Shown: in pieces, positions 1 through 64,000 of the stretch
How the letters are laid out: every line of letters begins with the position of its first letter
Position numbering within the stretch: position 1 is the stretch's first letter
NCBI GenBank assembly: GCA_016839815.1
Contig: JAEOTM010000032.1
Span: 62,001-126,000 of the forward strand
Length of the DNA stretch: 64,000 nt
Reading direction: 5' to 3'
Origin: Candidatus Hodarchaeota archaeon
GTDB taxonomy: Archaea; Asgardarchaeota; Heimdallarchaeia; Hodarchaeales; Hodarchaeaceae
Translations under genes and position numbers: made by a program
Notes under the pieces: model-generated
What the model saw: the letters and a program-made list of their open reading frames with translations, nothing else
The model's database searches: none
What the model was told of the DNA's origin: nothing

Positions 1-2
1 AA

Positions 3-278
3 GAAGCTATCGATTTTTTGAAGGCAGAGAAAGAAAAACCAAATCTAGTTTTACTAGATGTACTCATGCCAAAAATGGATGGATTAAAAGTCTGTAAGTG
101 GATAAAAGAAAATCCTGAGCTAAACAAAATTCCAGTTCTATTATTTACTGCAAAAGTAGGCAATAAAGACCGCAAAGAGGGGGAAAAAGTAGGTGCAGAT
201 GCTTACATCGCAAAACCTTTCAGTGCTGACGACTTATTAAGCCTGATTCAGACGCATCTTGATAAGGCAAAATCATAG
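3..278 (+). CDS. Response regulator receiver domain, 5' end cut by window edge
   Basis: The frame is open from the first bases of the window, so the N-terminus lies to the left. What remains is the C-terminal three quarters of a CheY-like receiver domain: the phosphoacceptor strand LVLLDVLMPKMDG, the T/S switch residue in LLFTAK, and the conserved Lys in YIAKPF. The protein ends directly after the last helix, so no output domain follows. By family it would take a phosphoryl group from a histidine kinase on the Asp of LLDV. Single-domain receivers are common in archaea with many hybrid kinases. No partner kinase is adjacent. A domain upstream of the receiver cannot be excluded. Confidence 0.85.
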   Translation, partial: EAIDFLKAEKEKPNLVLLDVLMPKMDGLKVCKWIKENPELNKIPVLLFTAKVGNKDRKEGEKVGADAYIAKPFSADDLLSLIQTHLDKAKS

Positions 279-295
279 ACCTTATTCAGTTAAAA

Positions 296-619
296 TTACT
301 GAATGTTTCTAATATACATGGTGGAAGAGGGAAAGAATTTCGTGACAGATTGAAGAAATTCATTAGTTTCATATTTCACGTGGAAAGTTAATTGCAGGGC
401 CCCTGCTTCATGAATATAGTAAAAATGGATAAGAATACTTGAGGGTTGTTTCTTTTCAAGAAAACGAAAGCGGAATTTCAGTGCAACTGGATGATTCAAT
501 ATTTTTAGGAAATCGTCTTCAAAATAACTCAAAAATAACGTATCAGGAGTCTGTTGATAGCCTGTTAGAAGATGAATACCTTCAGGCAGATACATTAAGA
601 AGGCATCCAAGGTAGTCAA
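296..619 (-). CDS. Hypothetical protein, 107 aa
   Basis: I do not recognise this protein. It begins on the base directly after the stop of the FAH-family gene on the same strand, so the two are probably co-transcribed and translationally coupled. The sequence alternates hydrophobic and aromatic residues (KFRFRF, LTFHVKY), suggesting a small beta-rich domain. It has no signal peptide, membrane segment or cysteine cluster. Its 3' end faces the end of the receiver gene 17 bases away. Confidence 0.6.
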   Translation of the reverse strand: MTTLDAFLMYLPEGIHLLTGYQQTPDTLFLSYFEDDFLKILNHPVALKFRFRFLEKKQPSSILIHFYYIHEAGALQLTFHVKYETNEFLQSVTKFFPSSTMYIRNIQ

Positions 620-1414
620 TCAATCAACTCCTACCGTCAAGGTTCCTATTTTTTCTATAGTAGCCTGTAGAATATCTCCGTGTTCAAATTTAGCTACTCC
701 CTCTGGAGTTCCAGTTGCAATCACATCCCCAGGTTCAAGTGTAATTATACTACTACAATATTCTATGATTCGATCAATTTTATGAATCATACTCTGTGTA
801 TTTCCATCTTGTCGTATTTCACTATTTACCTTGAGTCTAATAGAAAGCGAATGAGGGTCGTGGATTTCGTCAGAAGTGACTACTACAGGACCTAAAGGAC
901 AAAATGTATCAAAGCCCTTTGCAACAAACCAAGGATGCCCTTTTTCCTTTGCTTTTGATTGAATATCTCTTGCTGTAATATCCAATAAGATTGTATATCC
1001 GAAAATATGCTCTTTTGCTCTTTCCTTTGTTATATTTTTTCCTTGTTTTCCGATAATTACAGCTAATTCAATCTCATGGTGCACTTCCTGAGTTTGTTCT
1101 GGAATGATAATATTGTCACCAGGTCCTATTACTGAAGAGGGAGGTTTCAAAAACAATGGGGGAAAAGGAGGTAGTTTACTTGGATCAATTCCCATTTCTA
1201 TAGCATGGGCTGAATAATTTCTAGCTAGGCATATAATTTTCACGGGAGTAAATGGTAACTGTAATTTCGGGGCATCAGTAAGGAGTAAACTTCCTGTTTT
1301 TTCTAACAGTCGGGGATCTGAAATCAACGGTAATATACTATTCAAAGTTGGATATTTTCTAATTTCATTATCTTTCCACACTACTACTGACCCTTCGCTC
1401 AATCCAACCTTCAT
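620..1414 (-). CDS. Fumarylacetoacetate hydrolase (FAH) family protein
   Basis: This is a 264-residue FAH-fold enzyme with a short N-terminal domain and the catalytic C-terminal domain. Visible family signatures are LARNYSAHA, the metal-binding acidic strand HHEIELAVIIGK, the segment GYTILLDITARD followed by AKGFDTFCPLGP, and the C-terminal TGTPEGVA. These are the positions that bind Mg2+ or Mn2+ in acylpyruvate hydrolases, oxaloacetate decarboxylases and HpaG-type isomerases. The exact substrate cannot be read from sequence. The length is typical of stand-alone archaeal acylpyruvase-like members. It is probably the first gene of a two-gene unit with the 107-residue protein downstream. Confidence 0.9.
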   Translation of the reverse strand: MKVGLSEGSVVVWKDNEIRKYPTLNSILPLISDPRLLEKTGSLLLTDAPKLQLPFTPVKIICLARNYSAHAIEMGIDPSKLPPFPPLFLKPPSSVIGPGDNIIIPEQTQEVHHEIELAVIIGKQGKNITKERAKEHIFGYTILLDITARDIQSKAKEKGHPWFVAKGFDTFCPLGPVVVTSDEIHDPHSLSIRLKVNSEIRQDGNTQSMIHKIDRIIEYCSSIITLEPGDVIATGTPEGVAKFEHGDILQATIEKIGTLTVGVD

Positions 1415-1627
1415 AAAGTATCCTTCTGTTCATTCTAAACCTATTAGCTCTAAAATATTGTGAGTTAAACTTGAAATAATTAACTGCAATTTAATCCTGT
1501 CGATTGAAAAGTAATATGTAACTCATCCGGTTTTTCGGGAAAATAAAACAAGAAATCAATTAAAGAGCTTCCAAAACTAGTTCTATCAAGATAAAGTCTT
1601 TTGTGATAGCTTAAGTCAGGTGAAAAA

Positions 1628-2554
1628 ATGAAAGTTTTGGTTACTGGAGGAGGTGGCTTTGTAGGCAGTCATTTGATAGAAGAATTGCTTATTCAAGGTA
1701 ATGAAATCGTCTGTTTAGATAATTTCACTACAGGAAAAACCAGAAATCTAAAATCCTTTGAAGAAAGAATCACACTTATTGAAGGTGATATCTTAAATCC
1801 TAATGATATAAAAACCGCTCTTAAGGATGTGGAATCAGTATATCATCTAGCAGCACAGATTTCTGTATCTCATTCTGTCCGCGATCCACTCTACGACGCA
1901 TCAATAAATATCAATGGATTTATTAACATACTTAATGCGATCCTTAATAGGTCTGTGAAAAGAATTGTCTATGTAAGTACTGGAGGGGCAATATATGGGG
2001 AACCTAATCAGTTACCTGCTTCAGAAACAACCCTTGAAGATCCTATTTCACCTTATGGATTGAGTAAGCTTGTAGGTGAGAAATATCTAAAATGGTTTAA
2101 TTTAGCTCATGGCCTATCTTATGCAATAATTCGTCCCGCTAATATTTTTGGTCCGAGACAGGATCCTTTAGGAGAGGCAGGAGTCATTTCCATCTTTTTG
2201 GGTAAAATTTTGGAACAAGAATCTCTGGAAATATTTGGCAATGGAACTGACACAAGAGATTATGTTTATGTTAAGGATATAGCAACCATATGCACATCCG
2301 CAATGGGTTCAAAAGAAAATGATACTTTTAATGCTGGAACTGGGAAAGAGACGAGTTTAAACGACTTAGTAAGCGTTATCGAAAAAGTGACTTCATATAC
2401 TCCTAACATAAAATATTTGCCCCCACGTCCAGGAGATGTAAAGAAAATCGCTTTGGATATAAATAAAGCAAAATCCAAACTTAATTGGACACCCCAAACT
2501 ACTTTAGAAGAAGGAATTAAACACACGTGGAATTGGTTTAAAAATACAGACTAA
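1628..2554 (+). CDS. NAD-dependent sugar-nucleotide epimerase/dehydratase (extended SDR, GalE-like)
   Basis: A 308-residue extended short-chain dehydrogenase. The Rossmann dinucleotide motif TGGGGFVG is at residues 6-13, Asp31 ends beta-2 (NAD preference), the active-site Ser/Thr lies in VSTGG around 117, and the catalytic pair is Tyr143/Lys147 in YGLSK. RPANIFGPRQ and YVYVKD are typical of UDP-glucose 4-epimerase-like and related enzymes that act on nucleotide sugars for surface glycans or glycoproteins. An AGGTG ribosome site sits 5 bases before the ATG. The 3' end overlaps the convergent gene by four bases. The exact sugar specificity is unknown. Confidence 0.92.
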   Translation: MKVLVTGGGGFVGSHLIEELLIQGNEIVCLDNFTTGKTRNLKSFEERITLIEGDILNPNDIKTALKDVESVYHLAAQISVSHSVRDPLYDASININGFINILNAILNRSVKRIVYVSTGGAIYGEPNQLPASETTLEDPISPYGLSKLVGEKYLKWFNLAHGLSYAIIRPANIFGPRQDPLGEAGVISIFLGKILEQESLEIFGNGTDTRDYVYVKDIATICTSAMGSKENDTFNAGTGKETSLNDLVSVIEKVTSYTPNIKYLPPRPGDVKKIALDINKAKSKLNWTPQTTLEEGIKHTWNWFKNTD

Positions 2555-3558
2555 GTATCTATAAGAGATTGTATGAAATTCATTTTTCCTTGTAACCAAT
2601 CCTCAGTAATTTCTGATCCTCCAAACCATCTCCAGAAGGACGCAACTACCCATGGATCCAATTTTACGGCAAAACTAGGAGTTTGTGCTACAAGAAAGTA
2701 AGCCTGCCATAATTCCCCCACTGCTGTCTCGAAAAGTCTACTTGATATTGAAGATGTTGCATCTGTCTCTTTTACAGTAATACTCTGGTTTAATTTCCGC
2801 TCCGATTCATTAATGGAGACAAAGGCCGATAATATCCACATTTCTCGATCGGTACGCAAATTCCGCTGGTATAAACGATCAGCTAAGCGTTCTAATTCTT
2901 TTCGCGCATCAACTAATTTATCGTGAGTGAAGGTTGATATTCTTAGAAGTAAGTTAAAAAAATCATATAGATTCATATCTAGATTTCTAAGAGAATCGAG
3001 CAAAAAAGGAGCAGTACCCAATCCAAACGCGTTTTCAACCATCAATGGAACACAAATCGCTTCCTCTGCAGCTTTAATTAACCAAATAAAAGCATCTGCA
3101 ATCATATCTTCCTGGATTCGGTTTTTAACCCGATCCAAAAGCATCCTAGTAGTCTGTCTTTTTAGTTCAATTATCTCTGGTTGCCAAAATACTTGTTCAG
3201 CTTTTGATTTCCAATCATCTAGTTTTCCCCGAGGATCGTAGATGATTTCACCTGATTGTAAAAGTCTCATAACTGTTGCTACTTGCCAATAAGGTACATT
3301 TTTACCATTTAGGACATCCTCAAAAAATGTTCTAGGTGCCAATGTAAGTTTTACTTCAATATTCTGAAACTCAGGCAAATCTGTTATGGTAGTCTCTTTT
3401 AGATCACGAACTTTATCCCTGATTGCCCAAAAAGTGACTCTTAAATCCAACTGATCATACTGATCCCGTATTAATAATCTTCCAAGTTCCTGATCATCAG
3501 ATGATATGCGTGAAAGTAAAATTTCAACGATTTGAGTTAAAGTCTTTTGATCTACCAT
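2551..3558 (-). CDS. Hypothetical protein, possible degenerate nucleotidyltransferase-like fold
   Basis: A 335-residue, mainly helical cytoplasmic protein with no signal peptide or membrane segment. The stretch from about 45 to 120 (DLRVTFW, then LTLAPRTFFEDVL, then GEIIYDPRGKLDDW) recalls the central part of minimal nucleotidyltransferases, where a hydrophobic strand, a 'Dp.G' turn and a helix follow one another. The rest would match a helical C-terminal domain. A clear GSxxxG and DxD catalytic core is missing, so an enzymatic role is doubtful. The function is unknown. It stands alone between convergent and divergent neighbours. Confidence 0.7.
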   Translation of the reverse strand: MVDQKTLTQIVEILLSRISSDDQELGRLLIRDQYDQLDLRVTFWAIRDKVRDLKETTITDLPEFQNIEVKLTLAPRTFFEDVLNGKNVPYWQVATVMRLLQSGEIIYDPRGKLDDWKSKAEQVFWQPEIIELKRQTTRMLLDRVKNRIQEDMIADAFIWLIKAAEEAICVPLMVENAFGLGTAPFLLDSLRNLDMNLYDFFNLLLRISTFTHDKLVDARKELERLADRLYQRNLRTDREMWILSAFVSINESERKLNQSITVKETDATSSISSRLFETAVGELWQAYFLVAQTPSFAVKLDPWVVASFWRWFGGSEITEDWLQGKMNFIQSLIDT

Positions 3559-3681
3559 TACTAATTCACCAATTTCAAGTTATATAAAACACAAGTCACT
3601 TCCGCATATAATTTCCTCGTTACCGAATTCTTTTAAAAAATGTATTACCTCTGTACTAATCAACATATACAGGTGGACTCT

Positions 3682-6051
3682 ATGCCCAAAGTGAATACGA
3701 TTCAATTAATGCTAATTATACTATGTTTCCCGATTTCAGTAGCTGCTGGTCAGTTACTTACCTCCAAAAATATGTCTGTTTCTACTCAAGAAGCGAAAAA
3801 TTACGAAATTGACGCAGATGTTACGCTGACTGTCTTAGTTGTCTTGATGGAGTTAGCTGATGATCCACACCATCCAACTCACACTGTTCAACATTTTACT
3901 GATTTATTTTTTTCTTTAAACTCCTTTAGTATACGCCAATATTACATAAATGTATCCTATAACTCAGTAGATTTAACTGGAGATGTACTTGGATGGTACC
4001 AAGCAACAGAACCACTTGCTTATTATGGTGCTGGTGAACGAATTCCCCCAGGTCAAGATGCAGCCCCTTATCTACTTGCAGATGAAGCATACCAGCATGC
4101 TGTTACCGAGGGAAAAGACCCACTCTTATATGATCTTTTTGTAATAATTCATTCGGGGGATGGTCAGGAATATTCTGGGAATTCAAATGATATCTGGAGT
4201 CATCAGTGGTATGTGAGTATCGACTCTGGATGGGTTGCTTACTCAATGAATCATGAATATGTAGATTATGGAACTCCTTCACACGAACTTGGTCATGCAT
4301 TGTACTTTCCAGATTTATACGATTACCGGAACTATGAACATATCTATGCTGGTCCTTACGGGATGATGGGACGCGGTGAAAGTCATTTTTCAATCTGGAA
4401 TAAGTATTATAGTCAACTTTCCCAACCGCTTTCTGCTCAATTTCTTTCTGCTGCCTATCGTGTTCAGGTTTCAGATTATTCGATAGATACTCATTCAACA
4501 GTCACTCCAATCGGAGTAGAAGCACCCCTAGGTACCATGTGGCTTGAAATTGGGTGGAATTCGACAGGATATGCTGATCCAAACCATGGAAAGGGTTGGA
4601 CTATCACGGTGCGAGAGGATATGGACTATGATAAAACATTACCGAAATTTGGTATGGTGATAGCGGAAATAAAACTAGGTCCACGATCTTATACACAAGT
4701 AGAAGCAGAATATCCTCCATGGAATGTAATTGACGCCCATCCAGAAACTGAAGAGAATAAGGATGATGCTCCTTTTTCATTAACTACACCAGGGGATGTT
4801 GCGACATTTGTTTCGGGTGCAGGTTGGGCTGCACAAATTTTGGAAGTATTTTCCAACAAATCCTATCATATTCGCATCACAAATGAAAGCAATATACCGG
4901 TGGTAAATTTAGAAAAGCCTGTTGAAGTAATTAAAGGAACTCATGAAATACGTTTTACTGTAAACCATCTCACCTCATCAAGTATAACTTCCACTGAGGT
5001 TTCCATTGACAACGGTCCATGGGAAGCAGCATCTCCTGACGTTCTTGTGACAGATGGGTATCTTTATTCTTGGGATTCAACATTAGAACGTGAAGGAAGT
5101 CATTTAATTCGTGCACGAGCAATTGATAACACTAGTTCTCCATATATCGGGTATTCTTCATTCATCAATGTTGAAGTTGATAACCTAAATGGGACAATCC
5201 TTGTAGTGGATGATGATCTGGGTCGTGATGCTGAAGTGAGTGTTCTAGAGGCATTAGATTCGTTAGATCTTATAGATAAATCTGAGATAATGCGTACTTC
5301 ATCCTTTACTGAAGCAGAAATTACTGCAGAAGAGCTTACTCAATATAACTCCATTATCTGGGTTGGAAATCCTGAAATATCTCCATTAAGTAATTCTCAC
5401 ATTAATTACAACGAATTTAGAGAAATTAAGAGATATTTTAATACTGATCTTGGAGAAGAACGATCCCCTGGTATTATCTTTATGTCTTCATATACAATTT
5501 TTGACTTTAGCAATCAAGGAGCCGAATATCAGAATGAGTATCGAAATATCTTCCAAGCTGAATCTGTGAAAAACTTTCGAGCACCAGTTGGTATGTTGCA
5601 GGGATCGCAATTCTTAGAAGATTTACCCCAGTTTACACTGGGAAATTCTGATACTCTCCGTGCAACAAGAGGAGCTGATGGTGAATTAGTCAACCTATTA
5701 GTAGGAGCTACTCCTATTCTTGTAGATATTGATCCACAATTTGCTTCCCATGACACAAAGGGATTTTTTGTAGATAATGGCCAATATAAACTTATAAATT
5801 ATCAATTCCAACCTGAAATGGTTCCAAAAGAGGTTTTACCAGAATTGCTTCAACGTTCTCTTGATTATCTGTACATTCCTGCCAATGGATCGGAATTTAC
5901 TACTACCACAACTCCTACTCCTTCAGTTATAGATCCTGTTCCGATTATAGGTTTTGCCACTGTAGGAGGACTAGGTGTTACAGTATTATTCTTAAAATTC
6001 AGACCAAAACCTCGCAAAGGAGAATCAATTTGGATTAAGAAGAGGGAATAA
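3682..6051 (+). CDS. Secreted, membrane-anchored M6-like metalloprotease
   Basis: The zinc motif HELGHALYFPDLYD (His201, Glu202, His205 from the start used) is the HExxHxxxxPDxYD signature of immune-inhibitor-A/M6 peptidases. It is followed by GPYGMMGRG and FSIWNKYY, the usual downstream turn. The start at 3682 is preferred to 3640 because AGGTGG lies five bases upstream and the protein then opens with a signal peptide (LMLIILCFPISVAAG). A beta-rich region follows the catalytic part. A Thr/Pro stalk (TTTTTPTPS), one C-terminal transmembrane helix (IIGFATVGGLGVTVLFL) and a basic tail anchor it in the cell membrane. It probably processes extracellular protein. Confidence 0.9.
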   Translation: MPKVNTIQLMLIILCFPISVAAGQLLTSKNMSVSTQEAKNYEIDADVTLTVLVVLMELADDPHHPTHTVQHFTDLFFSLNSFSIRQYYINVSYNSVDLTGDVLGWYQATEPLAYYGAGERIPPGQDAAPYLLADEAYQHAVTEGKDPLLYDLFVIIHSGDGQEYSGNSNDIWSHQWYVSIDSGWVAYSMNHEYVDYGTPSHELGHALYFPDLYDYRNYEHIYAGPYGMMGRGESHFSIWNKYYSQLSQPLSAQFLSAAYRVQVSDYSIDTHSTVTPIGVEAPLGTMWLEIGWNSTGYADPNHGKGWTITVREDMDYDKTLPKFGMVIAEIKLGPRSYTQVEAEYPPWNVIDAHPETEENKDDAPFSLTTPGDVATFVSGAGWAAQILEVFSNKSYHIRITNESNIPVVNLEKPVEVIKGTHEIRFTVNHLTSSSITSTEVSIDNGPWEAASPDVLVTDGYLYSWDSTLEREGSHLIRARAIDNTSSPYIGYSSFINVEVDNLNGTILVVDDDLGRDAEVSVLEALDSLDLIDKSEIMRTSSFTEAEITAEELTQYNSIIWVGNPEISPLSNSHINYNEFREIKRYFNTDLGEERSPGIIFMSSYTIFDFSNQGAEYQNEYRNIFQAESVKNFRAPVGMLQGSQFLEDLPQFTLGNSDTLRATRGADGELVNLLVGATPILVDIDPQFASHDTKGFFVDNGQYKLINYQFQPEMVPKEVLPELLQRSLDYLYIPANGSEFTTTTTPTPSVIDPVPIIGFATVGGLGVTVLFLKFRPKPRKGESIWIKKRE

Positions 6052-6056
6052 AAGCT

Positions 6057-7049
6057 TCAGGAGATTTCCTCTGTTTCCTCAGTTAATACGGCTAAAACTA
6101 TACCAATTCCTATGAAAATACCTCCAATAATTGTTGAAATTGGTAGCTCTTGGGAAAGAAAGAGAAATCCTAAAAGCGAGGCACCTGCTGCTTCTCCTAA
6201 TACAGTCAACGATACAACCTGTGCTGAAAGCTTTTTCATCGAATATGTGTAGAGCGCATGACCTAATAGACTAGGCCCAATGGCTAACGCCAGAAACCAT
6301 GTCATATCTGATACTGGAAAATTCCATACATTTTCTGAAAGGTACAATGAATATAGAAATAGAAAAAATGCACAAAAAGCATTTACGAAATAAGTGTATG
6401 AGATATTAGAAACTTTGAACTGACTGCGCATTTGTTTACCAATTATAAAGTAACAGGCTACACACACTGCACCAAATAGCGCTAAAATAATCCCTTCTTG
6501 GAAAGAACCAATAAATTGATCCGAAGAACCTCCAGACGCAATGAAAATTATCCCAATAAAGCAGAAAAATAACCCAATAACTTGGTAGCGGTTGAGTGTC
6601 TCACGAAAAAGGAGAAAAGATAGAAAAATTACCCAGAGTGGAGAGGAATTGACTACAATCACTGAGGCGGCTACTGTAGTATATTCCAAACTCTGCATCC
6701 ATGAAAAAAAGTGTAACGAGAGAAAAAATCCTGCTAAAATGAAGTATTTCATGTGATCGATCGTTAAGACTTGATAAAACTGTGTTCGTATCTCGGTCAG
6801 AAACAATAGGGGACTAAGTAAAAGAACAACTAAAAACATTCTCCAAAATGCGTCAAGGATTGGTGGAGATTTACTAGTAACAATAAAGATCGAGGCTCCA
6901 GAAACAGCCAATGTAGCAATAATTAAAGCTAAATATTCGTATCTGACTGGAAATTTGTTTGTGATTTGAGATATTTCTTTCATCGTCTGATTTTTGGGAA
7001 TAAACACTAATAACTTTTCTGGAGTACGAAATTCATTGGACTTTGACAA
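6057..7049 (-). CDS. EamA/DMT-superfamily transporter
   Basis: An integral membrane protein of about 330 residues with roughly ten hydrophobic helices in two EamA halves, as in RhaT/YdcZ-like drug/metabolite transporters. Recognisable pieces are SLHFFSWMQSLEYTTVAASVIV in the first half and SLTVLGEAAGASLLGF in the second, the latter matching the conserved 'E' of DMT carriers. The longest frame begins at a TTG. An in-frame ATG at 6983 leaves 12 residues before the first helix and is a credible alternative. The substrate cannot be predicted. It is divergently arranged with endonuclease IV, with starts only about 20-90 bases apart. Confidence 0.9.
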   Translation of the reverse strand: MSKSNEFRTPEKLLVFIPKNQTMKEISQITNKFPVRYEYLALIIATLAVSGASIFIVTSKSPPILDAFWRMFLVVLLLSPLLFLTEIRTQFYQVLTIDHMKYFILAGFFLSLHFFSWMQSLEYTTVAASVIVVNSSPLWVIFLSFLLFRETLNRYQVIGLFFCFIGIIFIASGGSSDQFIGSFQEGIILALFGAVCVACYFIIGKQMRSQFKVSNISYTYFVNAFCAFFLFLYSLYLSENVWNFPVSDMTWFLALAIGPSLLGHALYTYSMKKLSAQVVSLTVLGEAAGASLLGFLFLSQELPISTIIGGIFIGIGIVLAVLTEETEEIS

Positions 7050-7068
7050 TTCAGAGAGTTAAGTCGTT

Positions 7069-7941
7069 ATGTCAATGGATAATAATACCTTACCAAGAAT
7101 TGGAGCTCATAAATCCATTGCAAATGGCATAGATAAGGCAATTGATCGTGGATTACAGAGCACTTGTGAGTGTTTACAAATTTTCACAAGACCCCCAAGA
7201 CGTTGGGATGCAGGAAAAACTACTCTCAATGATAAACAGGTTGGATATTTTTTAAATAAATCTAAAAAGGCAAACTATTTCGATACCGCAATTCATATGC
7301 CCTATCTACCTAATCTTTCTTCCCCAGAAGAGAATCTATACTATAGATCTATTAAAGTCCTCCAAGAAGAGATAAATACTTCACACCTCCTCAAATGTCC
7401 ATATGTAATTACTCATCTTGGTAGTCCAAAGCTAGAAACCCGAAAATTCGCCGTGAAACGTGTAGTGAATGCGATTAACAAGATTAGCGAAACACAGATT
7501 TCTCCTACTATGATTTTATTAGAAAATTCTACAGCGAAAAAAAGGGAATGGGGAAAAAAGATTGAAGATCTTGTTGAAGTGATAAACACAGTTGACTCAC
7601 CTCAACTTGTTGGAATATGCTTAGATACAGCGCATGCGTATGCATCTGGATACGAAATTTCGATTCCTGAAACACTGCATGAGGTTTTTGATCAGATTGA
7701 CTCTCTAGTAGGAACCGATAAAGTCCGAATTATTCATGTGAATGATTCGAAAGGACAACATAATTCAGGAATTGATCATCATGAACATATTGGACGGGGA
7801 AATATCGGTCTTGAATGTTTTAGGGAATTAATGCAACACCCACGTTTTAAGAAAATTTCCATGATTTTAGAAACTCCTAAAGATAATCAAACCAATGATA
7901 AAGACAATCTCACCCTACTTAGGAGTCTAAGAAAAAATTAA
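7069..7941 (+). CDS. nfo: Endonuclease IV (AP endonuclease)
   Basis: A TIM-barrel AP endonuclease of 290 residues. It cleaves DNA 5' to abasic sites in base excision repair. The zinc ligands are placed as in the family: GAHKS near the N-terminus (His14), AIHMPY, ITHLGSP, LLENS, CLDTAHAYASG, IIHVNDSKG, HHEHIGRG and a final ILETP. The first ATG is used; a second Met is two codons further on. With DNA polymerase IV about 5 kb away it is one of two DNA repair genes here, but they are not in one operon. Confidence 0.95.
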   Translation: MSMDNNTLPRIGAHKSIANGIDKAIDRGLQSTCECLQIFTRPPRRWDAGKTTLNDKQVGYFLNKSKKANYFDTAIHMPYLPNLSSPEENLYYRSIKVLQEEINTSHLLKCPYVITHLGSPKLETRKFAVKRVVNAINKISETQISPTMILLENSTAKKREWGKKIEDLVEVINTVDSPQLVGICLDTAHAYASGYEISIPETLHEVFDQIDSLVGTDKVRIIHVNDSKGQHNSGIDHHEHIGRGNIGLECFRELMQHPRFKKISMILETPKDNQTNDKDNLTLLRSLRKN

Positions 7942-7979
7942 ATTTATTGAAGGAATAGATGAATTAAGGTGGCTCGGAA

Positions 7980-8546
7980 ATGAAAGAATCTGAAATTGAC
8001 CTGAAGACAGCTTATCGATTTTTATATCCACGATTCACAATTGTTGTTTCATCAGGAACGCTTACTAACCCAAATGCATTAGCTATCGCATGGTCAACCC
8101 CTTTGTCGGCTGATCCTCCATTAGTTGGTGTTCTAATTTCAGAAAAACGGTATTCTTACGAGATAATAAAAAAAGAGAAGTGTTTTGTGGTAAATGTCCC
8201 AAATTTCAATCTTATTGATGAAACGCATTATGTAGGAAGAATCTCGGGGCGTGATGAACCAAATAAGGTTGAAAAAGCTGGTTTTACATTGGAAGTATCA
8301 AAAAAAGTCTCAGCACCAAGTATTAAAGAATGCAAAATTAATTTAGAGTGTACCCTTACAGATATCATAACCACTGGTGACCATGAAATGTTCATTGGAG
8401 AAATCATAGCAATTTCGGTTGATTCAGATATCCGTGACAGCTGGTCGTACAATATTGCCAAATATGAATCACTCTATTGGAGACAATCAAAGTTTAGGAA
8501 TGATGTCTATCGTCTAAAAGTATTGAATGAGGAAGAAAAGACTTGA
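7980..8546 (+). CDS. Flavin reductase-like, FMN-binding split-barrel protein
   Basis: A 188-residue member of the flavin reductase/HpaC-like split-barrel family, recognised by WSTPLSADPPLVGVLISEKRYSYEII near the N-terminus, FVVNVP, and a later HYVGRISGRDEPNKVEKAGF. Such proteins bind FMN and reduce it, or act in ferric or flavin-dependent reactions. The partner is unknown. AAGGTGG lies upstream of the ATG. Its stop codon overlaps the start of the methyltransferase by four bases (TTGA), so the two are likely translated together, although no functional link is obvious. Confidence 0.88.
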   Translation: MKESEIDLKTAYRFLYPRFTIVVSSGTLTNPNALAIAWSTPLSADPPLVGVLISEKRYSYEIIKKEKCFVVNVPNFNLIDETHYVGRISGRDEPNKVEKAGFTLEVSKKVSAPSIKECKINLECTLTDIITTGDHEMFIGEIIAISVDSDIRDSWSYNIAKYESLYWRQSKFRNDVYRLKVLNEEEKT

Positions 8547-9568
8547 ACTCACTTTCTCACGAATTAACGGTGGAAGATCAAACTGTATTCTTTCAATCCG
8601 CAGAGAATATGGAAAATATTGAATCTAGCTCAGTAACCCTAGTTGTTACTTCACCTCCTTATTGGAATGTAAGAAATTATGGTTCAGAGCAAATCGGATT
8701 CGGTCAAAGTTATACAGATTACATTAAATCGCTTGAAAAGGTATGGAAGGAATGTGAACGAGTTCTTCAGCCAAATGGAAAGATAGCTATTAATGTTCAG
8801 CCACTACCGATTGATAGTAAACATTCTGGATTTGGTCGTCGCGTTATTTTGAACATAATGTTCGATATTGAACGATATTTTTGTAGGGAAAATCAATTTT
8901 ATTTATCTGGAATGCACTATTGGGATAAAGCACCATATATTTCAAATGTATCTTGGGGAAGTTATCCTAAACCCACTAATATTGCCTCTAATACAAGTTT
9001 TGAGCAAATATTCGTTTTTGTGAAGAAAGGAAAAACGCGCAAAGTCTCATCGAGTATTATGCAAAAGAGTTTATTATCAAAAGATGAGTGGAGACATTTC
9101 GCTGTACGAGGAATTTGGGATGATATCGCGCCTGTAATTAAAATTGACTCAAAGGGTGTAAACAAATTTGGTCATTCTGCACCATTTCCAGAAGAAATCC
9201 CCTATCGAATCATTAAAATGCATACTGCTCTAGGTGAAACAGTTCTCGACCCGTTTCTAGGCTCAGGAACAACATTGAAAATCTGTCGAATTACAGGAAG
9301 AAAAGGAATAGGATTTGAAATTAATCAGGAGTATAGAGAATTAATAAAAACCAGAATTCTTGAAGACTGGCCTATCCCTTCGATCGAAGGGCAGTACAAG
9401 ACAATAGGAACCACATTTTTTTATGAGACTCTACGTCATGTTCATCAGTGGATCTCTCACGATCCAACAATGTCATTAGGTGATGTAATTTCCAAAATTC
9501 AGAAAAAGTACCCCAAGAAATATACTAAATCTTGGGTATCACATTTAAAGACTTTAATGGAAGATTAG
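8543..9568 (+). CDS. DNA methyltransferase (beta class, probably N4-cytosine or N6-adenine)
   Basis: Site-specific DNA modification enzyme of 341 residues. The catalytic motif TSPPYW (residues 36-41) precedes the SAM-binding motif DPFLGSGTT (236-244), the order of beta-class amino-methyltransferases; SPPY favours N4-cytosine or N6-adenine methylation. The region between them (KPTNIASNTSFEQIFVFVKKG) is typical too. A helical C-terminal extension of about 75 residues (ending near SWVSHLKTLMED) may aid target recognition. The TTG start overlaps the stop of the flavin reductase. No restriction endonuclease gene lies beside it, so it looks like an orphan methylase. Confidence 0.92.
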   Translation: MNSLSHELTVEDQTVFFQSAENMENIESSSVTLVVTSPPYWNVRNYGSEQIGFGQSYTDYIKSLEKVWKECERVLQPNGKIAINVQPLPIDSKHSGFGRRVILNIMFDIERYFCRENQFYLSGMHYWDKAPYISNVSWGSYPKPTNIASNTSFEQIFVFVKKGKTRKVSSSIMQKSLLSKDEWRHFAVRGIWDDIAPVIKIDSKGVNKFGHSAPFPEEIPYRIIKMHTALGETVLDPFLGSGTTLKICRITGRKGIGFEINQEYRELIKTRILEDWPIPSIEGQYKTIGTTFFYETLRHVHQWISHDPTMSLGDVISKIQKKYPKKYTKSWVSHLKTLMED

Positions 9569-9886
9569 TAACCACAAATGAAAATGGTGATATCTATATT
9601 AAGAATTTCTTACCAATTTTGTTCTAAAGACTGATTTTGATAAAAGAATTGGTAAATATAATCGATATACCAGAAATGTCAGAATCAAATCAGGTTAAAC
9701 TACTTAAAAACCCATTATTAATTTTTCATACGAATTTGAAAATCATTCTCCATATTGAGTACTATACACTGAGCTATCATCATCTAGTAAGCTAGTGAAT
9801 TTCTAAATTCCACTTCATTTCATGAAGACCCTATACAAGAATAGTAAACTTGCTAGGTAAAGTTAAATCCCAAAACAAAGGAATAA
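9569..9886. other. Intergenic region upstream of the histone gene
   Basis: An AT-rich stretch with no credible gene. It holds an inverted repeat, TTACCAATT (9610-9618) and AATTGGTAA (9647-9655), a 9-bp stem with a 28-base loop, located 41 bases after the methyltransferase stop. No T-run follows, so it is not a clear terminator. Otherwise I see only A/T-rich sequence leading to the histone promoter. Confidence 0.6.
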
Positions 9887-9896
9887 CTTTATAAAG
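9887..9896 (+). promoter_or_regulatory. TATA box of the histone gene
   Basis: CTTTATAAAG is a strong archaeal TATA element, about 70 bases before the ATG, preceded by a purine-rich stretch (AAAGGAATAA) that could hold a BRE. Transcription would begin near 9920, leaving a leader of about 40 bases. AGGTG at 9951-9955 sits seven bases before the histone ATG. Confidence 0.7.
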
Positions 9897-9962
9897 AGTG
9901 GAAAATTCAAAGTGAATGTCGAATAAATATCGACAGATTTTTCGAGAAAAAGGTGAAAAAAT

Positions 9963-10166
9963 ATGGCAGGATTTGCAAGTGCTCGCGTAGAGAAACTTAT
10001 TCGTAATGCTGGTGCACGTCGTGTATCCGCAGATGCAATTGCTCGTCTTAATGAGGTTTTAACCGATTATGGTATGAACCTCGCTAAATACGCAGTTGAA
10101 ATTGCCCGTCACTCTGGTCGAAAGACCGTTAAGGAAAATGACGTTAAATTAGCCGCAACCAAATAA
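9963..10166 (+). CDS. Archaeal histone
   Basis: A 67-residue single histone fold, the length of HMf-type archaeal histones. Visible are the RKTVKENDVKLA ending with the conserved loop and last helix, RRVSADAIARLNEVL in the second helix and VEKLIRNAGA in the first. It dimerises and wraps genomic DNA. There is no N- or C-terminal tail. The gene is monocistronic, with its own strong TATA box and a T-run after the stop. It is the clearest single marker that the window is archaeal. Confidence 0.97.
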   Translation: MAGFASARVEKLIRNAGARRVSADAIARLNEVLTDYGMNLAKYAVEIARHSGRKTVKENDVKLAATK

Positions 10167-10206
10167 GGTTAACACTAATTACACGTTCTTATATCCTTTA
10201 TCCCCC

Positions 10207-10214
10207 TTTTTTTT
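10207..10214 (+). terminator. Oligo-T terminator after the histone gene
   Basis: A run of eight T following CCCCC, about 40 bases after the histone stop. Archaeal RNA polymerase commonly terminates at such non-template T-tracts without a hairpin. Confidence 0.6.
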
Positions 10215-10254
10215 ATACTAAACAACCTGACAGATAATAGTGAGCAATGAAAAA

Positions 10255-10668
10255 TTAGTTTTCAATCGGGCGTTCTTCCCGTGTAACCGATTTAAGTTTT
10301 TCAGTTTGAAGTTGCTGTATTCGATCTATTTCAGCGAGTAGATTGCGTATACTAGTTGGTTTAGTAAAAAAGCCAATAGCACCCGATTCCAATGCTTCTT
10401 TTTCAACACGTTTTTCCGCAGAAACAAACAAAACTTTAGCATGAGGATTTTTCTTTAATATTTCTTTCATAGCAACGAGGCCATCAAGAACTGGCATACG
10501 ATAATCCATGATAATAATATCTGGCTTAATAGGAAGTTCTGAGAATTTTTCAATCGCTTCTTTCCCGTTACTGGCACTATCTACAACATCGTGACCTTCC
10601 ATCATTAATAATTTGGAATAGATCATGAGTAAATCTCTTTCATCGTCTACTAAGAGAATCCGTGCCAT
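10255..10668 (-). CDS. Single-domain response regulator (CheY-like)
   Basis: A 137-residue receiver domain with all key residues: acidic pair Asp8/Asp9, phosphoacceptor Asp55 in IIIMDYRMP, switch Ser83 in FVSA, and Lys103 in FFTKPTS. It is followed only by about 25 residues of charged tail (QLQTEKLKSVTREERPIEN). With no output domain it probably works as a phosphate shuttle or by protein contact. It is convergent with the histone gene. No kinase is adjacent; the nearest histidine kinase of the window is at 58.5 kb. Confidence 0.93.
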   Translation of the reverse strand: MARILLVDDERDLLMIYSKLLMMEGHDVVDSASNGKEAIEKFSELPIKPDIIIMDYRMPVLDGLVAMKEILKKNPHAKVLFVSAEKRVEKEALESGAIGFFTKPTSIRNLLAEIDRIQQLQTEKLKSVTREERPIEN

Positions 10669-10906
10669 TATTAATCCTCAATCTGATAGAATATATCGAT
10701 TTAATGCGATTTTTTTTTTGAGAATAACATTTAGGGTGTCATGTTTAGTAATTTCTATATTGCGTCACTATATTTATTAAACTCACTATATAAATTCGAA
10801 GAATTATAAGAAAATACTGTGAAGGGATTCATTCTCTTTCTAATTATGATACTCACATTAAGCAAAAATGATTTTATTAAATTGAAGGAGTTACTAGAGT
10901 TTTAGC

Positions 10907-11506
10907 CTAGATTAAATCTAACGCATCTTTCAATTGATCTTTTTCTTTGTCTGTAAGGCCTTCCTTGCTAGGAATTAACAAATCAGATTCCCCTGTAAGG
11001 GACATAGAAATCTGGAGTGATTTATCAAGATAGTAAGAAGCTTTTTCTTCCATCTTTTTATGCTTATAAGCAGCTGAAATAATATATAAACTAGTAGCAA
11101 TTCCCTTTACATATCCGATATCCTGAGTGACTTCTAAAGCTTCCTCAGTGAAATCAAAGGCCTTTATGAAATCCTTTCTCTCCATAGCAAGGACCCAAGC
11201 TAAATTCAACAACGCCTCAGCCGTCCCACGTTTATATTTGTGCACACGAGCGTTTGTTAATGCTGTAGCTGTTACTTCCAAGAATTGCTCGAATGCGTTG
11301 TTCTTCCAATGAAGAATACCAAGAGCATTCTGAACATCAATTTCAGGGATAACACTTTCCAGTTTAGCTGCTTCTTTTAGTGTCTCTTCTAATAGTAAAA
11401 TCGCTTTTGAATAAGCTCCTTCTTCTGCAAGGGAAACAGATTTATTTAGTATCGCCTTGAACTTATCGATTACCTTGGGGTCGAGTTTTTTCTTCTGGTC
11501 GGCCAT
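10907..11506 (-). CDS. TPR-repeat protein
   Basis: An all-helical protein of about 199 residues built of tetratricopeptide-like helix pairs (for example GAYSKAILLLEETLKEA, GTAEALLNLAWVLAMERKDFIKAFDFTEEALEV and EKASYYLDKSLQIS). It is a protein-protein interaction scaffold with no catalytic features. The ATG at 11506 (MADQKKK) is preferred over a TTG at 11536 because GTGAG lies just upstream of it. Its location next to a receiver protein on the same strand could suggest signalling, but nearly 240 bases separate them. Confidence 0.82.
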   Translation of the reverse strand: MADQKKKLDPKVIDKFKAILNKSVSLAEEGAYSKAILLLEETLKEAAKLESVIPEIDVQNALGILHWKNNAFEQFLEVTATALTNARVHKYKRGTAEALLNLAWVLAMERKDFIKAFDFTEEALEVTQDIGYVKGIATSLYIISAAYKHKKMEEKASYYLDKSLQISMSLTGESDLLIPSKEGLTDKEKDQLKDALDLI

Positions 11507-11765
11507 TTTGCTCACTTTGCGAGCTCTGAGAAGCAATCTGTTCCTTACTTCTGTATTCCTTTGCTATTCAGCAGCGGTTTTCTGAATTCATTACTACGTC
11601 TTTTTCATATTGCACTACCTAAATAATATTTCCTATTAGAGTTCACTCTTTGATGACCAATACACATACACTTTTTGAGATCTAGTACAAAATGATGGAT
11701 TTCAACTATCATTATTGGGTGGTATGTTTAGTACCTGAATTCTAGGCCGTGGATGGTGTAAAATA

Positions 11766-12482
11766 GTGCAATGCTCAGGAAATTATGTGGTGGGAAAATT
11801 TCTTAACAGGCCAAATAGATTTCTTGCTGAAATTCAAATTTCTCCTTCAGAAGAAGTTCATTTAGCTCATGTCCCTGATCCTGGTCGTTTACGTGAACTA
11901 CTAATTCCAAGTGTACAGGTCCTTCTAGAAAAACATGATAATCCAAGAAGAAAAACTAGATTCTCTTTAGTAGGAGTGAATTATAATTCTACCTGGGTGA
12001 ATATAGATTCACAGCTCAGTAATCGTCTTTTCAAAGAGGAATATTATAAGATTAAGCGGTATCAGGGATTTAAGCTATTAAAATCAGAGTTCACTTTTCA
12101 AAAATCGAGATTTGACTTTCTGATGGAGGATCGAACTGACACACTAGATTCCAAGAAAGTATTGATTGAAGTTAAAAGTGCAACACTGGTAAAGGGAACT
12201 ACTGCGATGTTTCCTGATGCACCGACATTACGAGGAACTCGACATGTAAAGGAACTTATTGACGCTTTATCCTGTGGGTATAGTGCTGAGATAGTATTTT
12301 TAACAAAACGAAACGACGCTAAGAATTTCAAACCATATAAGGAGATGGATCCGCCTTTTTATGAGGCCCTAGTGCAAGCAAAAGCGGTAGGAGTTAATTT
12401 ATGCGCAATAATTTGTATTTACGACCCAATTGTATCAAAAACAATATCAATCTTAAAAGAGATTCCCATAATTGGTGTTTAA
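11766..12482 (+). CDS. sfsA: SfsA family nuclease-like protein
   Basis: A 238-residue SfsA homologue. The N-terminal OB-like part has NRFLAEI and AHVPDPGRLRELL; the C-terminal part is the PD-(D/E)xK nuclease-like core with FDFLMEDR, VLIEVKSATLV and the family signature FPDAPTLRGTRHVKEL. In bacteria SfsA was described as a DNA-binding protein affecting sugar fermentation; the real biochemical role in archaea is not settled. The start is GTG with GGATGGTG upstream. It is a stand-alone gene. Confidence 0.93.
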   Translation: MQCSGNYVVGKFLNRPNRFLAEIQISPSEEVHLAHVPDPGRLRELLIPSVQVLLEKHDNPRRKTRFSLVGVNYNSTWVNIDSQLSNRLFKEEYYKIKRYQGFKLLKSEFTFQKSRFDFLMEDRTDTLDSKKVLIEVKSATLVKGTTAMFPDAPTLRGTRHVKELIDALSCGYSAEIVFLTKRNDAKNFKPYKEMDPPFYEALVQAKAVGVNLCAIICIYDPIVSKTISILKEIPIIGV

Positions 12483-12637
12483 ACTTATATGGTTTTAAAA
12501 TGGGAATATTAATCCATTTTTAACTTTATTTTCAGGTTCTCCTCGATGAAGGTTAAAAATATTTCATTTTCTTGATTTCAGGAGCTTTGAAAACGAATAA
12601 ACTATGGAATATTACTTAAACGTAGGTTTTTCACACA

Positions 12638-12646
12638 TTTATATTA
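12638..12646 (+). promoter_or_regulatory. TATA box of the DNA polymerase IV gene, apparently leaderless
   Basis: TTTATATTA is centred about 25 bases before the ATG at 12667, so transcription should begin at or beside the start codon. No ribosome site is visible, which fits a leaderless mRNA. Confidence 0.5.
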
Positions 12647-12666
12647 AGTCATAGAAATCGCTAAGA

Positions 12667-13782
12667 ATGACGGTAACGAGAGTGTGGGAACATGTTATTG
12701 CCCATGTGGATCTAGACGCCTTTTTCGCGAGTGTACATATAAAAATTTCTCCTTTTTTAAAGTCTTATCCTGTTATAATTGGTTCAGATCCTCAAGCAGG
12801 GAAAGGAAGGGGTGTTGTATCTACATGTTCCTACGAAGCAAGAAAATTTGGGCTTCATTCTGGAATGCCAATTTCAACAGCATATAGACTCTGTCCAGAT
12901 GGAATATATGTCTGTTCAGGGAGAGAGGTTTCCTTTACTAATTATCATTCAGAATCTGAAAAAGTAATGGCCATTCTAAAGCATTATAGTCCTATATTCC
13001 AAAGTGCGGGTTTGGATGAGGCGTATTTAGACATAACTAATGAATGGACTAAGTATGGAGACACTCCAGAAGCAATCGCTCTAGATATTCAGTCAAGGAT
13101 CCAGAAAGAACTCGCACTACCAATTTCAGTAGGTATTTCAGAGACAAAGTCAATTGCAAAAATTGCTTCTGATCTAAACAAACCCAACGGAATCGCAATA
13201 GTGCCGAATGAAAAGATACCTGAAATTCTTTACTCCTTACCAGTAAGAAAAATTATTGGAGTGGGGAAAAAAACCGAACAGGTTCTTATCCGTAAGGGTT
13301 TAAAGACAATCGGAGATATCGCGCTTACTTCCCGAGAAAAACTCTTCCTCTTGTTAGGAGATTATGGTTTACATTTACAAAAAGTTGTTCATGGGAAGAA
13401 TTTTCGTCCTGTTGGTTACTTTAGAGGGGAGAGAAAATCAATAAGTTCAGAAAGAACCTTTCGAACAGATCAAAATGACTGGAATATTATAGATTCTAAG
13501 GTCAGAGAAATCACAAAGAAACTAGTGAATAGGTTACAGAAGTATCATCTTTTGACAAGAACAATTAGCATCAAAATTCGTTTCGAAGGATATGTCACAT
13601 ACACCCGTAGTTCTAGCTTTACGAATTATCTCAACGCTAAATCAGTTATTCTGAGAAAGACAAACTCTTTATTAGAAGAATTTAGAACATCACCCAAAAA
13701 AGTTCGTTTAATCGGAGTTAGAGTATCGAATTTAAAGAAACAAGGTGGTCAAAAGGAATTATCTCTATTTCTTCTCGAATGA
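12667..13782 (+). CDS. dinB: DNA polymerase IV (Y family, translesion)
   Basis: A 371-residue Y-family polymerase. Catalytic acidic residues are in DLDAFF (Asp15) and LDEAYLD (Asp117/Glu118); GRGVVSTCSYEARKFGLHSGMP is the fingers motif. VGISETKSIAKIASDLNKPNG and the helix-hairpin-helix after VRKIIGVGKKTEQVL form the thumb. The little-finger domain follows from about 240. The last ten residues, QKELSLFLLE, match a PIP box (QxxLxxF-hydrophobic) for binding the PCNA clamp. It copies across damaged bases at low fidelity. Length and order are complete. Confidence 0.95.
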   Translation: MTVTRVWEHVIAHVDLDAFFASVHIKISPFLKSYPVIIGSDPQAGKGRGVVSTCSYEARKFGLHSGMPISTAYRLCPDGIYVCSGREVSFTNYHSESEKVMAILKHYSPIFQSAGLDEAYLDITNEWTKYGDTPEAIALDIQSRIQKELALPISVGISETKSIAKIASDLNKPNGIAIVPNEKIPEILYSLPVRKIIGVGKKTEQVLIRKGLKTIGDIALTSREKLFLLLGDYGLHLQKVVHGKNFRPVGYFRGERKSISSERTFRTDQNDWNIIDSKVREITKKLVNRLQKYHLLTRTISIKIRFEGYVTYTRSSSFTNYLNAKSVILRKTNSLLEEFRTSPKKVRLIGVRVSNLKKQGGQKELSLFLLE

Positions 13783-13905
13783 AGAAAATAAGTCAGATTT
13801 AACTCAAATTACTCCATCATCTAGCTCTGAGTATTCAAGAACCTTAAAAAAATTTAAGCACCTAGACAACATTATCTCAATGTAATTATACCGAGGTTTC
13901 CTACA

Positions 13906-15471
13906 ATGGTATACCGATTATCAAAAATGCGTTTTAAAACACAAATACTCTTTTTCTGTGTAATATGGATATTTTCAGCTATTCTAGCGATTTCAGGTGC
14001 AATGGTCATCACTACTGCAGCCATCCTACCAAGCACTCCTTATGATATCCGAGAAAACCCATTAGTTAGCGAGATTAGACAAGATATGGGTCCTTGGCAA
14101 AATTGGAATTATTATAATGAAGAATCTGGAATGTGGTATCAACATGTAACCGTTCAAGATCAGGAAGGAAAATTAGTGGCATATGAGTCAGGAGGAGATC
14201 GGATTCCTGACTTTCGGCCATATCGACTAGAAGAAGTGAGAGAGAATGGATTGGTAGTCTTTTTCACAGATGTAAAAATTCTTAACTTCTTTTACAATGA
14301 CCCTAACACAAATAATTTTACACACTATGCCGTGAATATCGGTTTTCGTGAAGCGATATGGGTAGATATTGTTAGACATGAGTTAATCCCCCACTATCAG
14401 CCTCATAAATCATTTCCAATTTTTCTTGCAGGTGCAGACGGAACAACAAGTGGAGCTGATCGTGCTGAAGAAGAGTCCCTAGGGAAGTACTACGTTGTCA
14501 GTAATCGACCAATTTTAGATTGGTTAAAACAAATAATTACTGAGATCAGTGAGAATTTTGTTAGAGAGTTCTTTTTTGTGGGAAATTTACTACTAATTAC
14601 AGTAGCAGTTGGTGGAGGAGCTAGTATTCTCACATCCTTTGCATTGATAATATTTCGTATCGTACGTCTTTTAGGAGGTAGGTTTTGGACATATACCGTA
14701 TTAAAAATGCTAAATGGTAGAACCGGTAAGATAATTGGATATATTCCTTTCTTTGACTTTGATGGTGAGACATACATTGAAGAAAGCTTTGTAAATACCA
14801 TCAATCTTTCAGGTGTTCGGTCTACACTTGGGGAATTATATAGACAGAGAGCTTATGATATCTTATTCTTTCCTACAGCATTAGCAGCTATTCTTACAAT
14901 ATTTTTTGTGCAAAATTCTCCCCTTGAAAATAAATCTCTTGCCCTTGCTTGGAGTCCTATTCTTTCTCCGTTTGTCTTACTTATTCTGATGTTTTATTTC
15001 CCAGTTATTTGGAGTTTTAATGAAGGTGGATTTAAACGTATTCAATCAAGTCCACAAGGAGATCTTATTGCCGTAAAACCTCTTGGGAAAATATTAAGAG
15101 ATGGATTAGGTATTATCTTTGGATTTTCTGGCTTAATATCACTTGGAGCACTAGCAATTCAAGTAACAGAGAGTTTTGCGGGTCAAGCTACTTCCTCTGA
15201 AGGTATTCAAGTAGCTGGATTCTCCTTGGACTTATTTGGAATCGCATTACTTGTACTATGGACAATTGGCCTTTTTCTGATTCTTCTTGCATCAGTACTT
15301 GTTGGTGCATCATTGATTGCAGTTGCATACCTTCAATCAACTCATCTAAACACCATTAAAGAACTAAGAGAAAGAGCTGAAAAAGATAAAGTGATAAGTA
15401 ACTTTGGATCTCTATCCACCCAATTCAAACCTAAAGGTATCGAAACGATCTATTCTATCGATAATGAATGA
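13906..15471 (+). CDS. Multi-pass membrane protein of unknown function
   Basis: I do not recognise the family. The 521-residue protein has an N-terminal membrane helix (about 8-38), an extracytoplasmic domain of about 190 residues rich in Trp/Tyr/Asn (WQNWNYYNEESGMWYQHV), then about five to six more helices (around 220-250, 320-340, 350-375, 400-425, 440-485). The loop between helices two and three carries a soluble segment. An internal Met (residue 8) is an alternative start. It may be a sensor or a subunit of a surface assembly. It is monocistronic and followed by a T-run. Confidence 0.8.
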   Translation: MVYRLSKMRFKTQILFFCVIWIFSAILAISGAMVITTAAILPSTPYDIRENPLVSEIRQDMGPWQNWNYYNEESGMWYQHVTVQDQEGKLVAYESGGDRIPDFRPYRLEEVRENGLVVFFTDVKILNFFYNDPNTNNFTHYAVNIGFREAIWVDIVRHELIPHYQPHKSFPIFLAGADGTTSGADRAEEESLGKYYVVSNRPILDWLKQIITEISENFVREFFFVGNLLLITVAVGGGASILTSFALIIFRIVRLLGGRFWTYTVLKMLNGRTGKIIGYIPFFDFDGETYIEESFVNTINLSGVRSTLGELYRQRAYDILFFPTALAAILTIFFVQNSPLENKSLALAWSPILSPFVLLILMFYFPVIWSFNEGGFKRIQSSPQGDLIAVKPLGKILRDGLGIIFGFSGLISLGALAIQVTESFAGQATSSEGIQVAGFSLDLFGIALLVLWTIGLFLILLASVLVGASLIAVAYLQSTHLNTIKELRERAEKDKVISNFGSLSTQFKPKGIETIYSIDNE

Positions 15472-15515
15472 GCATTAACTAGATTAATTATAGTTAACTT
15501 ATATCTCATTCTTTC

Positions 15516-15525
15516 TTTTTTTTTT
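15516..15525 (+). terminator. Oligo-T terminator
   Basis: Ten consecutive T about 45 bases after the stop of the membrane protein gene, inside a pyrimidine-rich stretch. This fits archaeal intrinsic termination. Confidence 0.6.
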
Positions 15526-15643
15526 AATTTTCAATCTAAAAACAGATTACGATTATCAAAAACAATCAACGATTGAGAATCTGCGATGCCCGAAAGAAAG
15601 TCATATTAAAAGATTAGTGAGTAAGGCCAGATAGGTAATATTA

Positions 15644-16174
15644 GTGGATAAAATACAGCTTCGTGAGTTTTTTGAAGAATATGAAACTATAGATGCAAAT
15701 AACTACTCCCATCTTTTTGATCTAATTAGGAGAATAGTGAGCAGAGTTCTAAGAAAATCACGACCAGGCATTTTATTAGGATTAGAAGATTTAGGTTTTC
15801 ATCCTCAGGGGTTTGTTGGAGGCTATCACCGAGTTGGTACAAACGAAATATATCTAAACAGAAATGTATTACAGATGATGCGAGAAGAAACTCCTAAAGA
15901 TCATTATAAAGCCTACCTATTTCATCTGCTCCTTCATGAGTACATTCACTCAATAGGAGTCATCGATGAGCATAAAACTAGAGATTTTACAGCAATAATC
16001 TCAAGAGCAATATTTGATACAAAGCATCCTGTGTATAAAATTGCAGCTTGGGGTCTTAACGCTCTCTTCCCCCATGAATTTTACGAGGGACACTTTGAAC
16101 CTGAAGAGCATACTCCAAGAAATATTGAATTCATACAACTAGAACATCATGATAGTCGATTAACATATATCTGA
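15644..16174 (+). CDS. Putative zinc metalloprotease-like protein (HExxH)
   Basis: A 176-residue soluble protein with a clear zinc signature, LLLHEYIHSIG, followed by DEHKTRDF, which could supply a third ligand. The preceding TNEIYLNRNVL strand is the edge strand usual in minimal gluzincins, and the order 'edge strand, HExxH helix, later helix' supports a minimal peptidase fold. There is no signal peptide, so it would act in the cytoplasm. The start is GTG with AGGT about ten bases upstream. The substrate is unknown, and so is whether it is active. Confidence 0.75.
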   Translation: MDKIQLREFFEEYETIDANNYSHLFDLIRRIVSRVLRKSRPGILLGLEDLGFHPQGFVGGYHRVGTNEIYLNRNVLQMMREETPKDHYKAYLFHLLLHEYIHSIGVIDEHKTRDFTAIISRAIFDTKHPVYKIAAWGLNALFPHEFYEGHFEPEEHTPRNIEFIQLEHHDSRLTYI

Positions 16175-16327
16175 CGTCAAACTTCGGTAATAAATAGCCT
16201 AGTTCCTTCTAGGTGTCATTTTTTTGGTACTTCCCGATTTCCCTCAATAATCCACCCTTTCTGTTTGAAGCTTAACTTCATAGTAGAACAACTTTTAAAT
16301 TCCAAAAGAAATTACTGAGGTTGTGAA

Positions 16328-16576
16328 TTGGTTATTGTGAAAAAAATCGGCGGATTAGCAAAGGGAGCTACAAAGGGAGTAGTAAAAGAGGCAATGAGTA
16401 CTGTATTACAAACAGCTGTAAAAGAAATTATCGTAGAAACTGGTGCAAAAGACTTAGCGAAAGAACAACTACTCGATGCTGGAAAAAAGATTATGGGAGA
16501 TAAATCTATCCCAAATAAACAAAAAATTGAGAAAGAAATCTTAAAAACACTGATTAAAAAAGAATTAGGATTATAG
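16328..16576 (+). CDS. Small basic hypothetical protein, 82 aa
   Basis: A small Lys-rich, helical protein with a Gly/Ala-rich N-terminus (KKIGGLAKGATKGVVKEAM) that could form an amphipathic helix. The TTG start is favoured because GAGG (16317-16320) lies seven bases upstream; a GTG nine bases further in is the alternative. I recognise no domain. Even codon use and the ribosome site argue that it is a real gene. Confidence 0.6.
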   Translation: MVIVKKIGGLAKGATKGVVKEAMSTVLQTAVKEIIVETGAKDLAKEQLLDAGKKIMGDKSIPNKQKIEKEILKTLIKKELGL

Positions 16577-16654
16577 AAGACATTAGAGACTTAATCCTAA
16601 AATAATCATCTGTTATCTATTTTTCATATAAATTCACTTTAAAACGAAGAGGAC

Positions 16655-18811
16655 TTATATACTGTTTTTTCCTGAATTAATGGGATTTGTAACCTTAGTA
16701 CCTGGTTGATTATTAGCTACCGTATTCTGTAATAGAGACATAGATTCATTTCTCCATTTTTTTCTTTCTAAACGGATTTTCAAAGACGAGAGTTCCATAT
16801 AAATAGCGAGAATAAGTACTATGACAATATTTATTGTTGCATAAATATCTCCACTAAAATTCTTGGTAATAGACCCTAGAAATAAGCAAAACAGAAGGAT
16901 TCGACTAACATTCACGAAGAAGACCATTATTATCCCTTCAGGTTTCTTTCGTATGAATTGAAACCATTGAATAACAACCAAAATGAAAATTTGCAATCCT
17001 AGTGCTGCTACCAAGTGTCCACTCCAGATTGTAAATCCCCCAATCTGATATACAATAGAACTGTCATTCACCGCGCTGATAGAGTAGATAGGAATGTTAT
17101 AAGACCCATCTATACTTAATCCAGTCAGCAAAATTAACACGAAAAGTAGAATTTCATAAACCAAACCCGAAAGTAATGTAAATGAGATGAAGACAGCAGA
17201 AAGAAAAGAAAAAATTGGGCTTAGAATGAGATACAATAGTGTCCAAAGGGTAGAAATTAATTGAAATAGTCCCGATCCATTTTTTTGAGACCTAGAATCA
17301 CCAGAGACGTCACCAGGATGAATATGGGAACGACTATTTTGTATAACTGAAGATTGCGGGGAAATTTGTGTTGAAGTAGATTTGATTTCAGCTCGGGAAG
17401 GAGATTTTGAAGCAGTAGATTTCTGAATCTCCAGATGTGAAGAAGGTGAAACAGAATCACGACCTAAATAATGTAATCCACTGATTATTGATCTTTTTAA
17501 GGCAAGATGTCGTTGAAATCCCACCGTAATTTCGAAAATAAGGTAAGTGCATGGTAGTAGTAAACTTAGAAACACTCCATATGACCCAAAGTAGTCCCAA
17601 AAGTAGTCGTAGCTATATGCAACAAGCATCATTAATGAGCGAATACCGAGTAATCTACCAATCCAGAAACTAGAGCTATTCAACTTAAAGGAGGATCCAT
17701 TAATCTCATCTTCGGATGAAAAGCTGATTACTATCAATGCTATAAGGATTCCACTAGCTAATAAAAGATGGATAGATAAAACTGGTAACAATCGTTCGGT
17801 TTCAAAATAATAAAATTCGCTGATGAAAATGATCTCTCCCCATCCATACCCCCAAGCAAAGAAGAAACTAATCAGGAGAAAAATTCCACTAAGAAGCAAT
17901 GTAAGTCGTTCACCTGTGGAATAATCTTGAAAAGTCCCACTCCACTTGTTTAGTTTATTGTTCATATCTGATATTATCTCATTATTTTCTATTGAGTTGG
18001 CTAAAGCAATCAGTGAGGGAGAAATTGTTTGAATCCATAGCTGACTTTTTAACTGTCTTTCAAGCAATAATTCTCCCGCAATTAATATTGGAACAGCTAT
18101 TATGGCTTCCCAAGGTAATGGTAATAATGAGCCTTTGAGGAGGAGGATAAGAAAACCTATTCGTGCAATTGTGATTATAACAGTATCATCAGAAACTCTA
18201 GAAAATTCTCTTATTGCCATTCTTCTCTTCCATTTCAAGATTAACCATCCTTCAAAGAAGAGGAAAACCAAGAACCATAATATCGAAATGGAGAGATATT
18301 CCTCTATTAAATACTGAATATTACCATAAGAGAAAGTAGTTTGCCCCATGTAACCAAAAGGTCGTATTACTACCATTATTATAGCTGAAATATAGATGAA
18401 AGCTGATATAATTCTAAAAAATGCGAATATTTTGTTTCTTCGAAGCTGAGATAAATAACTAGCAGATATTCGGGGGGTAGAAAAGGCCTTTTTATGAGTA
18501 ATACCTTTAAATTTCTGATTTTCTTTCTGTTTTAATGGAATTGTTGTCGTTAGATCAACTTCCTCATCATCGGATTCTAAATACTGATCACATATTTCAG
18601 AGGGAGAACCACACTCTTCCATAGCCTGTAAAACATTTGAATGGGTAATAGTGACTTCTGTAGCAAGTTCATTGCTCCTAATATACATAAAGTCATTAAT
18701 CTCAGTAAGTAAGGTATCAATTTCATTTGGATGCATTTTACAGGTCGATTTCATATATTCCTCAATATTATCAATGTAAGAGCGAATTAATTCCCTTGCA
18801 TCAGTATTCAT
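16655..18811 (-). CDS. HAAS-domain multi-pass membrane protein paired with PadR
   Basis: The N-terminal 90 residues (RELIRSYIDNIEEYM, CGSPSEICDQYLES) look like a HAAS domain, the helical module often encoded next to PadR regulators that links them to a membrane effector. After a charged linker come roughly a dozen hydrophobic segments in two blocks, separated by a Ser-rich loop (about 455-520). The start at 18811 (MNTDAREL) is preferred to 18859 because it begins 10 bases after the PadR stop and exactly at the domain. The likely role is sensing or membrane homeostasis under PadR control. The substrate is unknown. Confidence 0.82.
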   Translation of the reverse strand: MNTDARELIRSYIDNIEEYMKSTCKMHPNEIDTLLTEINDFMYIRSNELATEVTITHSNVLQAMEECGSPSEICDQYLESDDEEVDLTTTIPLKQKENQKFKGITHKKAFSTPRISASYLSQLRRNKIFAFFRIISAFIYISAIIMVVIRPFGYMGQTTFSYGNIQYLIEEYLSISILWFLVFLFFEGWLILKWKRRMAIREFSRVSDDTVIITIARIGFLILLLKGSLLPLPWEAIIAVPILIAGELLLERQLKSQLWIQTISPSLIALANSIENNEIISDMNNKLNKWSGTFQDYSTGERLTLLLSGIFLLISFFFAWGYGWGEIIFISEFYYFETERLLPVLSIHLLLASGILIALIVISFSSEDEINGSSFKLNSSSFWIGRLLGIRSLMMLVAYSYDYFWDYFGSYGVFLSLLLPCTYLIFEITVGFQRHLALKRSIISGLHYLGRDSVSPSSHLEIQKSTASKSPSRAEIKSTSTQISPQSSVIQNSRSHIHPGDVSGDSRSQKNGSGLFQLISTLWTLLYLILSPIFSFLSAVFISFTLLSGLVYEILLFVLILLTGLSIDGSYNIPIYSISAVNDSSIVYQIGGFTIWSGHLVAALGLQIFILVVIQWFQFIRKKPEGIIMVFFVNVSRILLFCLFLGSITKNFSGDIYATINIVIVLILAIYMELSSLKIRLERKKWRNESMSLLQNTVANNQPGTKVTNPINSGKNSI

Positions 18812-18821
18812 TTCTTTCAAC

Positions 18822-19217
18822 TTAACTACCTCTTTCTTGCTTATAAGTGTGAATTTCATTATACCAGTTTTGAATGGACATATGATAAGTAAAATATGTT
18901 TGAATCATTGATTCAATCATCTGTTCACCAGTAGTAGTAATAGTATATATTCTACGGGGCATACCTGGAGATTCTATGTCTTCAGCAATTATTGATGTAA
19001 TTAAACCGTCGAGTTCCATTCGTTTGAGCAATGGATATACAGTCCCAGCCTTCAATGGAATTTTAGTCTCTCTAAGCATCTTAATTAACCCATAACCATG
19101 CGCTTCTTCAGTATGTAAACGGATTAGTAACAAGATCATCAATTTTAATAATCCACGTCGTAAATCACGTTCCCAATTTTGGATAATAGTGGGAGCATCT
19201 CTGGAATCTGTGTCCAC
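18822..19217 (-). CDS. PadR family transcriptional regulator
   Basis: A 131-residue winged-helix protein. It has the PadR N-terminal helix LRRGLLKLMILLLI, the conserved EEAHGYGLIKMLRE, the wing KAGTVYPLLKRMELDGLITS, and a C-terminal helix for dimerisation. The start is GTG. It is the first gene of an operon with the HAAS membrane protein, the arrangement usual for PadR-HAAS pairs. A palindrome (19286-19298) lies about 70 bases upstream and is a candidate operator. The inducer is unknown. Confidence 0.92.
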   Translation of the reverse strand: MDTDSRDAPTIIQNWERDLRRGLLKLMILLLIRLHTEEAHGYGLIKMLRETKIPLKAGTVYPLLKRMELDGLITSIIAEDIESPGMPRRIYTITTTGEQMIESMIQTYFTYHMSIQNWYNEIHTYKQERGS

Positions 19218-19285
19218 GTTGCTTCTGTTACTATTTGACAGCTTTCATGCCCCAATGACGTTTTCTAATTAAATACTACTTATGT

Positions 19286-19298
19286 GAACCATTGGTTC
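19286..19298. promoter_or_regulatory. Palindrome upstream of padR, candidate operator
   Basis: GAACCA, one central T, then TGGTTC: perfect 6-bp arms. It lies between padR and the divergent thpR gene, just upstream of an A/T-rich stretch (TAATTAAATA) that could be the TATA box for padR. PadR proteins bind short dyads and often repress their own operon. No protection data can be inferred from sequence alone. Confidence 0.4.
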
Positions 19299-19437
19299 TT
19301 GTGAGTATGTCTCTGTCAGTACACCTATATATATTGTACATCTATATTTAAGCTTAGAAAATGCGGCAAAAACAACCGTAATAAATTTTAAGAAACTTCT
19401 CATAATGTACTTAGATAAATCCTAAGAGAGGATTAAA

Positions 19438-20001
19438 GTGGTAAGATGCTTTGTATGCGTAGAAATCGCTGACTCAACAAATATTCAGACTATTGAGGAA
19501 GTTCTCATGAAATTAAAGCTGATCAGAGGGATCAGACCTGTTAAAACTAACCAGCTCCACCTTACTCTCAAATTTCTGGGTGAGATAGCAGAAAAAAAGC
19601 TTCCAAGTATCATTCAACAGCTCAAGACTATAAAAATTCCAACTTTTTCGTTAAAATTCTCCAGCATTGGTAGTTTCCCCAATAATGTAAGACCCCGAGT
19701 TATATGGACAGGATTAACGTTTGGTAACCAAGAATTAACCACATTGGCTAAAGAAGTTGACCAAAAACTTATGCAAATCGGCTTACCTAAAGAAAAAAGA
19801 CGCTTCTCACCTCATTTAACTCTTGGACGGGTTAAAAAGTTAACTAATGACACAAAACTGGAGTTAACTACATTTTTTCAAGAAATGAAAGAGCTTACAG
19901 GAGAGGAAGAGAAAATCACTCGATTTGTCTTTAAAGAAAGTATGTTAACTCCCTCTGGTGCAGTCTATAAAGACCTGGCGACATTCTCCCTAATCGAATA
20001 A
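19438..20001 (+). CDS. thpR: RNA 2',3'-cyclic phosphodiesterase (2H family)
   Basis: A 187-residue 2H phosphoesterase of the LigT/ThpR type. Both catalytic HxTx motifs are intact: HLTL (41-44) in HLTLKFLGE and HLTL (126-129) in SPHLTLGRVK. RFVCVEI-like start and KPIL-like end match the family (here RCFVCVEIA and FVFKESML). It opens 2',3'-cyclic phosphate ends on RNA such as tRNA splicing intermediates. The start is GTG. It is a stand-alone gene. Confidence 0.95.
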   Translation: MVRCFVCVEIADSTNIQTIEEVLMKLKLIRGIRPVKTNQLHLTLKFLGEIAEKKLPSIIQQLKTIKIPTFSLKFSSIGSFPNNVRPRVIWTGLTFGNQELTTLAKEVDQKLMQIGLPKEKRRFSPHLTLGRVKKLTNDTKLELTTFFQEMKELTGEEEKITRFVFKESMLTPSGAVYKDLATFSLIE

Positions 20002-20012
20002 CTTCTAGTTTT

Positions 20013-20201
20013 TCAGACCATTCGTCGGTTATCTTTTTGTTTAGCAATTACAGAGATATTTTCGAAATACACTTCTTGTTTACAGGGGTCACATAAATGT
20101 TTGTTCTTCTCTGTTGGATGGTCATATATCTTCAGACTTTCCGATTCTACCCGTCCACAGGTATCACAAACGGTTCTTCTACCTAACTTCAATGAATCCA
20201 T
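20013..20201 (-). CDS. Small zinc-ribbon protein, 62 aa
   Basis: Two CxxC knuckles, TVCDTCGRV and HLCDPCKQEV, make a treble-clef or zinc-ribbon fold; the rest is a short basic tail (AKQKDNRRMV). It is probably a nucleic-acid or protein binder. The family is not recognised more precisely. The convergent end is 12 bases from thpR. GAGTTGAGAG just before the ATG may serve as the ribosome site. Confidence 0.75.
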   Translation of the reverse strand: MDSLKLGRRTVCDTCGRVESESLKIYDHPTEKNKHLCDPCKQEVYFENISVIAKQKDNRRMV

Positions 20202-20449
20202 CTCTCAACTCGGTGAAATTAATTACATTGTGCATGTAATTACTTTGTGTTACATAAATTAACCAGAGGTTAAATAAAAGTTTATCTAACAAATTTCTTC
20301 GTATGATAGGAATTAAATCTGAATTCAGTCAATCGTGGGGATCCATGCACAGGATACAGATTTTTGCAATTCATATGTATATATAATAACTTATGAAAGG
20401 GATGTGTCCGAAGGCCTGGTGAATACGACCAAGTACAATGATGCGAATT

Positions 20450-20797
20450 TTATAAAACTTTTTTGAGTTTTAGTAAATCCACCATTTTACCCTTGATTTT
20501 TAGATCGCCTGCTGTAAAAGCACTCATGGCCTTAATTTCTTTATTGAGTACTCCGAGCCACGTTTTAGAGTCAGTTATTAATAAAATGTCATACTTCTTT
20601 GATTTATCAATCGGTTCTTCTGTGAGTTCTCCAGGTAAACCAGCTGTTAAAGTGGTCGTCCACGTTTTATTAAACTCTTTAAAAGAAAAAGCAACGGTTT
20701 TGTTCCATTTCTTAAAGCGTTTTTTATTTTCTTCTTTAGAAAGCTTCCCTAGTACTTTATTTATCCCGTTCACTACTTGACCTTCCGTATCAGACAT
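20450..20797 (-). CDS. SCP2 sterol-transfer family protein
   Basis: A 115-residue protein with the SCP2 fold signature near the C-terminus: TDSKTWLGVLNKEIKAMSAFTAGDLKIKGKM, where 'AFxxGxLKIKGDM' is the hallmark of SCP2/UbiJ-like lipid carriers. It would bind a hydrophobic ligand. Archaea lack sterols, so the ligand may be a quinone, isoprenoid or fatty acyl compound. It lies 83 bases downstream of the membrane Hdr-like subunit on the same strand, which might make it the last gene of that operon. Confidence 0.85.
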   Translation of the reverse strand: MSDTEGQVVNGINKVLGKLSKEENKKRFKKWNKTVAFSFKEFNKTWTTTLTAGLPGELTEEPIDKSKKYDILLITDSKTWLGVLNKEIKAMSAFTAGDLKIKGKMVDLLKLKKVL

Positions 20798-20880
20798 AAT
20801 TCTACCAACTCATGGGTATTCGTTGAATTCAAGATATGCACTTTTATCTGTATCCAATGTGGGATCTAGAGGAAGTGGAG

Positions 20881-22188
20881 TTACGTGGCTTTGGCAACTT
20901 TTGCTGCAGCTCTAGCTTTCTTTTTTCGCGCTTTTTCACGTTTTAATGCAATGTCAAGTTTATTTTTTCGTGCTTGGAGTCCATAATGAATCCATAATCC
21001 AAACGCTCGATACCAAACGTGAGCGAATTTTCCGAAAGGGGCTAAGATCATTAGCTCCATTATGGTAATTACATGGATAACAAAGAACCAATAACTCCAG
21101 ATTGAGGGGATGGAGGTTAGATAGTATGTCAGTGTGATTAAAAATCCAGTTAACCCAACAAGAAATAGATTTGTTAGAAATAACCAATCACAAGTAAGAC
21201 TATGACTTGCATAACGACTATTTTTCTGTACACGAGACCGCACAGCCATAACTACACCGATCATTAATGAAATCCCACTAAAAATCCCCAATAAACGAAT
21301 AGGGTGCGTAATCTCAACCAATTGATTGGCATCTGGTTTTAAAAACATATTCAAAGTTGTAGCTATACCTAAACCAAAGAAACCCCATAATATAAAGAGA
21401 TGCATTAACCAACGGTTTCTAATAAATTGTGATTTAAATTCTGGACGGTGCGGGGGAAGTGCACACTCAAGCTGCCTGTATTGTAGAAAAACTTCTTTGA
21501 AGATTACTATAAATGCCTGTTTGGTCATGATAAACGGAGAAAATAGTAAATGGTAGGCGGTATTGAGCTTCAGATCATTTCTTCGAGTCTTAAAAGCTGT
21601 TTTTACCCCGTTTCGTAGATTTGAATCATACTCCTTCGAAATTTGCCTATACATATTGAGGATAGATAATCCAATTATAAGGAAAAGTACCCCTGCAATT
21701 GCTATCCCCACAATCTCGACAATTTCTTTCGACACAACGTCAAAAAGCCTAACTGGCCTTCCTTCAACAATTTTTTCAGGATTGCCTAGAAGGTTAAAGA
21801 GCACTATTGCAAAAAGAGCTACAAAACCCATAAGGAAGAACCCACCAAATCGGTTCTGGTTAATAATACGAGATAAACCTGTAACTTCATATTGGCCCAT
21901 CGCCCACCTTCGAGATGCCATTACAAACTCTCCAGGTTCTGCATCACGAGGACATGTATCAGAACAATCGTTACAATATGAACATAACCACATCTGGTCA
22001 CTTCCGAGAATCTTTTCCTTTAATCCTACACTCGCATAACGAATGAGATTTCGTGGAAAAGGATCCGCATCATCGGATAAGGGACAAATTGCTGTGCAAT
22101 TGCCACAATTAAAACATGCACTGACATTAAAATCACTGGTGGAATAATTCTTGATTTCGTCAATTAAATCTGGATCAATAATGGTCAT
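20881..22188 (-). CDS. HdrC-HdrE (QmoC-like) fusion: two 4Fe-4S clusters plus membrane cytochrome-like half
   Basis: The N-terminal 100 residues carry two complete CxxCxxCxxxCP sites (Cys25/28/31/35 and Cys69/72/75/79), as in HdrC. The rest has about six membrane helices (around 111-130, 150-175, 265-285, 300-320, 335-360, 370-395) with histidines in HLFILWGF, VIHVIT and KFAHVWYR that could hold heme b, like HdrE, DsrM or the QmoC C-terminus. It would link soluble flavoproteins to the quinone pool. The C-terminus is strongly basic (KKKARAAAK). It is the downstream end of the Hdr-like operon, 13 bases after the winged-helix gene. Confidence 0.88.
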   Translation of the reverse strand: MTIIDPDLIDEIKNYSTSDFNVSACFNCGNCTAICPLSDDADPFPRNLIRYASVGLKEKILGSDQMWLCSYCNDCSDTCPRDAEPGEFVMASRRWAMGQYEVTGLSRIINQNRFGGFFLMGFVALFAIVLFNLLGNPEKIVEGRPVRLFDVVSKEIVEIVGIAIAGVLFLIIGLSILNMYRQISKEYDSNLRNGVKTAFKTRRNDLKLNTAYHLLFSPFIMTKQAFIVIFKEVFLQYRQLECALPPHRPEFKSQFIRNRWLMHLFILWGFFGLGIATTLNMFLKPDANQLVEITHPIRLLGIFSGISLMIGVVMAVRSRVQKNSRYASHSLTCDWLFLTNLFLVGLTGFLITLTYYLTSIPSIWSYWFFVIHVITIMELMILAPFGKFAHVWYRAFGLWIHYGLQARKNKLDIALKREKARKKKARAAAKVAKAT

Positions 22189-22201
22189 TCATTCTCACAT
22201 C

Positions 22202-22480
22202 CTATGAGGGGACTCTCGAAACAAGAGCCCACTTGTGATACTGTCCCTCACGATTAGATGTTTCTACAACAAGACTGTACTTTCTCATACTGGTCAGATA
22301 CCAATGAACGACATGCTTGGGCTGACCAATTTCTTCAGCAATTGCTGGAATAGTCTTTTCTTTTGAAGTATCAACATCACTACCCAGTAAAGCTTTACGT
22401 ATGTGATTCTTAATTACGCTGGCTTCAAGAACGCGATTAAAGCGATTCTGAAGTACATTTAGTGGTTTAGAATTACTCAT
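22202..22480 (-). CDS. Small winged-helix/HTH protein inside the Hdr-like operon
   Basis: A 92-residue protein with a helix-turn-helix: TIPAIAEEIGQPKHVVHWYLTSM, followed by a wing-like strand (YSLVVETSNREGQYHKWALV). Its ATG overlaps the stop of the HdrA-type gene by four bases, so the two are translationally coupled, and the next gene begins 13 bases downstream. It is thus an integral part of the operon. It could be an autoregulator, or an HTH domain used for protein contact. I do not know a named family. Confidence 0.75.
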   Translation of the reverse strand: MSNSKPLNVLQNRFNRVLEASVIKNHIRKALLGSDVDTSKEKTIPAIAEEIGQPKHVVHWYLTSMRKYSLVVETSNREGQYHKWALVSRVPS

Positions 22481-24525
22481 ATGTCAACCTCCTGCACAAA
22501 TCCATCAATCATACCTTCCAAAGCTGCTAATGAATACCCTTGAACATCAATTGCTCCTGGAGTGGGACACACTGCAACACAAGCACCACAACCTTTGCAT
22601 AGTGCAGGATTTACTTGTGCACAAGAAACAATTTCATTATTGATAGTTGTTTCAACCATTTGTATTGCATCAAGATATTCACATTCATTTACACATAGAC
22701 CTGTCCCTGTACAAATCTCGGGTTTTACTTTAGCCACATAGGGTTCGAGTTCTGTAAATTCCTTACCCAAAATAATAGATGCTTTGGAAGCTGCGGCAAG
22801 TGCTGCGGAAGTTGCTTCTGTAATATCAAAAGGTGCTTGAGCGGTGCCCGCTAGCATAATACCACTGTTAGCCACCTCAACAGGCCGTAATTTCGGATGT
22901 ACTTCCAGAAGAAAACGATCAGCTCCAATAGGAAGATTGAGCTGTTCGGTTAGATTTTTTTGATCTTTCGCTACCATTCCTACTGCAAGAACAACTAAAT
23001 CAACAGGAATCTCAATTTCTTCTCCGTAAGTTAAATCGTCCTTTACTTTCATATGGAGACGGTGCCCTTCTTCAGGTTTATAAACAGATGGTAAATCATT
23101 GGAAGTATATTTAAGAAAAATAGCTCCAGACTTGGAAGCAACCTCATAATAATCTTCTTCATGAAAACGACCATAAGTTCGCATATCACGATAAAGATTA
23201 TACGTTTTTACGTGAGGAAAACGTTCTTTAAGTTCATTAACGGATTGAAGACTAGCAGTGCAACATACGCGAGAACAATACTCGTTCAGTTCCCCATTGC
23301 AATTCTGACCAGGTTTAAAGTTCTTTCCAGCTTGTCTACTTCCCACACAGTGAATGAATCCAACCGATTTGATTGGATGTCCATCCCACTCTAATTTCTC
23401 TTCAAATTCTCCGCTAGGGGCTGTCATTCGGATGAATTGGGGTAATGTGATTACATTTGGATATTCATTCCATCCATATTCCCCTTCAAATGGAATATAT
23501 GTATCAAAACCAGTGGCTAATATTATTACTCCTACGGTGATATCAGTAAATGTAGGATCAGCGGCTACTTGAAATCGATTTGAATCATCAAGAGCTGCTT
23601 TACATTCTCCACAACTCGTACATGAATTCCAATCAATTGCGGGAGCTTGAGGATAATGACCTGGATGTGGACGGAGAATTGCTTTTTGATCATACTCTCC
23701 GTTGGGGGTAAGTTCCCCATCAACAACTACAGGACAAGCATTCATTGCTATCCGAAGTTCTGCATCACTAATATGACCAACAATTCCTCGTGAAACATGT
23801 CTTTTCAGAGATAATTCAAAATTACCAATATAACCTTTAGCTTTATCAATTTGAGTATTTATATAAACAGTAATTAATGGATGCTTAATAACCTCACTAA
23901 TCAGAAGAGCTAAAGATTCACAGGCAACCTCATTTGTAGGAAAAATTCTATCTAATGATGCCATACGACCTCCTAAATAGGGAGATCTTTCTATTAATTC
24001 CACAGCAAGACCAGAATCAGCTAGGTCTTTAGCTGCACGTAAACCAGAGACACCACCTCCAACAACAAGGACTCTTTTCGTTGTTTGAATCTTTATAGTT
24101 TCTAGTGGATCAAAATTAACTGCTTTATTGACTGCAGCACGAATCAGAGAGATGGCCTTTTCGGTTGCTTTCTCAGGAGTGTGAGGATGAGCCCACGAAA
24201 CTTGTTCTCGGATATTGGCGTGTTCATAGAGAAATACATTCATTCCACCACGATCAGTAGCTCCTCGAAAGGTTGTTTCATGTAGTTTAGGGCTGCAAGA
24301 TGCTACTACAACTCTATCTATTATACCATCTTGGATATCTTTTTCAATAAGTTCTTGTCCTGTTTTAGAACACATAAACATATTACGACGGGATACAACA
24401 ACTTTGGGGTCCTCCTCTAGAGCGTTACGAACCGTTTCTACATTTACAACATCACTTATATTTCCACCACAGTGACAAATATAGACTCCTGCCCGCGGAA
24501 AGTCATTTTTTTCTTCATTGGTCAT
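22477..24525 (-). CDS. hdrA: HdrA-type flavoprotein (QmoB-like), 682 aa
   Basis: The order is: N-terminal HdrA domain with VYICHCGGN (Cys17/Cys19), FAD Rossmann motif VVGGGVSGLRAAKDL and the glycine pair YLGGRMASL, a ferredoxin-like SCTSCGECK insertion, the HdrA signature YCSRVCCTAS, and two C-terminal 4Fe-4S sites. The last is complete (Cys643/646/649/653). The one before it, from Cys605, reads CTGTGLCVNEC: the second Cys is replaced by Thr608, so it may bind an altered or no cluster. By family it bifurcates or confurcates electrons, or passes them towards quinone. GGAG lies upstream; the gap to the preceding gene is two bases. Confidence 0.92.
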   Translation of the reverse strand: MTNEEKNDFPRAGVYICHCGGNISDVVNVETVRNALEEDPKVVVSRRNMFMCSKTGQELIEKDIQDGIIDRVVVASCSPKLHETTFRGATDRGGMNVFLYEHANIREQVSWAHPHTPEKATEKAISLIRAAVNKAVNFDPLETIKIQTTKRVLVVGGGVSGLRAAKDLADSGLAVELIERSPYLGGRMASLDRIFPTNEVACESLALLISEVIKHPLITVYINTQIDKAKGYIGNFELSLKRHVSRGIVGHISDAELRIAMNACPVVVDGELTPNGEYDQKAILRPHPGHYPQAPAIDWNSCTSCGECKAALDDSNRFQVAADPTFTDITVGVIILATGFDTYIPFEGEYGWNEYPNVITLPQFIRMTAPSGEFEEKLEWDGHPIKSVGFIHCVGSRQAGKNFKPGQNCNGELNEYCSRVCCTASLQSVNELKERFPHVKTYNLYRDMRTYGRFHEEDYYEVASKSGAIFLKYTSNDLPSVYKPEEGHRLHMKVKDDLTYGEEIEIPVDLVVLAVGMVAKDQKNLTEQLNLPIGADRFLLEVHPKLRPVEVANSGIMLAGTAQAPFDITEATSAALAAASKASIILGKEFTELEPYVAKVKPEICTGTGLCVNECEYLDAIQMVETTINNEIVSCAQVNPALCKGCGACVAVCPTPGAIDVQGYSLAALEGMIDGFVQEVDI

Positions 24526-24527
24526 AT

Positions 24528-25901
24528 TTAGCTCTCCGAATTAGCCTCTTCGGCCGTAACAGGAACAATAGTGGATTCCAAAGATGAAAATTCAGTTCGT
24601 TCTTTGTGTTTAGCTTTTAGAAATTTTACAACCTTCATGCTAGCTGCGGAACCCTCTACAATTGTATCAACAATATCTTTGGGGCCCATAGCAGTTCCAG
24701 CACCAAATACACCTTCCAAACTGGTCAAAACAGGATTAAGTTTAAGGTCGACAGCTTCAATAAATCCATCTTTATCAACCTCAACTGGAAAATGACTCGT
24801 AGCACACGAGGCTTGGGTTAATCCCAGACTTAACACTACCATGTCATACTCTTCTTTTGATTTACCACCATTACTACCAATATTTTCGATAGAAAGAATC
24901 AAATTATTAGTTTCAGGATCCTCTTGAATATCTCCAACCTTACCTTTGATAAATTCAACACCCATAGCTTTGGCATTCTCAAAAAATTGCTCGTAACCCT
25001 TACCAAATGCGCGAATATCCATGTAATAACAAGTAACTTGTACAATCGGCAACGCACCAGTAATCAGGATCGCCTGTTTTATTGTATACATGCAACAAAC
25101 TCGACTGCAGTAAGTACGATCTAATGAAGCATCACGGGAACCAGCACAATGAATGTATGCAATATGCATTGGAACTCGACCATCTGATGGACGACGAATT
25201 CCACCGTAAGGCCCATTCGGGGCAAGAAGTCGCTCAGCAGTCATTGAAGAAATAACATTTTGAAATTCGCCACCACCCCACTCTTTCTTTTCACCCACAG
25301 GGGTTAGCTCAAATCCAGTAGCTAATACAACTGACTCAGCTTCTACCTGAACCTGTTCATCTTTTTGAAAATAATCAACCGCGTCTGCTGGGCAAATTCG
25401 AGAACAACCAAGACAAGCAATACAATGTTGCATATCGATTAACGCTACTTGGGGAAGAGCAGTTTGGAATGGAATGTAAATTGCCTTCCGTGTTCCAATA
25501 CCCATTTCAAATTCGGAGGGAACATCGACTGGACACTGAAATTCGCACTGACGACAACCTGTACACTTTTCAACATCTATAAAGCGAGCTTTCTTTTTGA
25601 TATCAACTACAAAATTACCTTTTTCATTTTTATGATACCCAGTCACTTCCGAATATGTCCAAGAATCGATCTTCTTGTGGTGGGAAGTGCTACTCATCTT
25701 GGGAGTGGTAATACAACTCGCGCAATCAAGAGTAGGAAACACTTTTGAAAGTTGGATCATTTTACCGCCGATACTGGGTTCTTTATCCACCACAAGCACA
25801 TCATAATCTTGATCCGCAAGATCTAATGCCGTTTGTAAACCAGCAATTCCCCCACCTATAACTAAAGTAGAATAGATTGTCTCTTCTTCGTCTTTAATCA
25901 T
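24528..25901 (-). CDS. hdrA: HdrA-type flavoprotein (QmoA-like), about 457 aa
   Basis: FAD-binding GGGIAG begins near residue 16. The HdrA hallmark FPTLDCASCITTPKM has Cys60/Cys63. Two full 4Fe-4S sites follow: CTGCRQCEFQCP (Cys113/116/119/123) and CIACLGCSRICP (Cys160/163/166/170). YCSRVCCMYTIKQ is near residue 270. The size and arrangement match QmoA-type short HdrA proteins rather than full methanogen HdrA. The ATG at 25901 is chosen because GGAGG lies eight bases before it; the longer frame to 25928 would overlap the preceding gene. It probably works as a heterodimer with the next HdrA-type protein. Confidence 0.92.
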   Translation of the reverse strand: MIKDEEETIYSTLVIGGGIAGLQTALDLADQDYDVLVVDKEPSIGGKMIQLSKVFPTLDCASCITTPKMSSTSHHKKIDSWTYSEVTGYHKNEKGNFVVDIKKKARFIDVEKCTGCRQCEFQCPVDVPSEFEMGIGTRKAIYIPFQTALPQVALIDMQHCIACLGCSRICPADAVDYFQKDEQVQVEAESVVLATGFELTPVGEKKEWGGGEFQNVISSMTAERLLAPNGPYGGIRRPSDGRVPMHIAYIHCAGSRDASLDRTYCSRVCCMYTIKQAILITGALPIVQVTCYYMDIRAFGKGYEQFFENAKAMGVEFIKGKVGDIQEDPETNNLILSIENIGSNGGKSKEEYDMVVLSLGLTQASCATSHFPVEVDKDGFIEAVDLKLNPVLTSLEGVFGAGTAMGPKDIVDTIVEGSAASMKVVKFLKAKHKERTEFSSLESTIVPVTAEEANSES

Positions 25902-25920
25902 CACTAGTTCCTCCATGGGT

Positions 25921-26379
25921 TTACCCATTCGCTTCTACTGCTACAGACGAAGGTGATTTATTCAAAATGTCTTTAGCAGGTTGAAGACTCCGTAAATACT
26001 CATCCATTTCCTTGATTTCCTTTACAACATGTTTTGCACAAACAGTACATATTGCAGTCAATTTTAAACGCTTAGATTCTAAACCGTACTCATGCTTCAT
26101 TCGTTTCATCACTTTGTTAACTCGTAAGCTAAGACGCTTGAATGCACCAGAATAAGGACATTCCTCACCACAGGACATGATGATTATACCATCAATTCCC
26201 TTACGAAAAGAATCAATATAGAATTCTTCAGGAAAAATGACCGGAGAGGGAACGCGCATTACATATGAATTTGGCGGATACTCCAAATGTTGTTGTCCTG
26301 CATTATCCACCCCAGGATATGAACACATGATTGTAGTCAAAACAAGGATTTTTGGAGTATATTCAACTGTCGCAGACAT
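25921..26379 (-). CDS. mvhD: MvhD/HdrD-delta family iron-sulfur protein
   Basis: A 152-residue protein of the MvhD/FlpD family. Family marks are MCSYPGVDNAGQ near the N-terminus, LEYPPNSYVMRVPSP, GIDGIIIMSCGEECPYSGA and a final AICTVCAKHVVKEI. In methanogens MvhD holds a [2Fe-2S] cluster and joins a hydrogenase or formate dehydrogenase to HdrA; in QmoB the domain is fused to the flavoprotein. Here it is a separate gene, 16 bases or more after tusA and just before the QmoA-like gene. The start at 26379 is an ATG; a TTG six codons upstream is possible. Confidence 0.88.
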   Translation of the reverse strand: MSATVEYTPKILVLTTIMCSYPGVDNAGQQHLEYPPNSYVMRVPSPVIFPEEFYIDSFRKGIDGIIIMSCGEECPYSGAFKRLSLRVNKVMKRMKHEYGLESKRLKLTAICTVCAKHVVKEIKEMDEYLRSLQPAKDILNKSPSSVAVEANG

Positions 26380-26413
26380 GGAACGTTTTCCAACCAAAAA
26401 GAATTTATTAAAA

Positions 26414-26680
26414 TTATTTCTTCCTGATCACGTAAAAACGATCGTATCCATCATCTTCTACGAAACCAAGATACTGATGTTTGGCAAAATTAGCCCATGC
26501 AGGGATATCTTCACGTGTACCGGGGTCGGAAGACCAAATTTCCAAAACTTCATCAATATCTACTTTACCGACTGCTTTCTTGGTTTCAAGTAGTGGGCCA
26601 GGACAAGCAGATCCACGTGCATCTACAATATGATCTGATTCTTCAGGGACTTCATTACCCAAATCTGTTTCTTCACTCAT
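26414..26680 (-). CDS. tusA: TusA family sulfur carrier, first copy
   Basis: An 88-residue TusA-like protein. The sulfur-accepting Cys is in DARGSACPGPLLETKKAV (CPxP motif). The second half carries SSDPGTREDIPAWA, shared with both other TusA copies of the window. TusA proteins hold a cysteine persulfide and pass it between partners. The ATG at 26680 is preferred; the GTG at 26692 seems part of the ribosome site. It opens the Hdr/Qmo-like operon, which suggests that the carrier feeds or drains that complex. Confidence 0.93.
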   Translation of the reverse strand: MSEETDLGNEVPEESDHIVDARGSACPGPLLETKKAVGKVDIDEVLEIWSSDPGTREDIPAWANFAKHQYLGFVEDDGYDRFYVIRKK

Positions 26681-26738
26681 TTTTTTAACCACTTTTTTAC
26701 TAATTAGTTTTATCTACAGATAACTTTTCAAGAGGATA

Positions 26739-26762
26739 TTTAACGATTGGTTTAACAATTGT
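26739..26762. promoter_or_regulatory. Tandem 12-bp direct repeat in the divergent tusA/lrp promoter
   Basis: TTTAACGATTGG is followed directly by TTTAACAATTGT (10 of 12 bases equal). A TATA-like TATTTATATATG for the minus strand lies at about 26786-26797, so the repeat would sit just downstream of the tusA start point. It is a plausible binding site for the neighbouring Lrp-type regulator. Confidence 0.4.
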
Positions 26763-26941
26763 AAATTATGATATGAAATGCTATAACATATATAAATATG
26801 AATAACAAAAATACTCATTTAATTTATATAGCATAGATCAAAATGTAGAAAACCATATAAACTTTTTACGAAAAAGAGATTTTTGAAAAGCTTCGATCAC
26901 AAAAATTCGCTTAAATCAAGTTTACAAGTGGAAGATCTAGA

Positions 26942-27478
26942 ATGTTTAGTCGTGATCAAATTAAACGGTTGTTTGAACTCAGTAAAGACCAAATTGTAGA
27001 CGAAACCGATTTCTACATCGTTTGTCTATTAGAACATCATGGAGAAAAAAAAGTACCAGAAATCGTTGAAGCTCTAGAGGAAGAGGGAATCCACCTAAAA
27101 CCTGTTTCTGTCACCCGTCGCATTAAACGTTTAAAAGAAAAAGGTGTATTAGTAAAGATGGTTCCTTTAAGCCGTCTTTGGAAACTTGGATTCTCCCGAG
27201 ATCTACTTCTTATGATTCAAACTGAACCTGGTAGAGATATTGACAAAATAATTGATCAAATAACTCCTATTGAAGGAGTGAAGCGGTTATATCAGATTTT
27301 TGGTGAATATGACTTGCTAGTAGAATTATGTTGTCTAGGAGATGAAGGACTGCAGGAAAGTCTCGCAGCTATTAATTGTGTACCTGGTTTGTCTCGAATA
27401 TCGAAATCTCCTATTCAACATCGAATCAAAGAACATTACTACAATCTACAAGAAAATAAGGAAGAACTAACAGTCTAG
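26942..27478 (+). CDS. Lrp/AsnC-type transcriptional regulator
   Basis: A 178-residue regulator: an N-terminal winged helix (KKVPEIVEALEEEGIHLKPVSVTRRIKRLKEKGVL) and a C-terminal RAM-like ligand domain (DLLLMIQTEPG, VKRLYQIFGEYDLLVELCC). It is divergent from the tusA-mvhD-hdrA operon and heads a unit with a DsrE protein, so control of the sulfur genes is likely. The pair of cysteines in VELCCLGDEG may sense redox or sulfur state, but that is speculation. Confidence 0.88.
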   Translation: MFSRDQIKRLFELSKDQIVDETDFYIVCLLEHHGEKKVPEIVEALEEEGIHLKPVSVTRRIKRLKEKGVLVKMVPLSRLWKLGFSRDLLLMIQTEPGRDIDKIIDQITPIEGVKRLYQIFGEYDLLVELCCLGDEGLQESLAAINCVPGLSRISKSPIQHRIKEHYYNLQENKEELTV

Positions 27479-27561
27479 GGGTTGGTAAATTCTAATTACT
27501 TCATCGAAAAACAACTCCAGAAAAATCCCCCTAGTATCAAAAAAGGAAAGTTGAAAAAAAA

Positions 27562-27918
27562 ATGGTAAAATTCGTAATTGTCTCCACTCATGGAAATGAC
27601 AACTTTGAACGAGCAAGTATGGCTTGGGCAGTAGCAAACGCTGCACATGTGTTAGATGCAGAGGTTATGATGTTTTTACAAGCTGAAGGCGTTAATGTAG
27701 TCCGAAAGGATTTCTGTAAAGGTTGGGTATTCCCTCCATTCACTCCTCTCGAGGATTTGATTAAAAATTTCATGGAAATGGGTGGTCAGGTATATGCATG
27801 TGTTCCTTGTGTTGAAGCCAGGGAGATTAAACAGGAAGATTATATTGAAGGTGTAAAGCTCGCTGGTGCTACTAAACTTCTGGCTGAGTCAGTGGATGCC
27901 AAAGTCTTCACCTACTAA
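27562..27918 (+). CDS. dsrE: DsrE family sulfur-transfer protein
   Basis: A 118-residue DsrE/F-like protein. The fold marks are a first strand VKFVIVSTHG, a helix with ASMAWAVANAAHVL, VMMFLQAEGV, and the conserved Cys strand VYACVPCVEARE. Such proteins carry sulfur on a Cys and exchange it with TusA. AAAGGAAAG precedes the ATG. The gene is 83 bases after the Lrp regulator on the same strand and opposite to the Hdr-like operon. Confidence 0.88.
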   Translation: MVKFVIVSTHGNDNFERASMAWAVANAAHVLDAEVMMFLQAEGVNVVRKDFCKGWVFPPFTPLEDLIKNFMEMGGQVYACVPCVEAREIKQEDYIEGVKLAGATKLLAESVDAKVFTY

Positions 27919-27928
27919 ACAACACTCA

Positions 27929-29047
27929 CTAGACTTCATCTAATAGCGTTTTTGTAAAATCCACGAAACTTCCATTGTCCTGGATGTGTTCCATTTCCTT
28001 ACTCTGGAGAACTGGATCCCAGTTCTTCCATCCTCTATTTTGTGCTTCTCTGAGATTTCGTAATGCTTTGTCTACCTCATACTGAGTAGCATAGGATCGA
28101 GCAGCCAATACATAAACCCATATAGGAACTTTACCTAGTTTAAAAGCTCGCTCAAAATCCTCTATTGCTTTTCCATACTGACTCTGATAGAAATATCTCA
28201 TTCCTTTCTCTGCATAGTGTTCTGCCTCATCAAACATGCATATATAGTGAACATAATCACGTTCTTTCGTAAAACCTACTTTTTCTGCAACAGCTATTGA
28301 ACCATAATTGAGATTATCACAATGCCAGCCTACTGTTTTAAACCCTATAGATAGACAATGATCAATAGTTGCTGCCGCGGTAAGTGCCCCTAAACCTTTC
28401 ATTCGATAAGATGCTGTTGTGATTATTCCGATTTCACATTCATCCCCACTCTCACAATCAGCATTAATCCAGACAACCACTTTATTTCTGTGAACTAAAC
28501 ACTTTCCAAAGCCCATTCTAACTTGATCTTCCAAATTTGATTCAATCCACTCTTGAATGTCATCAGGAAATTCAAAGGATTCGGTAGCAAAAGTTGAATC
28601 AATTTGATGAAGATCATAGCCGTTAGGGATTTTGTTTTTCCATTCAAGTGAAATTTTGTTGCAGGAAAAGTGAATCCGATGAGAGGGGAGAGGAGTTCTA
28701 ATATCAAATATCTCTGGGAAAGTTTTTCTCCATTCATCGCTGTCTATATGAAAGAAAAGGTATGAAAGAAAGTTTGGATTGACAGGAGAGTAAAACTGTT
28801 TTTTTAGAATCATATCTTGAATTAAGACCTTAAGTCCCTGATTAAACTCCTCATTATGTGAATTTCCAGCCAGAAACCAACCCTCGGTTGAAGCCATGAA
28901 GCCACTCGTAGGATTATCACTATCATTGACCCAAATTTTCCCCTGGGAAGGCCCTTCGATTACAGCTCTAACTACTACTTGATAATCAAATCCCTTGAAT
29001 AAAACTCTTGTATTAGGGTAAAACTGTCTTTTCAGTTCGTGGAATAT
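27929..29047 (-). CDS. GNAT acetyltransferase with TPR-like tail; apparent ATA start
   Basis: The central and C-terminal parts show a GNAT core (CEIGIITTASYRMKGLGALTAAATI, and later VAEKVGF) and about 90 helical residues with TPR character (GKAIEDFERAFKLGK, VDKALRNLREAQ). The longest frame with a normal start begins at 28897, but coding continues 50 codons upstream without a stop, reading RAVIEGPSQGKIWVND, the usual N-terminal part of this family. That extension has no ATG, GTG or TTG. It does have an ATA at 29047 with AAAGGTG (29055-29061) seven bases ahead. Either ATA is used, or the start codon was lost. Confidence 0.8.
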   Translation of the reverse strand: MFHELKRQFYPNTRVLFKGFDYQVVVRAVIEGPSQGKIWVNDSDNPTSGFMASTEGWFLAGNSHNEEFNQGLKVLIQDMILKKQFYSPVNPNFLSYLFFHIDSDEWRKTFPEIFDIRTPLPSHRIHFSCNKISLEWKNKIPNGYDLHQIDSTFATESFEFPDDIQEWIESNLEDQVRMGFGKCLVHRNKVVVWINADCESGDECEIGIITTASYRMKGLGALTAAATIDHCLSIGFKTVGWHCDNLNYGSIAVAEKVGFTKERDYVHYICMFDEAEHYAEKGMRYFYQSQYGKAIEDFERAFKLGKVPIWVYVLAARSYATQYEVDKALRNLREAQNRGWKNWDPVLQSKEMEHIQDNGSFVDFTKTLLDEV

Positions 29048-29290
29048 GGTACAACACCTTTAGAAGTTAATTTTCGTATCTCTTCTAAAATGAATTTATA
29101 AAACTATGTCATACGGCAAGAACTCATTTACAGAAGACTTATAAGATTATTCAACTAGTTTCTAGCAACAGTTTGTAGTACAGACCGTTAAGATATTATT
29201 AAAAATGAAAAAAGGAGGAGATCATCTATCCTGATCAATGAGATTATTGCTTTGCTTCAGCTTGTATCTGAGAAATAACACCGCTTGTAA

Positions 29291-29698
29291 TTAGCTATAA
29301 CAATACGTGCCCAACAGTAGTAATGCTTGAACACCAGCCAATGAGAGATGTCCAATGATATCGTTCAATGGTAAAAATTGTGCTACAAATAACACCCAAA
29401 ATATTCCCAAAATTAACCCTATTTTTATGAATACACCTTGATTGAGAATTAAGTATCCCATTACTACTTCTAATACCACAATTAAGAGTATGACTAACTT
29501 TTCATTGGGAATAATGAGTTTTTCTAAAAATTCTCTTTGGATCGGAAGACGTGTATTTTCTAAGCAAACGGCCCATAAATATTCGGTATTATTGATTGTA
29601 TGAAACAAATTAAAAACTGCTGAAATTAAGTAAAACAATCCTAATAGAACCCGACTCACAGTTAATATAGTTACGATTTCACCTTCAAACAAGGACAA
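29291..29698 (-). CDS. DoxX/MauE-like small membrane protein
   Basis: A 135-residue protein with four hydrophobic helices (about 9-30, 65-85, 88-108, 112-132), the pattern of DoxX-type proteins: LTVSRVLLGLFYLISAVFN at the start and a second block with VLEVVMGYLIL. The family includes a thiosulfate:quinone oxidoreductase subunit (DoxD) but is mostly uncharacterised, so a role in sulfur metabolism is suggested only by its position between the two sulfur operons. Confidence 0.75.
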   Translation of the reverse strand: MSLFEGEIVTILTVSRVLLGLFYLISAVFNLFHTINNTEYLWAVCLENTRLPIQREFLEKLIIPNEKLVILLIVVLEVVMGYLILNQGVFIKIGLILGIFWVLFVAQFLPLNDIIGHLSLAGVQALLLLGTYCYS

Positions 29699-29999
29699 AC
29701 TATCAATCCTTCAATATACCGTTAATTAAAGGCTTTAATGATAGGATTTTAAGAATTTCTTCATGAGATCAGCTTGAAAATGTGAAAGATTGATTCTTAT
29801 CAACCCTAATCATATTGGAATGCTATTCGGATAGATGTAGTCCATATTAGTTTATAAAGTTCGCGTGTACGCTGAATGGTACTGTTTACACCTGGTTTCA
29901 CTTGAATTAATGCGATTTTAGTTTCAACATTGTATACATTTTACCAGAAACAATTTTGAGTTTAAAAGAAAAAAAAGAAGAATCAAAGATTCTTGATTA
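29699..29999. other. Intergenic region between the DoxX-like gene and the sulfur operon
   Basis: About 300 bases, AT-rich and without a credible gene. A TATA-like TTTATAAAG (near 29860) could serve the minus-strand DoxX-like gene with a long leader. I see no other structure. Confidence 0.5.
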
Positions 30000-30563
30000 T
30001 TAATCGTGACTGATCGCTTTTTTCTGTATCAGAGAAATAACCCCACAAGCACCACAGCGGTTCTGACAAGAATGATCATCGAAAAGTTGCTTTACAGAGT
30101 TTGGATGATTGAATAACCAGAAGGGTTTGTCAGCAAATCCTTCTGTTTCTTTAACGAAGAAGCTATTCCGTCTTTTTACTCCTGGAAGATGACTAAGGGG
30201 AAAAGTATCGATAAATTTACTAATTTTCTCCCTCGAATCAGCTACTAAACAGATAACAAGATTATACTCAAAACCTGAAACAGAGAACATCGCGGTAACC
30301 AAAGGACAATCTTGGAAATATTCCAAGATTGCTTGTTCAGTATCGGGATTTGTTATTTCAATAAAGGATAGAGCATGACTAAATTTGAGCTGTGTGATAT
30401 TAATTCCAATACCTGGAGAAATCAGATTTTTTTCCTCAAGATCATCAAATCTCGCTTTAATAGTTCCTTTAGCATAGCTTAAGTCTTTTGCAGCTTGATT
30501 AAAAGAACAACGTGGATGCTTTTGAAAATAATCAATAATTTTCTTGTCTTTTTCGTCTATCAT
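30000..30563 (-). CDS. Lrp-type regulator with C-terminal cysteine cluster
   Basis: A 187-residue regulator with an N-terminal HTH (CSFNQAAKDLSYAKGTIKARFDDLEE), an Lrp-like sensor half (ALSFIEITNPDTEQAILEYFQDCP, FSVSGFEYNLVICLV), and an unusual tail with SCQNRCGACG (Cys166, Cys170, Cys173). The CxxxCxxC set could bind a metal or Fe-S cluster, or sense persulfide. It is the last gene of the tusA-dsrE2-dsrE-tusA-sqr unit, 40 bases after the SQR-like gene, so it probably controls that operon. Confidence 0.85.
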   Translation of the reverse strand: MIDEKDKKIIDYFQKHPRCSFNQAAKDLSYAKGTIKARFDDLEEKNLISPGIGINITQLKFSHALSFIEITNPDTEQAILEYFQDCPLVTAMFSVSGFEYNLVICLVADSREKISKFIDTFPLSHLPGVKRRNSFFVKETEGFADKPFWLFNHPNSVKQLFDDHSCQNRCGACGVISLIQKKAISHD

Positions 30564-30603
30564 GCTCTAGAAACCTCTATTTATAACGTTCCCATTTTTT
30601 CTC

Positions 30604-31776
30604 TCACATTCGACCTGATAGGAATCCATAGAAATATAGAAACCGTTGGTACTTCTTAAAATAATAGAATAACCGATTTGAGATATAACCCAAACCAAAG
30701 GGAGGACGATTGTAATTAAAATCGAAAAACATAGCGGAAGTTAGGGAAGTCATCACTAAACAGGTTGCGTGTCCATTATATTTCTCTTTAACCTCAGAAA
30801 TATCAATCTTTCCTTTGAGTACATCAACTAGGTTATGAGCTACCGCCATAGCCTGATAGTGGGCTGAAGAACCCGCTTTAGATACAGGTAGGTTTGCAGT
30901 ATCACCAAGAGCGAAAATAAAGGGAAATTCCTCATTTTGAAGAGTTTTTGTATTCACATTCACCCAACCAGATTCATCTGCGATCGGACTACCCTGGAGG
31001 TAAAGCTGCCCCGTATGAGGGGGAACCATAAGAAGAAGATCATATTCAATTTCATCACCTTCAAGTGATTCAACTACCTTCTTATCAGCATGAATTGTTT
31101 CTGTATTGAAGAAAGTATGTAAATTAATGTTTTTCTTGGCAAATTTCTTCTCTATATGAACATTCGCCTTTTCAATTGAAAAAGCACCACCAATCGGGCT
31201 CAAGTAATGTAAATTCGTTTTATTACGTAATTTTTTTCGTCTTAGGAAATGTTCCATCATAAATATTCCTTCGAGAGGAGCAACAGGACATTTGAAGGGG
31301 AGATCGGCAATACCAACAACAACATTCCCGCCTGTACCCTTTTCTACAAAATCATCAAGGCTTTTGCGTAATTCATGAATTCCTTCTTCGTTATAATAAT
31401 GATTAGCGCCTTCTTTGAAGCCAGGAACACTATCATAGTCATAATGAGCTCCTGTAGCAATAACTAGATAGTCGAAGGAAAGATTGTTTCCACTAGCAAA
31501 GGAAACAGATTTGTTCTCAATATCTAAGCCAGTAACCTCTTCCTTAAGTATGTTAACTCGCTTATTAACGACTTTTCGAACTGGTTTATACATAGAATTC
31601 AGTGATTTCTTATCAAAGATCCTAAAAGGTAGATCCGCCTCATAAAAAACATTATCTTGTTTTGAGACTAATGTAACGTCAGCTTGTTTTTTAGCTTTAC
31701 GTCCTAGAAGGTTTGCAACAATTACTCCTCCAGTACCTCCTCCTAGTATAACAACTTTGGCTTTTTCTTGACTCAT
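30604..31776 (-). CDS. Sulfide:quinone oxidoreductase-like FAD protein
   Basis: A 390-residue flavoprotein of the SQR/FCSD type: FAD motif ILGGGTGG, the strand DYLVIATGAHYD, the second flavin motif FIFALGDTANLP, and a C-terminal aromatic, basic segment (FYYFKKYQRFLYFYGF) that could seat on the membrane. Two cysteines fit redox positions: Cys163 in FKCPVAPLEG and Cys339 in ATCLVMTS. A third family Cys near 128 is absent. It would oxidise sulfide to sulfane sulfur and pass electrons to quinone. It lies in the operon with two TusA and two DsrE proteins. Confidence 0.88.
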   Translation of the reverse strand: MSQEKAKVVILGGGTGGVIVANLLGRKAKKQADVTLVSKQDNVFYEADLPFRIFDKKSLNSMYKPVRKVVNKRVNILKEEVTGLDIENKSVSFASGNNLSFDYLVIATGAHYDYDSVPGFKEGANHYYNEEGIHELRKSLDDFVEKGTGGNVVVGIADLPFKCPVAPLEGIFMMEHFLRRKKLRNKTNLHYLSPIGGAFSIEKANVHIEKKFAKKNINLHTFFNTETIHADKKVVESLEGDEIEYDLLLMVPPHTGQLYLQGSPIADESGWVNVNTKTLQNEEFPFIFALGDTANLPVSKAGSSAHYQAMAVAHNLVDVLKGKIDISEVKEKYNGHATCLVMTSLTSAMFFDFNYNRPPFGLGYISNRLFYYFKKYQRFLYFYGFLSGRM

Positions 31777-31807
31777 ATGATCACCAAAAAAATAGGAATA
31801 AGGAAAA

Positions 31808-32050
31808 CTATCGTGCTTTCCTTACTTGAAATCTTGTGTACCCGTTTTCTTCAACAACGGCTACCATCTCATGTTTAGCTTTCTCAACCCACTTAGGGAT
31901 GTCTTTTATTGAGCCTGCGTCTTTAGACCAGACTTCGTATACTTTCCCAGTCTCTCCTTTTTTGATGGATTTAATCAATTCCATTAAGGGACCTGGACAA
32001 AAAGCATTTCTTGCATCCATAACTTTGTCTGCTTGTACTTCATTACTCAT
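31808..32050 (-). CDS. tusA: TusA family sulfur carrier, second copy
   Basis: An 80-residue TusA-like protein with MDARNAFCPGPLMELIKSI (active Cys in CPGP) and SKDAGSIKDIPKWVEKAKHE in the second half. It lies between the DsrE-like and SQR-like genes, with gaps of 28 and 31 bases, so one transcript is likely. It differs enough from the other two copies to serve other partners. Confidence 0.92.
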   Translation of the reverse strand: MSNEVQADKVMDARNAFCPGPLMELIKSIKKGETGKVYEVWSKDAGSIKDIPKWVEKAKHEMVAVVEENGYTRFQVRKAR

Positions 32051-32078
32051 ATTAATACACCTTTTGTTAAAATTTAAT

Positions 32079-32489
32079 TTAAAGAAACATTACCCGATCA
32101 GCAAGCATTGCCTCTTCAGCAAGAGTATTGACTCCTGCGATTTTATCAACCATAGGAAGAAGATCTTCTTTTTCTAATCCTAAGATTTCTGTGATTTGAA
32201 CACAGGCTACAATTGTTACTTCTCCCAGATCTTTCAAATCTTCGAGCAGCTCTTTCCAATGCAGCAAATTTCCAGCCTTTCTTGCCTGATTGACTTTTTC
32301 TACCACTTCAGGGTAGATACTAGTGACATCTGGTTCAGGAGGAGCATCCTTTTTCAAGGCATAAACCGCATCGTGCATGAAGAAAATAAGTACTTCATGG
32401 TCACTGGTTACCGCTCCAGATGCTATAATTGCTAAGGTCTGCAGTTTATCAGTAGCCGCAGAATCACAAACCATAAGAAATTTTCCCAT
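32079..32489 (-). CDS. dsrE: DsrE-like sulfur-transfer protein
   Basis: A 136-residue protein of the DsrE/F fold. It opens with a strand KFLMVCDSAATDKLQTLAIIASGAV, has DHEVLIFFMHDAVYAL, and a later VTIVACVQITEILGL strand with the conserved Cys. It ends in a hydrophobic strand (ADRVMFL). It is embedded between the DsrE2-like and TusA genes. By family it is a persulfide carrier or TusA partner. Confidence 0.85.
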   Translation of the reverse strand: MGKFLMVCDSAATDKLQTLAIIASGAVTSDHEVLIFFMHDAVYALKKDAPPEPDVTSIYPEVVEKVNQARKAGNLLHWKELLEDLKDLGEVTIVACVQITEILGLEKEDLLPMVDKIAGVNTLAEEAMLADRVMFL

Positions 32490-32523
32490 CTAACTCACCT
32501 AGAAAAAATAAGAAAAGAGAAAA

Positions 32524-33012
32524 TTACATGAAAAGGGTGATATCAGCATCTTTCGCAAATTCAAGGAATGTTGCTGCACCACCAGTCTCGACACCATCAA
32601 TAATATCGGATTTTTTAATGCCCATGACATCCTGGGTCATCTGACAGGCGATCATACGAACTCCACCTTCAATACAGGCTTCACGGAGTTCCTCAAATTT
32701 TGCGACATTAGCCTTTTTCATCCAGCTTTTCATCATCATCGTCGCAATCCGGGTCATTCCAGGCAACATTCCCATCCAATTTGGAACGGGTATTAGTCCG
32801 AATGCTTTCGGTGCTGCAGGATTAGCTATGGGGCTAACTTTGAGGTCCTTACTACGTTTTTTGTGAATTAGATCGAAACCATAGAATGTAAAGAAAATCG
32901 CGACTTCCATATCCATGGCCACACCTGTTGAAGCTAGGAGAACAGGGGGATAAGCTGCATCAAGAGTTCCTTGGGATGCAATAATTGCCATACGTTTAGG
33001 TTTTTCACTCAT
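32524..33012 (-). CDS. DsrE2-like (DsrE/DsrF/DrsH) protein
   Basis: A 162-residue member of the DsrE2-type family. Marks are MAIIASQGTLDAAYPPVLLASTGVAMDMEVAIFF-type first strands, a long Met-rich middle (NWMGMLPGMTRIATMMMKSWMKK) that may contact membrane or lipid, and the Cys strand VRMIACQMTQDVMGI. The C-terminal GGAATFLEFAKDADITLFM completes the fold. It starts 13 bases after tusA. DsrE2 proteins travel with TusA and are thought to exchange sulfur with it. Confidence 0.9.
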   Translation of the reverse strand: MSEKPKRMAIIASQGTLDAAYPPVLLASTGVAMDMEVAIFFTFYGFDLIHKKRSKDLKVSPIANPAAPKAFGLIPVPNWMGMLPGMTRIATMMMKSWMKKANVAKFEELREACIEGGVRMIACQMTQDVMGIKKSDIIDGVETGGAATFLEFAKDADITLFM

Positions 33013-33025
33013 AATGTCGCATCCT

Positions 33026-33262
33026 TTACTTCATTCGTTTGACTAAATATCGATAATCTTTTGGACCTAACTCTTCAGAAGAAAGAAGATCTTGTCCAGT
33101 GGTACGTGTCCAAGCAGGAATATCAGCCATACTTCCAGGGTCAGTTGATAGTATTTCTAAAATTTGACCGATTTCCATTTCTTTCAAAGCTTTCTTTGAT
33201 TTTAGAACTGGCATTGGGCAACTCAAGCCGCGCGCATCTAAGGTTTTATGTACTTGACTCAT
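33026..33262 (-). CDS. tusA: TusA family sulfur carrier, third copy, first gene of the operon
   Basis: A 78-residue TusA-like protein with LDARGLSCPMPVLKSKKAL (Cys15 in CPxP) and STDPGSMADIPAWTRT. The ATG at 33262 is chosen: AAGGATG lies eight bases upstream and it fits the family length. A frame running back to a TTG at 33388 would add an unrelated 42-residue leader. It leads the six-gene sulfur operon. Its promoter is flanked by an inverted repeat (33449-33474), leaving a leader of about 170 bases. Confidence 0.92.
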   Translation of the reverse strand: MSQVHKTLDARGLSCPMPVLKSKKALKEMEIGQILEILSTDPGSMADIPAWTRTTGQDLLSSEELGPKDYRYLVKRMK

Positions 33263-33448
33263 ATTATTTTCATCCTTAAGTGTTTGATTAAGTGTTTCTT
33301 TGTTATTACCATTATTTGTAGTGAATAGTTCCAAAATCTTTGAATCTTTGGCTAGGAATTCCGAACTAAGGATGGTTTGAGGTTTCAAACCACCGTTTGG
33401 ATTGTTAAGAGTGGTTATGTGCGTTGAAACTATTCAATGTACAGCTTT

Positions 33449-33474
33449 GCCAATGAGTTTATAAATCAATTGGC
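33449..33474 (-). promoter_or_regulatory. TATA box flanked by inverted repeat, promoter/operator of the sulfur operon
   Basis: TTTATAAA (33458-33465) is bracketed by GCCAAT (33449-33454) and ATTGGC (33469-33474), a perfect 6-bp dyad. A dimer bound there would cover the TATA box. The Lrp-type regulators of the two sulfur units are natural candidates. Confidence 0.5.
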
Positions 33475-33585
33475 GAAGTGGACACAAAGGCATCTATTGC
33501 CGTAATTTCTCTATTTCTTAACTATAGAAGAGATTTTTTGTAATAAATTACTCTATATACTGGAAAATGGGAAAAAAGAGGGATT

Positions 33586-33666
33586 AAGTCTAATTTAATT
33601 TTTACTCCATGCAAAAAAAATTACCCCGTAGATACCTCTGATGGTATCTTTAAGTTGATTAGACTT
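33586..33666. other. Nested inverted repeats, candidate structured RNA
   Basis: Outer arms AAGTCTAAT (33586-33594) and ATTAGACTT (33658-33666) enclose an inner hairpin AGATACC (33630-33636), TCTGAT, GGTATCT (33643-33649). A stretch with eight A lies between. No protein frame fits. It lies in a 670-base gap between the sulfur operon and the large surface protein. It could be a small RNA, a decayed element or a protein binding site. Confidence 0.4.
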
Positions 33667-33677
33667 CTTTTTCAATC

Positions 33678-33695
33678 ATTGACCAATTGGTCAAT
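33678..33695. promoter_or_regulatory. 18-bp perfect palindrome
   Basis: ATTGACCAATTGGTCAAT is a perfect palindrome of 18 bases. It is about 210 bases upstream of the sulfur operon promoter and 360 before the surface protein gene. Its core (CCAATTGG) resembles the arms GCCAAT/ATTGGC around the operon's TATA box, so both may be bound by one regulator. The rest of 33700-34050 shows only a TATA-like AGATATAAAC near 33963. Confidence 0.5.
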
Positions 33696-34056
33696 TAGCC
33701 TCTACTTCAAATTAAAATTCTCTTTTTGGTAAAACAATGATAAAACTCGAAAAATTATTTCCTTCTGGATATTTTCCTTCCTATTTAAAATTAAACTCTA
33801 ACTATTCAATAAAAAGGCTGTATCATATCCTTTAGGGAAATTCTTGAGATTGGATTCAATAATTTGTTCTGAAATTTCCTTTCGATCTCTTCACGTTTTG
33901 GTGTTGAAAATTTTTGATATTTATAACCATATACTCACTGTTGTCAGAATATTGAGAGGTCAGAGATATAAACCTTTATCTAATCTGGTATACAGAGAGC
34001 TAGAATAATTCCTCAATGAAGATCATCATTAATCAAAAGCCTGTGAGGGGTTTAAT

Positions 34057-36324
34057 ATGACCAAGGAACTAAAATCACTTTTAATTTTGTTTGTTTTAAT
34101 TCTTCTACTACCAAACATAAGGTATACATCTGAAAAAAACCAATTAAAAATCATTCAAACTGATCTTTCCTCAAGAATTGCAGAAAATGTCTTATATAAT
34201 ACAACACTTACAGTTACAGCTCCATTAGGATATTCTATGCTTGAATCCACTCCAATTATACTTAATTTATCCCTTTTAGCAAGTGCTCTCCCACCATCTG
34301 TTGATCCATTTGGATTAGATACCCCTGATTCTTCTGATGATATTAAGTGGAATGCTGCATTTGTCACCTATGAGGATTCACTAATTCCATCTCAAGTAGA
34401 TGATGTAGATACTATCCCTGGATATTCAGAAAAAGATGAATTATTATTTGCATTACCAGATTCAGTAAACCTAGCTAGTGGAGAAAGTAGTTCGTTTTCC
34501 ATCTATTTCAGTCAAAAAGATCTCAATCTACCTCCCCCATATTTTCCAGAAGTCTGTAGTATCACTCCTTATTCAAAACTCGAAGAAATTGATGACCTCT
34601 GGCCTGAACTAATCGACCCTGATGATGGTGCCTACTATATTGGTAATGAAATCGTTCAAGGAGCCGTTTTAAGATCCGCTGCATGGTCATCAGGAGCTAT
34701 TTATGAATTATCTTTGCTAGATGACCAAGGAGAGTCACGATTTGATATCATAAAGGAGAAATTCCCTTTCCCATCAGAAATTTGGAAATGGTCACGATTT
34801 GCTCGAATTGAAGAGTTTACCTCACAAAATCAGTATGCAACTCACCCTTATCCAGGTAAACTGATCAATCTAATACCTGGCCCGATTCGCGCCCGAATTA
34901 CGGTACAAAGTACTCAACCTTATACATTTAATAAATACGGAGAACCTGGAGACCAACTAGATATTTATGGGGTTTATACTTACAGTGTCTATGCCAATCA
35001 AACCTACTTCGATTATTCAATAGATATTACGGGTTCTGAAGCAAACACTTCATCTGTGCTTCCTCTTGAGTATCAAAACCGGGAGTGGGGTGGTGGTAGA
35101 CCCGGTACATATTATAAAGGTATCTATGTTCCTGGATATACTGAAGATGAAGGTTATGGTGAAGGATGGGTTATGCGAGCGCCAGAGGATATTGATATGC
35201 ATAGTATCGACACAAGCGATTTCTCCTCCCCATGGTATCTCGAAGCGTTATTAGAGGGAACAACAATCACTCCTTCCTCCTGGGAACAACCAGATGATGA
35301 TAAGCTTGGTTATGGCTTTATTTTTGAAGATAGAGGTTTCAATAATATCTCCTGGAGTGCCTCAACTGAAGGAGTAAAGAACTTATATCATGGTGCTCAA
35401 TTCCCATTGAAAACAAGATATCATCCATTCGATGCTGATGTTCTTGGTGGCCAAGACAAAATTGCCTTCATGGAAGACAGATATGATGAATTTATTAAAC
35501 CACGGCCCACTCTTACTTTTAGTAGCTCTATTATTTCAGTGGCGGAGTTACCCTTTGACTCTCTCCTCATAAGTACACCAAAAGCCTCCCTCGACTTTGA
35601 TAATCATCTCTTAGATGTTGAAAACATTACCGCGTTTGCTACCGACGTGGCAGAATTTGTTAGTGATGCTAATGCTACTAAAGCCGCTTATCAGTTACTT
35701 CATTTTGATAATAACTCTGAAACGGGAATTACGGGGAATTTATCCTGGAATAATATTTCACAAACGTGGGAGGTAGAAAATATCGATGTATCTTCTCTAA
35801 ATCTTCACAATTCTTTTGTAGTAGTTGTTGAAATGGAAACTTCCACTTTAAGTGCAAAAAGTCCTCCTTCAGACTGTATTAGTGTTGGTGAAGATATATA
35901 CCCGCCAACCATAACGGCAATAGTTCAGAATCCTTCTGAAAACATTCGTTATACAGATCCTGTAGAAATCACTTGTCAGGTTTCAGATGAAAGTGGAATT
36001 TCAAAGGTAATTTTACGCTACCATAATGACAGTTGGATTGATGTTCCTATGGTTCTAGAAGCAGGGAAGTTCATTGGATCTATCCCTCCCCATTCAGGTG
36101 GAACAATGATTGAATATGAAATAAAGGCACTAGATAATTCTGATCGAGAAAATTCGGTTAGTACCGTTACTTTTAACTATACCGTTGAAACAGATGTGGA
36201 ATCCTCGACTACTAGATCATCCGTCCCAACTTCTACTGTAGATACCAAGATATCTTCTGGATTCACCTTTATTGGAGTCCTAATTTTAATCTGTGTCGGT
36301 TTAAGTTGGAAAAAGAGAAGGTAA
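34057..36324 (+). CDS. Large secreted, membrane-anchored surface protein
   Basis: A 755-residue protein with a signal peptide (LLILFVLILLLPNI), a long acidic extracellular region rich in Trp, Tyr, Asp and N-glycosylation-type NxS/T sites, an Ig/fibronectin-like domain near the C-terminus (about 620-710; PPTITAIVQNPSENI, VEITCQVSDESGISKVILRYHN), a Ser/Thr stalk (SSTTRSSVPTSTV) and a final membrane helix with KKRR. The catalytic function, if any, is not evident. GTGAGGGG precedes the ATG, and a TATA-like element lies near 33963. It is probably part of the cell envelope. Confidence 0.85.
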   Translation: MTKELKSLLILFVLILLLPNIRYTSEKNQLKIIQTDLSSRIAENVLYNTTLTVTAPLGYSMLESTPIILNLSLLASALPPSVDPFGLDTPDSSDDIKWNAAFVTYEDSLIPSQVDDVDTIPGYSEKDELLFALPDSVNLASGESSSFSIYFSQKDLNLPPPYFPEVCSITPYSKLEEIDDLWPELIDPDDGAYYIGNEIVQGAVLRSAAWSSGAIYELSLLDDQGESRFDIIKEKFPFPSEIWKWSRFARIEEFTSQNQYATHPYPGKLINLIPGPIRARITVQSTQPYTFNKYGEPGDQLDIYGVYTYSVYANQTYFDYSIDITGSEANTSSVLPLEYQNREWGGGRPGTYYKGIYVPGYTEDEGYGEGWVMRAPEDIDMHSIDTSDFSSPWYLEALLEGTTITPSSWEQPDDDKLGYGFIFEDRGFNNISWSASTEGVKNLYHGAQFPLKTRYHPFDADVLGGQDKIAFMEDRYDEFIKPRPTLTFSSSIISVAELPFDSLLISTPKASLDFDNHLLDVENITAFATDVAEFVSDANATKAAYQLLHFDNNSETGITGNLSWNNISQTWEVENIDVSSLNLHNSFVVVVEMETSTLSAKSPPSDCISVGEDIYPPTITAIVQNPSENIRYTDPVEITCQVSDESGISKVILRYHNDSWIDVPMVLEAGKFIGSIPPHSGGTMIEYEIKALDNSDRENSVSTVTFNYTVETDVESSTTRSSVPTSTVDTKISSGFTFIGVLILICVGLSWKKRR

Positions 36325-36422
36325 AAGTAGGTAATTGATGCTTCCTTTTCGGGAATCTATTACTACTATTCTCATCACCTTTTCTTCTCTTCCAAGATCA
36401 ATTTTTTATTAATTAACTGTAA

Positions 36423-37589
36423 TCATGAGATAATTGAATCTTCAAGAGCCTTTGTAATGCATTGAAGACCTGCAGAGAGCTCTTGATTGCTAGGGTAGCC
36501 AAAACCAATACGCATAAACCGTTTATCGACTTCAAACCAATGACCTGGGGCTACGAATGTTTTGTATTTCTCCTTCAAGAGAAAATAGAATTTTTCGATG
36601 TCTACATCTAGATCCATTTCAATTCTCGGAAAACAGATACATCCTCCTTGGGGTTCTATCCACTCTAGATACGGATTTCTGTCAATCCAGTCTTTCAAAC
36701 TTTCGAAATTTGCTCTTACATGTCCCTGAATATTTTTCAAGAAGTGCTGCTTCTTATTTACATAAAAATGAGTTGCAATCGCTTCATCAATTATCGAATT
36801 ACAGATAAAAATCAGTTCTTTTGCAGCTAGAAATCTCTCCATCAATCTTTCATTTTGAGTTATCAACCAACCTGATCTGATTCCTGGTAATCCATATGCC
36901 TTGGAAAACGATGAAACACTTATAACATTCGAACTCAGGGAGGCAGCTATTGATGGAGGGTTTTTTGTCATATCTCTATAGGTCTCATCTAATATCAATG
37001 TACATCCGTTGAATTCCGCTAGAGCAACAACCTCATTGAGCTCCTTTTCCGTTAAAATTGTCCCTGTTGGATTTTGTGGATAAGTAAGACTGATTACTTT
37101 CGTATTTGGTTTTATTAATTGTTCTAGTTTTTCTAGATCGAGTTTGAATTTATCCTCATATACTAATCTTAAATAGTCAATTTGGCACCGAATGGCCCTT
37201 GGTGTCTCGATATTAGCCACATAATTAGGATGAAGAAGTACTGCATGATCGTTTGGCTTTAGGAGTGAAGTAGCAACAATAAATAGGGCTCCAGCGGCTC
37301 CTGTAGTAATTAACACATTATCCGATTTGAAGCTCTCTCCTTCTTCAGCAATAGATTGCCTTAATTGATGATTCCCTAAATGATCACCGTAAGAAAGTGT
37401 TATATTCTTTAAATCTAATTCTAAGTCTCCATAAACTACATCTGGGACAGAACTTTCGGCTAGATTATGGTGAATATTTTCATACCCATACTCTTCTGGG
37501 GATTCCTTTTCTATTGGAGTTCTTCGATAAGCTAGGTGCCCTTCTCGGTTTTCATCGTCTTTATTATGTAAGATATTTTTATTTTTCAT
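36423..37589 (-). CDS. PLP-dependent aminotransferase (class I/II)
   Basis: A 388-residue fold-type I aminotransferase. Visible are the cofactor loop ITTGAAGALFIV, TYPQNPTGTILT (with the Asn that contacts PLP), LILDETYRDM (Asp) and the PLP lysine in VSSFSKAYGLPGIRSGW. The C-terminal part holds MRIGFGYP, with the carboxylate-binding Arg. The N-terminal 40 residues are charged and contain His/Glu/Tyr. The amino acid used is not clear; MalY/PatC or capreomycidine synthase-like enzymes are related. It is followed at the gene's 5' side by an Lrp-like regulator on the same strand. Confidence 0.92.
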   Translation of the reverse strand: MKNKNILHNKDDENREGHLAYRRTPIEKESPEEYGYENIHHNLAESSVPDVVYGDLELDLKNITLSYGDHLGNHQLRQSIAEEGESFKSDNVLITTGAAGALFIVATSLLKPNDHAVLLHPNYVANIETPRAIRCQIDYLRLVYEDKFKLDLEKLEQLIKPNTKVISLTYPQNPTGTILTEKELNEVVALAEFNGCTLILDETYRDMTKNPPSIAASLSSNVISVSSFSKAYGLPGIRSGWLITQNERLMERFLAAKELIFICNSIIDEAIATHFYVNKKQHFLKNIQGHVRANFESLKDWIDRNPYLEWIEPQGGCICFPRIEMDLDVDIEKFYFLLKEKYKTFVAPGHWFEVDKRFMRIGFGYPSNQELSAGLQCITKALEDSIIS

Positions 37590-37694
37590 ATTCTCTTCAC
37601 CCTTATTATCTTAAACTCCAAAACTTAACGGATTCTAATCTTCATTTGACTCTTTCAATGGAGATAATCAGAATTAAGATCCTTATACTGATAG

Positions 37695-38786
37695 TTAATG
37701 CTGTTCTTCTTCCTGTTTTTGTTTTAATTTCTTCTTAATGAGCTCTAGCGAGACAAAATTCTGATTAATGTTAAATGACATGGCAGGAGATAGATATGTA
37801 TTCTTAATAGCTTCGATACAAGCGTGAAAATTTTGAGTATACTTCTCTTGCCATCTAATATGATCTTCTACGGTTCTAAACGTGCTTGTGACAAAATAAT
37901 TATATCTTCCTAAATTTGCTTTAACTAGAAGAGGAACACGAGGATCTCGTCTGATAAAATTCGCTACCTCAAGACATCGCTTTTTAATTTCAAATAACGA
38001 GAATATTAGCATGCACCCAGGAGGGACAATGGTTAAAGGGAATCGAGAGGTGGGTTTTCCAATTGTTCCAGCTTCTAAAAGGCTTTGTATCTGTCTGGAA
38101 ATCGTATTCCTATTAACATCCAGTGTTCGCGCTAAGAAATTCTCATTTGTTCGAATACAATTACCATTTAGAATGAGGCGTAAGATCCTGATTGTCAGAG
38201 AATCTAATTCGAAATCACCTATCGAATTTATGATTCCTTGTTTATACCCACGTTCGATATTTCTGAATGGAGCAAAGGTGTCGTATTTTAAAATTCGCTT
38301 AGTGCTTAAATATAGGACATCAGGAGGGTGTCTATCCTCTTCTTTGATAATCTTTCCGCTATCTAATGCTTCATCACTCCATATTTGATAGGAGTAAAGA
38401 TCTTCATGAAATTGAATTGTCACCGTGTTGTATACTTCTTCCTGGAAGACATAAGCAGCAAAAATATGCGGATCATTCTCAATAAAGGTACGAGTAGTCT
38501 GATCCCGGTAGAATTTATCCTTTGAAATCACTAATAACGGATACTCAGAAAAAAGCCACTCTAATGGGTAGACTGGTTTTTCGATTATCTTATTTTCCAA
38601 TAGATGATCTAGTCTATCTTTAATTGTGTTTCTATGTTTATTGAGTTTATTTGCTAACGCACTGACATTGAAATCTACTCCTTCCCCTGAACATAACAGT
38701 AGTAGCAATTTTAGAGTAGACTCTCTCTTCAAAAGGCTTTTCATGGACCTCGTGAGTGAGAAGATATTACCTCTTAATAACCTCAT
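37695..38786 (-). CDS. Lrp-like regulator with two HTH/sensor halves
   Basis: A 363-residue protein that seems duplicated: a first winged helix (VSALANKLNKHRNTIKDRLDHLLENKII) and sensor half, then a second winged helix (ENFLARTLDVNRNTISRQIQSLLEAGTI) and a sensor half (GCMLIFSLFEIKKRCLEV). NRNTI/KHRNTI are matching recognition helices. It lies about 105 bases upstream of the aminotransferase on the same strand, so it may control amino-acid metabolism. The in-frame ATG at 38744 is an alternative start. Confidence 0.82.
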   Translation of the reverse strand: MRLLRGNIFSLTRSMKSLLKRESTLKLLLLLCSGEGVDFNVSALANKLNKHRNTIKDRLDHLLENKIIEKPVYPLEWLFSEYPLLVISKDKFYRDQTTRTFIENDPHIFAAYVFQEEVYNTVTIQFHEDLYSYQIWSDEALDSGKIIKEEDRHPPDVLYLSTKRILKYDTFAPFRNIERGYKQGIINSIGDFELDSLTIRILRLILNGNCIRTNENFLARTLDVNRNTISRQIQSLLEAGTIGKPTSRFPLTIVPPGCMLIFSLFEIKKRCLEVANFIRRDPRVPLLVKANLGRYNYFVTSTFRTVEDHIRWQEKYTQNFHACIEAIKNTYLSPAMSFNINQNFVSLELIKKKLKQKQEEEQH

Positions 38787-38871
38787 TGAGTTCTCAATCT
38801 ATTTTTGGTAGACTTAGCTGATATTAAACCTAATGAACAATGTGTCAAACTTAAAGGTAGATATCACCATT

Positions 38872-39009
38872 CTAAAAAGATTTAGATGCTTCTTCTTCTT
38901 TGGGATTGGATGGAAAACAGATATGAAAGCAGGTACAATAGTTGCAATTTGGGTAAAAGTCAGCGCAAATTTTTCCTATGTGTTCATTTAATTCTGTATG
39001 TGTACTCAT
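38872..39009 (-). CDS. Tiny Cys-rich protein, 45 aa
   Basis: A small frame with a good ribosome site (GAAGGTTTG) before its ATG. It encodes MSTHTELNEHIGK followed by five cysteines at 15, 22, 25, 27 and 31 (within CADFYPNCNYCTCFHIC) and an acidic tail. The CxxCxC spacing suggests a zinc or Fe-S site or a redox peptide. I know no family. An 18-bp dyad (39086-39103) spans its predicted start point, and a TATA-like element lies at about 39123-39131. Confidence 0.6.
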   Translation of the reverse strand: MSTHTELNEHIGKICADFYPNCNYCTCFHICFPSNPKEEEASKSF

Positions 39010-39409
39010 TTTTTTCAAACCTTCCTTTAGTCTTTTTTTTTTGTTGTGCTGTTTAAATTCTTAATGTAGGTGTTTAGATTGTTTATTGACTTCTATTAGT
39101 CAAATAAATTCTACAGATAAGAATTTATAAAATGAGTGTACATAAAATGCGCTATTTAGTGAGAAATAGATAGATTATGTTATAATAAATCAAATACTCT
39201 CCATAACTTCAGTAATTCTTAATGTACAATATTATTGTCTAGCTATCTAGCAATTTTTCAGCTGCATTATCAACTGCTAATTTTCAAAAATAAACATGTT
39301 TGATATTTCATGCACGTTTTTTTAGCAGAGAACTTTATCGATTTCAAGCATTATCTATTCTTTAATCAGGATTGGTTTATAGAAAAAAAAATGAAAGAAC
39401 CCTGAAAAC
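39010..39409. other. Intergenic region between two tiny Cys-rich genes
   Basis: This AT-rich stretch holds the presumed promoter of the 45-residue gene (TATA-like ATTTATAAA at about 39123-39131, minus strand) and the dyad described separately. The remaining part (39135-39409) shows no credible gene or repeat. Confidence 0.5.
39086..39103. promoter_or_regulatory. Dyad at the promoter of the 45-aa gene, candidate operator
   Basis: TTGACT (39086-39091), six bases, AGTCAA (39098-39103). The arms are perfect and sit about 25 bases downstream of a minus-strand TATA-like element, i.e. over the likely transcription start. Confidence 0.4.
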
Positions 39410-39568
39410 CTATGTTTGAAGGTTTTCCAGCGATTCTCTGAGGCATTGTAACTTTTCAATAATATTATCAAGACATTCTTTAGAATGTTCGACCGTTTCA
39501 GCATGGGACATCTCCTTGTGATGCTTTTTCCCATGGTTACCGCATTTACAATCTTTTTTATCAGACAT
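39410..39568 (-). CDS. Tiny His/Cys-rich protein, 52 aa, divergent from hxlR
   Basis: The ATG is preceded by AAAGGTG. The protein starts with a metal-site-like stretch (DCKCGNHGKKHHKEMSHAE) with Cys7, Cys9 and several His, then a helix with Cys32 and Cys42 (SKECLDNIIEKLQCL). It could bind copper, zinc or iron. It diverges from the HxlR regulator and shares its promoter region, so it is a likely target. No known family. Confidence 0.6.
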   Translation of the reverse strand: MSDKKDCKCGNHGKKHHKEMSHAETVEHSKECLDNIIEKLQCLRESLENLQT

Positions 39569-39600
39569 ACTAGATTTTCACCTTTACTTTAGATACTGGT

Positions 39601-39651
39601 TTACTCCATAAAATAAAGTTTATAAGTTACAAACTAAGGAGTAACTTAGTT
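39601..39651. promoter_or_regulatory. Inverted repeats in the divergent hxlR promoter
   Basis: TTTATAAG (39619-39626) is a TATA-like element. TTACTCC (39601-39607) and GGAGTAA (39638-39644) form a perfect inverted pair across it. Overlapping the second is another dyad, AACTAAG (39632-39638) and CTTAGTT (39645-39651). Both lie where hxlR and the 52-residue gene would start, which fits autoregulation. Confidence 0.45.
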
Positions 39652-39654
39652 GCT

Positions 39655-40050
39655 TTGAAGGGAAGTAGTGTGCAGAAATCGAAAGAAATTCTCCAAGAAT
39701 GCTTTCAAGTTGAGATCAATGGTGTCTGTTTAAAGCCGCTGATTAAATATACCGAGTTACTCAGTCGTAAATGGATGCTATTCACATTGATGCTCTTTCC
39801 AGAATCTAACCCTTTGAGATATTCTGAAATTCGCAATCGTTTAAATGGACTCAGCAAGGTCAAGATTAGTGATACAACAATGTCTCAGCGTCTGAACGAA
39901 TTGACTGAAAATAAAATTCTAACGAGAGAAGACTTCCAAGAGATTCCTCCGAGAGTAGAATATCAACTAACAACAAGAGGCAAAGAATTAAAAATGAGCT
40001 TACAACCTTTCATCCAGTGGTCCTTGGATATGTGTCATCAAGAAAACTAG
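39655..40050 (+). CDS. HxlR family transcriptional regulator
   Basis: A 131-residue winged-helix protein. The family core is KYTELLSRKWMLFTLMLF, RYSEIRNRL, ISDTTMSQRLNELTENKILTREDF and PPRVEYQLTTRGKEL. A Cys in the N-terminal tail (ECFQVEINGVCLKP) is common in redox- or aldehyde-sensing HxlR members. The start is a TTG (with AAGGAG upstream) or the GTG at 39670. The tiny His/Cys-rich gene is divergent from it, which points to a metal or redox response. Confidence 0.9.
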   Translation: MKGSSVQKSKEILQECFQVEINGVCLKPLIKYTELLSRKWMLFTLMLFPESNPLRYSEIRNRLNGLSKVKISDTTMSQRLNELTENKILTREDFQEIPPRVEYQLTTRGKELKMSLQPFIQWSLDMCHQEN

Positions 40051-40081
40051 TGAATGAGGATTAGTATCTCCAATCATCGAG

Positions 40082-40189
40082 TTAAAACTTCTTTCTTTTC
40101 CCATGGAATCGAACTAAAGCAGCAAAGAAAAAGCTTGATAGTAAGATTATGAAAAGATCATAGCCAGGAGAGGTAACAGAGGGAGTTGT
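40082..40189 (-). pseudogene. Remnant of a surface-protein C-terminal anchor
   Basis: Just after the nitrilase stop on the minus strand, 35 codons read TTPSVTSPGYDLFIILLSS, then FFFAALVRFHGKRKKF and a stop. This is the exact layout of the stalk, membrane helix and basic tail of the intact surface proteins in the window. It is bounded upstream by an in-frame TAA, and no start codon or signal peptide is present. It is probably the end of a lost gene. Confidence 0.55.
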
Positions 40190-40198
40190 TTAACTATT

Positions 40199-41119
40199 TT
40201 ATTTCCGTAGCGGTTCGTTGAATATATCAAAACGGCTATAATGACCCGAATAGTCGAAATTCTGTCGTTCTTCAATAACTGCGCGAAAATCAATGTCGGC
40301 GTAAAGTATTTCTTCCTTTCCTACCACTGGTTTGGTTACATACTTCCCCCCTGGATTTGAAATACAGGATCCTCCATTTTGCCATAATTTCTCCTTTTTG
40401 TTATCTAAATCCAATACAGATTTAATGGGAAAATCCTCTTCAGAAAGGTGAGTAACATCATCTGTTCTAATAAGACCAGATACTGATAGAACCCAATAAC
40501 GACCCTCTTTAGCAATAAATCTAGTAATGTCACTTGTTACATGACTATTTCCTGGCCAGACAGCTATGTGAAGCATCTCATTTTGCTTATGAAGAGCAGC
40601 CCGAGCGTATGGAATCCAATTTTCCCAACAATTCAACCCTCCAATTTGGTATCCTTGGAATGGAACGGTTTTCAGACCTAAACCGTCGCCATCAGCCCAT
40701 ACAAGTCTTTCAGCATATGTAGGCTTTAATTTTCGATGTCGATTAATTAATTCACCGTTTTCATCTATTGTAATAAGAGTAGCATGTATTGATCCACTCG
40801 ATTTTTCTGCTATCCCACCCATCATCATAATTTTTAATTCTCGAGCTAGATCTTTCATTTCAGTAAGAATCGAGCTAGAATTCAAATCAAGGGCTTCTTG
40901 CCAATAAGTGCTAAAGGCCCTTTTTTGATCAGCGTTATCCCAACTGGCAGCTCCTGATGCTCCCAACCAAAATGGGTAGCCTGGAATCAGCGATTCTCCC
41001 CATGAAACTAAGTTAGATCCTTTATCATGAGCTTCTCTAATGAATTCTGATAATTTCACCCACGTTTTTTGACTGTCTAAAAACACTGGGGCTATTTGAA
41101 TCCCTGCAACTAAAACCAT
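40199..41119 (-). CDS. Nitrilase (carbon-nitrogen hydrolase)
   Basis: A protein of about 306 residues with the catalytic triad of nitrilases: Glu in WGESLIPGYPFW, Lys in HRKLKPTYAERLVW, and Cys in GGLNCWENWIPYAR. The WGESLIPGYP and CWEN patterns are those of true nitrilases (branch 1) rather than amidases. It would hydrolyse a nitrile to the acid and ammonia. The ATG at 41119 is preferred; the upstream GTG belongs to the ribosome site (AAGTGGT), as in the first tusA. Confidence 0.92.
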   Translation of the reverse strand: MVLVAGIQIAPVFLDSQKTWVKLSEFIREAHDKGSNLVSWGESLIPGYPFWLGASGAASWDNADQKRAFSTYWQEALDLNSSSILTEMKDLARELKIMMMGGIAEKSSGSIHATLITIDENGELINRHRKLKPTYAERLVWADGDGLGLKTVPFQGYQIGGLNCWENWIPYARAALHKQNEMLHIAVWPGNSHVTSDITRFIAKEGRYWVLSVSGLIRTDDVTHLSEEDFPIKSVLDLDNKKEKLWQNGGSCISNPGGKYVTKPVVGKEEILYADIDFRAVIEERQNFDYSGHYSRFDIFNEPLRK

Positions 41120-41323
41120 TTTCTTAACCACTTTTTATCTGAATAAATACCCCAGAAAATCCTTTTACTATTAAACTCTTTTGAGCGATCTTCAGAAGGA
41201 TACTAGTAGAGAGCCTAGAGGTTAAATAAGTGGACTTATGCGAGATTCATAACTTTGAGGATATTAATTCTTTAGTAGAGAGCCCCAGTATACAATATTT
41301 CAACTAAAATACAAGCTAAAAAT

Positions 41324-41836
41324 GTGAGATATAAAATGGAACAACAAACCAAACAAGAACGTCTTCTCAAGACCATTGATACTTTGAGAAATTACGGACA
41401 ACGATTAACTGATGGATTAACTACTGAAATGTTTAATTGGTCTCCTAAAGATTCGAAAGGAAAACCAATTCTTGAAATCTTCCGTCACATCTTAGAGGGT
41501 GAGATATACTGGTTGGATCATATTGGCCACAAAGCACCTGTAACTCTAGATCAACTAGCTTCACTGGATTCATCAGAATTACTAGAACTGTATTCTTCAA
41601 TGCAGTCTTTTCTAAGAACCTTAGTACATAAGTCTGAAGACGAAGATTTCATTCCTCGCGAGCCAAAAGATGGAGCTACACTCGCATGGGTTGTCTGGCA
41701 TACATCGTTTCATACAATTCATCATTTAGCGCAAGTAGGCTATCTTCGCTATGCAAATGAGTTTCCTCCTGACTCAGACGCTGTGAATACTTCCTGGGAC
41801 AACACGATGGATTCTTTAATCAGTTTAGGAATGTAA
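41324..41836 (+). CDS. DinB-like (metal-dependent) protein
   Basis: A 170-residue four-helix protein of the DinB/YfiT fold. The likely metal histidines are in IFRHILEGEIYWLDHIGH and VVWHTSFHTIHHLAQVGYL. In bacteria such proteins are thiol or bacillithiol transferases and damage-inducible proteins; the archaeal role is unknown. The start may be the GTG at 41324 or the ATG four codons later (41336), for which GTGAG would serve as ribosome site. It is monocistronic. Confidence 0.85.
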   Translation: MRYKMEQQTKQERLLKTIDTLRNYGQRLTDGLTTEMFNWSPKDSKGKPILEIFRHILEGEIYWLDHIGHKAPVTLDQLASLDSSELLELYSSMQSFLRTLVHKSEDEDFIPREPKDGATLAWVVWHTSFHTIHHLAQVGYLRYANEFPPDSDAVNTSWDNTMDSLISLGM

Positions 41837-41902
41837 ATTTATGAGAAATTAGTGTGTTCAGAGCTCACGAATAAAAAGAAACCTTTATCTCAGGTTCTCT
41901 TC

Positions 41903-42790
41903 CTAATCGGATGTTTTCAGATATCCATTGCGGATTGCTTTTTTCTTTTTCTCATTATACACTTCAAAGAAGACTTCTTGTTGATTATTACTCCTTCTCT
42001 TGCCAATAATTTGAATTTCAATATTAGAACCAGGGATAACCATTGATGTAAATTTACACGCGATTTCTGACACTTGAGTAGGATCACCATCAAGCTCTCT
42101 TTGGATAATCTCACTAACTGCAATGGCTAAAGTACATACACCTTGTAAAAGTATATCAGGTAATCCTAACTGATGAGCAATCTCCTTAGAGGTGTGAAAT
42201 GGTAGTGTGGGCCCGACACATCCATCATAAATATGAGCTTGTAAGGGATTAACTTTAATTTCCTCATTCCACAAGATTCTAGACGGTTTCTCCAACTGGG
42301 GGATCTTTGGTATCTTCTCCTTACCTCGATCTCCTCCAATACATTCAACTCCCCTGAGCATTCCACCAAGATATTCAGTGAAAACCAAGTTATCTTGTTG
42401 ATCAGTACCTGTAAATTTCGATATCACATGTGTCCCTGCACGATGTGAAATCACTGCTTCAATATTACCATTAACCCTCAGAATATCATTTGTTTTGATC
42501 AATCTATGTATCTTTAAATGCTCTGAATAATGTACAACAGTCATCAATAGTTCAAAAGGAAATTTCTTGTGTGAATTCTCTGTAATATTGTCAGTTAAAT
42601 TTTCTACGATTGGTAAGGTAAGTGATACTGGAAAAAGGGGATGAGTTACGATTCCTCCTTCTCGTTCATCATTAAAATAGAAGGGATTACAATCATTAAT
42701 AGCCGTGGCATATAACATAATATCTCTCCAACTTATTTCTTTTGTTTTTTCATTTACAACTGTACTAACAAGATTAGAAGCAATTTCCAT
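41903..42790 (-). CDS. MaoC-like (hot-dog) hydratase/dehydratase family protein
   Basis: A 295-residue protein with two hot-dog halves, as in double-domain enoyl-CoA hydratases. The first holds ISWRDIMLYATAINDCNPFYF; the second holds YDGCVGPTLPFHTSKEIA and PDILLQGVCTLAIAVSEII, where 'HxD' of the usual MaoC catalytic motif may be altered (IYDGCVGP). The residues for catalysis are therefore not certain. It would act on acyl-CoA or a similar thioester. It stands alone. Confidence 0.82.
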   Translation of the reverse strand: MEIASNLVSTVVNEKTKEISWRDIMLYATAINDCNPFYFNDEREGGIVTHPLFPVSLTLPIVENLTDNITENSHKKFPFELLMTVVHYSEHLKIHRLIKTNDILRVNGNIEAVISHRAGTHVISKFTGTDQQDNLVFTEYLGGMLRGVECIGGDRGKEKIPKIPQLEKPSRILWNEEIKVNPLQAHIYDGCVGPTLPFHTSKEIAHQLGLPDILLQGVCTLAIAVSEIIQRELDGDPTQVSEIACKFTSMVIPGSNIEIQIIGKRRSNNQQEVFFEVYNEKKKKAIRNGYLKTSD

Positions 42791-42926
42791 CGATATTCAC
42801 CAGTGTTAAACCTAGAAATATTCTGAATTTATTCTAAATCTTAAGGTTTTCAGTCCTTGGAGAAGTTTAACCACGTTAAGAATATTCAAAACTATAATTT
42901 ATTTTCCCTTGAATTGTGATTTATCC

Positions 42927-44036
42927 ATGTATGCGGATTATAATGAGAAACTAGCAAAATTAGTAGTGCAATATGCTGTTAAAGTTGAGCCTGGAGATAC
43001 TGTATATATAAAAGCACCGACAGTTGCTTCCTCCCTAGTAAAATATGTCTATCTTGAAGTAATCCAAGCTGGGGGCTATATAACATTTGTGGATCTTAGC
43101 TTTAATGGCCAAGATGAATTATTTTTCAAATATGCTTCAGAAAATCAGATTAAATACGTCAATCCATTGAAGCTGGAACTAATAAAAACCGTAAAAAAGT
43201 ACATCAATCTATACGCTTCCTTCAATACAAGAGATTTAACAAGTGTTCCTCCTGAAAAGAAAGTTATGATAGCTGAAGCAAATAAAGAAATAAATAAGAT
43301 CTTTCTTGAACGAGCTGGTTCAAAAGATCTTATGTGGAATATTTCACCTTATCCCTGTGATGCTTTCGCACAAGAAGCAAATATGGGACCTTTAGAGTAT
43401 AAAAAATTCGCCTACAACGCACTTAATCTCCATCAACCTGACCCTGTGCAATTTTGGAAGGATTTTGAAACCAAACAGCAAAAAGTTGTTGATATTCTTG
43501 ATAAAGGTGCTACAATGCAAATCATTGGAGAAGACACCGATCTAACCTTAGGTATTAAGGGACGTATCTGGGAAAATTGTAGTGGACATGAAAATTTACC
43601 TGATGGAGAGGTCTTTACTGCTCCAATTGAAGATGCGGTTAATGGTACTATCCGATTCACCTACCCAGGAATAATGGCTGGACAGGAGATTGAAGATATC
43701 CGATTGACTTTCAAAGAGGGAAAAGTTGTGGAATTCGATGCCGCAAAAGGGAAAGAATTATTGGAGAAGATGGTGACCACTGTTCCTAATGCTGATGTGC
43801 TAGGTGAGCTTGCTGTTGGAACCAACTATGGTATCCAACGTTTTACTAAAAATATGCTATTTGATGAAAAAATGGGTGGTACGGTTCATCTTGCTTTGGG
43901 TTCGGGATATCCCGAAACAGGTTCAAAGAACGAATCCTCTATCCACTGGGATATTTTGAAAGATATGAAGGTTCCAGGATCCAAAATACTCTTGGATGGA
44001 GATGTAATTTATAAAGAGGGAAAATGGTTAATTTAA
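42927..44036 (+). CDS. M29 family aminopeptidase
   Basis: A 369-residue homologue of thermophilic aminopeptidases (AmpS/PepS). Family marks are KLAKLVVQYAVKVEPGDTV near the N-terminus, TDLTLGIKGRIW, the metal ligand run NLPDGEVFTAPIEDAVNGTIRF, and a later LALGSGYPETGSKNESSIHWD that supplies His/Asp ligands. The ATG at 42927 fits the family start; a TTG at 42909 gives a longer frame. It releases N-terminal amino acids in the cytoplasm. Confidence 0.92.
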   Translation: MYADYNEKLAKLVVQYAVKVEPGDTVYIKAPTVASSLVKYVYLEVIQAGGYITFVDLSFNGQDELFFKYASENQIKYVNPLKLELIKTVKKYINLYASFNTRDLTSVPPEKKVMIAEANKEINKIFLERAGSKDLMWNISPYPCDAFAQEANMGPLEYKKFAYNALNLHQPDPVQFWKDFETKQQKVVDILDKGATMQIIGEDTDLTLGIKGRIWENCSGHENLPDGEVFTAPIEDAVNGTIRFTYPGIMAGQEIEDIRLTFKEGKVVEFDAAKGKELLEKMVTTVPNADVLGELAVGTNYGIQRFTKNMLFDEKMGGTVHLALGSGYPETGSKNESSIHWDILKDMKVPGSKILLDGDVIYKEGKWLI

Positions 44037-44065
44037 CCTCCTCTCTATATTTTTATTTCCGAGAA

Positions 44066-44863
44066 TCATGAAATTATGAACTCCTCGATTTGCTGGTCGC
44101 TAATTGAAGAAATGCTTGGATACCCTACTACCAGTTTTATATTCTGTGACTTATATTCAGATATTTTCGTCTCAATATTTGAATCTGTAAGAATATAATC
44201 ATTCAAATTCTTTTTAATTACCTTTTGGACTTTTTCAGGTGCTGTAGACCAAGATGTATAGGATTGCTCTGGATTCCACTCCTCAGTACATCGAAGTTGA
44301 TCTTGAATTGATTTCCGTCTAAGAAGATATGGTAATAGTTCATCGAGACTGCTATCAATCTTCTGGATTGTGGTTGCTAAAGGAGCGTAAACTGCTAGTG
44401 AGTAATTTTCATAATCCTTTGAAAACCCATTCTTTAAGCGTGCGTCACCATTGAGACCAAATGGAATGATCGGAGAATATTGTTGACAAACATTCTTAAT
44501 AAGACTTGAAGAAATATTATCGATTCCGAAAAAAATTGGACGGTTTGTCCTTTTCCTTATTTGTGAAAAGAATTTCTGAAAAGCAGTTTTCAGCAATACA
44601 GTTTGGTTTAAATTATAAGCTGGATGACCTGCGACAATATTCAAACTTAAATTTGAACAATCATCAAGTAAATCAAGGTATGATCTCCAAAGATCAGTAC
44701 CATTTTGAAATTCTAAAGCCCTAACTGCAACAGTTAGTACCAAATTATTCTTGAGTTGGAGTACAAGTTCTCTTATCGCTTGAATTGATAAAAGATGATC
44801 TTGACCCTCATAGTCAAGGAAGATAAAAGAGTGGTGCTTATCTGCGGTTAAGATAGAATTCAA
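44066..44863 (-). CDS. Luciferase-like (LLM) flavin-dependent protein, N-terminus uncertain
   Basis: A 265-residue protein with the LLM pattern LVLTVAVRALEFQNG, LSLNIVAGHPAYN, RPIFFGIDNISS and a C-terminal TIM-barrel-like part. It is shorter than usual (about 320 residues or more). The frame stays open for 25 codons upstream of the TTG used here and reads TGIALKQSKF, which resembles the first strand of the family, but contains no standard start codon. The true start may be non-standard or lost. Flavin or F420 use is inferred. Confidence 0.62.
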   Translation of the reverse strand: MNSILTADKHHSFIFLDYEGQDHLLSIQAIRELVLQLKNNLVLTVAVRALEFQNGTDLWRSYLDLLDDCSNLSLNIVAGHPAYNLNQTVLLKTAFQKFFSQIRKRTNRPIFFGIDNISSSLIKNVCQQYSPIIPFGLNGDARLKNGFSKDYENYSLAVYAPLATTIQKIDSSLDELLPYLLRRKSIQDQLRCTEEWNPEQSYTSWSTAPEKVQKVIKKNLNDYILTDSNIETKISEYKSQNIKLVVGYPSISSISDQQIEEFIIS

Positions 44864-45118
44864 AAAATCTTTTTTAGTTGTAAATTTTGACTGTTTTAAT
44901 GCGATACCTGTTAAAAACGTGTTTCTATTGTTCAGGAACTAAATCCCACATGAAAATAACCTCAAATTCGATTTCTTTACTTTCTATACTTCTAAGAACT
45001 GAGTCGTTCTTAACCTACCAAAAATTAATCATATAAAAAAAGCTGACCATACTGACATCAGAGAAGGTGAGAAAAGTTTTCTAAAACTTCCCTTCTTTCT
45101 TATAGGTTGGTATGAATC

Positions 45119-46525
45119 ATGAGTTTTTTTGATCAAGACTTATTAGTTTTAGGATTGCAGGAAGGGGAGAAGCTAGGAGCAAATTATGTTGAACTTCGCT
45201 ATCAAGATAAGTACCTTGCTAATTTCCGATATCGAAATGGAGAATTAACAAGTACAACTGGTTCAAGGGAAGGTGTATGTGTAAGAGTCCTGCTTAATGG
45301 AAGTTGGGGTCTTTCTGCAACTAATAAAACTTCTAAACAGGAAATTGTTGAAAGTGTTCGTTCTGCTGCAAAGTTAGCCAAAAATTCAGCACCATATAAA
45401 GAAAATAAAGTAGAGCTGGCAGAAATTGAGATAATCAATGAAACTGCAACCTCTCCCAGAAAGAGGCATTTACAAGAATTATCGACGGAGGAGAAGCTAA
45501 AAATGATAATTGATGCCACTAAGGTTACGGAGAACATGCAACCTATTAAAAGTCTCACGATCAATTACAATGAAGTTATTGATAATCGTATGATTGTTAC
45601 CAATGAAGGTACTCGTGTTAGCTGGATTGATATGAAACCCACTTTAATGGCCTATGCCGTAGCCATGGAGGAAGGGAAAATGGCAAGTGGATATACATCG
45701 TGGTCACATACCTGTGGTGCTGAATTTTTTGATTTACATCCAATGGATGAAGTAGTAAAGGAGTCTGCTCAGAAAGCATTAAAATTAGTTAAAGCTTCTC
45801 TTCCCCCGAGTGGGGTAAGTAATTTACTACTAGACCAACAATTGGTTGGAGTCTTTGCGCATGAAGCAATAGGACATACAGCAGAGGCAGATCTCGTTCA
45901 AGTAGGTTCGTTTACACAAGGTAAACTTAACCAAAAAGTGTGTGATGAATCTATAACAATCATTGACTCCCCTGTTCTTGAGGGATCAAAATGGATGGGA
46001 GCTGGCTGGTTACCATTTGATGACGAAGGAGTTAGGGGAAAAACAGTGCATATCATTACAGACGGTATCATGACTAGTTATTTGACGAATAGAGCATTTG
46101 CAGCCGAATTAGGGGTAGAACCGACTGGGAACGCACGCGCATACACATTTAATAATGAACCGATCGTTAGAATGCGAAATACCTACATTAAAGCAGGAGA
46201 TATGACTTTTGATGAATTGTGCGAATCAATTGGAGATGGTTATTATCTTAAATCCTTGCAAAACGGACAAGCTGATAGCTCAGGAGAATTTATGTTCGGA
46301 GCAGTCGAATGCTATAAAATAAAGCAAGGTGAAATAACTGAGGAGCTTTTTCAGAACCCTGTCTTAACAGGGAATGCTTTCGAAGTTTTAAATAATATTC
46401 TCGGTGTAGGGAATGATTTTGATACTAATTTAGGGGCAGGTTTTTGTGGAAAAGAACAGCCTGCTAAAGTTGATGCAGGGGGTCCCCACTTAGCTGTAAA
46501 GGCGATGCTTGCTGGAGGAAAATAA
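45119..46525 (+). CDS. tldD: TldD metalloprotease subunit
   Basis: A 468-residue TldD with the active site HEAIGH (His248, Glu249, His253) in VFAHEAIGHTAEADL and the later zinc-supporting Cys and loops (GWLPFDDEGVRGK, PTGNARAY). With PmbA it forms a heterodimer or larger barrel that degrades unfolded peptides. The stop is two bases before pmbA, so the pair is an operon. GGTTGG precedes the ATG. Confidence 0.95.
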   Translation: MSFFDQDLLVLGLQEGEKLGANYVELRYQDKYLANFRYRNGELTSTTGSREGVCVRVLLNGSWGLSATNKTSKQEIVESVRSAAKLAKNSAPYKENKVELAEIEIINETATSPRKRHLQELSTEEKLKMIIDATKVTENMQPIKSLTINYNEVIDNRMIVTNEGTRVSWIDMKPTLMAYAVAMEEGKMASGYTSWSHTCGAEFFDLHPMDEVVKESAQKALKLVKASLPPSGVSNLLLDQQLVGVFAHEAIGHTAEADLVQVGSFTQGKLNQKVCDESITIIDSPVLEGSKWMGAGWLPFDDEGVRGKTVHIITDGIMTSYLTNRAFAAELGVEPTGNARAYTFNNEPIVRMRNTYIKAGDMTFDELCESIGDGYYLKSLQNGQADSSGEFMFGAVECYKIKQGEITEELFQNPVLTGNAFEVLNNILGVGNDFDTNLGAGFCGKEQPAKVDAGGPHLAVKAMLAGGK

Positions 46526-46526
46526 T

Positions 46527-47915
46527 ATGACTACTGAGCGTGAATCTAAAGAATATTTACTTGATCTTAGTCAACAATTAATAGATTATTCTAATACAAA
46601 AGCGATCACTGGAGCAGAAGTCTTTTTTCATCACAGGAAAAACACTCAAGTCATGACTGAGGGTCAATCCATCTCAACCGAAAGAGCAACATCCGAATTA
46701 GGATTCGCAATTCGTGTTCTTAACAACGAGGTAGAAGGATTTTCTTACACGAATAAGATTGATATAGGGTCTCTAAAGACCTGTGTTGATGAAGCAGTTA
46801 GTATTACAAAGGTTGCCCCAGAAAAACAAGGAATTAAGTTAACCGTTCCAACAAATTATTCAGAAATCAATGGAATTTTTACTAATTCAGTAGCAGAATT
46901 AACTATTGAAGAAATGATTGATTACGCAAAATTAGTACTTCAACCAATGCGAGATGCAAAAGTAGGTGTACGAACTAATCTTAGTAGTATCGAGATTGAA
47001 GAAGAAACCTGTGGAATTGTCAATTCTTTGGGTGTAGAAGGATTCACAAGGTCGAACGGCCTTTCTGGAAATTTCCTTGCAGTAGCAAGAGAAGGGGAAA
47101 AAGTCGGATCTTTTGTTTTTGATAGCTTTTTCACTCATGAGGCGTCAAATATTGATTTTTCCAAGTTTGGGGACAAGCTCACTTCTAGAGCGATCAGAAA
47201 TTTAGAGGCAATCACTCCCCCCACTATTGATTCGGATGTCGTTGTCTTTAGTAAGAACGGTGTTCTACAACCGCTTTTTTATGTAATTGCTCATTCAATT
47301 AGAGCAGACAGTGTAGAACAAGCCCGTTCGATGTGGAAGGATAAATTAGCAGATTCCGTTGCAGTCGATACATTCAACTTTATAGATGACTCTCACAACC
47401 CTGATGCTGGAAGTGGATGCAGACCTTTTGATGATGAAGGAAACAAAACACAAAAAGTATCAATAATAAAAGATGGTATCCTAGAAACCTTTTTATTTGA
47501 CGAATTGCGAGCTAATAAGATGGATACTGTGTCCACTGGCAATTCATGGAGAGGACTGGGAGGATCACGATTTATCTTACCTCCAAGTGAAATCTTTCCA
47601 AATGTACCCCACATACTGCATGGAGATATGAATACTGAAGAATTTTATGAGGATATTAAACTTGGGATTATATTCGAATACTTTTCTGGTTCATTCAGAG
47701 TAGAAAACGGAATGTTTAGTGGAATAGCAAAGGGTGCTCAATTAATACGAAAAGGTGAGTTAGCGGAACCATTGATTAACGTTTCCATTGGAGGAAATGT
47801 TTTTGATGTGTTAAATAATATTACTGGACTTTCAAAAGAAACTCAACTTACTAGTGGATATCTAACCACCCCATTTATTAAAACACAAGGAATCAAAATA
47901 TCTACACAAAAATAA
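46527..47915 (+). CDS. pmbA: PmbA/TldE subunit, partner of TldD
   Basis: A 462-residue PmbA-like protein without the HExxxH site, as expected of the inactive partner. It has the same fold as TldD: GCRPFDDEGNKTQKV, KDGILETFLFDELRANK and the late VSIGGNVFDVLNN. The ATG at 46527 is chosen: GGAGG lies nine bases upstream and it follows the tldD stop. The protein contributes to the substrate chamber of the TldD/E protease. Confidence 0.95.
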   Translation: MTTERESKEYLLDLSQQLIDYSNTKAITGAEVFFHHRKNTQVMTEGQSISTERATSELGFAIRVLNNEVEGFSYTNKIDIGSLKTCVDEAVSITKVAPEKQGIKLTVPTNYSEINGIFTNSVAELTIEEMIDYAKLVLQPMRDAKVGVRTNLSSIEIEEETCGIVNSLGVEGFTRSNGLSGNFLAVAREGEKVGSFVFDSFFTHEASNIDFSKFGDKLTSRAIRNLEAITPPTIDSDVVVFSKNGVLQPLFYVIAHSIRADSVEQARSMWKDKLADSVAVDTFNFIDDSHNPDAGSGCRPFDDEGNKTQKVSIIKDGILETFLFDELRANKMDTVSTGNSWRGLGGSRFILPPSEIFPNVPHILHGDMNTEEFYEDIKLGIIFEYFSGSFRVENGMFSGIAKGAQLIRKGELAEPLINVSIGGNVFDVLNNITGLSKETQLTSGYLTTPFIKTQGIKISTQK

Positions 47916-47940
47916 AGTTTGATACTTCTCTAAATATTGC

Positions 47941-49380
47941 TTATTTCGAATAATACTGAACAAGGGCTCGCATAGCTCTTGCCGTCATTCCAGGCCACTT
48001 GAAAACTGGAATCTGGTTATTCTGTAGAACAGGAATAAGCTTATCGGCAGTATCTATACAACTTATCAATACAGGGATTTTATTAGAATGAACCCATTCA
48101 AAGAATCTATCTAGAGTTTCTTTAACAAGGAAATTCATTGCCTCTAGTGGGAATAGTTCACTGAATTCTCCATTATTGAAGCGAACGGATCGTTCAAGCA
48201 TACTACTACCAAATATTCCGTAGAAAATTAAAGCATCCACTTCTCCTGAATGCCAAACGAGTTTGGGAACATCTTCATAAAATAATGAGAAATTCATGTC
48301 AAAAGTTAAATCAATTGGATTATTAGCTGAAGCTACTGCAGGGATAATTTCGGCTAATTGATTCGTTAAATCCTCTGAAAACCCTACTACTTCAAGTCCT
48401 TCCTTCTCACAGAGATCGGCAAGAGTAACTGCTGGCCCTCCAGAATTTGTAATCAAACCTATTCTATTACCTTGAGGAGGGTGTGCTAATGAGAACGCAT
48501 GAGTAAATTCAAACAGTTCTTCCATATTAGCCGCTTGAATTACTCCTGATTGCTTGAAAAACGCATTGTAGACCGAGGGTTTCCCCCCCAACGAGGCAGT
48601 ATGAGATAATCCTGCACGTGCTCCTGCAGAGGTTCCACCATGATAGGAAACGACAACTGGTTTTTTTCCTGCGGTTGTTTGCAATGCTTCAACAAATTTC
48701 CTTCCCTCTTTCTTAATCCCCTCAATATACATACCTATTACTTCAGTTTGAGGATCCTGATAATAATAATTTAGGCATTCTGTCATGCTAGTGTTGGCCT
48801 CATTCCCAACGGAAATCGATTTTCCAATCCTGATTCCTCTTCTTTCTGCCCAAATCAATATTTGCGAAATCCATGATCCACTTTGACTCAGTAAGGAAAT
48901 GTTTCCTTTCTGTCCCTCAGGTAGATCAAAAGGGAACCAGGTACAATTGAGTGTGCCATACCTCGAATGAGTATTAATTACTCCAATACAATTCGGACCA
49001 ATGAATCTCATGTTATACTGAGTTGCAATTTCATCTAACCGTTCTTGATTGTCTACCTCCCCGATTTCACTAAACCCAGCTGAAACAATTATCGCAAAAG
49101 GAATACCGAGTTTCCCTGCTGCTTCTAAATAGTTTGTTACAAGTCGTGTAGGAAGAACGATAATTATAAGATCAGGGATTTCAGGTAAATCTTCTATTCT
49201 CCGATACACTTGCAAGCCTAGAATTTTATCTTCCGTAGGGTGGATTGGATAAATTCTTCCTTTATATCGTGACTTGAGAGCATAACACTGACCAGTTCCC
49301 ATGGTCATTATATTATTGGAAGCCCCTAGAAATGCTACAGATTTTGGATTAAGTAATTCATCTAAAAAATGGGTCATCAC
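47941..49380 (-). CDS. Acetyl-CoA synthetase (ADP-forming) alpha-type subunit
   Basis: A 479-residue protein with the CoA-binding Rossmann domain (NPKSVAFLGASNN), the ligase domain (RFIGPNCIGVINTHS), and the phosphohistidine region GARAGLSHTASLGG (His260). This matches the alpha subunit of archaeal ADP-forming acyl-CoA synthetases, which convert an acyl-CoA, ADP and phosphate to the acid, ATP and CoA. The ATP-grasp beta subunit is not adjacent and must be encoded elsewhere. The nearest upstream gene is transcribed in the opposite direction. Confidence 0.92.
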   Translation of the reverse strand: MMTHFLDELLNPKSVAFLGASNNIMTMGTGQCYALKSRYKGRIYPIHPTEDKILGLQVYRRIEDLPEIPDLIIIVLPTRLVTNYLEAAGKLGIPFAIIVSAGFSEIGEVDNQERLDEIATQYNMRFIGPNCIGVINTHSRYGTLNCTWFPFDLPEGQKGNISLLSQSGSWISQILIWAERRGIRIGKSISVGNEANTSMTECLNYYYQDPQTEVIGMYIEGIKKEGRKFVEALQTTAGKKPVVVSYHGGTSAGARAGLSHTASLGGKPSVYNAFFKQSGVIQAANMEELFEFTHAFSLAHPPQGNRIGLITNSGGPAVTLADLCEKEGLEVVGFSEDLTNQLAEIIPAVASANNPIDLTFDMNFSLFYEDVPKLVWHSGEVDALIFYGIFGSSMLERSVRFNNGEFSELFPLEAMNFLVKETLDRFFEWVHSNKIPVLISCIDTADKLIPVLQNNQIPVFKWPGMTARAMRALVQYYSK

Positions 49381-49513
49381 AGTCTTATAAGATCCTCTTC
49401 AGAGTTTATAAAAACCTTATAGTCCTGTGATGAAGTTACACCATGACTATCTGCTGAATTGCAGTTGCAAAGTAATAATTTACTAGAGATTCACAATACA
49501 AGAAAGATTAATA

Positions 49514-51067
49514 ATGAACAAGATTCTGAAGATGTATGTGAACTCACGTAAGCAAAACCACACTAAAGAGTATGGGGATTTCCAAACTCCATCAGTGCTT
49601 GCGGAGGAAGTCATAAAGAATTTGAAAGGAAAAGGAATTTCTCCTTCCTCAATTCTGGAACCTACATGTGGTACAGGTGCATTTATACTTGTAGCCGCAG
49701 AAAATTTCCCAGATGTAAAAAAAATTTATGGATTTGATATTAATAAGAAGTATTTAGCCATTTTAAGAAAAAACATTGTCAAGCTCAAGAAGAGACAAAT
49801 GGTTACATTAGAAAATACAGACTTTTTTCAAAAGAATTGGAAGGAATTCTTATCTCAATTAGCAAAACCAATTTTAATCATAGGAAATTTACCTTGGATT
49901 ACCTCATCTACCCAAGGATTAATTAATGGGAAGAATCTACCGAAGAAAAGCAATATACATGGATTTAAAGGCTTAGATTCTCTTACTGGAAAAAGTAATT
50001 TCGATATATCTGAATGGATGATTCTCCAACTGTTAGGCGCCATGAATGAGTCCACAGGCACGTTGGCCATGTTGTGTAAGGTAAGTGTTGCTAGAAAGAT
50101 CTTCGAGTATATTCATACTCATGACCTGCCAGTTTCATCATATACAATCCATCGAATCGATGCTTTAACACATTTTGAAGCCTCAATTGATGCATGCTTA
50201 TTGACATGTATAATCACCAAGGGATACACTACAAAAGAAGCCCATTTTTTTCCTTCACTCAACGCACCTAAGCCTTCATCTACTCTTGGGATTATTGACA
50301 AGCTAATAATCAATGATATGTCGACTTTTCGAGAAACACAATTCCTACATGGAAAATTCTCTGTATCTTGGAGATCGGGGGTAAAACATGATGCCGCTCA
50401 AATAATGATTTTAAAAAAAGATGAAGATTCCTTCATAAATGGACTAAATAAGAGAGTTATTGTTGAGGATACCTACCTTTACCCTCACTTAAAAAGTACT
50501 GATCTTGTCCATAATAGGGTAGATGGTACCCATCGCTGGTTAATAGTTCCACAAAAATCGGTTGGGGAAGATACAAAACAAATAAGAAAAATTGCTCCAA
50601 AAACATGGGACTATCTCTATCGTAATCGAGCTCTATTAGATAATCGCAAGAGTTCTATTTACAAAGGAAAACCCTCGTTCTCGGTGTTCGGTGTGGGACA
50701 CTATACATTTACAAATTGGAAAATTGGGATTTCAGGTTTGCATAAACATCTCAATTTTGTATTTATAGGCCCTATCCAAAATAAACCAGTCGTTCTTGAC
50801 GATACAAGTTATCTCCTGCCAATGGAATCTAAAGAAGAAGCCCTCTTCTTCTATTCTCTATTAACGCATCCAATAGCTTCCAAATTTCTGAATAGTATAA
50901 TTTACTGGAATGCTAAGCGTCCTATATCACAAAAAATCTTACGTCAACTAAATATTCCAAAAATTACACAAAAAATAAGTTTAAAGTATATCCTTGAAAC
51001 TGTAGAAAGCCTAAATATAGGTTTTGACGAACAAAAGCTTGAAGGATTGTATCAAAAGTACACATAA
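49514..51067 (+). CDS. DNA N6-adenine methyltransferase (class I) with target recognition region
   Basis: A 517-residue DNA methylase. DFQTP is at 22-26, SAM motif LEPTCGTGAF (49-57), and the catalytic NPPY-type motif is NLPW (Asn125-Trp128). The C-terminal half from about 230 carries FSVFGVGHYTFTNWKI, a signature of the target-recognition region in these enzymes. It methylates adenine in a specific sequence. No restriction nuclease is adjacent, making it the second orphan methylase of the window. Confidence 0.92.
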   Translation: MNKILKMYVNSRKQNHTKEYGDFQTPSVLAEEVIKNLKGKGISPSSILEPTCGTGAFILVAAENFPDVKKIYGFDINKKYLAILRKNIVKLKKRQMVTLENTDFFQKNWKEFLSQLAKPILIIGNLPWITSSTQGLINGKNLPKKSNIHGFKGLDSLTGKSNFDISEWMILQLLGAMNESTGTLAMLCKVSVARKIFEYIHTHDLPVSSYTIHRIDALTHFEASIDACLLTCIITKGYTTKEAHFFPSLNAPKPSSTLGIIDKLIINDMSTFRETQFLHGKFSVSWRSGVKHDAAQIMILKKDEDSFINGLNKRVIVEDTYLYPHLKSTDLVHNRVDGTHRWLIVPQKSVGEDTKQIRKIAPKTWDYLYRNRALLDNRKSSIYKGKPSFSVFGVGHYTFTNWKIGISGLHKHLNFVFIGPIQNKPVVLDDTSYLLPMESKEEALFFYSLLTHPIASKFLNSIIYWNAKRPISQKILRQLNIPKITQKISLKYILETVESLNIGFDEQKLEGLYQKYT

Positions 51068-51087
51068 ATCGAGTATTTGCTAATTGT

Positions 51088-52224
51088 TTAATTATTCTCT
51101 TTTGATTGATCTACTAACTGAAAATGACCAAGTTTTAAACCTAATTTAACCCCCTTAGAATAGTAGTATTTTGACTTAGGTATATCATCAATTTGGGCAT
51201 AAAGTTCAGCTAATGCCAAGAGAGCATAGAATTGTTCTTGTTCATCACCCACTGATTCTGTAATTTTAGCAAAAGTGTGGTAATCCTCAATCGCCTCATC
51301 AATCTTTCCTTGGTTCAACTTCCACCGAATTAAATTGACAAGAGGACCAACCGTAAGCCAGCGTGCACCAGATTTATTAGCATAATCCAAAGAATCTTGG
51401 AAGTATCCTCTGGCTTCATTCACCTGTTTTTGAGCTGTAAGGATAAAGCCTACTCGATTATAAATCATTGAAAGCAAATGCCAGCTTTGAACTTCCTGTG
51501 CCAAATCAATAGCTTTATCATAAAGCTCAATGGCTTTGGCAAAATCACCACTGATGTGATAAATATGGCCAATTCATAAACTGGTCATGATTTGAAAAAA
51601 TCGATGGGGAAAGATGTACAATTCGCTCTGAACTTTATTTAAAAGATGGAGTGCTCTGGTGGTCTGCCCACGAATGGAATAAGCTTTACGAATATATGCC
51701 CATGGAAGAAGGTGGGCTTTTTCTCTTTCCGTAAGCTCTGGTATGGTTTCAGAAAGATGGATAATTTTATGATACAGCTCATCGACCTTATTTTGATCAC
51801 GACGAATCGAATAGAAAAAAAGAATGATGCTCAAGGCTTCGATTTTTATTTTTGGATCATCGATAGTATCAATCTCAATATTGCTAAGAATCCGAAGACC
51901 TTCTTCGGAATGTCCCTGAAAAGTTAATGCAAGAGCATAAAAAATTCTAACACCTAGAATTCCCTGACTTGTTACTGTAATTGATGTATACACTTCGTTT
52001 AATTTTCTCAAATCACCCGCAAAAAACAAGAGCTTTATCAAAACATACCATAATTCATCCAGATTTTCTTTAGAAGGAAGATTATGGATAAATTCCTCTA
52101 GCTCTTGAGCAACCTGATGGAAATCCTTTGTTTCCCAATAATGAGTTTCCGCATATTGGAGTAAGGACTGTAGAACAGTGGGAGGGATTCGTTTGTGATG
52201 AAGAAGGAGTTCAGGGATTGTCAT
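51088..52224 (-). pseudogene. TPR-repeat gene interrupted by an in-frame TGA
   Basis: Two halves, 51574-52224 (216 codons, ending MTSL) and the part below it, lie in the same reading frame with only a TGA (51574-51576) between them. The bases after the TGA continue as IGHIYHISGDFAKAIELYDKAI, the TPR consensus without a break, until the first Met (MAQEVQ, 51504) of the second half. The join falls inside a repeat. The original gene would be 378 codons. A one-base change (for example from CGA) explains the stop. Readthrough or a sequencing error are the alternatives. Confidence 0.75.
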
Positions 52225-52401
52225 TTATTTCTAGTCCGATGTAGATAATCAAGCTAATTAATCTAAAATCCCCTACTTAACATCTACGTTCCGAAATTCA
52301 TTTCAATCAAATAGGTAAGAAACTCAGTGATGATCGATTTAAGTTGAAATTGCCCTATTAAAAAACTTAAAAAGTCATCATTCAACAGGAATGGAACTAT
52401 C

Positions 52402-54129
52402 ATGGCTAAATTCAAAAGCATAACCTTTAAACAAGTAATGATTGGATTTTGTCTTTTTATAAGTTCCATAATGATAATCACTTCAGCACATGAGAACTTA
52501 ACTGCGATTCCACCAACAAATCCTATATTCGTTGATGAGATCAAATTATCATTAACATCTCAAATTGAGGATATGACAAAAGCTTCAAATTTAAGTGTAT
52601 TAATGCATATGGAAGCCCAAAAACTGCTAGCTAAGTCTTATAAATCAATAATTACCCAACAGGATATTATCAACCAAATTAACACAATTGCGAGGAGTGA
52701 AGGAGGAGATAATGCATTAAGCTTTCCCACCCTAATATATTCGGGAGACGATTTTCAATTTTTACATGGAAATCCACATGATGATATAATTCACCCAATT
52801 GATCCGAGATCTGAATCACTTGTTATGATAGACTTAGGAGCCAAATATAATGGAATGTGCTCTGATGTAACAAGAACTTATTTCTTTGAAAATGCTTCTG
52901 ATAAAATGAAACAGGCATATCAAGTAGTTCTTGATGCGGAATCAGCTGTCATTGAAGCTATTCATCCAGGAGTGAAAATAGGTGATTTAAATGACATTTT
53001 GTATGATGTGTATAATCAAAGTGGCTTTACTATGGATGGAGCTTACATTTATCCCAATTGGGGGCATGGTATAGGAGATTATGTACATGAAATTCCTGTA
53101 CTTGGACATCCTTATTTTGAAAATTATACAATAATGGCGGGAGCGACACTTGCTATAGAACCCAATTATTATAACCTGAATGAAGGATGGAGTGTAAGAG
53201 TGGAAGATACTATTCTTGTCACGTATAGTGGAAATATCATACTGTCAGAAGCTCTATCAAAGCAATTGGATGATCTTACTATTCATCCTAACGATACTAT
53301 TCCGGATATAAATATCGATTTTGTAAATTATAGCTACCATAAAACTGCAAATATAACTGCTTATTCTGAAGAGACGATAGGAATTCAAACAATGGAGTTT
53401 TATGATGGATACAATTGGCGAAGAATGGATACAACTGACTCGACAAGCTTTACTGCATTATATTATATTGATGAGAACTATGCAAGTGAATTACTTGGTC
53501 TTCTCAAAATTACCTACGACGATGGAAAGATTGACTATCACAGTGAAAAACTACTTCTTTACCCAGAGGGAGATATTAAAACGTATACCTTAGGGGAAAT
53601 TACAGCCAGAAGCGATAATTACGAAAATACGTCTTATGGAGGAACCTATGACCTTATGACGGACAAATGGTCTCCGAGTAATGAATATTCTTGGATTTTT
53701 TCAGCCTCTGGTGCAGATATGATAAGAATTCACTTTAAAGATGCGAGCTTTAATCCAGATGATTTCTTCTTATTATTAGATGAAACTAACACCGTTATTA
53801 AGGAATTTTTTGTCTTCGATAATACTTCTTCACCCATGGATTCATTCTGGACTCCGTGGGTTAGTGGATCAGAAATTAAATTATGTTTAGAAGCCCTCAG
53901 TGAATTTGGATTTCATGAATTTTCGTTTACAATAGATCAAGTAGAAGCAATATCCCTTCAAATACCTATAACTTCGAAATCTACAACAAACATCAGCAGC
54001 TCCGTACCAACCTCCGCTTCCACCCCGGCTTTTGAGAAAATTGGAGGAATAGGTATAAGTATCCTTTTTTTCTATAGGAAAAGAAGGAGGAGTATCCCTC
54101 CCGTCATACGAAATACGACTTACTTGTAA
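52402..54129 (+). CDS. Secreted M24 (methionine aminopeptidase/Xaa-Pro fold) peptidase homologue
   Basis: A signal peptide (GFCLFISSIMIITSAHENL) opens a 575-residue protein. The M24 pita-bread domain (about 55-290) has all five metal ligands: Asp144 (VMIDLG), Asp155 (SDVTRTY), His222 (GHGIGDYVHE), Glu253 (AIEPNYY) and Glu268 (RVEDTIL). About 250 extra residues of beta-rich sequence follow, then a Ser/Thr stalk (TSKSTTNISSS) and a short hydrophobic tail (GGIGISILFFY) with RKRRR. Most M24 enzymes are cytoplasmic, so an exported one with a C-terminal extension is uncommon. Confidence 0.85.
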   Translation: MAKFKSITFKQVMIGFCLFISSIMIITSAHENLTAIPPTNPIFVDEIKLSLTSQIEDMTKASNLSVLMHMEAQKLLAKSYKSIITQQDIINQINTIARSEGGDNALSFPTLIYSGDDFQFLHGNPHDDIIHPIDPRSESLVMIDLGAKYNGMCSDVTRTYFFENASDKMKQAYQVVLDAESAVIEAIHPGVKIGDLNDILYDVYNQSGFTMDGAYIYPNWGHGIGDYVHEIPVLGHPYFENYTIMAGATLAIEPNYYNLNEGWSVRVEDTILVTYSGNIILSEALSKQLDDLTIHPNDTIPDINIDFVNYSYHKTANITAYSEETIGIQTMEFYDGYNWRRMDTTDSTSFTALYYIDENYASELLGLLKITYDDGKIDYHSEKLLLYPEGDIKTYTLGEITARSDNYENTSYGGTYDLMTDKWSPSNEYSWIFSASGADMIRIHFKDASFNPDDFFLLLDETNTVIKEFFVFDNTSSPMDSFWTPWVSGSEIKLCLEALSEFGFHEFSFTIDQVEAISLQIPITSKSTTNISSSVPTSASTPAFEKIGGIGISILFFYRKRRRSIPPVIRNTTYL

Positions 54130-54365
54130 TACCCCCCGTTTCTCATGTTCGGAGTTCTACACTAGTATATCGTGGTAATACACACAAAATTGGTTATTCT
54201 AGGAAAATAAAGGAGGGTTACTCTTGGGTTAAGTCAAAAGTTCCTCCATACTCTTTATGAAATTGGATGTGTAGAGGATAAAACAAGGATTTTTGTTCTA
54301 CCCCATAATATAACCCCACTCAGCATACACATTTGTATGTGTTTTTGATTACTCAAGTCACCCCG

Positions 54366-54674
54366 ATGAAGGCCCTCTGGAGTGTGAATGGTGAACACAG
54401 AGTTCCCAGGTTATTAGAAATCCTCTATAAACGTGTTAAACCTTCACTCAATTTGGATGTGTATCTTTTATTCAATCAAGTTCCTGAAGTTGATATGATT
54501 ACCGATTTAGAGACTTGGGCTACTGATTTCAATGAAGATGGGATCAAATACGCTAGCCATATCTCTTGTTCTTGTACTAGAGCCTATCAAATGGTGCATG
54601 GAACAACTATCTTCCCTTCCGACCATGAATTCACTCAATCTTTGATGAATGTAATTCAAGTCCTTTCTTCCTGA
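54366..54674 (+). CDS. Hypothetical protein, about 102 aa
   Basis: I do not recognise it. A soluble protein with HRVPRLLEILYKRVKPSLN, a short YLLFNQVP, and a Cys pair (SCSCTRA) in the middle. The ATG at 54366 is used; a TTG at 54333 gives a longer frame. No ribosome site is clear, but a TATA-like CATAATATAA about 60 bases upstream would allow a short leader. It does not belong to an operon. Confidence 0.5.
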   Translation: MKALWSVNGEHRVPRLLEILYKRVKPSLNLDVYLLFNQVPEVDMITDLETWATDFNEDGIKYASHISCSCTRAYQMVHGTTIFPSDHEFTQSLMNVIQVLSS

Positions 54675-54767
54675 AATTATGCTGACAATAGTGATTTCTA
54701 GTGTCGATAGTCAGGATCGTGATGAAGTAAAAGCATATTTCAACCAGTAAGGATAGTATAGTTTGCC

Positions 54768-56201
54768 ATGCGGGTAATTCAACTTCATTATCACATACGC
54801 TTTTTCAGCAGTTTTGTATTCGGAATGATCTTAATTTGTGGTCTTATGTCAGATACGTCCCTTTTACCGGCGTCTACTACGACTGTGCACTCCAATTTCT
54901 ACACAACCGAATCTACGATTATTCAATACGTCGAACATGGCCCTATCATGGTAGAAAATGATACTGCATTGGAAAATGTGTCATCCAGTGGTATAGGAAC
55001 TCCTACCAATCCTTTTATTATCGAGAACCTTAACATCACCAACTTCTCTTTAGGTGCGATCTGGATCACAAACACTACGAAGGATTTTATCATTCGGAAT
55101 TGCTGGATCAATGGGGAGGGAAATTCAACTAGTATGTATGGAATAATTGTTGGTGCACTTCAATCTGGAACCCCCTATGTCTTGAATAACATTGTCAAAG
55201 GATGTCGAGTATATGGAATCACCGTGTATTTTAGTGATAGTGGTGTGATTGATGGAAACTACTGTGAAGAAAACCACGTGGGGATCTTAGTTGCAGGATT
55301 TGACATCACAGTGTCAAATAACATTTGTTTTAATAATTCTGATGGAATCTACACTTATCCTGCTGGAGAACAACTCAGTAGGAATATGAAAATTATCAAT
55401 AATTCATTTACTTATAATAATCATAGTGGGATCAATCTACAGTATACCTCTGCTAATGAAATCACTGGAAATGAGGTGTTATATAATAAATACGGAATTT
55501 TTGCTTCGATTCTTGAAGATTCCACCATTTCCTTTAATCGTCTGGAACAGAATTCTGATTATGGTATCTTTATTATGAATAAAGAGGTAGAAGGTTATCC
55601 TTATACCACTAAAGGAAACTCTATCCACTTTAACACCTTCATTGATAATGGATATCTAACCAACCACTCACAAGCGTTTGATAATGGAACGTATGAGTTC
55701 TGGTATGATCCAGAACGACTAGCGGGGAATCACTGGTCTGATTGGAATGGAACGGGGAATTATTCCATCGATGGAGGCCCCTTTGCTGATCTTTATCCTT
55801 TAAGGAATTTTGACTTTGAATTTCCCAGAATGAACAATCCAAACGATCTTATTGTAAAATATCACTCAAACGCGATAGTCACTTGGAATTGTTCGGATGA
55901 TCATCCAGCTTTGTATGAACTATTTCTGAATAATTCTTTAATTGAGACTGGTTCTTGGAATGGCAGTCTAATTTCCTATTCGGTATATAATCTGAGTGTG
56001 GACATTCACTATCTGGAATTGAAAGTTTATGACCAAAATGGCTTGGGTAGTTCAGATATGGTCACAATTACAGTTTATCCAGTTCCTCGAGACATCCTTG
56101 ACAAAATCTTCCAGTATCCTGACGTATTTGGGACAGGAATTATTGCTGGTGTTGTAGTAGAACTGGGTTTGATCATCTTTTTCCGATTAAGAAGAAAATG
56201 A
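54768..56201 (+). CDS. Secreted beta-helix surface protein (NosD/PbH1 repeats)
   Basis: A 477-residue protein with a signal peptide (FSSFVFGMILICGLMS), a right-handed beta-helix (about 65-300) made of short repeats such as GIIVG, GNYCEENHVGILV, NICFNNSDGIY and NEVLYNKYGIFA, a WSDWNGTGNYSIDGG segment and an Ig-like C-terminal part, then a membrane helix (GTGIIAGVVVELGLIIFF) with RLRRK. NosD-type helices bind or cleave carbohydrate; here adhesion is equally possible. Anchored on the cell surface. Confidence 0.85.
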   Translation: MRVIQLHYHIRFFSSFVFGMILICGLMSDTSLLPASTTTVHSNFYTTESTIIQYVEHGPIMVENDTALENVSSSGIGTPTNPFIIENLNITNFSLGAIWITNTTKDFIIRNCWINGEGNSTSMYGIIVGALQSGTPYVLNNIVKGCRVYGITVYFSDSGVIDGNYCEENHVGILVAGFDITVSNNICFNNSDGIYTYPAGEQLSRNMKIINNSFTYNNHSGINLQYTSANEITGNEVLYNKYGIFASILEDSTISFNRLEQNSDYGIFIMNKEVEGYPYTTKGNSIHFNTFIDNGYLTNHSQAFDNGTYEFWYDPERLAGNHWSDWNGTGNYSIDGGPFADLYPLRNFDFEFPRMNNPNDLIVKYHSNAIVTWNCSDDHPALYELFLNNSLIETGSWNGSLISYSVYNLSVDIHYLELKVYDQNGLGSSDMVTITVYPVPRDILDKIFQYPDVFGTGIIAGVVVELGLIIFFRLRRK

Positions 56202-56205
56202 TTCC

Positions 56206-56718
56206 TCAAAAATCATCCCAATAGAGTGCTTTCCTTAAGAGCTTGTCTCCATGCGAGAAAGTGTGTTGAATAGTTTTTGCTACAAACCAATAAGCTGATA
56301 CATGCCCATGTCCATAATATTCTAACTTTTCAGAATCCCACTCATCTGGATTTATGCTTTTAATAGTATCCAGTTGTTTTTCGCGGATTTTTCGAAACCT
56401 ATCAATAAGCTCGGTTTTACTAGTACATAACATCCACATTTCTTCTTCCTCAGAAGATTTAGGATAAGATGGTAAAGGTCCTCCTATCCAATATTTGAGA
56501 CTCGGTAAGGCGATAGTTTCCTCGTAATAAAGTAGATGAAACAGTACCCGTAGTGCAGACCATTTTCCGAAAAACGAATCTATCCCTTCAGGAGCATTGT
56601 CTTGTAACTCGTGATTTGGTTCTTCCCAAAGTCGTTCCTCAGGGAAAAGAGTTAGTGTCCATTCAATAATTCGTCTTGTATGGTTTAGCTGTTCCGCTAG
56701 GAACGATTTAGAATTCAT
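56206..56718 (-). CDS. DinB-like helical protein
   Basis: About 170 residues in a four-helix DinB/YfiT-like arrangement. The histidines LFHLLYYEE and HTFSHGDKL suggest a metal site. WSALRVLFHLLYYEETIALPSLKYWIGGP is the clear family part. The ATG at 56718 is used; the frame opens six codons earlier at a TTG. It lies next to the broken SDR gene on the same strand. It is the second DinB-fold protein of the window; function unknown. Confidence 0.75.
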   Translation of the reverse strand: MNSKSFLAEQLNHTRRIIEWTLTLFPEERLWEEPNHELQDNAPEGIDSFFGKWSALRVLFHLLYYEETIALPSLKYWIGGPLPSYPKSSEEEEMWMLCTSKTELIDRFRKIREKQLDTIKSINPDEWDSEKLEYYGHGHVSAYWFVAKTIQHTFSHGDKLLRKALYWDDF

Positions 56719-56751
56719 AATTATAGTCAAGTACAATCTAGGCTTTAAGAT

Positions 56752-56956
56752 TTATGATTGAGAGACATCGGTCTTTATCCAGAGTGAGTCTCCACCTTCT
56801 TCTTGAATATACTTGACATCTTCTTTACCTTTCTCTGAATTTCTGCTTGTTATTACCACTTTGGCCTCATATTGTGCGAATAATAATGCTGTAGAGCGTC
56901 CTATTCCAGAACCTCTTCTGTAATTAGTACAATTTTCCCTTAAATTCGTCATACAT
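56752..56956 (-). pseudogene. Decayed short-chain dehydrogenase fragment
   Basis: An ATG at 56956, with AAAGGATTGG upstream, starts in one frame as MYDEFKGK. Two single-base deletions, one in the A-run and one in the following GGA codon, would restore the SDR motif LITGRGSGIGR; in the present sequence the frame then continues STALLFAQYEAKVVITSRN and WIKTDVSQS. The C-terminal 180 residues of a typical SDR are missing. It is a truncated, frame-shifted remnant. Confidence 0.7.
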
Positions 56957-57070
56957 CTAAACCAATCCTTTTAATTCAATAGAAAATAGAACATGTTCCA
57001 TTTAAATTAAGCTTATAAAGAATGATGGACTATTTTACACGGAGAATATCATTCCTTGGAAGATTAAAAA

Positions 57071-57625
57071 GTGGATGTTAGATGTCAGATATGTGGGTCA
57101 GAAAAGATCAGTCTTCGACATAGTAATTCCTCTGTTTTAGGGGGGGATCGATTTGTGTGTTCCTCCACATGTTTTGTTGCTGCAAATCGATACTCATATG
57201 TTGTTTTGGGTTTTCTTACTCTCTTTTTGCCACTAATTACATTAGATATCATGATTATTATTTTTTTCATTCCTTTCTCATTAACTTTATTCAGGTTTGC
57301 ATTAAAAGCATTTTCTTTAGCAAATAAACCTTTTCACAGTAGTGCGTATATGGAGAATATACCCTTAGGAGAGTTAAGTGACCCTTCAAAATTCGCGATA
57401 AATAATCCCCCAAATTCCATTTTAAAAAACTCAAATCTTGTTCAATTTTCGTCTCCCAAACGTGAATTAAGTAATGGATCAGAGTATGCGATCAGTGAAG
57501 CCAACATACGTGAACTCAGCAATGATTTAAGTTACCAAAATCAAATTATTATTGAAAAAGATCCCCAAGGGTTCTTTAATCTATCCAATGGCAAGTTAAA
57601 ACAAACCACGAGAAAATCCGATTAA
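57071..57625 (+). CDS. Hypothetical zinc-ribbon membrane protein
   Basis: An unrecognised 184-residue protein. It begins with a CxxC knuckle (RCQICGSE) and a second Cys pair (FVCSSTCF) that could bind zinc, then two hydrophobic segments (about 43-65 and 66-88; FLTLFLPLITLDIMIIIFF), and ends in a Ser/Asn-rich tail of about 90 residues. The start is GTG. It may be a membrane-attached regulatory or assembly protein. Confidence 0.65.
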   Translation: MDVRCQICGSEKISLRHSNSSVLGGDRFVCSSTCFVAANRYSYVVLGFLTLFLPLITLDIMIIIFFIPFSLTLFRFALKAFSLANKPFHSSAYMENIPLGELSDPSKFAINNPPNSILKNSNLVQFSSPKRELSNGSEYAISEANIRELSNDLSYQNQIIIEKDPQGFFNLSNGKLKQTTRKSD

Positions 57626-57685
57626 CTCTTCCTAGTCTTTGTAATATATGCAAAGAATAATATTCTGATTTACAGTTGACTTATT

Positions 57686-58522
57686 ATGAATTCCATAATC
57701 ATCATTCGTGATATGCAACCAGAGGATGAGGAGTTTGTTAGTATGTGTGGACATAGTAGGGAGGAAGCAAAAGAAAGTCCCATATTCATTGCCGATTGTT
57801 TAGAATTTGGAGTGCATAGAAAGAAGTGGTTTAGTGAAAAATATCAACTTGGGTTTCGTGCAAAAGTAGCGTTAAGTGATAACGTCAGGGCGGGATTTCT
57901 ATATTGTATGCCGATAGAAATAAGTCCATGGGGGCCCATTGGTAAAGATTTGTTGGTTATTCCTTGTCTCAATATTAATGAACCATTTAAAGGAATAGGA
58001 ATAGGAAAAAAGTTACTTAAAGCTGCAGAACATGAAGTAGAAAATCAGAGAAAAAAAGGAATTGTCGTCTTGGCTTATGATTGGAAATCTGATTTTTGGT
58101 TAATGCCAGCAGATTTTTTCAGGAAGAATGGATATCAAGAGGTTAGAAGAGCGAAACATCCATCAGGAAATTATGAGGAAGTGCTACTATGGAAAATTCA
58201 GAAATCCAGGGCAGAAAAACCAGCATTTCTTGTTAGAAATTATACCCATAACCCAATCTCTGGAAAGGTGGTTATTGATTTATTTTACAATACATTTTGT
58301 GAGACTTCAAATACGGAAACAGGAAGAGTTCGAGAAGTAGTAGCTGACTTTGAGGATAAGGTTGTTCTACGAGAATACTCTGCTGATGATCGAGAGCAAT
58401 TCATGAATCATCAAATTCCACGTGCGATTTTTGTCAATGGAAAAGAGATTTCTTGGGGATATGAGGCACCACGAGAGGGGATACGAAAAGCGATTACTCA
58501 GGCTTTAAATTCTGAGCTATAA
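57686..58522 (+). CDS. GNAT acetyltransferase with YoaP-like C-terminal domain
   Basis: A 278-residue protein. The N-terminal GNAT domain has the acetyl-CoA loop FKGIGIGKKLLKAAEHE and FFRKNGYQEV. The C-terminal part from about 185 resembles the YoaP-like domain, a thioredoxin-like fold without CxxC (RAIFVNGKEISWGYEAPREGI). The combination is known from other GNAT proteins, but the substrate is not. It is followed by a convergent kinase gene. Confidence 0.85.
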   Translation: MNSIIIIRDMQPEDEEFVSMCGHSREEAKESPIFIADCLEFGVHRKKWFSEKYQLGFRAKVALSDNVRAGFLYCMPIEISPWGPIGKDLLVIPCLNINEPFKGIGIGKKLLKAAEHEVENQRKKGIVVLAYDWKSDFWLMPADFFRKNGYQEVRRAKHPSGNYEEVLLWKIQKSRAEKPAFLVRNYTHNPISGKVVIDLFYNTFCETSNTETGRVREVVADFEDKVVLREYSADDREQFMNHQIPRAIFVNGKEISWGYEAPREGIRKAITQALNSEL

Positions 58523-58537
58523 TAGAGATTAACGGGA

Positions 58538-59707
58538 TTAATGTTCGGATGGTTCTTGATATCTTGAATTAACTAATTGAATTAAGAAAGAGGTACCTTT
58601 TTGGTCTTCAGATGTAACGGAGAGATGTCCATTATACTTTTTAACCAATCTACTAACAATAAATAGACCCAGATTAGGTGAATTCGAATCATCAAAAAAT
58701 TTTCCTTGATTTAAACTATTTTGGACAGATTCTGGCATTCCCTTTCCATAATCGGTAATTCTGATCCTATAAAACTGATCATTTGGATGAATCTCTAGAT
58801 CAATTTTCTCCGTTCCAGAATGAAGAACAGCATTGCGAATGATATTATCAAAAAGTGATGAAATCGCAAGATCAGCCAAGACGAAACCTTCTCCTGTAAT
58901 AGTAAATTCAATAGGTTGATTTGAATAATTGTTAATTAATTCAGAAAGGATTGGTTTGAGGGCGAATTCTTCTGTTGGATGTCCAGTTGCGGCTACTTTC
59001 TCTAATTCTTGCATTCGCTGGATTAAATTCTGCATCTTCTTTAAAGTACCAAACATTTTATTGATTTCAAGTGTCTGACCTTTCTCGAAGAGAGTAAGAT
59101 AACCTACTAATATTGCAATATCATTCATGAGATCATGTCTGAGAATTTTATTGATAATTGAGAGTGATTCGTTCAATGTTGAGATTTCTCTGGATGCTTG
59201 ACCTTGTTTGTCAATATACCAGCTATTTTGTAGGGAAATTGCGCATAAATCCCCGAAAGCGGAAACAATTCGTACATCATCATCATTAAAACCGCTTTTC
59301 TTATTTGCAAGTCCAATTAATCCTCTAGCAACGCCTTCAATTACTAATGGAGCAAACATTACATTTTCCAAACCCACATGACCTTCTGGCATGAACTTCA
59401 TCCATTCACTATCCCAGAATTCATTATCATATACACTGGTAAGCTTGTGATAGGATTCAGCTCGTAATCCTCTTATAGGCATTGGAAGATATGGATCTAC
59501 AGTGCACTCTCTTCCTCCTGCATCTAAAAACAGGACTTCATTCTCCGATCCATCTTCACTTAGAAGTGCTACATATCCCGCGCTTGCACCAGTTAGCTCT
59601 TTGCACATATCAAAGATATTATGTGCCGTTACACTAAATTCTTGGAGTGATAGCACTTCTTTTGTGGCTTCGAGAATTAACTCAAGCTCTCTTTCTTTAG
59701 AGATCAT
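58538..59707 (-). CDS. GAF-domain histidine kinase
   Basis: A 389-residue soluble sensor kinase: an N-terminal GAF domain (about 10-165; GASAGYVALLSEDG, VMFAPLVIEG), a dimerisation helix with the phosphorylated His191 in LRHDLMND, and an HATPase domain with the N box FDNIIRNAVLHSG, G1 box ITDYGKGMP and GLFIVSRLVKKYNG. It has no membrane segment, so it senses a cytoplasmic signal. No response regulator adjoins it; the window's receiver proteins could be partners. Confidence 0.93.
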   Translation of the reverse strand: MISKERELELILEATKEVLSLQEFSVTAHNIFDMCKELTGASAGYVALLSEDGSENEVLFLDAGGRECTVDPYLPMPIRGLRAESYHKLTSVYDNEFWDSEWMKFMPEGHVGLENVMFAPLVIEGVARGLIGLANKKSGFNDDDVRIVSAFGDLCAISLQNSWYIDKQGQASREISTLNESLSIINKILRHDLMNDIAILVGYLTLFEKGQTLEINKMFGTLKKMQNLIQRMQELEKVAATGHPTEEFALKPILSELINNYSNQPIEFTITGEGFVLADLAISSLFDNIIRNAVLHSGTEKIDLEIHPNDQFYRIRITDYGKGMPESVQNSLNQGKFFDDSNSPNLGLFIVSRLVKKYNGHLSVTSEDQKGTSFLIQLVNSRYQEPSEH

Positions 59708-59797
59708 TGTCTCTCACAGTGAAACACGAATCGTTTGGATTAACTAAAGGTATATTGTTGGTCTGTATATTTAAATACGTGTATTCTAATGGGAGTG

Positions 59798-60856
59798 TTA
59801 TTGTTTACTGTGGAAATTCTTTAGAATTGATAAAAACCAAAACGTAGACTCAAGTTCTTGCCAAATCCTTGCTTTTCTACTTTCACCTAGTCCCATATAG
59901 GCTCCATTAACCCAATATCCAGAGTGCTTTTCCTCTAGAAATCCTTTAGGGAGAATAATAGTCCCACGATCGGTTTTGTAGGACTCTAACACTTTTAAAC
60001 CTCGCTTAAACCATTTCTGGGAGTGGATAAAGGGAAAATGGCTGAATATCCACAATTGAAGAAGGAATAATGATTTATTTCTCACAGAACTAGTCTCTGA
60101 GGAAAAGTTCTCTAAATGGGGTTTCCAACCATGGGCATAGAAACGTTTATTCTTTGAATTGTAGTAAATTCCAAACCCAGGATGAAGGGATTGGAACTGT
60201 GGATCAAATATATACTCTATAATTGCTTTAATGTAGTCAAGTTTTATGTAAGAAGTTTTATAAAGAGATTTAGCCGCCAACACATCATAAATGGTAGGAA
60301 CAGGGATAATATTGTCAAGATATAGATTTGGGTTCAATAAAGGACGGCCACGCATAGAACTAGGCATTGAGGGATATTTCGTGGGATCATCATATATATC
60401 AAATGACTTTCTTTTCACAAAACCATATATTTGTTCAAGACGTTGAACTAGAAATGAAATATTTCGATCATCTTTGATCCCAAATTGAATTGAGAATGAG
60501 GTATAGGCACTCTTTAAAAGATTCAAGACTCCCCAATCTATTGATAGATCAATTTTTGAGTTGAAAAAAGATTGATACGTGTTTATATGGTCCACAGAAA
60601 CGTTTAACCCAAATTGTATCATTTTTGGAACATAATTTTCATACAAAACTCTCTTAGATCCATGAATACCAAAAGGACTTCCTGGAAAAGTAGAAGGATG
60701 AAGTTGAAGCCAAGAAACAATTTTTGGAGAGCTAAGAATCTCTGCTACTAATTCGAGTGTGTTATGTGAAGGAGGATCAGGATGTAACTCAGTTAATGTA
60801 CGAAAACGAATAACAGGTCCTCCATTTGCTAGGAGCCATTCTAATACTGCGCTCAT
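59798..60856 (-). CDS. Hypothetical protein, possible prenyltransferase/terpene-cyclase-like helical fold
   Basis: Not recognised with certainty. A 352-residue soluble protein rich in aromatic residues. LLANGGPVIRFRTL opens it, and repeats such as GIHGSKRVLYENYVPKM and GFLEEKHSGYWVNGAYM resemble alpha-alpha-barrel proteins. There is no catalytic motif I can name. It overlaps the upstream alpha/beta hydrolase by four bases (ATGA), so both are made together. Confidence 0.65.
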   Translation of the reverse strand: MSAVLEWLLANGGPVIRFRTLTELHPDPPSHNTLELVAEILSSPKIVSWLQLHPSTFPGSPFGIHGSKRVLYENYVPKMIQFGLNVSVDHINTYQSFFNSKIDLSIDWGVLNLLKSAYTSFSIQFGIKDDRNISFLVQRLEQIYGFVKRKSFDIYDDPTKYPSMPSSMRGRPLLNPNLYLDNIIPVPTIYDVLAAKSLYKTSYIKLDYIKAIIEYIFDPQFQSLHPGFGIYYNSKNKRFYAHGWKPHLENFSSETSSVRNKSLFLLQLWIFSHFPFIHSQKWFKRGLKVLESYKTDRGTIILPKGFLEEKHSGYWVNGAYMGLGESRKARIWQELESTFWFLSILKNFHSKQ

Positions 60857-61872
60857 TGACTGTTAACCACATCTACTATCCATTCACTGATTGTTGAGAG
60901 AAAATCAGTGGCAAACTCATTTCGAGCTCTTGAATCTGTTGTTGTAAATTCGTGTGATGTTTGAGGAAATTCTTTCACTGTTACATTTTCATTTCCTGCA
61001 ACAGAAAGAACTTCTAAGATTTTATGCTTGTGTTCTTCAGGTGGATGGAAAGTATCTAGCTCTGCAAAAAGCAGTAGAGAGGGACACTTAATTTTAGAAA
61101 AAGACTTACTTGGATCATACCTTAGAAATGAACGAAACATGGGAGTATTCCCTTCAGTATATAAAAAACCCTCATATGTAGATTTAAGGTACTTATCAAC
61201 AGAAGAAAAATCTTTTTTCACATTATCTGCCAACTTAAAATACTTTTGTTCAAATTCTTTACGAATTTGTAAACGTACTTGTTCCCAATCCTTATCAGCA
61301 AGAATTTCATTATAAATAGAATTTACAAATTCCATTCCTTTTTCAGATTCATGGTTAGATTCACCTAAAGCTTGACCAATATATTTTCGTGTTATACTTC
61401 CTGTATTAGTACCTATTAAGCCATGTACACCCAGTAAAACAAGAAATTTGACATCCTTTGACTGAGATGCTGCGATTGGCGCAATGGCTGCACCCAAACT
61501 ATGACCCAGTAGGCCTATCCTAGAAGAGTCAATCCTGGGATGCTTTTTTAAAAAAGACATAATTTCCAGTACTTCATCAGCAAGATCGTAAAACGTGTAA
61601 TCAGACCATATAACAGGAGAAGACTTTCCAGCTCCACGATCATCATACCTAAATGAAGCTATTCCATTTTCTGAAAAATGTGAAGAAATAATACGGAATT
61701 TCTCTAGTCCTTGTCCCTCAAAATCCCGTTCACTAGGTCCATATCCACTGAGTAATATTACAACGGGTGGTTTACTAATTTCAGAAGGAATAGTCAAGGT
61801 TCCAGAAAGTATCAGATCAGCAACGGGAATTTGAAGTTCTTCTGTTATAAATGTATGAGTATCAGTAGTCAT
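60853..61872 (-). CDS. Alpha/beta hydrolase
   Basis: A 339-residue alpha/beta hydrolase of the 'BAAT/DLH' kind. The nucleophile elbow is GHSLGAA (Ser), the acid is in LLFAELDTFHPP (Asp), and the His is in SHEFTT near the end. FRYDDRGAGKSSP is the strand before the elbow. It would cleave an ester or peptide; the substrate is unknown. First gene of a two-gene unit with the aromatic-rich protein. Confidence 0.9.
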   Translation of the reverse strand: MTTDTHTFITEELQIPVADLILSGTLTIPSEISKPPVVILLSGYGPSERDFEGQGLEKFRIISSHFSENGIASFRYDDRGAGKSSPVIWSDYTFYDLADEVLEIMSFLKKHPRIDSSRIGLLGHSLGAAIAPIAASQSKDVKFLVLLGVHGLIGTNTGSITRKYIGQALGESNHESEKGMEFVNSIYNEILADKDWEQVRLQIRKEFEQKYFKLADNVKKDFSSVDKYLKSTYEGFLYTEGNTPMFRSFLRYDPSKSFSKIKCPSLLLFAELDTFHPPEEHKHKILEVLSVAGNENVTVKEFPQTSHEFTTTDSRARNEFATDFLSTISEWIVDVVNSQ

Positions 61873-61949
61873 AATGGATTGTTACTCGAGTGATCACCAA
61901 AAAAATGTTCCTCATTTCACTAATAATGATGAGTAACTTTGCCATTTAG

Positions 61950-61974
61950 TCACAGTTCAAGGAGCGAACTGTGA
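61950..61974 (+). promoter_or_regulatory. Strong hairpin/dyad ahead of the Asp/Arg-repeat gene
   Basis: TCACAGTTC (61950-61958), loop AAGGAGC, GAACTGTGA (61966-61974): nine perfect pairs. The loop exposes AAGGAG, a ribosome-site sequence. It lies 18 bases before the start of the small secreted protein. It may act as an RNA switch, or be a DNA operator. Confidence 0.5.
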
Positions 61975-61992
61975 CAAAAATCAGAGTAAAAG

Positions 61993-62325
61993 GTGATAAA
62001 ATTTAAGAAAATACCACAACTCCTAGCATTTCTCTCCATTATCCTCCTAATGTTTGGAGGATTAGGATTAGCAAACGCAACTCCTGATATTCCAGGAGAT
62101 GGTCTGCAAAATGGTGACCTAGATCGTGATCGAGATCGTGATCGAGATGACGACTGTCCAGCCCCTTCTGATGGAGAGGATGGTGGGGATCCCAATCAAG
62201 GTGATGGTAAAAGAAATCAGTACGGTCCTTTGGACGGGCAAAACCCAAAAATGGCAATGCATCACTGGGCTTTAGAATGGCAGAACCGATACCAATATCG
62301 ATGGGATCCTGAACCCCCAGAGTAG
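61993..62325 (+). CDS. Small secreted protein with Asp-Arg repeats
   Basis: A 110-residue protein: a signal peptide (LLAFLSIILLMFGGLGLANA), then an acidic region with alternating Asp/Arg (LDRDRDRDRDDD) and Gly/Asp/Pro, and a C-terminal aromatic part (HHWALEWQNRYQYRW). It has no anchor and would be released or bind the surface; the charge pattern suggests calcium or polymer binding. The start codon is a GTG inside AAAGGTGAT, so the real start may differ slightly. Unknown family. Confidence 0.65.
   Translation: MIKFKKIPQLLAFLSIILLMFGGLGLANATPDIPGDGLQNGDLDRDRDRDRDDDCPAPSDGEDGGDPNQGDGKRNQYGPLDGQNPKMAMHHWALEWQNRYQYRWDPEPPE
62122..62145 (+). repeat. Tandem 12-bp repeat (two units)
   Basis: GATCGTGATCGA occurs twice in direct succession and encodes the Asp-Arg dipeptides. 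The units hold GATC sites. The repeat is likely to vary in length by slippage. Confidence 0.8.
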
Positions 62326-62363
62326 TCTATAAAGAATTTTCAGGGTTCAAAAATCATACCCCC

Positions 62364-62392
62364 GAAGATATGAAAATATCTTCTCTTTTTTT
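62364..62392 (+). terminator. Hairpin plus T-run terminator
   Basis: GAAGATAT (62364-62371), loop GAAA, ATATCTTC (62376-62383), then a T-rich stretch to 62392. It lies 38 bases after the stop of the Asp/Arg-repeat protein and is the best terminator in the window. Confidence 0.7.
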
Positions 62393-62525
62393 CTAAACAG
62401 AGAAGGGATCTCCTTAGACTGAACTCATAATATGAATATTCCTACCAAAACCCAAAAGCTTAAATCTACCATAATTCCTGTGTTTTGGTAATCTAACTTA
62501 TCATATTTTTATAAAAAGTGATTTT

Positions 62526-63518
62526 ATGATTGTACAGGGATTTAAAGAGTGGTTACAAGAAAAAGGAACATCAAACGATACAATATTACAAATAAATAAT
62601 CTGATTTCTGAATTTGCTGACTTTCTTGATCAAAAAGGATCAACGATAAATAATCCATCCTATGAGGATGTTCATAAGTTTTCTAGTTATCTTATTGAAC
62701 ATAAAAAAAATTCTTTTGACAATTTCATATATATACTCCGTCTAGGCTATTTCTACAATAGTAATGACATAATTTTAGCTATTATGGAAATCATAGATGG
62801 AGGAGAGGTTATGTTTAATTTTTCATCACGATTAGAGGAGTTGTTTAGTAAAGAAATAAGAGATCAAGTTTTCGATGGTGAGATACCTCCATTGGGTCTT
62901 CATCCTAAAGATCGTCCTTTAATCACTAAACAACTGATTGATAAATTTATATCCCTTATTCCTCGTGAAAAATGTAAAAAACTGCTTAATGATGGCCTGA
63001 GAGATAAATATATTGATTCCTATAAACCTGATAGAGAGAAATATGTAGAACTAAACGATTTTGCAGAATTTCTGGTTTATAAGAAAAAGAAATTAAAAAA
63101 AACACTAACTAACCATATAAATGAGGGATCATTATTCTTTACCCAAGAAATAGATCAATCCGTAATAGATTACGTAGAAGCTAATCCTAGTATTGAATCA
63201 GGAATATGGGAAGAAAATAGACTAATAATTACTAAAATTCCTTATATGGCTAAAGAGTTTATTGCAGAGAACGACCCAGAGAAAAAGAAATATTATTACT
63301 GCCACTGCCCGTGGGTACGGGAAGGTTTACAAGATAATTCGTTTGAACTGGATCCTATTTTCTGTAATTGTAGTGCAGGATATTATAAAAATTACTGGGA
63401 GTATGTTCTTGATTCAAAAGTAACGGTAGAACCTGTCGAATCCATTTTAAGGGGTAACGACATATGTAAATTTGTGGTTACGCTTCCAGACCACCTCGTT
63501 GAAAAACATGAAAGATAA
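62526..63518 (+). CDS. Hypothetical protein with SAM-like N-terminus and CxCPW/CxCSAG C-terminal domain
   Basis: A 330-residue protein. The N-terminal 85 residues (FKEWLQEKGTSNDTILQINN) resemble the SAM-like domain of phage-type integrases, without the catalytic part. The C-terminal half carries YYCHCPWVREGL and FCNCSAGYYKNYWEYVL, followed by ESILRGNDICKFVVTLP. That pattern recalls V4R or hydrocarbon-binding-type domains that bind metal through cysteines. AAGTGAT precedes the ATG. Its function is unknown. Confidence 0.75.
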   Translation: MIVQGFKEWLQEKGTSNDTILQINNLISEFADFLDQKGSTINNPSYEDVHKFSSYLIEHKKNSFDNFIYILRLGYFYNSNDIILAIMEIIDGGEVMFNFSSRLEELFSKEIRDQVFDGEIPPLGLHPKDRPLITKQLIDKFISLIPREKCKKLLNDGLRDKYIDSYKPDREKYVELNDFAEFLVYKKKKLKKTLTNHINEGSLFFTQEIDQSVIDYVEANPSIESGIWEENRLIITKIPYMAKEFIAENDPEKKKYYYCHCPWVREGLQDNSFELDPIFCNCSAGYYKNYWEYVLDSKVTVEPVESILRGNDICKFVVTLPDHLVEKHER

Positions 63519-63623
63519 CATTTGAAAAGAGTGAGTCACAATCTTCCCAGAGAGTTAAGAGTAAATTGTACAAACTCATCCTGTCCAGAATTCTTTTATA
63601 CGAGTTGTCTGACAAATTTAGTC

Positions 63624-64000
63624 ATGAATTCAAATGAAACATCCAAGATACTAATTGCTTATTTTTCTTACTCTGGAAACACCCAAGAGATCGCCCTTAA
63701 AATCAATGAAATGGTTGGAGGAGTATTATTTCGTATTGAACCTGCTAAAAAGTATCCTGAAAGCTATCAAGATGTATTGAAGGTTGGTAAGGATGAAATT
63801 ATAAGGAAATATAGACCACCACTGAAAAAGAAATTGGAAAACATTGAAAAATTCGATGTGATTTTCATTGGTTCCCCAAATTGGTGTAAGACGATAGCTC
63901 CACCTGTAGTAACATTTCTTTCAGTCCATAGTTTCTCTGGAAAAAGAGTAATTCCATTTATCTCACACGGTGGAGGGGGTAAAGATAGTTGTGTTACTGA
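63624..64000 (+). CDS. Flavodoxin-like protein, 3' end cut by window edge
   Basis: The ATG at 63624 begins MNSNETSKILIAYFSYSGNT, with the FMN phosphate loop YSYSGNTQEIA. Later segments VIFIGSPNWCKTIAPP and VIPFISHGGGGKDS are further flavodoxin loops. It is like the flavodoxins of the NAD(P)H oxidoreductase kind (family 'flavodoxin_4'). The C-terminus is beyond the window. It may serve as an electron carrier or reductase. Confidence 0.85.
   Translation, partial: MNSNETSKILIAYFSYSGNTQEIALKINEMVGGVLFRIEPAKKYPESYQDVLKVGKDEIIRKYRPPLKKKLENIEKFDVIFIGSPNWCKTIAPPVVTFLSVHSFSGKRVIPFISHGGGGKDSCVT

Follow-up and report, generated by a model that had tools for sequence, protein, structure and literature searches.

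Two operons and their genomic setting

The window analyzed here, a 64,000-nucleotide stretch of archaeal DNA (contig C45, 62001-126000), contains two tight operons on the minus strand, operon 1 running from 26692 to 20881 and operon 2 from 33262 to 30000. The contig belongs to a Heimdallarchaeia-like MAG (G000) of 4.24 Mb that is 89.5% complete and 7.8% contaminated. Genes were identified from open reading frames (ORFs), their translations and Pfam/NCBIfam scans. This analysis confirmed every part listed in an earlier, sequence-only reading of the window: three TusA (PF01206, 68-87 bits), three DsrE-type proteins (P0012, P0013, which is DsrE2, and P0016), one sulfide:quinone oxidoreductase (SQR)-like flavoprotein, two HdrA-type flavoproteins, an MvhD, an HdrC-HdrE fusion and two Lrp/AsnC-type regulators. 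Their combination as a sulfur relay beside a Qmo-like complex, as that reading had proposed, is supported.

Operon 1 has the order tusA-mvhD-hdrA(short)-hdrA(long)-wHTH-hdrCE, with intergenic gaps of 16, -8, 2, -4 and 13 bases. It begins with TusA a (26414..26692, ATG likely 26680; 73.5 bits), which carries a CPGP active-site motif, followed by an MvhD-like subunit with remodelled cysteines (25921..26397, ATG likely 26379; PF02662, 76 bits). The short HdrA (HdrA_S; 24528..25928, 466 aa; 5ODC HdrA, 398 bits) consists of an FAD domain with an inserted ferredoxin domain and is without N- and C-terminal domains; its best named relative comes from a Heimdallarchaeota MAG (71% identity). The long HdrA (HdrA_L; 22477..24525, 682 aa; HdrA2 model, 552 bits; 5ODC HdrA, 461 bits) has N-terminal, FAD and C-terminal 2[4Fe-4S] domains. 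The small winged-helix protein that follows (22202..22480, 92 aa; AlphaFold pLDDT 86) has ArsR/SmtB-type repressors as its best Foldseek matches. Its gene is kept between hdrA_L and hdrC in both archaea and bacteria, and the product may act in regulation or as a structural part of the complex. Comparable genes of 79-85 aa were also seen within HdrA clusters of other bacteria (L027-L029).

The last gene of operon 1 encodes the QmoC-type HdrC-HdrE fusion (20881..22188, 435 aa), with two [4Fe-4S] motifs (8 Cys) and a membrane haem b domain. It scored 185 bits against NCBIfam qmoC, below the cut-off of 300, compared with 455 for the true QmoC of Desulfobacca. The 8 cluster cysteines and His263, His372 and His390 are invariant, and are common to the canonical QmoC of Desulfobacca. 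UbiA-type prenyltransferases were the only quinone-route candidates seen in the genome; the futalosine menaquinone route was dropped, as its marker PF02621 had no match in the genome.

Operon 2 reads tusA-dsrE2-dsrE-tusA-sqr-lrp, with gaps of 13-40 bases. Its genes encode TusA c (33026..33262; CPMP, 87 bits), DsrE2 (32524..33012; PF13686, 162 bits; NF047629, 190 bits against a cut-off of 210), DsrE-type protein b (32079..32489; PF02635, 41 bits), TusA b (31808..32050; CPGP, 68 bits), the SQR-like flavoprotein (30604..31776) and, as the last gene, the conserved Lrp/AsnC-type regulator 2 (30000..30563; PF13412/PF01037). The CPxP active-site cysteine is present in all three TusA of the window. 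The ATG at 33262 is the likely start of TusA c and fits the end given to the region in the sequence-only reading; a longer ORF to 33388 (TTG) probably does not mark the true start. The SQR-like protein matched the NCBIfam SQR type III model best (316 bits) and had human SQOR as its best PDB matches, and the redox cysteines expected of the SQR/FCSD fold, Cys163 and Cys339, were invariant in 13 aligned sequences. The interval between the two operons holds a plus-strand pair, Lrp/AsnC-type regulator 1 (26942..27478; PF01037) and DsrE-type protein a (27562..27918; PF02635, 55 bits; CVPC motif), together with a GNAT gene. A small four-helix membrane ORF with a TTG start (29291-29698) appeared DoxX-like by eye and had no family match.

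The sequence-only reading had listed AprAB, DsrAB, a lipoate-binding protein and a CCG-domain HdrB as missing from the window. Profile searches of the genome, at its 89.5% completeness, found no DsrA and no AprA (best 36 bits against a cut-off of 642). CCG (HdrB-type) domains are absent from C45, but 19 matches on C25, C189 and other contigs ruled out a genome lacking HdrB. GcvH-family proteins were found only on other contigs (C25, C189 and C112). Those on C25 and C189 lie near paralogous Hdr clusters and exceed the NCBIfam gcvH cut-off, and their candidacy as LbpA was therefore dropped. Putative lipoate ligases on C189 were also rejected, as the 229-257 aa neighbours are CcmB-, ABC-ATPase- and cytochrome-c-assembly-like.

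Contigs C25 and C189 each carry a second operon type, DsrE-TusA-MvhD-HdrA-HdrA-HTH-QmoC, as well as HdrABC-MvhAG clusters. GcvH-family genes were seen at their loci (L084, L085, L106, L107), with TusA-YeeE also on C25 and cytochrome c assembly-like genes on C189. Over 5.8 kb, C25 and C189 are 77% identical in DNA; they may be paralogues or, in view of the contamination figure, come from two populations. The genome holds 11 TusA domains in total; two of them lie in a row on C156 (L091, 9604-11139), each in a longer ORF (258 and 245 aa).

Conservation of the operons and remodelling of MvhD

The distribution of operon 1 was surveyed by fetching the regions around short-HdrA and MvhD matches and profile-scanning all ORFs. 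This analysis revealed the order tusA, mvhD, hdrA_S, hdrA_L, wHTH at 27 loci, constant as far as the contigs reach. Nineteen lie in 15 Asgard genomes, which represent seven families, including four from the window's class, and 8 in 8 genomes of the Desulfobacca class. Thus the gene order, for which the sequence-only reading had advised a search in related genomes, recurs in two domains, Archaea and Bacteria; this recurrence places the block far from chance and marks it as a widespread module. DsrE, DsrE2, SQR or YeeE transporter genes adjoin many of the loci, and a DsrE like DsrE-type protein a often lies downstream of QmoC or HdrB. Near the Desulfobacca cluster, a TusA-like protein (L116, 371-667) has Phe replacing the catalytic Cys.

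Two forms of the 3' end were observed. Most Asgard loci and L116 of Desulfobacca end in the QmoC-type HdrC-HdrE fusion, and two Asgard genomes (G167, G171) and three Desulfobacca-class loci (L119, L121, L122) end in HdrC plus a CCG-type HdrB. The earlier description of the complex as having no HdrB therefore holds for C45 but not for these orthologous clusters, and covers just one of the two outputs.

The subunit that sets these loci apart is MvhD. Canonical MvhD, from solved proteins and Asgard genomes, has five conserved cysteines, a first CxxC among them, with Ser and Glu at two later columns. In the TusA-linked proteins the first canonical Cys is lost in 27/27, including the window protein, which thus departs from the five-Cys pattern, and the remaining ligand cysteines are variable. 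Instead, a C(T/S)VC motif (CTVC in the window) is invariant in 27/27 where the last main helix begins; it occurs in 0/31 canonical MvhD, and a true QmoB, that of Desulfobacca adjoining AprA, also lacks it in its MvhD domain. The secondary structure of the predicted fold suggests that the CxxC loop would sit at the strand ends of the Rossmann-like fold, as the older cluster ligands do. An adjacent TusA gene was found for 27/27 CxxC-type MvhD and 0/31 canonical MvhD (Fisher P ~4e-17, a value that ignores shared ancestry); the MvhD profile by itself led to 15 of the 27 loci, and 12 came in via HdrA or as seeds. The CxxC-type proteins form a single clade (SH-aLRT 99), and the neighbouring TusA retains its active-site Cys, with CPGP in 26/27. 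The remodelled MvhD, which does not appear in the sequence-only reading, is the most specific feature of the module.

Operon 2 is conserved as well: the genus and other families share the order tusA, dsrE2, dsrE, tusA, sqr, in many cases with lrp. It is present in G043, G045, G046 and G047, where CxxC-type MvhD was not found, and three genomes with operon 1 (G039, G001, G027) gave no SQR match; these genomes are MAGs, and single absences are weak evidence. The two operons are nevertheless adjacent or merged in some genomes. The joining genes are kept in G041 (L096), as operon 1 plus Lrp1-DsrE-GNAT-Lrp2; in G027, DsrE2-DsrE-TusA lies directly upstream of mvhD; and in G026, SQR lies upstream of tusA. 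Lrp regulator 1 also stands beside DsrE in G041, G042 and G043. The proposed two-operon pathway thus stands in that both operons are conserved and sometimes joined, but each often occurs without the other. They are thus modules that can be combined, not a single obligatory pathway, and the SQR operon is conserved in its own right with only a loose tie to operon 1. In G045 and G046 (L183, L184), HdrC-HdrB stands immediately after an SQR-TusA-DsrE operon, giving this sulfur relay a different outlet.

Phylogeny of the HdrA pair and comparison with known systems

The HdrA proteins were placed in a 62-row quick IQ-TREE phylogeny whose root is not fixed, with a long QmoB branch and one reference genome (Desulfobacca) for QmoA and QmoB. 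TusA-linked HdrA_S and HdrA_L each formed a clade of their own, and the branching of the two largely agreed. Outside both clades lay methanogen HdrA (5ODC) and Desulfobacca QmoA/QmoB; the grouping with methanogen HdrA that would have counted against the sequence-only reading was not observed, and orthology of the pair with QmoA/QmoB was rejected on this tree. The likeness to QmoABC drawn in that reading therefore survives in the split architecture and the carrier gene in front, but not in descent: the complex would work like Qmo, yet its HdrA pair is not orthologous to QmoAB. The sister HdrA pair comes from operons with MvhD, MvhG and the NiFe-hydrogenase MvhA ahead of QmoC (L088-L090, L092). 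As the sister clades carry a hydrogenase, we infer, with the root not fixed, that TusA and the changed MvhD stand in its place. The sister operons (L088, L089, L090 and L092 in G026, G029, G028 and G025) read hdrA_S-hdrA_L-mvhD-mvhG-mvhA-QmoC, a membrane-linked Hdr-hydrogenase complex without HdrB.

Operon 1 resembles type I QmoABC of sulfate reducers in having two HdrA-type flavoproteins, an MvhD domain and a membrane subunit of the HdrC-HdrE kind, and both have HdrBC as an alternative output. It differs from QmoABC in the QmoC score, in QmoA/QmoB orthology and in the AprAB link, its partner gene being TusA; its MvhD, moreover, is encoded separately and has a different set of cysteines. The nearest published idea is type II Qmo (Vulcanisaeta, Ammonifex), whose QmoAB are HdrA-like, as here, and occur with or without Dsr/Apr; in the accessible portion of that source, compared by description only, neither a TusA linkage nor a remodelled MvhD is described (PMC10504309). 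Methanogen-type HdrABC has a CCG-bearing HdrB in the operon, as do some orthologous clusters but not the window operon. The sHdr system, in the portion of the report on Metallosphaera cuprina seen (PMC4175335), likewise has TusA and DsrE beside an Hdr-like complex; the window, however, lacks HdrB1/HdrB2, the sHdrC1B1AhypC2B2 order and an adjacent lipoate protein, and has a membrane haem subunit. HdrA-MvhAGD hydrogenase complexes share HdrA and MvhD with operon 1, most closely in the sister Asgard operons, whereas operon 1 has TusA, changed MvhD ligands and no hydrogenase subunits.

YTD/DsrEFH type II clusters (PMC9751629, PMC13293266) contain YeeE-TusA-DsrE, a set also seen beside the paralogous copies L085 and L087, but do not share the complex of operon 1; YTD clusters are described without HdrA/MvhD/QmoC. 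Archaeal DsrEFH II has been reported near qmoAB or dsrMK (PMC9751629, PMC13293266), and such clusters may overlap in part with the operon 1 type. The TusA, MvhD and HdrA genes are treated separately in PMC12142623. No description of the TusA-MvhD-HdrA-HdrA-QmoC set was found in the literature, which is weak evidence because subscription journals lay outside the search.

A putative TusA-served sulfane-sulfur:quinone oxidoreductase

The fixed set of genes from tusA to the Qmo-like subunits, in Asgard archaea and Desulfobacca relatives, points to an undescribed route for electrons between sulfur and the membrane. We put at about 0.5 the probability that operon 1 encodes a membrane-bound, quinone-linked, TusA-served sulfane-sulfur oxidoreductase built like Qmo. 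The HdrA_S/HdrA_L flavoprotein pair, the HdrC-HdrE haem b arm and the separate MvhD-type subunit would form the complex, with TusA as soluble partner where related complexes rely on MvhAG or AprAB. The MvhD CxxC would meet TusA-bound sulfane sulfur, and two electrons would pass to or from the HdrA FAD; by homology, the path would comprise MvhD, HdrA FAD and clusters, HdrC clusters, haem b and quinone. The DsrE proteins and the SQR operon would load or unload the TusA pool. The TusA-MvhD step is suggested by the gene linkage and the CxxC, and physical contact between the two, redox chemistry on sulfane sulfur and coupling to quinone are all predictions from homology and gene context. Quinone coupling would not be universal, since HdrC-HdrB closes some of the orthologous operons. 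The window version has no HdrB-like site for sulfur chemistry, which counts against the mechanism.

If the mechanism holds, there is a slight lean towards electron flow from sulfur to quinone, with sulfur reduction the weaker but still substantial option. The lean arises because the sister complexes have hydrogenase, an electron donor, in the place of TusA and because the linked SQR also feeds quinone. Both points weigh against a reductase, in which electrons from quinol, perhaps joined by confurcation at HdrA with those of a low-potential donor, would reduce TusA persulfide from sulfane, polysulfide or thiosulfate sulfur to sulfide; menaquinol is, in addition, a weak reductant for sulfur. Such a reductase would suit the occurrence of the complex in relatives of anaerobic sulfate reducers and the YeeE-type importer adjoining paralogous copies, and Qmo itself, in the portion of PMC10504309 available, serves APS reduction via AprAB; we nevertheless regard it as rather unlikely. 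Similarly doubtful is that the complex is simply type II Qmo sensu Neukirchen et al. 2023, already in phylogenies, with TusA a mere genomic neighbour. The window HdrA_S and HdrA_L are nearer HdrA than canonical QmoA/B in our tree, as reported for type II QmoAB, which occur with or without Dsr/Apr and whose function is left open in the part of that work seen (PMC10504309). The TusA linkage is exclusive across two domains, however, and MvhD is remodelled in the TusA-linked group only.

The role of the CxxC itself can be read in two ways, both tentative and each with about the same modest chance. A hydrogenase-type MvhD may have been converted into a TusA thiol/persulfide docking subunit, which would define an undescribed class of sulfane-sulfur:quinone oxidoreductase in Asgard archaea and the Desulfobacca class. 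Conversely, the CxxC may re-ligate an Fe-S cluster, leaving MvhD a pure electron carrier and TusA acting elsewhere on the complex. Many CxxC-type proteins retain two other cysteines at the same fold edge, and because these vary such a cluster is possible in some members; but only the CxxC is invariant, and of the other ligand cysteines L081 keeps none and L079 one. A last explanation, which would leave the redox complex to general electron transfer and give TusA a biosynthetic role (tRNA thiolation, Mo cofactor or selenium), draws on TusA being a general sulfur carrier with many copies in this genome. It appears very improbable, since TusA is always the first gene and co-occurs with the CxxC, and no biosynthetic partner was recognised in the clusters.

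If the sulfane-sulfur oxidoreductase reading is correct, Asgard archaea, to which the archaeal part of eukaryote ancestry is traced, would possess a dedicated energy-linked sulfur module, and anaerobes without Dsr and sHdr would have a testable TusA partner. The module would illustrate the re-plugging of Hdr/Mvh parts, in which a single flavoprotein core accepts either hydrogenase or TusA at one end and, at the opposite end, either quinone (HdrE) or HdrB, and the invariant MvhD CxxC would provide a sequence marker for picking such clusters from any genome.
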